35,112 bases of DNA, from assembly GCA_019058515.1 (NCBI GenBank), contig JAHPYY010000122.1, positions 1 through 35,112 of the forward strand. Direction: 5' to 3'. The stretch's first letter is position 1. The number at the start of each line of letters is the position of its first letter. Both the position numbers and the translations under genes were made by a program. Below are positions 1 through 35,112 of this stretch, piece by piece. The notes under the pieces are model-generated. The model was not told the origin of the DNA. It did no database searches and saw nothing but the letters and a program-made list of their open reading frames with translations. This DNA is from Promethearchaeota archaeon. Lineage in GTDB: Archaea > Asgardarchaeota > Lokiarchaeia > Sigynarchaeales > SOKP01.

Positions 1-642
1 GGTAAGGAATACAAGATAATGCAGACTATCTTTAAAAATAAAGCTCCTAAATATGGAAACAATGACGACAGCGCAGATAATATGGCAAGAGAAGTTATGA
101 AGGTATGGGCCGACGAAACATGGAAATATAAAACACCTACAAATTTCCAATATAGACCAGGAATGTTATCGTGGAATTATTGGGCAGGAGCAGACGCATA
201 TCTCACTGTTGCCACACCAGATGGTCGAAATAAGGGAACTTATCTTTCAAATGCGATTTGTCCTAGTAATGGTGCCGATATAAAAGGTCCAACTGCTGTA
301 ACAAACTCAGTAGGAATTGCCCTTGGTGGTAAAACAGAAGAGGGAGAATATTTAAACTATTTACCAAACGGAGCGAGCCATACAATAACATTCAATCCCA
401 CTATTTTGCGAGACCCTGAACATAAAGAGAAGTTTAAGTCGTATCTAAAGGGATACATTGAAAACGGAGGTACATGCTTGCAGGTCAACATGATTGACGC
501 AGAGATGTTAAAAGACGCTCAACAACACCCTGAAAATTATCAAAATCTTTTAGTGAGGGTCACGGGTTATAACGCTTACTTTACTTCAATCGGAAAGGAA
601 CTTCAAGACGAAATTATAGCTCGAGAGTCTCATAAATTATAA
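1..642 (+). CDS. Glycyl radical enzyme (PFL-like family), C-terminal part, 5' end outside window
   Basis: This is the end of a large glycyl radical enzyme. The frame is open to base 1, and the ATG at 19 lies inside the protein, so the true start is upstream of the window. The family signature RVTGYNAYF is present, with the radical-bearing glycine encoded at 565-567, 25 residues from the C-terminus. Upstream sits the usual PDGR-x-G segment and a GPTAVTNSVG stretch as in pyruvate formate-lyase relatives. The catalytic cysteine domain is outside the window, so the substrate cannot be read. The ending (GKELQDEIIARESH) is unlike E. coli PflB and closer in style to the dehydratase, decarboxylase and fumarate-adding branches; that placement is from memory and uncertain. 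The enzyme needs an activating enzyme; one is encoded at 11012-11992 on the same strand. Family call is firm, substrate unknown. Confidence 0.93.
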   Translation, partial: GKEYKIMQTIFKNKAPKYGNNDDSADNMAREVMKVWADETWKYKTPTNFQYRPGMLSWNYWAGADAYLTVATPDGRNKGTYLSNAICPSNGADIKGPTAVTNSVGIALGGKTEEGEYLNYLPNGASHTITFNPTILRDPEHKEKFKSYLKGYIENGGTCLQVNMIDAEMLKDAQQHPENYQNLLVRVTGYNAYFTSIGKELQDEIIARESHKL

Positions 643-644
643 CC

Positions 645-655
645 TTTCTTTTTTT
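645..655 (+). terminator. T-rich terminator after the glycyl radical enzyme
   Basis: Within 3 bases of the stop codon comes a T-rich tract (CTTTCTTTTTTTA). Archaeal RNA polymerase terminates on oligo-T runs without needing a hairpin. The next gene is convergent and ends at 682, so the tract also separates the two transcripts. Confidence 0.5.
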
Positions 656-681
656 ATCTTCTATGTTTTAGCGTTTATAAA

Positions 682-2880
682 TTAAGTTAAATATTCGACC
701 CAAATGGGTCCAATGTAACTCGTCCGCCCGTTACTTCCAACGACGCGAATTAAGTAATAATCAAATCCGTTGGTATGTAAAGAGGTAGGATCTATAGGAT
801 TATCGCTATATTGGTTAATGTAATAGTTGCCATCATCCTTTTTAAGGCAACAATGTTCATACGATGCTCCTTGAATAGGCGTAGTGTCAATATAATCAAA
901 TTTGGAGACGGGATCAGAAACGAGCTGAGTCCATAATAGTTCTCCGTTTTTTATGATTTCTATCGACACAAGCCAATTAGGACTCCAGTTGGGAGATACT
1001 GTTGCCGCGGTGTTTTTCAAAGCTATAGGAGAGCCATCTTGGGCGAGGAATACTTCGATTTTCCTATGATCGTTTTTAGTTTGAGCAACCAGAGTTGATC
1101 CGTCTCCTACTGTGGTTCCATTTACAGAAAACGCAAGAATAGGTCTTCCATGGTCGGAATTTGCGTAAATTCTTTGATTTTCAAGCCCATCAAACACGGC
1201 TTTTCTGGTTAAGTTTAGTGCATGGACTGCAGTTATCCCTCCTGGATAAGGGTGTCCGTTTCGAGCGTACCAGATACTAAACGGCCATTGGTGTCCAATA
1301 TACGCATCCGTGTGACTTAAACTATGTCCGGGATGACCGTCGTGATTGTCGCTTGAGGCATAGAGCACCATTCTTTTACCCATGTTAAAGGCGTCGACTA
1401 TAGAAGAACCTTTAACATATTCGGGAGGAGGATCGACCGCACCTCTATAGCTTAGGGGATGTCGTTGTTCAAAAAGGCTTTCACCGTGAACAGAAGTAAC
1501 TTCAGCTAATTTTACGTATTTAGGGTTGATATATGTCCAATCTTGAATGAACTGATTACGAACCGTATGATGTGGAAGAGCGAGTACCCGATCTCCCGTA
1601 GCTAAGGTGAATTCATCCAATTTTCCCCATAATACAGAGGGGCTTTTTATAGTATTTGCAGCGACATGAGGTAAATGGGTTCCACTAAAAATACATGTAT
1701 AGTGTCCAAAATTAATATCCAATGAAGAAACATAATTTGTGGTCCATTCAAGTCCTTGAAAGGTGACAAATTTATAGGGTTCATACGCAAAATTTGTAGC
1801 GGTTTCTAAGGTTGTAAACAAATTTCCACCATTTTGGGTTAAACCAAACCAATTTAAGTGTTCTCCGTGATCGGTAAGAGAAAAGTAATCTAGGCATGCA
1901 ATATTCCTAGCGTAGTAGAATGAATGCTCCGGTGATCCAGAACCGTCTGAAAGCATAGAATGAGAATGAATATCGCCCCAAACAATTAAAGGATCGCTTT
2001 TAGTGAAATTATCTACGATAATGGGGTTGCTATAATAAGTGTTTTTAGTTTTTGAATCGCTTACTAATATATAGTGAATCCCTGGTGTGTTTATAATTGT
2101 ATTGAAGCGATGCATGCCATTGTCTTTTCCATCTTTAATTTCATATCCAGGCACCATCCCTTGGCTTAGTATTTGTCCTGTGAAGCTGTATGAAGGTGGT
2201 AATTGTACATTTGGTGCGTTTATAACTTCATATGTCGAAAGATCATAGGATTTAATGGAAAATTCTACTGTCCCGTCGTAATTACTACTTAATCTTTCAA
2301 AGGAATCCCAAGCTTGAACGGTAATATCCATAGATTCACCAATCTTCACCGTTGATGGAGCGTTTATCCAAAGACAGTTAGTGTTGTTGTCAAGAAGAAC
2401 CGCAGGTTGTATACTTACAAGAGACCATAAAAAGACGGGCATTGCGATTGCCAAGATTTTAATTGTCAGTTTTGTATATGAAGAAATTTTATTAGATAAG
2501 AAAGTTAACGAAAAAGCTTGGAATTTAGGAGTTTTCCCCGCCTTTATAAGAAGGATACGATATAAGTGAGTGAAGAGAAATATGAGCTCGGGTAATAACA
2601 CGAGTAAAATACCTAAAACGATGTAAAGCGCAACGGACGATAGATGTTCAATCAAAAATGTACTAACACCTGCTGCTAAGGCAAGAATAGCACCATTGCG
2701 CTTCCAAGCGATATCACTTGAGCCCATTATAAAGATAATGCCGATAATTATGGCTATAATACTGAACCAAAACCAAGCGATTGTTATTATTCCAAATAGG
2801 AGCATTCCCACTTTAGGAATTAACCACCAACGAGAACTTCTAACTTTGGTAAATTTTTGCTTATATCGTTTTTCGATCAT
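682..2880 (-). CDS. Membrane-anchored PHP-like metal-dependent protein (DUF3604 family)
   Basis: The 732-residue protein has an N-terminal membrane part with hydrophobic segments near residues 18-52, 62-108 and 138-162. A beta-rich, Ig-like region follows (about 170-295), then a large domain of the DUF3604 type. That domain opens with GDIHSHSMLSDGSG (302-315) and continues with LDYFSLTDHGEH, the histidine/aspartate pattern of PHP-type metal phosphoesterases. More His and Asp residues follow (ALPHHT, YASSDNHDGHPGH), as expected for a multi-metal site. The catalytic part probably faces outside the cell. The start is the only ATG near the open end, with basic residues before the first helix. It converges with the glycyl radical enzyme. 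Its substrate is not known; family members are often called DUF3604 proteins without a defined reaction. Confidence 0.82.
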   Translation of the reverse strand: MIEKRYKQKFTKVRSSRWWLIPKVGMLLFGIITIAWFWFSIIAIIIGIIFIMGSSDIAWKRNGAILALAAGVSTFLIEHLSSVALYIVLGILLVLLPELIFLFTHLYRILLIKAGKTPKFQAFSLTFLSNKISSYTKLTIKILAIAMPVFLWSLVSIQPAVLLDNNTNCLWINAPSTVKIGESMDITVQAWDSFERLSSNYDGTVEFSIKSYDLSTYEVINAPNVQLPPSYSFTGQILSQGMVPGYEIKDGKDNGMHRFNTIINTPGIHYILVSDSKTKNTYYSNPIIVDNFTKSDPLIVWGDIHSHSMLSDGSGSPEHSFYYARNIACLDYFSLTDHGEHLNWFGLTQNGGNLFTTLETATNFAYEPYKFVTFQGLEWTTNYVSSLDINFGHYTCIFSGTHLPHVAANTIKSPSVLWGKLDEFTLATGDRVLALPHHTVRNQFIQDWTYINPKYVKLAEVTSVHGESLFEQRHPLSYRGAVDPPPEYVKGSSIVDAFNMGKRMVLYASSDNHDGHPGHSLSHTDAYIGHQWPFSIWYARNGHPYPGGITAVHALNLTRKAVFDGLENQRIYANSDHGRPILAFSVNGTTVGDGSTLVAQTKNDHRKIEVFLAQDGSPIALKNTAATVSPNWSPNWLVSIEIIKNGELLWTQLVSDPVSKFDYIDTTPIQGASYEHCCLKKDDGNYYINQYSDNPIDPTSLHTNGFDYYLIRVVGSNGRTSYIGPIWVEYLT

Positions 2881-2984
2881 TTTACTTTTCTCGAAGATTT
2901 CTACTTTTAATCAGTTTTGTTTATAATATGATTTTTGACCAATTGATTTTTTAAGTATAAACTTCCTTCATTAATTTAGGTAAG

Positions 2985-2997
2985 AATATATTATTTA
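2985..2997 (+). promoter_or_regulatory. TATA-like element before the ICMT-like gene
   Basis: AATATATTATTTA is centred about 25 bp before the ATG at 3016. In archaea this spacing fits a leaderless transcript. Many AT-rich stretches in this genome look similar, so the call is tentative. Confidence 0.35.
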
Positions 2998-3015
2998 TGA
3001 CTTTTGGAAAGTAGC

Positions 3016-3489
3016 ATGTCCAAAATAGCGAACAGATACGACATCGTTAAAATTATTTTACCGTTTGTTTTTTTAAGTGTTTGGATACTTGATTCTTTTT
3101 TATTCCGATTAACAACAATTCTCAATGCGGTTATTCCAATTCTAATTCGGGTAATATTGTTCCTCCACATTCTCGTTCCCTCTTTGATATTGTTAAAATT
3201 ATCTCGCGACTTAGTTGTGAAAGAGCGGCGAAACTCAAAACATTTGAATAGGACTAGTGTTTTAGCCTATGTACGACATCCTCTTTACTTAAGTGTGTTG
3301 TTAATTTACATATCCCTGCTTATTCTTTCGATTTCGATCGTGAGTATATGCATATGGATTATTGTAGCATACACATACAATAAACTTGCAAACTTCGAAG
3401 AAAAAGAATTAGAAAAGCAATATGGATTAGAATACATAAAGTACAAGCAAAAAGTTCCTAAATTCATTCCGAGGTTAAGAAGGGATTAA
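3016..3489 (+). CDS. Isoprenylcysteine carboxyl methyltransferase / phospholipid methyltransferase-like membrane protein
   Basis: This small integral membrane protein (157 residues from the ATG at 3016) has about four hydrophobic segments. Its C-terminal half shows the ICMT/PEMT hallmark: YVRHPLYLS (around 85-93), a hydrophobic hairpin, then NKLANFEEKELEKQYG and an EYIKYKQKVPKFIPR tail. In the family the RHP and the EE..L...YG elements help form the S-adenosylmethionine pocket. A TTG 12 bases upstream could extend it by four residues, but the ATG and the TATA spacing favour 3016. It converges with a Ras-like GTPase whose stop is 9 bases away. Eukaryotic ICMT methylates prenylated GTPases, so the pairing is suggestive, but that GTPase lacks a C-terminal cysteine. 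Bacterial and archaeal homologues may instead methylate lipids or small isoprenoids. Family call fairly sure, substrate unknown. Confidence 0.8.
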   Translation: MSKIANRYDIVKIILPFVFLSVWILDSFLFRLTTILNAVIPILIRVILFLHILVPSLILLKLSRDLVVKERRNSKHLNRTSVLAYVRHPLYLSVLLIYISLLILSISIVSICIWIIVAYTYNKLANFEEKELEKQYGLEYIKYKQKVPKFIPRLRRD

Positions 3490-3498
3490 AATGGATTC

Positions 3499-4026
3499 CT
3501 ATTTCCCATTTATTTTACTTGAGTTTATTAAATAATCGAGTAATATATCGAACGCTAAGTTTACATTTAATCCTGATTTTGCCGATGTTTTAATAAAATC
3601 GATCATGTTCAACCGTTTTTGCAGTTTCTTAGCTAAGATGTCCCCAACCATCGAAAACTCTTTGAGATCGTATTTGGAAGCCACAAGTATTAACGGTAAA
3701 TTCTGATAATATTTTCTAACTAATTGGACCCATTTATCAATATTTACAAAACTAGTCATATTAGTGCAATCAAATAACACCAACGCTCCGCTCGCTCCTT
3801 TCATAAATCTATCGACGAGAAATCGAAATCGTACTTGTCCTGTTATGTCAGTTAGGATTAATTGACAGATTAACCCGTCTCGTTTAACATTTTTCGAAAA
3901 ATATTCTACACCTATTGTCATAGTCGTCGAATCTATAAACTCTCTATTCACATAGCGATGAAGTAACGTCGTTTTTCCGACGCCTCCGTCTCCTAATACA
4001 ATAAGTTTAAATACTTCTTGCTTCAT
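3499..4026 (-). CDS. Ras/Rab-like small GTPase
   Basis: A single-domain small GTPase of 175 residues, the size of eukaryotic Ras/Rab G domains. The P loop is GDGGVGKTT (12-20). Switch I has TTMTIGVEYF (34-43). The G3 motif is DITGQ (60-64) where Ras has DTAGQ. G4 reads ASKYD (116-120), with Ser where the usual NKxD has Asn. G5 is TSAKSG (147-152). The DCTNMTSF segment resembles the Rab DxTxxxSF motif. The C-terminus (NSSKINGK) has no cysteine and so no prenylation site of the CaaX or Rab type. The G4 serine may lower guanine specificity or affinity; that is inference. Multiple such GTPases are a hallmark of Asgard archaea. It is divergent from the molybdoenzyme operon and convergent with the ICMT-like gene. 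Confidence 0.95.
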   Translation of the reverse strand: MKQEVFKLIVLGDGGVGKTTLLHRYVNREFIDSTTMTIGVEYFSKNVKRDGLICQLILTDITGQVRFRFLVDRFMKGASGALVLFDCTNMTSFVNIDKWVQLVRKYYQNLPLILVASKYDLKEFSMVGDILAKKLQKRLNMIDFIKTSAKSGLNVNLAFDILLDYLINSSKINGK

Positions 4027-4373
4027 AACTTCAATTTAAATCTTTCGGGCTAATTAATCGCGATTATAGTTCTCTAAGGAATATCTCCGCGAGTATACAA
4101 CCCTAAATCCTTAAGTTTCCAATTTGTTGATTACAATATATTAGATAATATCTACAAAAAGGTAGAGTAATTTAAGATTTTTCTTTCGAAAAAAATAAAT
4201 GTATTTCAGTGTATATATTCAGAATAATTTTATTGGACCTATATTTTTGCATGCTAAATATAAAATTTTTTTAAAAATAAAATAACTAAAATTTTTAACT
4301 AAAATTTTATTGAACAAAAAGAAATTAAATTGCTCGAATTTTATAATAATCAATTTCGAATTTTCGTAAAAAG
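4027..4373. other. Divergent intergenic region, AT-rich
   Basis: These 347 bases separate the GTPase start (minus strand) from the molybdoenzyme start (plus strand). I see no coding remnant or RNA gene. The right half is very AT-rich and holds an adjacent duplication of AACTAAAATTTT (4284-4295 and 4297-4308) followed by the probable promoter of the molybdoenzyme operon. Confidence 0.6.
4339..4349 (+). promoter_or_regulatory. TATA box of the molybdoenzyme operon
   Basis: TTTTATAATAA is centred 30 bp before the ATG at 4374, the spacing expected for a leaderless or nearly leaderless archaeal mRNA. No Shine-Dalgarno sequence is seen before that ATG. Confidence 0.45.
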
Positions 4374-6635
4374 ATGACAGAAAATATAAAAGTGTTGCGT
4401 ACTGCGTGTCCCGCTCATTGTGGGATAGATTGTTGCGGGATTAACGCGCATGTGAAAGATGGAAAGGTTATTAAGTTAGAACCCGCTGAATTTCCAAATG
4501 AAATAGACAAGAGAATTTGCCTTAGAGGGTTATCTGTCTTAGAGGTAACCTACCATCCCGATCGTTTAAAGTACCCAATGAAAAGAGTAGGAGAGAGGGG
4601 AGAAGGCAAGTTTGAAAGAATCACTTGGGATGAAGCTTACGATCTTATAGTAAAGAATTTCAAGGACATCTCTGAAAAGTATGGGTGGAAGTCCATTGGA
4701 TGGGTTTTAGGGGGACCTGGTGCGGGGACGACTAAGTTCGGAGCGTATTTGCGATTAGCCAGCTTGACTCAATCAACTCGAGTAAGCGCGTGGGGTTATG
4801 GAGATGCTGGATTACCCTGTGGGAGTCGCGTAATATTTGGAAGTCAATTCCCTTACATATATCTATTTGGTAGATTCTGGCAACGGGAGTTTCCCGATCT
4901 TCTTGTAATTTGGGGTACCAATCCCGCTGAATCAATGCCGCTACAAACTATGCGAAAAGTAATGGACGCTAAAGAACAAGGCACTCAAGTTGTGGTAGTG
5001 GACCCTAGATTTACAGTCACAGCATCAAAAGCAGATCAGTTTATCGGCCTAAAACCTGCAACTGATGCCGCGTTAGCCCTAGGTTTAATAAACGAGATTA
5101 TTAAAAATGGCCTCTACGACGAAAAATTCATTAGAAATCATACGAATGGTCCTTATTTAGTGAGATTAGATCACGGGAAATTCTTGAAAGGAACGGATAT
5201 TGGAACCAAGAAAGCAAAAACATACGTTGTTTGGTCGGAAGAGGATAACATAGCCAAGATAGTGAGGAGATCCACGATAAAGTCTGCTTCTATATTAGGC
5301 ACTTACATTGTTAACGGGATTGAGTGTAAAACCGCCTTTCAGATGCTTAAAGAATTGGCAGAGGAATATACATTAGAGAAAACTTCCGTAATAACTGGGA
5401 TAGATTCTGAATTAATCAAAAAACTAGCAGCAAGAATTGGAAAAACTAAGGATGTAATTTTTTATACTTATATGGGATTCACCCGAACCTATCACGGTGA
5501 TCTATCGTTAAGGGGAATGGCTACGCTTGCGAGCATAACTGGGCATGTAACTACTGCCTTTAGCAGAGGATATTTGCCATCTACTTTGAATTGGGACCCA
5601 TTTTTAAAAGCTAAATCTGACAAACCTTCTTATCACAGACTTGGTATATTAAACCTTTACGAAGCGGTGATGTCAGGACAGCCTTACCCAATTAAAACCG
5701 TTTGGTTCGCGTTTATTAATTTTGTTAACCAATGTGCAAATTCGAATAAGATTATCAAAGAACTTTTTCCTAAGTTAGATTTTATCGTTCAAACGGAACT
5801 GTTTATGACTCCAAACGCAAAATACGCAGATTTAGTACTTCCGGTCTGCAGTTTCCTTGAATTTTCAGACTTTTTACCTCATCCTTATCCATACGTCCAG
5901 CTTCAACAAAAAGTAATAGAACCTCTCTATGAGTCCAAATCGGATGTAGATATTGTTGTAGGCTTAGCTGAGCGCCTTGGATATGGAGAATACTTTAAAG
6001 GAGGTGAAAATGCTCTTATTGACCTTATTTTAGACAATCCAACCTTGGAAGGCGTTTCAAGAGCGACTCTTAAAGACCACGCAATTCAGCTTAAATCTAT
6101 ACCTGAAGGGGGTAATTTTCCACTAAAGTTCTCGACGCCTTCTAGTAAGATTGAACTCTACGCTGATTGGTTGGTAGATGATGGTCAAGCATTACCAGTG
6201 TATTTACCGCCTATTGAGGCTCCGATTAATAAAATTAACGATAAATATCCTTTAACATTCGTACAAGGGCATTGTAGGTTTAGAACGCATTCTTCCATGG
6301 CTAATGTCAAGAATTTATTGCGATTAAATCCAGAACCATTCGCAGATATAAATCCTGCGGATGCTCTTATAAGAGAGATCGAAAACAACGATTATATAAC
6401 AGTTTACAACGATAGAGCTCGAACCATTCTGAAGGCTCGAGTTTCTGAGGTTGTTCCTCCCGGTGTACTTAATATAAGAGAGGGGTGGTGGCTTGATCAA
6501 TTCAAGAGTGGCAGCGTTAATCACTTGACACACGACATAAAAAATCCAGTTCAAGACAAAATTTACGAGCCCAATATGCATATGAACGATGTAGCGGTTC
6601 AAATCACAAAAAAAAGCGTAGGAGAGCCAAAATGA
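4374..6635 (+). CDS. Molybdopterin (bis-MGD) oxidoreductase catalytic subunit, DMSO reductase family
   Basis: The 753-residue protein has the order of the DMSO-reductase superfamily. An N-terminal [4Fe-4S] site has cysteines 12, 16, 20 and 49 (CPAHCGIDC ... KRICLRG). The molybdopterin domains include WGTNPAES (180-187) and VVDPRFTVTASKADQ (208-222), and a C-terminal dinucleotide-binding beta barrel opens at LTFVQGH and includes NDYITVYNDRAR. A cysteine at 149 (GDAGLPCGSR) lies where the metal ligand is expected and may coordinate Mo or W. There is no twin-arginine signal peptide, so the enzyme should be cytoplasmic. Its stop overlaps the start of the iron-sulfur subunit. No membrane anchor gene follows, unlike in DMSO or thiosulfate reductases. 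A soluble two-subunit layout is also seen in pyrogallol transhydroxylase, so a non-respiratory role is possible. The substrate is not identifiable here. Confidence 0.92.
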   Translation: MTENIKVLRTACPAHCGIDCCGINAHVKDGKVIKLEPAEFPNEIDKRICLRGLSVLEVTYHPDRLKYPMKRVGERGEGKFERITWDEAYDLIVKNFKDISEKYGWKSIGWVLGGPGAGTTKFGAYLRLASLTQSTRVSAWGYGDAGLPCGSRVIFGSQFPYIYLFGRFWQREFPDLLVIWGTNPAESMPLQTMRKVMDAKEQGTQVVVVDPRFTVTASKADQFIGLKPATDAALALGLINEIIKNGLYDEKFIRNHTNGPYLVRLDHGKFLKGTDIGTKKAKTYVVWSEEDNIAKIVRRSTIKSASILGTYIVNGIECKTAFQMLKELAEEYTLEKTSVITGIDSELIKKLAARIGKTKDVIFYTYMGFTRTYHGDLSLRGMATLASITGHVTTAFSRGYLPSTLNWDPFLKAKSDKPSYHRLGILNLYEAVMSGQPYPIKTVWFAFINFVNQCANSNKIIKELFPKLDFIVQTELFMTPNAKYADLVLPVCSFLEFSDFLPHPYPYVQLQQKVIEPLYESKSDVDIVVGLAERLGYGEYFKGGENALIDLILDNPTLEGVSRATLKDHAIQLKSIPEGGNFPLKFSTPSSKIELYADWLVDDGQALPVYLPPIEAPINKINDKYPLTFVQGHCRFRTHSSMANVKNLLRLNPEPFADINPADALIREIENNDYITVYNDRARTILKARVSEVVPPGVLNIREGWWLDQFKSGSVNHLTHDIKNPVQDKIYEPNMHMNDVAVQITKKSVGEPK

Positions 6636-7207
6636 AAAAATACGGAATGTTAATTAGTCAAGAAAGATGCATTGGTTGCGATTGTTGCACGATAGCCTGC
6701 CAAATAGAAAACAACACCTCGATGCGGTGGATTAAAGTAATTACGGAAGGATCGGGTCAAAAAGACGTTCCAACGGGAACTTTTCCGAATTTAGAAATGA
6801 AGTTTATGCCGCTATTATGTAATCATTGTGAAGAACCCCCCTGTGCAGAAGTGTGTCCCGAGGAAGCGATCTCTAAGCAAGAAGAAGGGCCGGTAATTTT
6901 AGACCAAAATTTATGTTCGGGATGCCAATCGTGTGTATCTACCTGTCCATACGGTGCAATTTCTTTCAACGACGATACGAATATAGCGGAAAAGTGCAAT
7001 CTATGCTTCCATAGAATTGAGAAAGGAGAGAATCCTTTTTGCTGCGTTTGTTGCGAAGGACAAGCTATATTTTTTGGCGATTTAAACGATCCAGAGAGCA
7101 AAATAAGTAAAAAATTAAATGAATGCAACGCATTCCAGCTAAAACCAGAATTGGGAACTAATCCTTCTATTTACTATTGCTCCCCCAAGCCAAAACGAGG
7201 TTTATAA
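6632..7207 (+). CDS. Four-cluster ferredoxin-type iron-sulfur subunit of the molybdoenzyme
   Basis: The ATG overlaps the upstream stop (ATGA), which implies translational coupling and a fixed subunit ratio. The 191-residue protein has four cysteine groups typical of DmsB/PhsB/NrfC-like subunits: CIGCDCCTIAC (13-23), CNHCEEPPCAEVC (63-75), CSGCQSCVSTC (95-105) and CNLC (122-125) with CCVCC (137-141). They would bind four [4Fe-4S] clusters that carry electrons to or from the Mo site. No signal peptide or membrane segment is present, in agreement with a cytoplasmic complex. The external electron partner is unknown; a soluble ferredoxin or the flavodoxin at 29 kb are only guesses. Confidence 0.93.
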   Translation: MKKYGMLISQERCIGCDCCTIACQIENNTSMRWIKVITEGSGQKDVPTGTFPNLEMKFMPLLCNHCEEPPCAEVCPEEAISKQEEGPVILDQNLCSGCQSCVSTCPYGAISFNDDTNIAEKCNLCFHRIEKGENPFCCVCCEGQAIFFGDLNDPESKISKKLNECNAFQLKPELGTNPSIYYCSPKPKRGL

Positions 7208-7208
7208 C

Positions 7209-7228
7209 AAAAAAAAAATAACTTTTTC
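7209..7228. terminator. Bidirectional terminator between convergent genes
   Basis: Right after the iron-sulfur subunit stop lies a run of ten A (7209-7218), which is an oligo-T run for the minus-strand gene ending at 7247. ACTTTTTC follows and can serve the plus-strand transcript. Convergent genes sharing a short T/A-rich spacer are what archaeal termination would require. Confidence 0.5.
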
Positions 7229-7246
7229 TATATATTATTTCACTAG

Positions 7247-8422
7247 TTAATATTGGATTGCCTGTTCAATCATTCTCCGTCTTTCTTTTGTCAATTGATT
7301 CCTTTTTACACTGATTTCTTGTTCTAATTGAGCAAATTTTTGTTCTATCGCACCGATGTTAGAGTTAATCCAATTTATTGAACTCATCGTGGAATTAGAA
7401 GCGTTTTCTACGCTATTTCTGGAACGCATTATCCGGTCTCGGGCTCGTAAATCGCTGAAAATGTTGTCAAACACTGAATCCCACAAAAAACTGCCTTGTT
7501 CTACATAAGCATCCTGAACGCGAGGCATATTCGGTAACAATGTGTATGCTCGTTCAGCACTTCTTTGGGCTTGTTGGACGCTATTACGAGCATCCGCAAT
7601 GCGCGAATGCTTGATACTGTCTACGATTAGACCACCGCCAAAGAATGTGTCCCAATCGCTATATCCTTTAGCACTTCCTAAACTCTCAAGAGCTCTTTCA
7701 AAGTGAGTTTTAGCGTTATGTAAGTGACCTAAAGCTGTTTTATATCGGTTTAATTGAACCGATAGCGGGGCTCTCTGAGAATACAAATTTTTCAATTCTA
7801 ATTCAATTTTGTCTTCGATGGGATCAGCCACTCCCTCACATGCGGTATCCACCACTTTTACCAATTGCTGCTCTAACTTCTTTTTCCGCTCGTTCAACTG
7901 TGTAAGTTCGTTAAGTTGGTCCTGTGCATTTTTTAATCTCTTGTTTAATTCATCCAGGTCCATTTTCGCCGCTTCTTCTCTATTAAGAGCTGCTAAATGC
8001 TCCACTTCTTCTTGTTTAAGTAAATCTTCCCTATCGCCCTTTATTCGAGCTTTAATGGATTTCCACGAAAGTTTTTGGAGATCTCTAACATCCTTTAATT
8101 CCTTATCAGTTTGATACCGTCTTTGCTCGTAAAACACTCTAGCTTTATTAATCTCGTCTACTAAACTATTATAATAGTCTCTTTGTTGGTAAAACTTATC
8201 GTCAAAACCTTCAAAGCGTTCCAGTTGAGAGGTAATTTGTTTATATGTGTTAAGAAGGTCGCTTTTTGCAGTTATTGTGCTCAAATCTAAGTCTTCTGGA
8301 GGGGGTACATCTTTAATGGCCTTAGTTGATGCCTTGAGGTTTCTCCCGCAAAAAGAACAGAACAAATCGTCTTTACTTGCTTCATACCCGCATTTTTCGC
8401 AAATAACTTTTTCGTTTGTCAT
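7247..8422 (-). CDS. Zinc-ribbon protein with long coiled coil, function unknown
   Basis: The 391-residue protein starts with a rubredoxin-like zinc ribbon: CEKCG (8-12) and CSFCG (22-26), a CxxC-x10-CxxC arrangement. A long charged helical region follows (about 55-200) rich in Glu, Lys, Gln and Leu, with heptad-like spacing (for example LNKRLKNAQDQLNELTQL), so a coiled coil is likely. A third part has helical repeats and a distinctive element, WDTFFGGGLIVDSIKHSRI, before more helices. A similar 'WD..GGG...D..KH' element occurs, as far as I recall, in unannotated bacterial proteins; I cannot confirm this. No membrane segment is seen. It stands alone between terminators. A scaffold or adaptor role is plausible but unproven. 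Confidence 0.75.
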   Translation of the reverse strand: MTNEKVICEKCGYEASKDDLFCSFCGRNLKASTKAIKDVPPPEDLDLSTITAKSDLLNTYKQITSQLERFEGFDDKFYQQRDYYNSLVDEINKARVFYEQRRYQTDKELKDVRDLQKLSWKSIKARIKGDREDLLKQEEVEHLAALNREEAAKMDLDELNKRLKNAQDQLNELTQLNERKKKLEQQLVKVVDTACEGVADPIEDKIELELKNLYSQRAPLSVQLNRYKTALGHLHNAKTHFERALESLGSAKGYSDWDTFFGGGLIVDSIKHSRIADARNSVQQAQRSAERAYTLLPNMPRVQDAYVEQGSFLWDSVFDNIFSDLRARDRIMRSRNSVENASNSTMSSINWINSNIGAIEQKFAQLEQEISVKRNQLTKERRRMIEQAIQY

Positions 8423-8554
8423 AATTTAATTCATGCAATAATATGGAAATAAATTTTTTAAGATTGTTCTAGACCAATTTTTAAAAGCTTTAAACCAATC
8501 AAAAAAGAAAAAAAGAGATTAAAAGTTTAAAAATTTTGTTGAGTTAAGAAGAAA

Positions 8555-9568
8555 TTATAATATAAATTCCGTACCGACTGTAGCTAATGTATGAGAGGGA
8601 TGTCGCACCATAATTCGGTTAAAGTTAAATCCAGTACAGTGCATCCCACATGTTACATCGGGATTTAATTGTTCAATGTACTTAACCGTGCTTTCAATAT
8701 TTTCGGGAGTTTCATATTCTTTATGGAATCCCCCAATAATTGCGTAAATTTTATCGATACCGGTTAATTTCTGTCCGTGTTTAATAGTATTAAGAAGTCC
8801 TGTGTGTGCACAACCCGTAAGTACAACAAGTCCCTTATCCTTCACATTGATGTAGATCGAAATTTCATCTCTAAATGTGTGCTTTTCTAGTTCCTTTTTC
8901 CCTTTTATTATGTACATACCCCTTGAAAGTTCCGCTTCGTCGAAAAGTTCTATCTCTCCACTAGTAGCAATTCCTTTGTAGAGTATTTCGGGTTTGTTAG
9001 TCTCGATTAATTTTACGTTATTTTGGTTTGCTAGCTCAACAATCTCGTTTTTATTCATAGTGGGTAATTTCGCTTTTCCTGCGATCTTTCCTTCTTTTTC
9101 CAGCTTTCTCAAATCAGTTTGTAAAACTTCGACTGGAAACTCTTCTCCAGACTTCGTAAGTATTACTTGCGTTTGCGCAAAACTCGTCGGGTGTAATAAT
9201 ATCTCGGCTCTATCTTTTATTTTCGGAATTACGGCTTTAAGTCCTCCGAAATGATCCATATGGCCGTGACTTAATACCACCTTTTCTACATCACTCAAAT
9301 CTTCCCTTAAGGTCTCACAATTATCAATTATTGACTCTTTCATACCCCCAGTATCTAACAGAAAATGATGAGATTCTCCGTTTTCAGAAATTTTGATACT
9401 TAAGGCTAACCCGTGTTCAGCCAATGTCCTATTTGCTTTCATCTGGGGCTGAATTACTTTTCCCGCAAATTTCCCTTCAGTAGCTAGTGTAATACTTGTA
9501 GTGTTGGTAGTCAAAACCTTTATAGAAAGATTACCTGGTTCTATTCCTTCAGATAAATTTATGGTCAT
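8555..9568 (-). CDS. Metallo-beta-lactamase-fold enzyme, MJ0301-like (dihydropterin-RFAP joining enzyme candidate)
   Basis: The 337-residue protein has the metallo-beta-lactamase metal motif HGHMDH (101-106), preceded by LLDTGG (70-75). Later come the family features LTGCAHTGLLN, GGFH and GMHCTGFN. This pattern is COG1237, which includes M. jannaschii MJ0301, reported to join 6-hydroxymethyl-dihydropterin diphosphate to beta-ribofuranosylaminobenzene 5'-phosphate in H4MPT synthesis. The family also holds other hydrolases, so the exact reaction is an inference. Support comes from the location: mptD and RFAP synthase, which would make the two substrates, lie 4.5-6 kb away on the same strand. 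The region upstream of its start is full of decayed coding sequence, and no clear promoter is assigned. Confidence 0.8.
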   Translation of the reverse strand: MTINLSEGIEPGNLSIKVLTTNTTSITLATEGKFAGKVIQPQMKANRTLAEHGLALSIKISENGESHHFLLDTGGMKESIIDNCETLREDLSDVEKVVLSHGHMDHFGGLKAVIPKIKDRAEILLHPTSFAQTQVILTKSGEEFPVEVLQTDLRKLEKEGKIAGKAKLPTMNKNEIVELANQNNVKLIETNKPEILYKGIATSGEIELFDEAELSRGMYIIKGKKELEKHTFRDEISIYINVKDKGLVVLTGCAHTGLLNTIKHGQKLTGIDKIYAIIGGFHKEYETPENIESTVKYIEQLNPDVTCGMHCTGFNFNRIMVRHPSHTLATVGTEFIL

Positions 9569-9645
9569 TTGACTTTCATCTCATGAATCATTATTCAAAA
9601 ATCTTGACCTAAATTTCTATATTACTACTTTTGTTAAAAATATAA

Positions 9646-9840
9646 TTAATCTAGTTTTGTGAAATACAACTGACTTTTGTAATACTCCCACGGTTCTTTG
9701 TGTGTTAATCCTCTACAATGAACAATGATGTATCGCTACTCGAATATCATCTTAAGCATGTCGCACTTTACTTTGCTAAGCTTTGGGGGGAATTCTTCTT
9801 TTTTGACTTCCAAAAGCATAGCAGGACGGTCGAGTATTAC
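9646..9840 (-). other. Possible decayed coding remnant with in-frame stops
   Basis: Reading the minus strand from 9840 gives a protein-like stretch of 34 codons (starting VILDRPAMLLEVKK), an in-frame TAG, then 29 more codons in the same frame (RYIIVHCRGLTHKEPW and on) and TAA at 9646-9648. Another TAG lies directly before the first codon, and there is no start codon at the front. Composition looks like real protein rather than random AT-rich translation. I do not recognise the family. A degraded gene is the simplest reading. Confidence 0.3.
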
Positions 9841-9895
9841 CTAAATCATGTGTGGAAATGATTTAAACTAAAAAATGTAATCTAATTGCGTGTTC

Positions 9896-10074
9896 TTAAT
9901 CGTCTAGCGGCAACGAAAAGAAAATGTAGATCCTTTGTCTCTTCCTTCAGATTCCAGCCATATCTCTCCGCCGTGTAATTCTACTATTTTTTTCGAAATG
10001 TACAAGCCAAACCCGGATCCTTTGGAAATGACATCCTTTCCTTTACCGTACCTTTCGATTTTCCGAAATAAAAG
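9896..10074 (-). pseudogene. Remnant of a histidine kinase ATPase domain, frameshifted
   Basis: The minus strand encodes the last part of a HATPase_c domain: [14 protein letters not shown], then [18 protein letters not shown] (the G2 box) and [16 protein letters not shown]. It has no start codon, and a stop lies directly upstream at 10075-10077. The N, D/F and HisKA boxes are absent. As written, the frame ends FRCR-stop at 9904. One extra T in the T run before that point would give FSLPLDD-stop at 9896, a typical kinase ending, so a one-base deletion is likely. The remnant is in the same frame as the seven-helix gene ending at 10114, so both may derive from one membrane kinase that lost its middle. 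Confidence 0.88.
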
Positions 10075-10113
10075 TTAAAAGAAAAAAGAAATTTAAATCA
10101 TACATTTTTACGC

Positions 10114-10836
10114 TTATTTCATCCGTACACCTAGATACATCAAAATCACTGAGAAAGTCATTCCGATTCTAGTAAAGAAGGTCAAAACTCCAGGGTCAAA
10201 CACGCCATCTAACGCTCCGCATATTGTAAACAAAATCCAACTGAGTGATAGCAATCTGAAATTGCGTTTAATAACACCTGATGCTTGAAAGCTTTTTCGG
10301 AGAAAACCAAAACCGTTGAATATTAAACCAGAGATTAGAAAAACTAGCATTAGTATAAATGTGATCGAGGCTAACACCATACTAGTATTTAATAATCCAG
10401 CGCCCATAGGAGGGGGATTGGGATAGACGAAGATTACTAATGGATCTGTAAATGAAAAGTAAAACAGAATAACTTCAAAGATTACAGATAGGATGCCGTA
10501 AATCGTCACAATTAACTTTTTTCGATTGGGAGCCAGCAGTTCTCCCCCAATATATAAACCTGAAATTGTGATTGGAGCTGTCCAAGAATAACTGAGAAGA
10601 CCATAGAGCCAAAATGGTTCCATATTATTGCCAGTAAATAACACTACGAAAAAATCCACAGTGGGACCCAACAATACAAAACCTATGCTAAATATACAAA
10701 TTCCGGTGACTTGCAGTAATTTTGCATTTAGTTTCACCGCCTTGTAAAAACTGTACACCCCAAAAAAACCAGAGATCAATACTATAGTTGTAGAGGTGAG
10801 GCCGTCCAACCAACCTACTGGTTCTAAAAATAACAC
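10114..10836 (-). CDS. Seven-helix integral membrane protein, possibly the sensor part of a lost histidine kinase
   Basis: The 240-residue protein is almost wholly hydrophobic, with about seven membrane segments joined by short loops (for example STTIVLISGFFGVYSFY near the start and IGMTFSVILMYLGVRMK at the end). No enzymatic motif is visible. Seven-helix modules of this size are common N-terminal sensor regions of archaeal histidine kinases. Just 40 bases downstream, in the same reading frame, lies the end of a kinase ATPase domain (9896-10074). I infer that this may be the surviving N-terminal half of such a kinase, or a free-standing 7TM protein that merely neighbours the remnant. It is divergent from the activase gene at 11012. 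Confidence 0.7.
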   Translation of the reverse strand: MLFLEPVGWLDGLTSTTIVLISGFFGVYSFYKAVKLNAKLLQVTGICIFSIGFVLLGPTVDFFVVLFTGNNMEPFWLYGLLSYSWTAPITISGLYIGGELLAPNRKKLIVTIYGILSVIFEVILFYFSFTDPLVIFVYPNPPPMGAGLLNTSMVLASITFILMLVFLISGLIFNGFGFLRKSFQASGVIKRNFRLLSLSWILFTICGALDGVFDPGVLTFFTRIGMTFSVILMYLGVRMK

Positions 10837-11011
10837 CTTTAATCCTACACCTTTAATTATTATGAAATTAGTTAGATTGAATATTAGATGTTTTTGTTTT
10901 TAAAATTATCTTTAAATTAAACAAGTTTTTCCCGTAAAAATTGGATATTTCGAAGGAATTTTTTAGATTTTTTCACTTTATTACCTAAGGATAAATTTTT
11001 GATAGAATTTA

Positions 11012-11992
11012 ATGACTGAGTCAATTAAGTCTGAATTTGGTAAGGAAATAGGCGGATTAATCTTCGAGATCCAACGCATGTCCACCGAGGATGGTCCAGG
11101 TATTAGAACCACTGTGTTTCTTAAACAATGTCCCTTAAAATGTATTTGGTGTCATAACCCAGAATCAATTCTAAAAATTCCGCAGATTGAATGGTTTGAA
11201 CATAAATGTATTGGATGTAAAATATGCATCGAGACATGTCAACAATCTGCTCTTAATTTTGAGGAATCAGGATTAAAAATCAATAGAGATAAATGTATTG
11301 GATGTGGAAATTGTGAAAAAGAGTGTCCTAGCACGGCAATTCATTTATTTGGAAAACATATGAGTGTGGAGGAAGTATTTGAAGAAATTAATAAGGATTA
11401 CGTGTATTACGACAAATCTAATGGAGGAATTACCGTTTCTGGGGGGGAGCCAACGCTTCAACCCGATTTTATAATGGAATTGTTTAAACGATGTAAGCAA
11501 AATAACATTTCTACTGCGTTAGACACCTGTGGATATGCCTCGAAAAGTCTTTACAAACGAATTCTACCGTATGTGGATCTGGTACTATTAGATCTCAAAG
11601 AGATTGATCCTAATAAGCACAAAGAGTTTACCGGCGTATCTAATGATTTGATATTGCGAAACGCTAGATGGATTGCAGATTACATACAAAAACACAATAA
11701 AAAACTATGGATACGCACTCCTATTATCCCTGACTATACAGCAACTGAGGAAAATATCAAGGGATTAGGAGAGTTCATCGCAAAAGAGTTAAACAATATA
11801 CCAGAAAGGTGGGATTTACTAAGTTTTAATAATTTATGTAAAGATAAATACAATCGATTGGATTTAGATTGGCCGTTAAAAGAAGTCCCGTTAATGAGAA
11901 AAGAGGAGATTGAGAAATTGTACGAAGTTGCCGTGTCCACAGGTGTAAAGGATATTGTTAGATGGTCTGGTTTAACGAAAAAAGAACCCTAA
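11012..11992 (+). CDS. Glycyl radical enzyme activating enzyme (radical SAM)
   Basis: The 326-residue protein is a PflA-family activase. It has the radical SAM motif CPLKCIWC (40-47, CxxxCxxC), preceded by STEDGPGIRTTVFLKQC. Two ferredoxin-type [4Fe-4S] motifs are inserted after it: CIGCKICIETC (66-76) and CIGCGNCEKEC (95-105). SGGEPTLQPDF (143-153) follows. The inserted clusters distinguish activases of non-PFL glycyl radical enzymes (dehydratases, decarboxylases, lyases and fumarate-adding enzymes) from E. coli PflA. It would use S-adenosylmethionine to create the glycyl radical. The nearest partner is the enzyme ending at 642 on the same strand, about 10.4 kb away; activases are usually adjacent, so pairing is inferred. 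The upstream region has AT-rich TATA-like sequence but no well-placed box. Confidence 0.95.
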   Translation: MTESIKSEFGKEIGGLIFEIQRMSTEDGPGIRTTVFLKQCPLKCIWCHNPESILKIPQIEWFEHKCIGCKICIETCQQSALNFEESGLKINRDKCIGCGNCEKECPSTAIHLFGKHMSVEEVFEEINKDYVYYDKSNGGITVSGGEPTLQPDFIMELFKRCKQNNISTALDTCGYASKSLYKRILPYVDLVLLDLKEIDPNKHKEFTGVSNDLILRNARWIADYIQKHNKKLWIRTPIIPDYTATEENIKGLGEFIAKELNNIPERWDLLSFNNLCKDKYNRLDLDWPLKEVPLMRKEEIEKLYEVAVSTGVKDIVRWSGLTKKEP

Positions 11993-12168
11993 TCATTCGA
12001 TTTTTAAAATCTTTCCCTAACCATCCAATATATACTCTCTACAGTAAATCGTTTTATAATCTTAGTCTATTAAACCAATTATAAAGTTTAATTTATTCGA
12101 ATATATTGGAGATTTTATCACTAATCATTTAGTAAATTAAGCAAAAGACCAAATTTTTAAAAATTGAC

Positions 12169-12450
12169 ATGTCTGATTCTGAAGAAATTAACAGGAAAGA
12201 AACGAGTTATTTAAGAAAAATCATTTTTGGAATGCCTCGTCTTAGCACTTCGTTGATTTTAGGAGTAGAATCGTTTAGCCTTTTCACAATGTACTTTCTT
12301 GGTTTCGGCGTAAATCCTATTCTAGTAACCTCCGGAATTGCTATGGGTTTCGTTTCAATTGCTGATCCAAGCGATTTTACGAGAATTCTTTACGCTGAGA
12401 TAGAAAGACAAAGAAATAGACTAATTTTTAGAAGAAAAAGAAACTCTTAA
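12169..12450 (+). CDS. Small membrane protein, unknown
   Basis: The 93-residue protein has a charged N-terminus, two hydrophobic segments (about residues 30-47 and 50-66) and a strongly basic tail (RQRNRLIFRRKRNS). This suggests a two-helix membrane protein with the tail in the cytoplasm. I recognise no family. Its gene ends 54 bases before the FMN split-barrel protein on the same strand. A separate TATA-like element before that gene argues against a tight operon. Coding status is supported by the clean open frame and membrane pattern. Confidence 0.6.
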   Translation: MSDSEEINRKETSYLRKIIFGMPRLSTSLILGVESFSLFTMYFLGFGVNPILVTSGIAMGFVSIADPSDFTRILYAEIERQRNRLIFRRKRNS

Positions 12451-12468
12451 AACGAATAAGAATTAAAA

Positions 12469-12479
12469 GATAAATATTA
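12469..12479 (+). promoter_or_regulatory. TATA-like element before the split-barrel flavoprotein gene
   Basis: GATAAATATTA is centred about 30 bp before the ATG at 12505, consistent with a leaderless transcript covering 12505-14109. Confidence 0.35.
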
Positions 12480-12504
12480 AGGAACTAAATTAAAACAAAA
12501 AGAT

Positions 12505-13389
12505 ATGCCAAATAGTAACAGTGTACCTGATTGGTCCGCAACAGCGTCAAAAAAAGCAACAGAATTTACTCAACCGGATGTTATGTTAAAACTAGTAGCG
12601 ACAATAGATAGTAGAGACTGGCCGCACATTACTATGATTTCCAGTAATAGAATTGCCAACCAAAAAGAAATTGTATGGGGCGCGTTTACGGAAGGAACTA
12701 GCAAGAAAAATGTCTTGTCTAATCCCAAACAAGGAATTTTCTACATGACACCAGAAATGCCTTTTAAATTCCTCCAAGCAAAAGTAGATTTTAAATTCAC
12801 GCGAGAGGAAGGCAAGGATTTAGAACGCTTTAATCAATCAGAATTAATGAGATATTTTACCTATGTTAGAGTTCACACTGCTTATTATAACGAAATTGTA
12901 TCGATTACTAAAGTGAAAAACTTACCTTTAGGTGGAATTGTATTAGGGATTTTAAAAGATATGGTGGCAAAAGGAGGGCTAAAAACAGGACTAAACGAAA
13001 AACGGTTAAATCTTATTGGTTATAGGCTATTTTCTGCCCCAATTGCCGTCAGAGCGATCAGTTATATCGATCCGAGTGATGGATATCCTTTAATAATTCC
13101 ATGTATACCCCTTCAAGCGTGTGATTATACGAGATTAGTTTTTCCATTCGCTTCGATGAAAGGCGAATTGCTTAAAATTCCCGAAAAGACTAAAGTCGCA
13201 GTGTTTGGAATGAATTTCGATTTTGTTAATCAGGTAGTAAAAGGAACATATCTCGGAATTCAAAAGTCGAGGGGCGTTAAATTTGGGGTCGTTGATATCG
13301 AAGAAGTGTACAATTCAAGTCCACCAATCGCGGGAAAGATATATCCAAAGTTGGATACCAGACCAAAAGTAACTAGTTTTTCTCTTTGA
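12505..13389 (+). CDS. FMN-binding split-barrel protein (pyridoxamine-phosphate-oxidase-like)
   Basis: The 294-residue protein has a PNPOx-like beta-barrel pattern in its first third. LKLVATIDSRDWPHITMIS gives the paired strands, NQKEIVWGAFTEGTSKKNV follows, and then NPKQGIFYMTPE. This is the arrangement that binds FMN or F420 in the family. The remainder (about 150-294) is a second mixed alpha/beta region I cannot assign. No cofactor-specific residues can be named with certainty. The gene is followed after 6 bases by a DUF447 gene, another predicted FMN split-barrel protein, so the two are probably co-transcribed. Either could reduce or bind a flavin-dependent substrate; the reaction is unknown. 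Confidence 0.7.
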   Translation: MPNSNSVPDWSATASKKATEFTQPDVMLKLVATIDSRDWPHITMISSNRIANQKEIVWGAFTEGTSKKNVLSNPKQGIFYMTPEMPFKFLQAKVDFKFTREEGKDLERFNQSELMRYFTYVRVHTAYYNEIVSITKVKNLPLGGIVLGILKDMVAKGGLKTGLNEKRLNLIGYRLFSAPIAVRAISYIDPSDGYPLIIPCIPLQACDYTRLVFPFASMKGELLKIPEKTKVAVFGMNFDFVNQVVKGTYLGIQKSRGVKFGVVDIEEVYNSSPPIAGKIYPKLDTRPKVTSFSL

Positions 13390-13395
13390 AATTTT

Positions 13396-14109
13396 ATGTT
13401 GGATTTAGAAGAGAATTTAGGCATTAGAAAAAACGAGCTTTATGAGGTACTAGCAACCACATTTTCTTTAAATCCAAAGTCATTTAGCTTTGTTCCAAAT
13501 ACATCTTGTATGGGTATAATATTTCTTGACGACGAATACATATCATTGAAACCTTATACTTCGACTCACACATATGAAAATTTAAGGGAATCTAATGTAG
13601 TATCTCTAAATTTAACAGATAATGTTTTTCTCTTTTGTTTAGCAGCACTTAAGGGTAAAATAATAGATGAAAATAGAATAGAAATCCCGAATGATTATTA
13701 CAATTATAATGAAATTAGTTCTAACGAAACTGGATTAAAAGATGTTCGTTTTCCTTATTTAAAAGAAGCGTGGGGCGTACTGTTTTGCCGAGTTGAACAC
13801 TTTTCCGTTGAAGAAACAAAAGACGAAATTGGGAAAGCTAAAAGAGCTTTATTTAGACTTAAAATTATCGATATAAAGAAGATCCGGGAATCTTACAAGT
13901 TATTCAATCGAGCAGAAAATTTAATAATAGAAGCACTAGTTTTATTAACTCGTTTAGACATCATTGATAAACGCGGTCAAAATCATCTGCACAATGAATA
14001 TTCTGAAAGAATTAAATCCTATTTAAGCGAAATTTTAAAGTTTAGTAAAAATTCGCAAATATTAATGTCAGTTAGATTAATTAAAAGCTACTTGGAGTCG
14101 ATAAATTAA
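13396..14109 (+). CDS. DUF447 family protein (archaeal FMN-binding split barrel)
   Basis: The 237-residue protein matches the archaeal DUF447/COG2457 pattern: YEVLATTFS at the start, GIIFLDDEYISLKPY, then THTYENLRESNVVSLNLTDN, followed by a helical C-terminal half with NRAENLIIEALVLLTRL. Known structures of the family have an FMN-binding split barrel. DUF447 genes often sit beside tetrahydromethanopterin-synthesis genes in methanogens and methylotrophs, and here the gene ends overlap by a few bases with mptD on the other strand. A role in that pathway is suggested by context only. It starts 6 bases after the upstream split-barrel gene, so they form an operon. Confidence 0.82.
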   Translation: MLDLEENLGIRKNELYEVLATTFSLNPKSFSFVPNTSCMGIIFLDDEYISLKPYTSTHTYENLRESNVVSLNLTDNVFLFCLAALKGKIIDENRIEIPNDYYNYNEISSNETGLKDVRFPYLKEAWGVLFCRVEHFSVEETKDEIGKAKRALFRLKIIDIKKIRESYKLFNRAENLIIEALVLLTRLDIIDKRGQNHLHNEYSERIKSYLSEILKFSKNSQILMSVRLIKSYLESIN

Positions 14110-14489
14110 TTAATTTCTTTAATACTTTCAATAAACATTAAGGGGTAATTCATTTCTTCAATCCATTTTACTTTAGCTTTTATATAAATATTCTCAAATT
14201 CTATTTCAAGAACCGCTCCGATTACCTTTCCGCTAATTTCATCGTAATCAAACTCGTTTTCCTTGACTCCTTGGATTTTCTTGCGGTCTAGATTAATATT
14301 TATACTTTTCACATACGGTTGACACGAAATTGCAGACTCGATTCCTTTTTCAATAGCAGCAACCACTTTTTCTTCTCTCGAAATTGGTATTCCACAGAGA
14401 ATATGGTATAAAGCTCCAAGCTTAATCCCTGTCTCGAAGCAAGCTCTTTCCCTCTTGGAGATATCTTTAAAAAAATAAGTTGAATCCAT
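14106..14489 (-). CDS. mptD: Archaeal dihydroneopterin aldolase MptD
   Basis: The 127-residue protein has the archaeal-type MptD (former DUF381) pattern: KRERACFETGIKLGALYH (12-29), GIPIS, then QPYVKSININLD and a beta-rich C-terminal half. In methanogens this enzyme cleaves 7,8-dihydroneopterin to 6-hydroxymethyl-7,8-dihydropterin and glycolaldehyde in H4MPT synthesis. Length agrees with the family (about 120 residues). Its start lies 7 bases after the stop of RFAP synthase, so both genes form one transcript, which strengthens the call. Its end overlaps the end of the DUF447 gene on the other strand by four bases. The assignment is from remembered family features. Confidence 0.85.
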   Translation of the reverse strand: MDSTYFFKDISKRERACFETGIKLGALYHILCGIPISREEKVVAAIEKGIESAISCQPYVKSININLDRKKIQGVKENEFDYDEISGKVIGAVLEIEFENIYIKAKVKWIEEMNYPLMFIESIKEIN

Positions 14490-14496
14490 TGGTTTT

Positions 14497-15516
14497 TCAC
14501 TTTTGCTCGTCGATTAAAGCGACTTTTGCACCACAATTATTAGGTTTGCATAAATAAATATGACCCCCTACATTTCTTACATGATTGTGAACGAGATTGA
14601 ATAATTTATTTGCCTCGTCGTCACTTTCCACAATACCTAATACACTAGGTCCAAAAGAACTCATACCGTAAGCTTTTACCCCGTTAATTTTTAAAAACTG
14701 AAGCAAATCCTTAACAGTTTTACTCTGAAGATTTATTTCAATACGTTTAAATCCGATCGACTGGATTCTTTCCAAACCTTCACCGAAACAGCGTAAATCG
14801 TTTCTAAGAAGTCCAGGGATTATTTTCATGATAATTTGATGCGAAACTTCGTTGACTTCTTCTTGTGGTATTGGAGTGAACTTTTGAAAAATGCCTACCT
14901 CCTCGTCTCCGTAAGCTCCCTTTTTAACATTAGGTATTATTAATACAAATCTCCAGTTTTCCGGAATTGGATAGGTCATTATTGTTAACGCGGGATCTAC
15001 CGAAGAAGATGCTGATGATGGTAAGAAAGTTTCTTTTTCTTTCCCCCTTCCAAAATCGTGTCCAGCATCAAGTATAAACCCTCCTTTTTGGAAACCTCGC
15101 CACCCTATTCCGGAGGTTCCACCTCTTCCAACGAGTTTTGTAAGATCTTTAACGCTTTGATCGTCAATTTCTTTCAATTTCGTTATAGCGGTTGCTATAG
15201 CGAGAGAAAGTTGCGTTTTTGAACCCAATCCTACATGAGATGGGAAATATCTCTTAAGGTAAAAGTGAAAGTTTTTATTACTAATGTTAAAAGATTTGAA
15301 TATTTTTGAAGCGATTTCATTGATAACTTCAATGGATTCTCTGTAATATTTATTAGTTTCGATTAAGAACTCGTTAGCAGAATTTGATGCTTCTAGCACT
15401 ACATTAGGACGATCTAACATTAGACCTATACCGCCATCTACACGTCCCGTATATCCATTCTCGTCAATAAGCGACAAATGTATTCTGCAAGGCGTAGTTA
15501 TTCTGATGGCAGGCAT
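14497..15516 (-). CDS. mptG: Beta-ribofuranosylaminobenzene 5'-phosphate (RFAP) synthase
   Basis: The 339-residue protein belongs to the GHMP-kinase fold. It opens with TPCRIHLSLIDENGYTGRVDGGIGL (split here as TPCRIHLSLID and GGIGLMLDRP), has a glycine-rich loop HVGLGSKTQLSLA (94-106), and the family element GRGGTSGIGWRGFQKGG (130-146) and LDAGHDFG. RFAP synthase condenses phosphoribosyl diphosphate with 4-aminobenzoate or 4-hydroxybenzoate, releasing CO2 and pyrophosphate, and commits carbon to methanopterin. Length (about 330) is normal and the key motifs are intact. It leads an operon with mptD. A TATA-like box lies about 46 bp upstream, giving a short leader. Confidence 0.93.
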   Translation of the reverse strand: MPAIRITTPCRIHLSLIDENGYTGRVDGGIGLMLDRPNVVLEASNSANEFLIETNKYYRESIEVINEIASKIFKSFNISNKNFHFYLKRYFPSHVGLGSKTQLSLAIATAITKLKEIDDQSVKDLTKLVGRGGTSGIGWRGFQKGGFILDAGHDFGRGKEKETFLPSSASSSVDPALTIMTYPIPENWRFVLIIPNVKKGAYGDEEVGIFQKFTPIPQEEVNEVSHQIIMKIIPGLLRNDLRCFGEGLERIQSIGFKRIEINLQSKTVKDLLQFLKINGVKAYGMSSFGPSVLGIVESDDEANKLFNLVHNHVRNVGGHIYLCKPNNCGAKVALIDEQK

Positions 15517-15556
15517 ATTTTTCCCATATCAATCGATATTGAAAACAATATGAAAA

Positions 15557-15566
15557 ATTTATAAGT
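15557..15566 (-). promoter_or_regulatory. TATA box of the RFAP synthase-mptD operon
   Basis: On the minus strand the sequence reads CTTATAAATT, close to the archaeal box A consensus. Its centre is 46 bp from the ATG at 15516, so transcription would start about 20 bp before it. Confidence 0.5.
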
Positions 15567-15763
15567 TTTTATAAGGTTTTATATTGTTTATTAGCTTTAT
15601 TACTAATTTTGATCTAATTATCGTTATATTTAGGTTTGAATTACAGATACCACTAATTTTTAGTTATCATTTACGATAAAATTATAAAATGTAAAGGTTT
15701 CAAATCAATTATTGAAAAATACACCTTATTTCAAAGAGTTTCTTCTTTAGTAGATTAAGTAGC

Positions 15764-18700
15764 ATGCAATTTGAATATGATAAAGTTCTTGAGAAATGTA
15801 AAAATTTTTTCGATTATTCCTTAGATTTAGTTTATTTGAACGATCTTAAGGGAAATTTTCTTTACGCAAACGATATTGCTTTAAATCTTCTTGGATACAA
15901 CCGAGAAGACATTAAACACCTATCTCTTATAAATTTATTAGATAAGGAAAACCTGAAAAAAGCGATATCTATTACTCAAAAGATTGTGGAAACTGGTATG
16001 CAATCGGAGTATAGTCAATTTAAAATTAAAACCAAAGGGGGAGATGTAATTTACATTGAAACCTACGGTATACCGCTGTTTAAAGAAGGAAAAGTTCACA
16101 GTATAATAGGTATCGGACGAAATATCACCAAACTTCGCAAAAAGGAATTAGAACTCCAAAATTATTACCAAGAACGAGAAGAATTAGAAAAAATTATAAA
16201 TCAAAGTCCGGTCATTGTGTTTTTATGGCGAAATGAACGAGGATGGCCTGTGGAATTTGTCTCTGAAAATATAGCTCATTTTGGTTATACTCCCAGGGAA
16301 TTTCTCTCAGGAAGTATTCCATTTTCAGACATTGTGTATCCTGAGGATTTAGCGAGAGTAACAGAGGAAGTGTCGGAAAATGTAGAAAAAGGATTAAAGG
16401 AATTTACTCAAGAGTATCGAATTGTAAATAAGAATAACGAGGTTAGATGGGTAGATGACAGAACTATCGTGAGGAGGGATTCTAACGGAAATGTTACGCA
16501 TTTTCAAGGGATAGTTTTAGATATCACTTCGAAAAAGGAAATAGAACGGAGTCTTAAGGAATCAGAGCAAAAATTTAGATCCATTTCAGAGCAATCGCTC
16601 TTAGGAATTGGAATTTTACAGGATGAATTTTTAAAGTACGCTAATCAAAGATTAACAAACATTTTTAGATTGGATATAGACAGAACAACTTGGACTTTTT
16701 CGAATTTTGTGAGTATTGTTCATCCTGAGGATAGAGAGAAACTACTCAAACAAGTTCAAAGGAGAAAAGACCGTACTAAAGATACAGTTACATACTATCA
16801 ACTTAGACTATTAAGTGAGAACAATTTAGTCTGGATTAACATATTTTCTAAAATTATTAATTATCAGGGTAAACGGGCAAGTCTAATTACAGTTTTAGAT
16901 GTTACTCCTCAAAAAGAAGCCGAACAACACTTAAAAGAGTCAGAGGAACAGTTCAAAGAGCTGTACAAGGGTGGACCTATTCCCTCATATACATGGAAAT
17001 ACATTGGTGGAGATTTTGAATTGATTGATCATAATAATGCTGCGTACGATTTCACTCGGGGAAATGTTGAAAAATTTCTTGGAAAGAAAGCGACTGAAAT
17101 GTATTCAAATCAGCCCGAAATTATTGAAGATTTAAAATCTTGTTTTGAGGAAAAAAAGACCATTACCAAGAATATAAAGCTTCATATATATGCTTTAAAA
17201 GGAGAGAGAGAGATCGTCGCTACCTACTGTTTTATTCACCCCAATTTAGTGCTAGTTCACGCCAGAGATATTACTGAAAAAAGGATAGTTGAAAGAAAGC
17301 TTGAAGATTCAGAAGAGAAATATCGAAATCTTTTCGAAAAGGCCCCGTACTTCATAGGGTTATTGAACGAAGAAGGAGTATTAGTGGATTGCAACGACGC
17401 AGTATTCGGATTTTTATCGAAACATTCTAAATCTGATTTAGTTGGGCATCATTTCAAGAATATATTTTCTCTTTACGATAAAAATAAATATATTATCCCG
17501 GATCTCGAACAAATTTTAAATGAACTCCTTGTTCATGGAAGAGCTGACGCATTAGATTTCAAACTGTATCGCAGTATTGGAGGATTTATATGGTGTCATT
17601 TGCAAGGGTCGGTTTTTGAATTAGATGGGAGTAAATTCATTCAGATATTGATTCAAAATATAACTGAGAAAAAAGTTTCTGAAGATAAATTAATAGAAAG
17701 CGAGAAATTCTTCCGGAGTATTGCCGAATCTATTCAAGATGGATTATCAATTATTGAGGGGGGAAAAACTGTATACATAAATGATAGAATATCTCAGATT
17801 ACAGGATACAATAATGAAGAATTAATGAATATGACTGATTTCGATTTGGCAGCTCCAGAGGAAATAGATCGCTTAACCGAAGTTTACAAATCTGCTAAAG
17901 AAAAAAAAGAACCTCTTAAGGAGCTTGAATATTGGATTATAACTAAAGACGGAACTCGGAAGTGTATGCAAAATAGATATACAGATTTAAAAGCAAAATC
18001 AGGAGAAAACATACGCTATGTATTAACTACAGATATTACCGAAAGAAAAGAATCAGAAAGAAGGCTAAAAGAGTCGGAGGAAAGATATCGGAAGGCTTAC
18101 GAAAGGGAGAACTTCTACAAAGATCTTTTTGCCCACGACATGAATAATATATTAACGGCGATTAGGATGTCGTTAGACATTTCCCAGCTAAAAACAGAAA
18201 AACTTGAAGGAGGAACAGAAGTATGGGAAATGAATGAAGCGTTAAAAGAACAGGTAAATAGGGGAGCAAACCTAATTCAAAATGTAAGAAAGTTCTCTGA
18301 AATAGAAGAATCTAAAAAGACTTTAACGCGTAAGGATATTTTATCAGAAATTTTATCAGTTAAAGAAATAATGTTAAGAAGGTTTAAAGAAAAGAATATA
18401 AGAATAAACATCAACTACAAAAAGGAAAACTATTTTGTGAATGCTGATGAGTTATTAGGGGATGTGTTTAAAAATATTGTATCGAATGCTATCATGCACA
18501 ATGAAAATATTACCATAGAAATTGATATTCTGATAAATGAAATAACCATCAAAGATGAAAAATTTGTTCAGATAGAGTTAATTGACAACGGAATAGGGAT
18601 TCCCGATAAACGGAAAGAAGAGATTTTTAGAAGAGGATTTAAGGAGTATAAGAGCGTTAGTGGGTTAGGATTAGGGCTTACGTTGGTTAAAACCATTTTG

Positions 18701-18793
18701 GATTATTATGGTGCCACAATTTCAGTCGAAAATAGAATCAAGGATGACTATAGCAAAGGAAGCAATTTCATTATCCGATTTCTGGAATCATAA
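15764..18793 (+). CDS. Soluble multi-PAS histidine kinase
   Basis: The 1009-residue protein has no membrane segment or signal peptide. Six PAS-like regions can be traced: about 8-125, 140-262, 265-386, 392-509, 515-636 and 642-764. Most are linked by short helices such as LKESEQKFRSI and LEDSEEKYRNLF, and several end in the PAC-type ITEKK/ITERK. The kinase part has the phospho-accepting histidine at 791 (FAHDMNNILTAI), the N box around 900-912 (GDVFKNIVSNAIMHN), the G1 box DNGIGIPDKRKEE (941-953) and the G2 box SGLGLGLTLVK (966-976). All key boxes are intact. No response regulator gene is adjacent, so the partner is elsewhere. It is divergent from RFAP synthase. The signal sensed is unknown; no heme or flavin ligand can be named. 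Confidence 0.96.
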   Translation: MQFEYDKVLEKCKNFFDYSLDLVYLNDLKGNFLYANDIALNLLGYNREDIKHLSLINLLDKENLKKAISITQKIVETGMQSEYSQFKIKTKGGDVIYIETYGIPLFKEGKVHSIIGIGRNITKLRKKELELQNYYQEREELEKIINQSPVIVFLWRNERGWPVEFVSENIAHFGYTPREFLSGSIPFSDIVYPEDLARVTEEVSENVEKGLKEFTQEYRIVNKNNEVRWVDDRTIVRRDSNGNVTHFQGIVLDITSKKEIERSLKESEQKFRSISEQSLLGIGILQDEFLKYANQRLTNIFRLDIDRTTWTFSNFVSIVHPEDREKLLKQVQRRKDRTKDTVTYYQLRLLSENNLVWINIFSKIINYQGKRASLITVLDVTPQKEAEQHLKESEEQFKELYKGGPIPSYTWKYIGGDFELIDHNNAAYDFTRGNVEKFLGKKATEMYSNQPEIIEDLKSCFEEKKTITKNIKLHIYALKGEREIVATYCFIHPNLVLVHARDITEKRIVERKLEDSEEKYRNLFEKAPYFIGLLNEEGVLVDCNDAVFGFLSKHSKSDLVGHHFKNIFSLYDKNKYIIPDLEQILNELLVHGRADALDFKLYRSIGGFIWCHLQGSVFELDGSKFIQILIQNITEKKVSEDKLIESEKFFRSIAESIQDGLSIIEGGKTVYINDRISQITGYNNEELMNMTDFDLAAPEEIDRLTEVYKSAKEKKEPLKELEYWIITKDGTRKCMQNRYTDLKAKSGENIRYVLTTDITERKESERRLKESEERYRKAYERENFYKDLFAHDMNNILTAIRMSLDISQLKTEKLEGGTEVWEMNEALKEQVNRGANLIQNVRKFSEIEESKKTLTRKDILSEILSVKEIMLRRFKEKNIRININYKKENYFVNADELLGDVFKNIVSNAIMHNENITIEIDILINEITIKDEKFVQIELIDNGIGIPDKRKEEIFRRGFKEYKSVSGLGLGLTLVKTILDYYGATISVENRIKDDYSKGSNFIIRFLES

Positions 18794-19126
18794 ATATGAA
18801 TAGTTTTTTATTGATTTGGTTAAAAAATTCTTTAATCTTAAAAGGAATCAATTTAAATTGAATAAATTTCACTTTTATCCTTATTAAAAATTTACAACAG
18901 AATATTTAAATTGAGAAATTAATAATATTTTTGGATTGAAATAATTTGCTTTAACTGTTATTCCACAAATACCTATTTTTGGTTGACTTACTCCTCCTAT
19001 GGAATAATACCTCTGATCTCTTTCTTTAATCGTACAACAAGAGGAAAAATTATATTGAATAAAATATTTGAGAGATAAGATCGATTTAACCTTACATTGT
19101 AAACTAAAAATATAAGAGTCATAATT
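18794..19126. other. Intergenic region upstream of glmS, no gene seen
   Basis: These 333 AT-rich bases hold no open frame of note and no RNA gene that I recognise. The only structured element is an 8-bp inverted repeat, TTATTCCA (18958-18965) with TGGAATAA (19000-19007), around a 34-base loop, which could pair in RNA or bind a regulator. No bacterial glmS ribozyme core was recognised. Several TATA-like stretches exist, none at a decisive distance from the glmS ATG. Confidence 0.5.
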
Positions 19127-20953
19127 ATGTGTGGAATATTTGGCGTCGTAACAAAACAGGGGGACATAGCTAACAAATTATTAGTGATCGCAAGAAGATT
19201 ACAATACAGAGGTTACGATAGTCTTGGTTTAGCCACATATCTGGATGGGGAAATAGATCTTAGAAAAAATGTAGGTACTGTAGAAAGCGTAGTTGAAACC
19301 TTGAAGTTAAATCAAATGGTTGGAAATATTGGAATTGGGCAATTACGTTGGTCAACTTTCGGAAAACCAAGTAAATTAAACGCACAACCTCATTTTGGTT
19401 GCAATACTGAAATGGTTGGGGCTCATAATGGTAATATTGTTAGTTATTATCAAACCAAGGAAAATCTTGAGAGTGAAGGACATAATATACTAAGTCAAAA
19501 TGATGGGGAAATATGCGTTCACGCAGCAGAAAAATATTATGACAAAACTAAGGACATGGTAAAGGGAATTATGGGGGGAATTAAAGAAATGGAGGGTGCT
19601 TTCGCATTTATCTGCTTTCATAAAGATACTCCCGAAACCTTATACGCAGCTAAAATGGGTTCCTCACTTGTTATTGGCCTTGGGGCTGGGGAAAATTACA
19701 TAGCATCTGATTTACCTTCAATATTACCCCTAACAAATACATTTGTTTCGCTTAATGATGGAGAAATTGTAGAATTAACTGCTGACACATATAAAATCTA
19801 TAATGCTATTGATGGTTCTGAAATTAAACGAGATCCTAAAGTAACTAACCTATCTGCTGAAGACGCAGTCAAAGGAGAATACGATTATTTCTTAACAAAA
19901 GAAATTTACGAACAAGTAGACACAACTGAAAAGCTAGCGTATGGTTTAGAAAGCGATGTATTGGACGAGTTAGTTGAAAAATTGGCTGATGCTGATATAG
20001 TGTATTTAGTTGGCTGTGGTTCTAGCTTTAATGCGTGCAATGTTGGTTCTTATTATTTAAATAATCTAGCTGGTGTGTTATCTATCCCGGTAATTGGTGG
20101 GAGATTCTTTGAAGAATTTAAGAATTTCAAACCTACAGACAAGATGGTTATACTAAATGTTTCTCAAAGTGGAGAAACTAAGGATATTATAAATACAATC
20201 AATTTTGCAAAACCGAAAGGATTCCATATATTAGGGATGATAAATGTACCGGGATCTACTGTGGAGCGAATGTCAGAAGCATATGCTTACATTGGTGCGG
20301 GTATTGAACGTAGTGTTCCAGCTACAAAAACATACACTAATCAAGTGTTACTATTTCTTATTTTAGCCGCGAGAGTTGGACTAAGAAAGGGAAATATATC
20401 TAATAAAAAGTTTGAAGAACTTAAAGAAGAAATTCATAAAATTTCTGAATTAGTTGAAAAAACAATTAATGATAGTACAGAAAAAGCGCAAAAACTAGCC
20501 AAAGAATTATCAAAAACAAACGCTATGTCTTTACTTGGATATGGAATTACCTATGGGGTCGCTTTAGAAGGAGCTCTTAAAATCCGCGAAATAAATTACA
20601 TATCGGCAGAAGCTATGTATTCCTCGGAATTTAAACACGGACCGTTAAGCATTGTTGGAGATAAATATCCAGTAATATACATTGTCGCTCCCGAAGACAA
20701 ATACTATATGATATCCCATGTTTCGGAAGTCGAATGTCGAAATGGCACACCCATTGTGATTGGTGAATATATTACGGGATTAGATAAACACGTTAAACCA
20801 GACGATTATTTTGAAATACCGAAGTCATCCCAGCTTATTTCACCCATTTTAGCTACAATTCCACTACAGCTACTCGCTTTATACATGTCAATTGAGCGGG
20901 GTATTGATCCTGATTATCCAAGAAACTTGTCAAAAACGTTAACTGTAGATTAA
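19127..20953 (+). CDS. glmS: Glutamine--fructose-6-phosphate aminotransferase (isomerizing)
   Basis: The 608-residue protein is a full-length GlmS. It starts MCGIFGVV, so Cys2 is the N-terminal nucleophile after Met removal. The glutaminase domain (to about 240) has LQYRGYDSLG, GQLRWSTFGKPS and GAHNGNI. Two sugar isomerase (SIS) domains follow, with VGCGSSFNA and NVSQSGETKD in the first and LGYGITYGVALEGALKIREI with the SSEFKHGP segment in the second. It ends YPRNLSKTLTVD, the usual GlmS tail. It makes glucosamine 6-phosphate from fructose 6-phosphate and glutamine, the first step to UDP-GlcNAc for surface glycans and N-glycosylation. It is followed after 15 bases by a PurM-like gene, probably in one transcript; the functional link is unclear. 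Confidence 0.97.
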   Translation: MCGIFGVVTKQGDIANKLLVIARRLQYRGYDSLGLATYLDGEIDLRKNVGTVESVVETLKLNQMVGNIGIGQLRWSTFGKPSKLNAQPHFGCNTEMVGAHNGNIVSYYQTKENLESEGHNILSQNDGEICVHAAEKYYDKTKDMVKGIMGGIKEMEGAFAFICFHKDTPETLYAAKMGSSLVIGLGAGENYIASDLPSILPLTNTFVSLNDGEIVELTADTYKIYNAIDGSEIKRDPKVTNLSAEDAVKGEYDYFLTKEIYEQVDTTEKLAYGLESDVLDELVEKLADADIVYLVGCGSSFNACNVGSYYLNNLAGVLSIPVIGGRFFEEFKNFKPTDKMVILNVSQSGETKDIINTINFAKPKGFHILGMINVPGSTVERMSEAYAYIGAGIERSVPATKTYTNQVLLFLILAARVGLRKGNISNKKFEELKEEIHKISELVEKTINDSTEKAQKLAKELSKTNAMSLLGYGITYGVALEGALKIREINYISAEAMYSSEFKHGPLSIVGDKYPVIYIVAPEDKYYMISHVSEVECRNGTPIVIGEYITGLDKHVKPDDYFEIPKSSQLISPILATIPLQLLALYMSIERGIDPDYPRNLSKTLTVD

Positions 20954-20968
20954 AGTTTAGAGAATTAG

Positions 20969-22378
20969 ATGGATGTGATTAATTTGAGCGATTTAGAAGG
21001 TTTAACGAGAAGGCTTATAGAAAAGAGGTATACCAAGGAAGAAATTATTGTACGTCTTGTTAATGAATATAAAGATTTTAAAGACATTGATAAGGAAGCT
21101 GCAGTCTTGCTTGCTGAAGCGATTTACGATGAATGTAAAAAGAGTGATATAAGCACAATTTCCGATCCCTTTATTAAAGATTTATTAGATATTAATAAAG
21201 CAAATGTGACGATAGGTAAGCAAGGGGTGGGTTGTCGAGGGATTGGAGACTTTTTCGTTCATAAACTACTTGCGAGTTTATCTGAGACAAATAGTAAAAC
21301 CTTTTTATCTCCAACTTCCTTGGATGACGCTGGAGCGGTGACTCTTGGAAATAAGAATTTAAACTTAGGTATGGATTTCAATGCAGACGATCTAATAGTA
21401 GTATCAAAAATGGAAGGGATTCACTCTAGATTAAGCGATTTTCCTTTTATTTGTGGATTTCATGTAACCAGAGCAGCCTTGCGCGATCTATACGTTAAGG
21501 GAGCAAATCCTATTTCCATAATGGTTGATGTACATCTAGGAGACGACGCAGATGTGGGGAAATTATTCGATTTCATGGCGGGTATTTCTACGGTATGCGA
21601 GTTAGCTGATGTGCCAATTACGGCGGGATCAACATTAAGAATTGGGGGAGATATGGTTATTGGTAATAGACTTGTTGGGGGGTTGAGTGGAGTAGGAATA
21701 GCTCAAAAAAGACTATTGGCGCGGAAAAACATTGAAGTAGGTGACAAGATTTTAATGACTGAAGGATCGGGTGGAGGAACCATTACTACTACAGCAGTAT
21801 ACTCTGGGAATCACGAGGTGGTAAAAGAAACGTTGAACATTAAATTTCTCGAAGCTTGTGAAGTGATACTTAATTCCAATTACATTGAAAACATTCACGC
21901 AATGTGCGATGTTACAAATGGAGGGTTGAGGGGTGATTTATACGAAATTAATTACGAGGCAAATTGTGGAGTCGTAGTTTATGAAGAAAAGATAAGACCA
22001 CTCGTTAACGCAAAAGTCCTTGAACTGCTTGAAAAAACGGGTGTTGATTACTTGGGAGTTTCCCTCGACGCGCTTTTAATTTATTGTAAACCTGACATTG
22101 CTGAAACCATTATCGAAGATTTATCAAAAAAAAACATCCAGTGTGCCGAAATTGGAATTGTTGACGAATCTACGACGGTTTCTATTGTTTTTAAGGGAGA
22201 AGGAAAGAAGAAAATCCTTCCGAAGTTTAGAGAATCTGCCTACACTAAAATAAAACAGAAGATTGGAGAAGAAGATCCAAAAACTAAGGTTGAAATGGAA
22301 AAGAAGGTCGAGATGGCAGCTCTCGACTCGTTAGAAAAACGAAAGAGAATTATTGAGTTTATTAGAAAGGGGAATTAA
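20969..22378 (+). CDS. PurM-like AIR synthase-related protein (HypE-like superfamily), function unknown
   Basis: The 469-residue protein has an N-terminal helical extension (about 1-75), then a PurM-type ATP-binding fold. Features include SPTSLDDAGAV, GFHVTRAALRDLYVKGA, the long conserved block DVPITAGSTLRIGGDMVIG, MTEGSGGGTITTTA and CDVTNGGLRGDLYEI. The same pattern occurs in archaeal proteins loosely named 'AIR synthase-related' or 'hydrogenase maturation factor'. The HypE C-terminal PRIC tail, which carries the thiocarboxamide chemistry, is absent; the end is a charged helix. A true HypE role is therefore unlikely, and no hydrogenase genes are seen here. It probably uses ATP to activate a carbonyl or acyl group, as the superfamily does. 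It lies 15 bases after glmS and converges with larE. Confidence 0.82.
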   Translation: MDVINLSDLEGLTRRLIEKRYTKEEIIVRLVNEYKDFKDIDKEAAVLLAEAIYDECKKSDISTISDPFIKDLLDINKANVTIGKQGVGCRGIGDFFVHKLLASLSETNSKTFLSPTSLDDAGAVTLGNKNLNLGMDFNADDLIVVSKMEGIHSRLSDFPFICGFHVTRAALRDLYVKGANPISIMVDVHLGDDADVGKLFDFMAGISTVCELADVPITAGSTLRIGGDMVIGNRLVGGLSGVGIAQKRLLARKNIEVGDKILMTEGSGGGTITTTAVYSGNHEVVKETLNIKFLEACEVILNSNYIENIHAMCDVTNGGLRGDLYEINYEANCGVVVYEEKIRPLVNAKVLELLEKTGVDYLGVSLDALLIYCKPDIAETIIEDLSKKNIQCAEIGIVDESTTVSIVFKGEGKKKILPKFRESAYTKIKQKIGEEDPKTKVEMEKKVEMAALDSLEKRKRIIEFIRKGN

Positions 22379-22390
22379 CCAGCACTAATT

Positions 22391-23197
22391 TTAATTCATG
22401 GAACCCGACCGAAAACCCTCAAGGTCAAGCGTTATATACGTAAAACCAATTTTTTTCAGCTCAGATTTTACACTAGCCATAGCTGATTCGGTAAAAAGCT
22501 TAGGAAACTCGTTTTCATTTACTTCGATCCTAACTAAATTGTCATTATGATATCGCACTCGTAACTGCTCAAAATTAAACTTTTCCCTTAAAAATGCTTC
22601 TGCTTCTAGAATCTTTTTGATTTTTTGCTCTTCCAATGGATAATCATACTGAAATCTCGACGCTATACACGCCATTGAAGGTTTAGAATGCGTTGACAAC
22701 CCGTAATATTTACTTATTTCTCTAATCTCTTCCTTAGAAATCTCACTGTCTAAATACGGAGTGGCAATATTTAACTCTTTTATTGCTTGAGCTCCAGGCC
22801 TAAAATCTTCTAAATCATCAGTGTTTGAACCATCCAATATGACATCAAGACCCATTTCTTCTTGAATTTTAATAAGTTTTGAATAGAGTTCTTTTTTGCA
22901 ATAATAGCACCTGTTTTTGGGATTCGATCTTATTATCTCGTGTTCCAACAAATCAACCTGGAGTATTCTATGGGGAATATCGTATTGTCTAGCGAATTCC
23001 GTAGCTTCAGAAATTTCTGTTTTCGATATGAAGTTGGATTTGACTGAAACAGCAAGAGTTTTTTGAGAATATTGTGATGCTAAATACGCTAATAAAGAGC
23101 TATCTACGCCCCCTGAATATGCCACTATGACTTTTTTTCCTTTTAAAAACTCTAATAACTTTTCTAGCTTCAGTAAGGTTGTATTTTTTAGCTGCAT
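22391..23197 (-). CDS. larE: LarE-type ATP-dependent sulfur transferase
   Basis: The 268-residue protein is a PP-loop ATPase with SGGVDSS (28-34), NRCYYCKKELY (95-105), DGSNTDD (122-128), FRPG and SMACIASRF (174-182), and ends in LDLEGFRSGSMN, as LarE does. Three cysteines stand at 97, 100 and 177. Cys177 aligns with the sacrificial cysteine of L. plantarum LarE. The extra CxxC marks the three-cysteine type that holds a [4Fe-4S] cluster and may use an added sulfide instead of destroying its own cysteine. LarE converts the pyridinium dicarboxylate precursor into the nickel-pincer nucleotide of lactate racemase-type enzymes. No larA, larB or larC is in the window, so the client is elsewhere. 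A TATA box lies 41 bp upstream. Confidence 0.93.
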   Translation of the reverse strand: MQLKNTTLLKLEKLLEFLKGKKVIVAYSGGVDSSLLAYLASQYSQKTLAVSVKSNFISKTEISEATEFARQYDIPHRILQVDLLEHEIIRSNPKNRCYYCKKELYSKLIKIQEEMGLDVILDGSNTDDLEDFRPGAQAIKELNIATPYLDSEISKEEIREISKYYGLSTHSKPSMACIASRFQYDYPLEEQKIKKILEAEAFLREKFNFEQLRVRYHNDNLVRIEVNENEFPKLFTESAMASVKSELKKIGFTYITLDLEGFRSGSMN

Positions 23198-23232
23198 GTT
23201 GTTTGAATCCTAGTTAAAAAAGAGAAATAATG

Positions 23233-23242
23233 TTTATATAAA
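23233..23242 (-). promoter_or_regulatory. TATA box of larE
   Basis: The minus strand reads TTTATATAAA, a palindromic and near-ideal archaeal TATA box. Its centre is 41 bp from the larE ATG, giving a leader of about 15 bases. Confidence 0.5.
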
Positions 23243-23303
23243 TTAAGATTATAACAGAGAGACCAGATCAAATTTATATTTCTTAAAATAAGGAAATTTA
23301 CTT

Positions 23304-23996
23304 TTATTCGTTATTAGTCTTCTTTCCAGTTCTAGTCTTATATTGCTTTAAATTTGCTCTAATAAACCTAAATTTTTCAATACGCTTATACATGCTATGG
23401 ATTATTAGTATAATAAACCCAAAAGAGAAAATGATCGTTATCCACTCAAGAATAGGAGTTATGAAAACCCACAGAATCATATTAATTGTAGTTGCAATGA
23501 TACCATATCTAGCTATATTTCTAGTAAATTTAAACTTGTACAACGCAATAGAAGGAAGGATAAATGTAAAAATTGTTAGTGTGAACAAAATCATCGCCCA
23601 AAAGATATGTAAAGCTAATATGTCTTCAGGAAATACACCAATCATGACCATTGAAAGTGAAGCAAATACGCCACAGATTTGGGTTAAAATAGTCAAGCGT
23701 TTATTTCGTTTTCCTCCTATATACCACTCGTAAAGGCCAAAAAAGAACGGGGCTAACGCAATTCCCGATAAAATACAACCAATGTTAAAAAACTTAGCTC
23801 CAAGTGGATTTAGCATTGAATTACCCAAATCACTCATCCAATTAAATAGTGGGTTGTAACCAGGGAAGAATAACAACGAAGTTATCGTGAAACCCCAAAA
23901 TATTAGAATTACTGCAACCCCTGAAGCTACACTAATTGGAATTTTACGAGGTATTGGCAGCGAGTTGACAATTTTGGCAAATTTTTCCTGATTCAT
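23304..23996 (-). CDS. DUF998 family integral membrane protein
   Basis: The 230-residue protein has about six membrane segments. It carries the DUF998 pattern in its first half: FFPGYNPLFNWMSDLGNSM, then NPLGAKFFNIGCILSGI and FFFGLYEW, followed by GVFPEDILALHIFWAM. The tail is basic and polar (KQYKTRTGKKTNNE), probably cytoplasmic. No function is established for this family. It lies between larE and the lipid operon, all on the minus strand, but a 140-base gap separates it from the UbiA gene, so it may have its own transcript. Confidence 0.78.
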   Translation of the reverse strand: MNQEKFAKIVNSLPIPRKIPISVASGVAVILIFWGFTITSLLFFPGYNPLFNWMSDLGNSMLNPLGAKFFNIGCILSGIALAPFFFGLYEWYIGGKRNKRLTILTQICGVFASLSMVMIGVFPEDILALHIFWAMILFTLTIFTFILPSIALYKFKFTRNIARYGIIATTINMILWVFITPILEWITIIFSFGFIILIIHSMYKRIEKFRFIRANLKQYKTRTGKKTNNE

Positions 23997-24136
23997 TTAA
24001 CCACTAAATCCCGTTCTTTAACTAATCTCTATATTTAGTTTATTAATGCTACATTGAAAAAGATTGGGAAAAAGAATTTACTAAGATATAGTCGTTGTTC
24101 AATATTATTTATTGGAAAATAAATAATAGAAATAGT

Positions 24137-25027
24137 CTAGATACTAGCTAAGACAAAGGAAATTAGCCCGAAATACGCTCCAAGCTTGAGAAACATACTA
24201 ATTTTCTTAAAATCTTCTCTAACTAAATTTTTCTTTATGATATTAATAACTGCAAGGATAACTATGGCTAAACCGAAGAACATCGAGACAAGGAATAGAA
24301 TCCGGTTTATAATATTTGTAAACACGGGAAGTACAAAGAAAATTATAGCGCAGATGGCGAATCCTAACGAGAAGTACGACGCTTTCTTTGTACCTAATTT
24401 AATCGCTAAGGTTTTAACTCCCTCTTCTCTATCACCTTCAAGATCTTCACATCCTTTAATAATTTCTCTAGATAGGAGCAAGAAAAATGAGGTTAAGAAG
24501 AAGAAGTAGATAAATATTGGGATGATTGAGCTGTTTAAAACCGCACCGTAAATTAAGCCAATTGAAAAAGAGAGAGAAACTACAATATTTCCAGGAAAGC
24601 CACTTTTTTTTCCCCATTTTGCGTATACCCAACCTATGAAACCAAAAAATATCGCTAGAATTACATTTAAAACTCCTAAATTTAAAACTAAACTGTGTAT
24701 TATTGAAAGCAAAACTCCAATTGCGTAGGTTAATGTAAAAATAATCCAAGCGTGTTTTACTGTAATGTCTCCCCTAGGAATAGGTCTTTCAGGGCGATTA
24801 ACTTTGTCAATAGGTAAATCGTAAATGTCGTTGATTACCATACCGGATCCGGCGATAAAGAAATATGTTAATATACCAATTATGATGTTAAATAATAATA
24901 CTTCGATTGAAACGCCTCTTGTGTTTAAAATTCCGATGATGACAGTCAAGCTCCCCATTATGCAGTTAATGGGTCGTAATACTTCAATTGAAGCCAATAA
25001 TCGACTTTTAAATGAGATTTCAGTCAT
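24137..25027 (-). CDS. UbiA-family prenyltransferase, probable digeranylgeranylglyceryl phosphate synthase
   Basis: The 296-residue membrane protein has eight or nine hydrophobic helices and both aspartate-rich prenyltransferase motifs: NDIYDLPIDKVNRPERPIPRG (split: NDIYDLPID at 66-74, then NRPERPIPRG) and EDLEGDREEG (194-203). These bind the Mg-diphosphate of the prenyl donor. In archaea the enzyme adds the second geranylgeranyl group to geranylgeranylglyceryl phosphate. The gene is third in a run with geranylgeranyl reductase and GGGPS, 28 bases after the latter, which supports this substrate over menaquinone- or heme-type acceptors. Length and motifs are complete. Confidence 0.9.
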   Translation of the reverse strand: MTEISFKSRLLASIEVLRPINCIMGSLTVIIGILNTRGVSIEVLLFNIIIGILTYFFIAGSGMVINDIYDLPIDKVNRPERPIPRGDITVKHAWIIFTLTYAIGVLLSIIHSLVLNLGVLNVILAIFFGFIGWVYAKWGKKSGFPGNIVVSLSFSIGLIYGAVLNSSIIPIFIYFFFLTSFFLLLSREIIKGCEDLEGDREEGVKTLAIKLGTKKASYFSLGFAICAIIFFVLPVFTNIINRILFLVSMFFGLAIVILAVINIIKKNLVREDFKKISMFLKLGAYFGLISFVLASI

Positions 25028-25055
25028 TATTAATCATTCTTAAGTTAAGTTTGTT

Positions 25056-25874
25056 TTATTTTTTACAATAGCTTTTATTACAATCCCTTCCAGCGTCTTT
25101 AATTTCGTCGATTATTACTTTTAAGGATGTACCATTATCCTTTAGGACATTATTTTCAATGAAAGTTCCCATTACGACGATATCCGCGCCCGATTCTACG
25201 AACTTTCTTGCATCCTCTTTGGTTTGGACGCCTCCTCCCGCGATTATGGGAATTTCTAATACAGTTGAGCACATCTTAATAATCTCAAGGGGGATACTCT
25301 GTCCACCCGAACCCGCTTCTAAGTAAATTAACTTAAATCCAAACATTTGAGCCGCAAGAGCATAAGCGGCCGTTAGTTTAGGTTTATTTCTGGGTAACAA
25401 TTTCGCTTTACCAATCCATCCCGCGGTAGCCCCAGGTTCTATGATGAGATAACCCATCGAAATATGTTCTAAACACGCCATTTTAACCATGTAGGCGGCA
25501 AGCGCTTGTTGTCCGATTATGAAGTAGGGATCTTCGGAATTTAACAGTGACATAAAGAGAATAGCGTCTGCTTTAGAACACACATTTGCGATTCCCCCTG
25601 GAAAAATAATCACGGGAACTTTAACTTCCCGTTTAATAACATCAATAGTTTTTTCGACGAATGTTTGATCGAAGGCAGTGGAGCCTCCGACGAGTATTGC
25701 GTCAGTACCCGCTTCCTCCGCGCATCTTGCAAGTTTACCTGCTTTTGCAGGACTTTGGTTCAGTGGATCGGGATCTATAAGCGAAAAATGCAAAGCACCG
25801 TCTTTGTTAATTTTATTGATGATATATTCATAGGTTGATTCCTTAAGAGATTCGTTCGTTAAAACATCTACCAT
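25056..25874 (-). CDS. Geranylgeranylglyceryl phosphate synthase
   Basis: The 272-residue protein is a TIM-barrel GGGPS/PcrB family enzyme. It shows HFSLIDPDPLNQSP near the start, DAILVGGST, PVIIFPGG, MGYLIIEPGATAGWIGKA, KLIYLEAGSGG, PIIAGGGVQ and GADIVVMGTF. These line the phosphate- and prenyl-binding sites. It joins geranylgeranyl diphosphate to sn-glycerol 1-phosphate, forming the first ether bond of archaeal lipids. The length and the YLEAGSG element fit the archaeal group rather than the bacterial heptaprenyl PcrB. It begins 6 bases after the reductase gene and precedes the UbiA enzyme by 28 bases, forming a three-gene lipid operon. Confidence 0.95.
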   Translation of the reverse strand: MVDVLTNESLKESTYEYIINKINKDGALHFSLIDPDPLNQSPAKAGKLARCAEEAGTDAILVGGSTAFDQTFVEKTIDVIKREVKVPVIIFPGGIANVCSKADAILFMSLLNSEDPYFIIGQQALAAYMVKMACLEHISMGYLIIEPGATAGWIGKAKLLPRNKPKLTAAYALAAQMFGFKLIYLEAGSGGQSIPLEIIKMCSTVLEIPIIAGGGVQTKEDARKFVESGADIVVMGTFIENNVLKDNGTSLKVIIDEIKDAGRDCNKSYCKK

Positions 25875-25880
25875 ATTAGT

Positions 25881-27260
25881 TCACTTTGTTTTTTTCGGGT
25901 CAATAATTAATCTTTGAATCTTGTGATATATTAAATTACACTTATTTTTCCATTCTTCGAAATCTCTCACATTTGAGGGAAAATTATTGTAGTGTTTCTT
26001 AATTTCTTCCATTCTTAATCGTAAATAATTCAAATCTAACAACAAATCTGGATGTGATATGCCTTTAAATGCCTTAGAAACGATCCTTCCAAATGACAAC
26101 GTTAAACTTCCTTTAGACGCGATTTCGAGTATTTCCTCACCGCTTAGCAATTCTTTTTCTAGACCAAAATTCAATTCTTCCTTTGAAAGGATTTGCAGTA
26201 CCCTTCTTAGCAAGTCTAACGCCGCGAATTCCCCTCCAAATCGTTTCATTATTTTCTCGTTATAATTCCATAAGGTATCAAGGGAATAGTCTCCCTTTTC
26301 AATCGCGTCTAGCGCTGTTTCCGCTGCGTAATATCCAGCTCTCATGGAGGGATCTATACCTCCTCCATGCAGTGGATTAACTTGAAAACCCGAATCTCCA
26401 ACATACATAGCTCCGTCTTCGGCGCATGTCCATAGTGGTCTTCTCACAGGAGCTACACCCCCTCCAGAAGATTTTATCTCGATATTCGTACTTTTAACGA
26501 ATTCTTTAAACACATACTCGTGATAAAAGTCTTTTACCTTGCCTTTGTAGTTCATATAGGCTCCTAAGCCTAAGTTTATCGAATGTTCACCTTTCGGAAA
26601 ATACCATATATATCCGCCGGGTGCTCTCTCAGGGTGCAGATAAATGGAGATATACTTTGGATCCATTACTTCTACATCTCGAGCCGGGAAATTGACAATC
26701 TCCCTATAGCACAGGATTGCATCGTCTTTATCAAAATCGTTTTCGATTAGAGGATGCTTACTTTTCTTCCTCAGCGGAGAATATAATCCAGATGCATCGA
26801 TCACCAGCTTTGAATGCAATTCTTGAGACTCCCCCCGAGATTTTACCTTTACACCTGAAATTATTTTGTCTTTATAAATGTAATCTAAAACCATGGTTTC
26901 TTCCATGAACGACTCGACGCCTTCGTCGAGCGCCTCGTTTAAGAGCCGTTGTCCAAACGCAATTCGATCTACTACATATCCTGTTTGCTTAGGATCGATA
27001 AGCGTAATACACTTTTTTTGGTTGGGAGAATACAATTTCGCTCCTTTAATATTACACGAGAGCTCCTCTCCTTTTGGATGCGATATGTTTAAAAGATCAA
27101 AGATTTCCTCGCCTACCGCGTCCCCACATATCTTATTTCCGATTTCCTTACGAGGTTTGCGATCGATTAAGCAAACTTTTAGCCCCTTCTTTACACAAAA
27201 TCGCGCAGCAACAGTTCCTCCCGTTCCAGCCCCTACAACTACAACATCGTAATTTTGCAT
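25881..27260 (-). CDS. Geranylgeranyl reductase family flavoprotein (archaeal lipid saturation)
   Basis: The 459-residue protein starts with a dinucleotide-binding motif, VVVVGAGTGGTVAARF (6-21), then KICGDAVGEE, DASGLYSPLRKK, YIWYFPKGEHSINLGLG, PVRRPLWT and the second FAD motif YVGDSGFQVNPLHGGGIDP. This is the digeranylgeranylglycerophospholipid reductase pattern. It would reduce the double bonds of the geranylgeranyl chains using FAD and a reduced ferredoxin or similar donor. It is the first gene of the lipid operon. The start is set by the GxGxxG position and a purine-rich AAAGGA just upstream. Related reductases act on other polyprenyls, but the operon supports a lipid role. Confidence 0.93.
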   Translation of the reverse strand: MQNYDVVVVGAGTGGTVAARFCVKKGLKVCLIDRKPRKEIGNKICGDAVGEEIFDLLNISHPKGEELSCNIKGAKLYSPNQKKCITLIDPKQTGYVVDRIAFGQRLLNEALDEGVESFMEETMVLDYIYKDKIISGVKVKSRGESQELHSKLVIDASGLYSPLRKKSKHPLIENDFDKDDAILCYREIVNFPARDVEVMDPKYISIYLHPERAPGGYIWYFPKGEHSINLGLGAYMNYKGKVKDFYHEYVFKEFVKSTNIEIKSSGGGVAPVRRPLWTCAEDGAMYVGDSGFQVNPLHGGGIDPSMRAGYYAAETALDAIEKGDYSLDTLWNYNEKIMKRFGGEFAALDLLRRVLQILSKEELNFGLEKELLSGEEILEIASKGSLTLSFGRIVSKAFKGISHPDLLLDLNYLRLRMEEIKKHYNNFPSNVRDFEEWKNKCNLIYHKIQRLIIDPKKTK

Positions 27261-27356
27261 ACAATCCTTTTATTTACTGTTATTATCTGTTTAGGTATTT
27301 AATGTAAAACTTAAAAAAATTCGCATACAATTCTTATTCTTTTTGTCATTAGGGAA

Positions 27357-28130
27357 TTAAAGAAAGATAAAAGAAAGTAGGTAGATAATCAACGTACTTA
27401 ATATTGGAACTAAAAGATCGTCCCAAGTTGAGGGACTAATTAATTCGATAACAGTTGCTAAAGCGCTGGTAACCAAGGCTACAATTAATACATCAACAAG
27501 AGTGTTAAATGGGTGTTGTGCCATAGGAATTACTAATCCAAAAATCAAGAAGGAAAGGAAGCAGAGTATAAATGCAGAAATAAAAAATGTCGTAGAGCCT
27601 TCTACGGTTCTGGTGGTGTTAGTCCAAGAAAGTCTGATTTTAATTTTTCCATAATTCTTTCCTACTAAAGATGCTAATGTATCAGAGATAATCATTATTA
27701 ATATACCTGCAATGGGAAAGTAAAGTTTGTCTGGAGCAAAGATAACAAAAAAAGCTATGAGAACAGTAATGGAAAGACAGTAGTGGAACGGACCCTGAAG
27801 ATAACCGACTTTTTCTTCTTGTTCCTCTCCAATAGTATCATATAACTCTTTTAAAACCTTTACTTTCGATTTTTTGGAACTTAATAGCGTAAAAACCGAC
27901 AGACTTCCTGCAACAACAACCGCAAACCAAGGTGATGCGAAAAAAGGAGAAGATAACACCGCAAGACCAGCGGTAAAATGAACCATTTTTCGAGCAATGA
28001 ACTTAGATATTTTATCCTTTTTTTTAAGCGCCATAGGAAGAAGTATCATAGCGAAGACATAGAGGTATACAAGTAACATTAATAATAAGTCAAAACCTAA
28101 ATTTTCTAGCGTATAAGCCATAAGAATCAT
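27357..28130 (-). CDS. Dolichol/phytol kinase-like membrane enzyme (COG0170 type)
   Basis: The 257-residue membrane protein has about seven helices. It shows the dolichol kinase/phytol kinase pattern: ARKMVHFTAGL (46-56), the central SDTLASLVGKNYGKIKI with TRTVEGSTTFF, and ATVIELISPSTWDDLLVPI near the end. Relatives transfer phosphate from CTP to long-chain isoprenoid alcohols; others are phosphatidate cytidylyltransferase-like. It lies 96 bases upstream of the lipid operon on the same strand. A role in phosphorylating geranylgeraniol, dolichol or another lipid precursor is an inference. Two ATG codons (28130 and 28121) can start it. It is distinct from the CDP-archaeol synthase CarS family, whose motifs I do not see. 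Confidence 0.82.
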   Translation of the reverse strand: MILMAYTLENLGFDLLLMLLVYLYVFAMILLPMALKKKDKISKFIARKMVHFTAGLAVLSSPFFASPWFAVVVAGSLSVFTLLSSKKSKVKVLKELYDTIGEEQEEKVGYLQGPFHYCLSITVLIAFFVIFAPDKLYFPIAGILIMIISDTLASLVGKNYGKIKIRLSWTNTTRTVEGSTTFFISAFILCFLSFLIFGLVIPMAQHPFNTLVDVLIVALVTSALATVIELISPSTWDDLLVPILSTLIIYLLSFIFL

Positions 28131-28389
28131 TAATAAGAAATTTTTAAGAAGATTTTCCTAATATTAAAAGTGTTAAAATTAATAATACTGAATAGGAAAA
28201 TTATAGGACCGATAAAAAGCTATGGATTGAAGTTTGGGAAGATAACAGGTTCCAATTAAAACCTTTCGATTTTAGATATATTTGTGGTAAAAATCTTGCG
28301 TTTCGAAGGTATAATTTGAAATTATAACAAAGTAAAATTGTGATTTTTTATTTAAGATAATAGACTTATTTGTATGGTTCGAATTACGA

Positions 28390-28974
28390 ATGAAAGACAT
28401 TTCGCTTCCTCTCCAGATCTCTATAAATCTAATTAAGGAAATAGGTGATGAGTTAGGCGAAAACCATCGATTACACCTGAGGAAAGGACGCTCAGAGTCT
28501 TTATTACATATTCTATTAAAAATTCTTTCAGCGTGTTATTTATGGGATGTCATCAATGAGATAATAGTGGAACCCAATTATAAGTTTCGCAATTATCGTC
28601 CTGATCTCTTGGTATTCGGTAAATCGGAAATCCCGAGTGATCTCAGCGAAGTGGTGGACATATGGGTTGAATGTAAAACCACATCTATCAAAAAGATGCA
28701 GCGGTTATCTCGATATCTCCCTAATAGTAAACTTTACTGGTTTCATACCAACTCCTATTTTCAGGCAATAATGAGGACGAAAAAAAGTAGATCTCAGTTG
28801 AAAGAATTAAAAAACTTGAACTTGATTGGAATCAAAGTGAATAAGATAATGCTGCGATCCATTCAGGAAGAATTGAAACTGAAAAGACTATCTTGGATAA
28901 TAAAGCATAAAGATGAAGGAGTGGAAATCACTGGGGCTCATTTTAAAGGTTTAGTGGAATTTATTAATTTTTAG
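28390..28974 (+). CDS. YaeQ-like PD-(D/E)XK nuclease-fold protein
   Basis: The 194-residue protein has the layout of YaeQ: LHLRKGRSESLLHILLKIL (28-46) with a conserved glutamate, then YRPDLLVFG (69-77), DIWVECKTTS (89-98) and SKLYWFHTNS. The E...RPD...ECK series forms a PD-(D/E)XK nuclease-type active site. Whether the protein cuts nucleic acid is unknown even for bacterial YaeQ. The C-terminal 50 residues are basic and helical. It stands alone on the plus strand, divergent from the kinase-like lipid gene. The similarity is judged by eye and remains moderate. Confidence 0.65.
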   Translation: MKDISLPLQISINLIKEIGDELGENHRLHLRKGRSESLLHILLKILSACYLWDVINEIIVEPNYKFRNYRPDLLVFGKSEIPSDLSEVVDIWVECKTTSIKKMQRLSRYLPNSKLYWFHTNSYFQAIMRTKKSRSQLKELKNLNLIGIKVNKIMLRSIQEELKLKRLSWIIKHKDEGVEITGAHFKGLVEFINF

Positions 28975-29018
28975 TCAAACTTAATAATTAGAAAGTTGAA
29001 AAAAAGTTAGATTAAGAG

Positions 29019-29495
29019 TTATGATAGCGAGTTTAAGAACGTGGAGAGAAAATTACTTGCTACTTGTTTCCAATTGCTTGGTAGAGCGAGTTCTTTCCAA
29101 TTTTCTCCATCCGCGCTGGTGCAAATCGGGAGAGATTTTTCAAATATTTGTATTTGAGGAAAAGTATCAGAGATTTGATTCTCTATCATTTCGCACACGA
29201 TATCACCAGTGTAGCAGTTAAAAACGGCTGCAATACGGATACTTAATTGGTTTTCATGCTTTCCTAATTTCTTTAAGAATTTACCAAGACCTGCGGGTTT
29301 ACCAAAATGCGTTGGACCGCCTACCAGTATTGCTTCTGGTTGGAAGGCAATAACTTCTACCGGTTCAGTTTTTTTCGTTCTGAATAGTTGGACCTCGTGG
29401 CCACCAGCTTGTATTTCTTGCCCTAAGAATTCCGCTATTTGTTGCGTGTTGCCATACTTACTATGGTACAATATTGCGATTTTCATTTCATTCAT
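29019..29495 (-). CDS. Flavodoxin-like protein
   Basis: The 158-residue protein opens with KIAILYHSKYGNTQQIAEFL, the FMN phosphate-binding loop of flavodoxins (HSKYGNT). It continues with AILVGGPTHFGKPAG, which fits the 60s loop, and VFNCYTGD. The length suits a short-chain flavodoxin. It would carry one or two electrons in the cytoplasm, perhaps for radical SAM enzymes such as the activase or for the lipid reductase; that is a guess. Starts at 29495 or 29486 are both possible. It is transcribed alone. Confidence 0.85.
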   Translation of the reverse strand: MNEMKIAILYHSKYGNTQQIAEFLGQEIQAGGHEVQLFRTKKTEPVEVIAFQPEAILVGGPTHFGKPAGLGKFLKKLGKHENQLSIRIAAVFNCYTGDIVCEMIENQISDTFPQIQIFEKSLPICTSADGENWKELALPSNWKQVASNFLSTFLNSLS

Positions 29496-29598
29496 CCTTA
29501 TTATTTATGTTCATAAGTCCTTTCATTCATTTTCGATTTTATTGTTTTTGTCTCGATTCCTTTAAAAAATAGTTTAAATTTACTCTGAAATTGATAAT

Positions 29599-30084
29599 TC
29601 ACTTGAAATTAATCGAAATTTGACGATTCTTAGTTCTACGAACTATTGTTTTAACGATTACAACGAAGCTGATTACGGGAATTGAAATTGATACATACCA
29701 AATGACGGTGGCAAGTAAAATCTCACCTTTAATAAATCCAATAATCGCTTGATTGACACCTATACTCTCGTATTCAATTTGATTGAGTATATACTCATAT
29801 TTATCAATGACATTAATGCCAATAAAGATTAATCCTATAAATAAAAGTAAGAAAGCGCAGAACTGTACTATTAGATTAAAGACAACAAAGTAAACGGAGT
29901 TTTTAAGCTCCATTTTGTACAATTTATTAGCGACATAAACTCCGATAATGGAATTTAGAATGATTTCAAGAATTACGGCAAAATAGTTAAACTGAACTGA
30001 TATGTAATAGTTTGTATCGTATACTCCTCCTATTATTATAGTCTGGTTACCGAAATAGATATTAAAATAAATCAGTATCCTCAT
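29599..30084 (-). CDS. Integral membrane protein, unknown (pair member 2)
   Basis: This protein of about 161 residues has about four hydrophobic segments and no family motif I recognise. I chose the ATG at 30084; TTG at 30105 or GTG at 30096 would add a few residues and bring the start within 3 bases of the upstream stop. It follows another small multi-helix membrane protein closely and is almost surely co-transcribed with it. A two-component membrane complex is possible. The tail is basic (VRRTKNRQISINFK). Low-complexity, Ile/Phe-rich content makes homology hard to judge. Confidence 0.6.
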   Translation of the reverse strand: MRILIYFNIYFGNQTIIIGGVYDTNYYISVQFNYFAVILEIILNSIIGVYVANKLYKMELKNSVYFVVFNLIVQFCAFLLLFIGLIFIGINVIDKYEYILNQIEYESIGVNQAIIGFIKGEILLATVIWYVSISIPVISFVVIVKTIVRRTKNRQISINFK

Positions 30085-30108
30085 TGAGTACCACACAATA
30101 TTCAAAAC

Positions 30109-30708
30109 TTAAGATTTTTTAAGCGAATTTGGTAAATTCTTATAATCCGCATAATATTTTGTAAACAGAATATTGAATAAAAGGTGAAACATTAGAATTA
30201 TAAAAATCGATTCTGCAAGATATTGGGAAATGAATATTACCGCATCTTCGATATTAAAATCAATTCTATAGGCATAATAAAGAAAATTGGGTGTATAGTA
30301 AACAAAAAACAATAAAAAATCGAACGAGATTATACTTAGGACTAATACTAAAGAATCTCTAATATTTTGACGATATATAATCAAAACCAAAATAAGAGCT
30401 ATTGGAAAGAAAACCAGATATTGAATTAAGAACGTCAAATAATATTGAATTAGGTTCAAAGAAGGATAGTAAAAATGAAAGAAAAGAACAAGAATTCTAT
30501 TTACGATTAAATTAAATATTAAATGTACTCCAAAAAGGCATAGACTTAAAATTAGAGCATATTTGAACGAATAATCCCATTTTTTACGTTTTGCGTAGAA
30601 TAGAATAATAAAACAACTAGCCAAACTTATCAGAAGTGATTTTATAGATGAAAAAACTACATTTAATACTAAGAACGCTATCTCAATTGGTAAATCAGAT
30701 TGAAACAT
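30109..30708 (-). CDS. Integral membrane protein, unknown (pair member 1)
   Basis: The 199-residue protein has about five membrane segments, many aromatic and Ile/Leu residues and a short basic tail (KYYADYKNLPNSLKKS). I recognise no family or catalytic motif. It is divergent from the Fic gene with 157 bases between the start codons, so both may respond to the palindrome at 30824-30850. The next gene begins just after its stop. Function is open. Confidence 0.6.
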   Translation of the reverse strand: MFQSDLPIEIAFLVLNVVFSSIKSLLISLASCFIILFYAKRKKWDYSFKYALILSLCLFGVHLIFNLIVNRILVLFFHFYYPSLNLIQYYLTFLIQYLVFFPIALILVLIIYRQNIRDSLVLVLSIISFDFLLFFVYYTPNFLYYAYRIDFNIEDAVIFISQYLAESIFIILMFHLLFNILFTKYYADYKNLPNSLKKS

Positions 30709-30810
30709 TGTGATTCTTCACGAATAATAATTTTTATCGCCATTTATTCTTTATATTTTGATAATCTTGGGAAATATATTGAATCATAAATTTTAAATTT
30801 AGTATTACAC

Positions 30811-30820
30811 CTTTATATAT
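30811..30820 (+). promoter_or_regulatory. TATA box of the fic gene
   Basis: CTTTATATAT is a strong archaeal TATA box. Its centre is about 50 bp before the ATG at 30866, placing the transcription start near 30842, within the palindrome that follows. Confidence 0.65.
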
Positions 30821-30823
30821 AGT

Positions 30824-30850
30824 GCATTACTTTTATACTAAAAGTAATGC
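30824..30850. promoter_or_regulatory. Perfect 27-bp palindrome over the fic transcription start (probable operator)
   Basis: GCATTACTTTTA (30824-30835), a 3-base spacer TAC and TAAAAGTAATGC (30839-30850) form a perfect 12-bp inverted repeat. It begins 4 bases after the TATA box and covers the expected start site, the classic place for an archaeal repressor to block polymerase. It ends 15 bases before the ATG. If transcribed, half of it would be in the leader, so a hairpin role is less likely. Confidence 0.75.
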
Positions 30851-30865
30851 TAAATCAATAAAAAT

Positions 30866-31762
30866 ATGGTAACAATTGTAAATAAAACCATCAACGGTAC
30901 CGTCTATTACTACTTAAGACACTCCTATCGAGAAAGGGGTAAAGTAAAATTTATCGATCGAAGTTTAGGTAAGGACAAGAGCGAATTACGATACAATACT
31001 TTAAAAAAACACAAAGAAGAATTTGTGCGGGAAGTATTTACGCAATTATGGAAGGATAACATTGAAGATATCAAAAAAAAATACAATTCCAAGGTTAATA
31101 GGTTGACTCAAGTCTACAAAGATAATTACTTTCGTGATTTTGGAGTAAAGTTTACGTACAATACGAACAAAATAGAGGGTTCAAAATTGAATTTACAGGA
31201 AACGGGGCGTATTTTGGAAAATTCTGAAATCCAAATTTCCAAACCAATAAAAGATATAAACGAGGTTCAGCTACATTGGGAATGTTTTCAGGACATGCTT
31301 ACTACAAATCGCAATCTAAATATAGATTTAGTAATGGATTGGCACAGTACATTGTTTTCTCTGAGCTCTTACATGAAAGATGAAGCGGGAAAGTATCGAA
31401 CTGCTAATGTAAGCGTGTCTGGAAGCGAACAAGTTTTTCCCGAACCCCATCTTCTACTTGATTTAATAAAGGATCTTTTTAATTGGTACGATCAGAAAAA
31501 AGAGTTGATCCACCCCGTATTATTATCTTGTTTAATGCATTTAAGATTCGTATCAATCCATCCGTTTGCCGACGGCAACGGTCGCATGACTCGGTTAATT
31601 ATGAATTACATTTTACATAAAAATGATTATCTCATGTTCGACATTCCGGCAAAAGTAAGAGTGTCGTATTTCAAGTCTATTGAGCGTTCTTACCTAAATC
31701 AGGATGAAATGATATTCGTCGGGTGGTTTTGTAGGAATTACATAAAACACGCCAAATTTTAA
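30866..31762 (+). CDS. Fic domain protein (predicted AMPylator with N-terminal inhibitory motif)
   Basis: The 298-residue protein has an intact Fic motif, HPFADGNGRMTR (232-243), with His232 as the catalytic base. TNKIEG (100-105) matches the inhibitory (S/T)xxxE(G/N) motif, placed before the Fic core as in class II proteins; Glu104 would block productive ATP binding until relieved. A flap-like element GKYRTANVSVSG (175-186) is also present. The first 40 residues form a basic beta-hairpin-like segment (YYYLRHSYRERGKVKF) common in archaeal Fic proteins. It would transfer AMP from ATP to hydroxyl side chains of a protein target. No separate antitoxin gene is next to it, in agreement with built-in inhibition. 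It has a strong promoter with a palindromic operator. Confidence 0.95.
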   Translation: MVTIVNKTINGTVYYYLRHSYRERGKVKFIDRSLGKDKSELRYNTLKKHKEEFVREVFTQLWKDNIEDIKKKYNSKVNRLTQVYKDNYFRDFGVKFTYNTNKIEGSKLNLQETGRILENSEIQISKPIKDINEVQLHWECFQDMLTTNRNLNIDLVMDWHSTLFSLSSYMKDEAGKYRTANVSVSGSEQVFPEPHLLLDLIKDLFNWYDQKKELIHPVLLSCLMHLRFVSIHPFADGNGRMTRLIMNYILHKNDYLMFDIPAKVRVSYFKSIERSYLNQDEMIFVGWFCRNYIKHAKF

Positions 31763-31779
31763 TTCTCTTCGCTTTAAAT

Positions 31780-32115
31780 TTATTTTTTGACTAGATTGTA
31801 AATTGTCTCTGCACCGTAACACCAACAAGGAGTCATGGTTATCGATAACCCTACATTGTTCGCTCGAAACTTCTCCGCACGTTCAACTGCTTCGGCTACG
31901 CCTCCAATCGTTGTATCTGCAATTACACATTCCACATCCATGCCGTTTGGGTGCTTTAAGGTTTGAGTTAACAATTCAGCATAACCTTTTGCCATGTCCA
32001 TAGTTTGTTCTTCTAGCGCTTCTCTAACACCCATTTCTCGACCGTCAATGGTAGGTCGAATAACTATTTTGGGTATCGACCTGCGAAGTCTATTCTTTCC
32101 TATATTAGTTTGCAA
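31780..32115 (-). pseudogene. fucI: L-fucose isomerase, N-terminal fragment only
   Basis: The 111-residue frame closely matches the first part of L-fucose isomerase: [46 protein letters not shown] and [19 protein letters not shown]. coli FucI (about 590 residues) has the same blocks in the same order. After GAETI the match stops abruptly, with YNLVKK and a stop codon 18 bases from the end of the convergent fic gene. The Mn-binding catalytic residues lie in the missing part, so the fragment cannot be an isomerase. The start ATG and the reading frame are intact, which suggests a recent truncation or a retained short protein. Confidence 0.9.
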
Positions 32116-32353
32116 TGTTACTCACATCTTTATGTATACTTTCATAAGATAAAATGTTTCAGTATTCAGGATTTTGTATCAATATTACTATAATATAACT
32201 CGATTCCTTTTATCTTCCAAAACATGAGTTTGATTGCCGTTAAAACAAGATTTAAATAAAAAGAAATTGAAATAGAATTGATTATACTTTATTTCACTAA
32301 TGTTGAGTTTTTCAAATATTACCATTAATAAAAAGTAAGTGTGAGAAGATATT

Positions 32354-33742
32354 ATGGTTGAAGATGAATCTACAACAAAAGATTCCTGGAACATAACGAA
32401 AAAAAGAATTATCTTTTTTACATTTCAAGGAGTAGCCGCTGGTAGCATGTTTAGTATGTGGGGGCAGATTCAATATTTTGCCGCCACTGTGTTGTTAATT
32501 CCCCAAACTATAATAACAATAATATATTTGGTGTACTCTATCATCGATGGGCTTAACGATCCAATTATTGGATACTTAAGCGACCGCTCAACTAAATTTA
32601 CTTCAAGGTTTGGAAAACGTTTTCCTTGGATTTTAATAGGGAGTGTTATTGGTCCTATTTTACTGGTTCTATGTTTTTTGCCAATTACTACCGCCATAAT
32701 TTTAGCGGCAATTTGGTTAAGCCTTATTATGGTGATATACGAGTCATTTTTAACGTTATTCGAGGTGAACCACTCGTCATTGCTTCCCGACATGTTTAGA
32801 GACCCTGCAGATAGAAGAAAAGTAGCAGGGCTCGGAGGAGTAATTGGCGGAATAGTCACAATTGTTAATTCCATAACGATTCCTATTTTAATTTCTCTTA
32901 GTGGTCAGTTGAGCGCGTCCATAGTAATTATTATTATTGCGTATGTCTTTCTAGTTCCATATCTCCTATTTGGAGCAAGGGAACCACATGAAATGAAACA
33001 ATTGCGCTTGAGTTTGGATGCTGACAAAAAGAGTTTCTCGTCTGTAAAAGAAGTGGTAATAAGGATCTTTAAGGATAGAAATTGGATGGCAATAGTATTG
33101 GTAAATTTCTGCTGGGCAATCGCAGGAGCATGTACCTTATATGGATTGAATTTCTTTGTGATTCATAATCTTGGGCTTGATATCGCTACGACCTCGTTGC
33201 CTCTTTTGATGCTTATATTGGGTGGGTTAATACTTGCTCCAGCATGGGTATATGTTGCCAAGAAAATAGGAGTTAGAAACGCGTATCTTGCCGCTTTGAT
33301 ATTTGTCATCCTTGGTAATTTATTTTTTATCTTTGTTACTGATCTAATCGGAGTAATTTTCGTATTTGCGTTTGCCAGTATCGGATACAGCGCGACATAC
33401 GGCGCGGTATTTAGATTATTGTTTGCGGAAGGGCTTGATAACGCTGCGATCAGTTCAGGCAAGCGAGAGGAGGGGAGCTATAACGGCATTCTTCGGGTGT
33501 TTTCCGCGTTTTCCTATTTCTTACAAACGCTTATTTTTGCGATAGTTGGGAGTTTCACGGGATACAATCCCGCAATTGGGGTAAGTAATACACCTTTTGC
33601 AAAATTCGGATTAAACCTTCAGATGTCTCTAATTCCCATGATAATCAATATAATAGGGTTGATTATCTTTTTAGCGATGTATAAAATAACTAAAGAGGAA
33701 GCTGAGGGAATGAAAACAAAGCTTAGGGAAATGAGTCTCTAA
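32354..33742 (+). CDS. GPH-family (MelB-like) sugar:cation symporter
   Basis: The 462-residue protein has about 12 membrane helices and the MFS_2/GPH pattern. IDGLNDPIIGYLSDRS (64-79) and RFGKRFPWILIG (85-96) sit between helices 2 and 3, as in MelB and XylP. A long central loop and the later motif for the second half (GVRNAYLAALIF) follow. Family members import glycosides, pentoses or hexuronides with Na+ or H+. The gene is divergent from the truncated fucI, so a deoxysugar or related substrate is a reasonable guess, not more. It is convergent with the dehydratase gene, separated by a T9 run. Confidence 0.88.
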   Translation: MVEDESTTKDSWNITKKRIIFFTFQGVAAGSMFSMWGQIQYFAATVLLIPQTIITIIYLVYSIIDGLNDPIIGYLSDRSTKFTSRFGKRFPWILIGSVIGPILLVLCFLPITTAIILAAIWLSLIMVIYESFLTLFEVNHSSLLPDMFRDPADRRKVAGLGGVIGGIVTIVNSITIPILISLSGQLSASIVIIIIAYVFLVPYLLFGAREPHEMKQLRLSLDADKKSFSSVKEVVIRIFKDRNWMAIVLVNFCWAIAGACTLYGLNFFVIHNLGLDIATTSLPLLMLILGGLILAPAWVYVAKKIGVRNAYLAALIFVILGNLFFIFVTDLIGVIFVFAFASIGYSATYGAVFRLLFAEGLDNAAISSGKREEGSYNGILRVFSAFSYFLQTLIFAIVGSFTGYNPAIGVSNTPFAKFGLNLQMSLIPMIINIIGLIIFLAMYKITKEEAEGMKTKLREMSL

Positions 33743-33751
33743 TTTTTTTTT
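33743..33751 (+). terminator. Oligo-T terminator after the symporter
   Basis: A run of nine T follows the stop codon of the symporter directly, enough for intrinsic archaeal termination before the convergent gene that ends at 33759. Confidence 0.6.
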
Positions 33752-33758
33752 ATTAATT

Positions 33759-35112
33759 TTAGTTTTCTATGTCTAATATCTCTTTAACTAGCTTTTTCTT
33801 ATCCTCTAAGTTTGCTTGTCTCGAGATCATAATCCTCTGAGCTTGCGGTGAACCCGCTCCGTGCATAGATTCTGTGCGATAGCTTACAGAAGCTACTCCC
33901 ATAGTTAAATTCTCTATGAAACGTAATACCTTATACCTATCTTCAGCGCAAATACCTTCGCAGGTTGTCAGATATTTTTCAATAAAATGTCCAATCTCCT
34001 CTGATTTAACATCAGCTTGACTAGGCATGGTACAGATGATTCCGCCGGCAATGTCCTCGGCTAGTCTTCCGATTTCGTAAGGGAATCTGGTAACATTTTG
34101 TTTGCATACATTAGCTAAGAGCATATCCATTTCGTAATTTCCCGCTTCTCTTTGAAACCCTAAGGAACTACACGCAATTCCACAACTATATAATGTTTCG
34201 TTAAGGTGCGTCATCTCAACAAGTTTGTCTTTTATATGTGAAGCTTTTTCAGTACCATTGTATTCCGAAATTAATGCTGAAGCACCAATAAGCACATCTC
34301 CTACGCCTACTTTGCATCCACCATATGATTGACGATGGAATCCTGCGAATCGATTTACTAATTCTCCCGAAAATTCAATCTCACCTTTTATAAAAATGTT
34401 TTCATTAGGCACAAATACATTGTCAAACACTACGAATATTTCTTGACCACCATACTTAAAATTTCCGATATCCAGCTTTTCCTCTTCTAATTTTCTCGTG
34501 TCGCAAGATTGTCTCCCATATATCAATGTAATACCTTTTTCATTCGTATTTACGCCAAAACTAACAGCATATTCTTCTTCACCAGGTCTTAAAGTAAGCG
34601 TAGGCATAACTATTGCTTTATGGGAGTTTAAAAAACCCGTTTGATGAACCTTTGCTCCTCGAACTACGATACCGTCATCGAGTTCTTCAACTACATGTAA
34701 AAAGGCATCAGGATCGGGTTGATCTTTCGGTCGCTTACTTCTATCTCCCTTCGTATCCGTCATCGCTCCATCCACCATCAGGTCGTTATTCTGAACATTA
34801 ATCCAAAAGTTTTTAAAACGATCATGGTAATCAGTCCCATATTTTTTATCCAATTCGTAGGTCACGCTATATAAAGCGTTAGCAGTGTCGAATCCTACAC
34901 ATCTTTGAAAACAACAGGCTGTTTTTTGTCCGAGTAGTCGCTGCATTTTAACTTTTTTTATTAAATCATCGTTAGATTGATGGATGTGGGTAAAACGATT
35001 AATAATGTTGCCAGTTAAATGCGAGGTTGCAGTCATAAGGTCTTTATATCTCTCATCTTGAGCCAACTCGTATATTTTCATTACGGTATTAATCGAGGGC
35101 TTAATAATAGGA
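33759..35112 (-). CDS. abfD: 4-hydroxybutyryl-CoA dehydratase / vinylacetyl-CoA isomerase, 5' end outside window
   Basis: The protein matches the Clostridium aminobutyricum AbfD sequence closely in memory. Cluster ligands are present: CFQRC (two Cys, CxxxC) and HRQSYGGC (His and Cys, seven apart), which hold the unusual [4Fe-4S] cluster beside FAD. MQRLLGQKTA, VVRGAKVHQTG, MTHLNETLYSCGIACS and TESMHGAGSPQAQR are also typical. The ATG at 35081 is not the start: the frame stays open to the window edge and encodes PIIKPSINTV before it, matching the family's HPMIRPSINCV region, so about 35 N-terminal residues lie outside. It dehydrates 4-hydroxybutyryl-CoA to crotonyl-CoA by a ketyl radical route, in aminobutyrate fermentation or a 4-hydroxybutyrate carbon cycle. 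Oxygen sensitive. Confidence 0.96.
   Translation of the reverse strand, partial: PIIKPSINTVMKIYELAQDERYKDLMTATSHLTGNIINRFTHIHQSNDDLIKKVKMQRLLGQKTACCFQRCVGFDTANALYSVTYELDKKYGTDYHDRFKNFWINVQNNDLMVDGAMTDTKGDRSKRPKDQPDPDAFLHVVEELDDGIVVRGAKVHQTGFLNSHKAIVMPTLTLRPGEEEYAVSFGVNTNEKGITLIYGRQSCDTRKLEEEKLDIGNFKYGGQEIFVVFDNVFVPNENIFIKGEIEFSGELVNRFAGFHRQSYGGCKVGVGDVLIGASALISEYNGTEKASHIKDKLVEMTHLNETLYSCGIACSSLGFQREAGNYEMDMLLANVCKQNVTRFPYEIGRLAEDIAGGIICTMPSQADVKSEEIGHFIEKYLTTCEGICAEDRYKVLRFIENLTMGVASVSYRTESMHGAGSPQAQRIMISRQANLEDKKKLVKEILDIEN

Follow-up and report, generated by a model that had tools for sequence, protein, structure and literature searches.

Fic proteins are widespread, and the locus described here raises the question of how the gene of a stand-alone archaeal Fic protein is controlled. 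The window, that is, the whole 35,112-nucleotide stretch of DNA that was analyzed, carries a fic gene with a perfect palindrome between its TATA box and its start codon. If the palindrome belongs to an operator, which protein reads it? The comparisons reported below make it probable that the Fic protein binds and represses its own promoter through its own N-terminal domain.

The fic gene, its product and its neighbors

The fic gene (30866..31762, plus strand) encodes a chain of 298 aa, which matched PF02661 in Pfam (E = 9.2e-19) and no other family, and which ends with the Fic core. The catalytic motif HPFADGNGR at codons 232-240 (31559..31585, plus strand) agrees with the HPFx(D/E)GN(G/K)R signature of the Fic domain. 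The sequence TNKIEG at codons 100-105 (31163..31180, plus strand) matches (S/T)xxxE(G/N), which we take to be an inhibitory-type motif, and lies N-terminal to the Fic core, as required of class II Fic proteins, the class to which we assume the window protein belongs; its I103, E104, and G105 were invariant across 40 sequences. Putative double control, by this motif and by an operator, would fit the sequence. Codons 1-62 (30866..31051, plus strand) encode an N-terminal domain, with strands at residues 2-9, 12-23, and 26-35 and then the start of a long helix, which is proposed to bind DNA.

The two ORFs upstream of fic on the other strand (30109-30708 and 29599-30105) had no Pfam match. Downstream, also on the other strand, a 111-aa ORF (31780-32115) matched L-fucose isomerase over its first N-terminal domain alone (positions 2-92 of 169). 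No antitoxin gene was detected beside fic by Pfam, which covers known families only, either in the two upstream ORFs or in the fucose isomerase fragment, and the largest neighbor family common to the loci of relatives was present at 5 of 120. An earlier sequence-only reading had remarked that no regulator gene is adjacent to fic, and these results agree with it. Relatives of the window Fic, the Asgard ones 41-51% identical to it, include proteins named Promethearchaeota and Lokiarchaeota, and a Ras-family small GTPase, consistent with an Asgard archaeon, is encoded at 3499-4026; together they indicate that the window is archaeal and Asgard-like.

Palindrome, TATA box, and half-sites upstream of fic

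The palindrome occupies 30824-30850 and reads GCATTACTTTTA-TAC-TAAAAGTAATGC, a 12-3-12 arrangement with zero mismatches. The TATA box TTTATATA (30812..30819, plus strand), read directly and graded as strong by the general TATA consensus, ends four bases 5' of the palindrome, and the fic ATG at 30866 lies 15 bases 3' of it. The geometry first described from the letters was recovered by a dedicated inverted-repeat scan and a pattern search; the palindrome is absent from the generic repeat listing. A predicted start about 25 bp from TTTATATA would land in the right arm of the palindrome. A weaker alternative TATA-like sequence, TTTTATAC (30831..30838, plus strand, also read directly), lies within the palindrome, and its distance to the ATG appears nearer to the TATA spacing of relatives than that of TTTATATA. 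Scans of the window with sigma-70-type promoter and terminator models, which are unsuited to archaea, gave nothing above shuffles.

Of 1029 dinucleotide-shuffled versions of the whole window, 68 contained a perfect arm of at least 12 bases with a loop of at most 12, so that as an isolated event the palindrome is only moderately rare. Within its own 157-nt intergenic region it is rare by chance (perfect arm of at least 12 in 10 of 5000 shuffles). A search of the whole window for the palindrome pattern with up to three mismatches gave no second match (0 expected), and the exact palindrome had 0 matches in viral contigs. The perfect inverted repeat ranking second in the window, TATTATTTATT-GGAA-AATAAATAATA (24103-24128), lies beside an ORF ending at 24137.

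Three half-sites were distinguished. O1, ATTTAGTATTAC (30797..30808, plus strand), pairs at 11 of 12 positions with GTAATGCTAAAT (30844-30855); 68 of 20000 shuffled left regions gave an equally good match. O2 (30824..30835, plus strand) is the left arm of the palindrome. O3 (30839..30855, minus strand; TAAAAGTAATGCTAAAT on the plus strand, with the core GTAATGC at 30844-30850) contains the right arm and is the partner of O1. O1 and O2 have the same orientation and O3 the opposite one, with a gap of 35 between O1 and O3 and of 13 between O2 and O3. The best reading is that the palindrome would form part of a three-half-site operator at the fic promoter, with all three half-sites presumably in use. 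Three half-sites are unusual; two other loci (L006 and L176) also seem by eye to carry three. The window half-site is similar to AAAAGTA, the half-site of L213 and L214.

Paired half-sites upstream of related fic genes

The fic loci sampled comprised at least 80 contig loci, 80 viral loci, and those from whole-genome searches in five archaeal phyla; there was no Asgard record among the 80 contig loci listed. A viral scan with the N-terminal domains of the window protein and its eight top-scoring relatives gave 94 pattern matches, of which 0 were confirmed, and a looser operator pattern, which proved too loose, matched at least 120 stretches of viral contigs. After deduplication, 180 fic genes with the N-terminal domain (the window included, 2 viral) and 142 without it were compared. 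Left out were duplicates, genes with less than 80 nt upstream, proteins with a profile match beginning between positions 15 and 49, and genes whose start was off by over 6 residues.

An inverted repeat with a score of at least 8, ending at most 22 nt from the start, was looked for in the 110 nt upstream. Such a spaced repeat preceded 116 of the 180 domain-bearing genes and 14 of the 142 without the domain, compared with 36 of 900 shuffles and 20 of the 381 other ORFs in those loci. When 9-base half-sites were compared in inverted or direct orientation, the right half-site was matched at 8-9 of 9 positions by the left one in 109 of the 180 domain-bearing genes, versus 409 of 3600 swapped left regions, 4 of the 381 other ORFs, and 2 of the 142 genes without the domain. 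The set without the domain is mostly bacterial or viral, so the other ORFs and the swaps are the preferable controls. The swap result indicates that each left half-site fits its own right half-site and that both change together. Paired promoter half-sites mark archaeal fic genes whose proteins begin with the three-stranded beta domain, and variants of the control site precede related genes in several groups of archaea.

Ninety-five of the 109 matched pairs were inverted and 14 direct. The gap was 32-33 bp in 59 of the 95 inverted pairs and 22-25 in 16, and the direct repeats were mostly 29-32 apart. In most relatives the two half-sites flank a TATA-like sequence, and about 5-15 nt separate the right half-site from the ATG downstream of it. 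The relatives thus lend support to the earlier proposal of an operator at the core promoter. The particular 12-3-12 form on which that proposal centered is not the family standard, and the proposal had overlooked the third half-site, O1. A half-site that functions either way round suggests a flexibly attached reader of single sites and not a rigid symmetric dimer.

The N-terminal domain and the half-site bases

The N-terminal domain was predicted with high confidence (pLDDT 93.8) to form three beta strands and a helix, the three-stranded-sheet-plus-helix arrangement of integrase arm-type and AP2-like domains. In structural comparison, integrase arm-type and AP2 DNA-binding domains were among the weak matches and scored level with unrelated folds; Foldseek with the domain returned no significant match, and seven N-terminal pieces gave nothing above the cut-off in Pfam and NCBIfam. 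The Fic N-terminus may resemble the N-termini of some transposases. A protein search with residues 1-62 alone retrieved the window's own protein only. In 16 genomes the domain gave 46 matches, mostly in Fic-sized frames, the exceptions being several short fragments and one 563-aa open frame (match at G270:C1:640555-640725), which is longer than the other Fic-domain frames.

Covariation was analyzed in 148 genes that encode at least 100 residues and have a half-site match of at least 7 of 9. The six top z-scores fell on residues 27, 31, 5, 5, 3, and 29, which are alternate positions of strands 1 and 3; covariation was also seen at residues 18 and 20 of strand 2 and at residues 44, 45, 49, 58, and 62 of the helix. 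The residues of the window domain that covary with half-site bases are 3, 5, 18, 20, 27, 29, and 31. Lys29 occurred with G4 in 73 of 85 cases, Thr29 with A4 in 24 of 29, and Tyr29 with A4 in 8 of 9. Position 4 differed in 12 phylogenetically independent pairs, of which 8 agreed with residue 29, 0 disagreed, and 4 were without residue contrast (p = 0.0078). The corresponding counts were 3 agreed, 1 disagreed, and 5 without contrast for residue 27, and 3 agreed, 0 disagreed, and 1 without contrast for residue 31.

Plain correlations with half-site similarity were alike along the whole protein (r = 0.30-0.46 in all windows of it). A partial Mantel test (n = 90) favored the N-terminal domain: half-site distance against N-terminal distance, given catalytic distance, yielded r = 0.236 (0 of 2000 permutations), and the value for the catalytic part was 0.101 (68 of 2000); this test included six half-sites out of register (GTGTAGGGG), which were corrected in later analyses. 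Half-site bases were also predicted from relatives less than 45% identical, with seven strand residues picked after seeing the data: these strand residues reached an accuracy of 0.73, helix residues 0.65, and residues of the opposite face 0.58, with a baseline of 0.54. Position 4 gained most (118 of 148 versus 58 and 78), and positions 3 and 7 did not gain. For the window, GTAAGGG was predicted and GTAATGC is the actual half-site.

Paralogues and site specificity

None of 26 same-genome paralogue pairs had identical half-site positions 3-7, and the own site was better than the swapped one in 20; the pairs rest partly on a hand-compiled genome map, in which the half-site of one locus (L030) was probably mis-assigned. 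A scan of 14 genomes for one half-site class, the ACCCCTAC...GTAGGGGT form, gave 13 places, distributed over 9 genomes. Nine of them precede fic, two follow it, one precedes a fic fragment, and one lies elsewhere. With 12 of 13 places at fic or a fragment, the site is almost exclusive to fic in the genomes tested. At one locus (L365:1501-1650, G091:C45), the operator is followed by a fic start that is soon stopped and so is a fragment, and an intact copy is present elsewhere in that genome.

Together with the covariation, the paralogue pairs favor what had been offered at first as speculation, namely that the N-terminal hairpin of Fic may itself bind the site. The joint change of the half-site bases and the front domain of Fic suggests an enzyme that switches off its own gene. 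With about 45 residues, folded as three strands on a helix, the N-terminal domain would use the exposed side of its sheet to read a single half-site, and at least two copies of Fic would occupy the half-sites that surround the TATA box and the start region. Bound Fic would then block TBP/TFB or RNA polymerase, and fic would repress itself. Physical binding, oligomeric state, and repression by Fic are features that we infer.

Sites after the stop codon and site-bounded fic units

Four of the phylum searches supplied 98 testable loci, and 8 of these also carried an inverted pair of the same half-sites 1-7 nt past the fic stop codon, compared with none of 4900 shuffles. The 3' gap equaled the 5' gap within 1 bp at 7 of the 8 loci. 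We read the 3' copies as carrying no promoter, so that the spacing is seemingly set by the binding protein. At one locus (L285), a second site, GTGACTACA...TGTAGTCAC, stands no more than about 30 bases beyond the 3' site and belongs to a different half-site class.

In one archaeal genus (that of G860, 27 genomes), 20 genomes had 1-6 sites each, 41 in total, and the pattern control gave 0. Multiple sites in a genome lay on one contig within at most 11 kb, with the exception of G1186, where they were on two short contigs. The right flank of one fic unit was located in 10 genomes: in 2 of them it adjoined fic with its sites, in 4 a lone site, and in 1 the 3' end of fic with a site; the remaining 3 had no site there. 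In each of these three empty places the flank starts at the outer end of the site, and one site lies 0.5-1 kb off. In 20 regions of the genus, 46 of 49 sites were intergenic although 85% of the DNA is coding, and TATATA was found inside all 10 sites 5' of fic, in none of the 9 sites 3' of fic, and in 3 of the 30 that stand single. The single Fic-type sites of these regions (L532-L551) lie between genes of a variable region, which include toxin-antitoxin (HicA, MntA-HepT), methyltransferase, TetR-ABC, and DUF3427-helicase genes; gene order varies between genomes.

All 33 alignments with both ends at sites covered exactly the fic unit, which indicates that the unit moves or is lost whole, and 28 of 53 fic-spanning alignments between loci began 40-75 nt before the ATG in both. 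Alignments not at fic ended at sites in 29 of 686 cases, with 25.2 expected. Shuffling of all genes as cassettes at the sites, as in an integron-like array, was rejected on this count, as only the fic unit is site-bounded. No recombinase was identified among 20 chosen proteins scanned from the 20 regions.

Alternative explanations

Autorepression by Fic has to be weighed against other readings of the same DNA. A separate, unlinked regulator, such as a host transcription factor, might bind the operator, with Fic merely its target. Half-site similarity does partly track general relatedness, as the plain correlations along the whole protein show. Yet the paralogue pairs, none with the same half-site, would call for many matched regulators, no neighbor gene is common to the relatives beyond the 5 of 120 loci, the half-site bases track strand residues of the Fic N-terminal domain, and the class scanned in 14 genomes lies almost only at fic; an unlinked regulator is accordingly quite improbable. 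That the window palindrome is a chance inverted repeat without function, whatever its relatives show, is more improbable still. The whole-window shuffles and the departure of its arrangement from the family mode speak for chance; the intergenic shuffles, the promoter position shared with relatives, the additional match of the outer pair O1-O3, and the resemblance of the half-site to that of L213 and L214 speak against it. A role in RNA, as a hairpin in the 5' leader or a terminator, is scarcely credible: a transcript of the repeat would fold into a perfect 12-bp stem closed by a 3-nt loop, but the left arm in relatives lies upstream of the TATA box and outside the transcript, direct-repeat forms are unable to pair, and an Rfam scan of the window gave no match.

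A different case is that the repeats are primarily the ends of a mobile or recombining unit [site-fic-site], their promoter position being secondary. The 3' pairs with the spacing of the 5' pair and with a promoter in the 5' copy only, the chromosomal place that is occupied in some genomes of one genus and empty in three, the alignments that cover exactly the fic unit, and those that begin shortly before the ATG in both loci all favor it. Against it, 90 of 98 loci are without a 3' pair, as is the window by eye, no target duplication was seen by eye, a recombinase was not identified, and non-fic alignments ended at sites about as often as expected. We consider it unlikely as the primary role, although an operator and the end of a mobile unit do not exclude each other. 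A combined reading, somewhat less doubtful but still improbable, is that the half-sites serve as both operator and boundary: in archaeal [site-fic-site] units a single protein would read its own ends via its N-terminal beta sheet, a residue-to-base code would separate co-resident copies, and the unit would be inserted or lost whole, leaving empty places or single sites. If this is true, a mobile element that regulates itself and has no known recombinase would be built around a Fic enzyme.

Autorepression through the N-terminal domain thus stays the favored reading. Literature searches for archaeal Fic operators found no such report among the results listed, and as far as our searches show, the control of stand-alone archaeal Fic proteins has not been described previously. 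The covariation provides a testable rule for an unnamed domain, in which Lys at residue 29 goes with G4 and Thr or Tyr with A4, and which predicts the promoters that each Fic binds. Archaea would thereby offer naturally orthogonal, one-gene repressor-operator pairs, and the site-bounded units allow one to ask how fic genes spread between archaea.

Comparison with known systems

Autoregulation of a gene of the Fic/Doc fold is known from phd-doc and other type II toxin-antitoxin operons (PMC2701414). In these operons the DNA-binding part is supplied by an adjoining antitoxin gene, whereas the archaeal fic genes are without a conserved neighbor. CbFic2 of Coxiella burnetii is a Fic enzyme that binds DNA via its own extra HTH domain; random DNA was used in that work, and nonspecific binding is discussed (PMC10628234). 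The text covered describes an HTH and no autoregulatory operator, whereas the window family has a beta domain and paired half-sites.

A further likeness is to CccR of Yersinia pseudotuberculosis, a Fic protein with a C-terminal HTH that represses its own promoter; its operator, AGATAATCAT-N26-ATGATAATCT, lies near the -35 and -10 boxes and consists of two inverted repeats of 10 bp with a 26-bp spacer (PMC9755527). CccR resembles the window family in joining Fic and a DNA-binding domain (proposed in our case) in one chain and in having long-spaced repeats at the fic core promoter. CccR is a bacterial, secreted effector with its HTH at the C terminus, whereas the window family is archaeal, has an N-terminal beta domain, and shows variable half-sites with a residue-base code, in inverted or direct orientation and sometimes with a second copy past the stop codon. 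Without a C-terminal HTH, the archaeal family is not a member of the CccR type, though it would be CccR-like in its working. By analogy, CccR offers a precedent for an autorepressing Fic protein.
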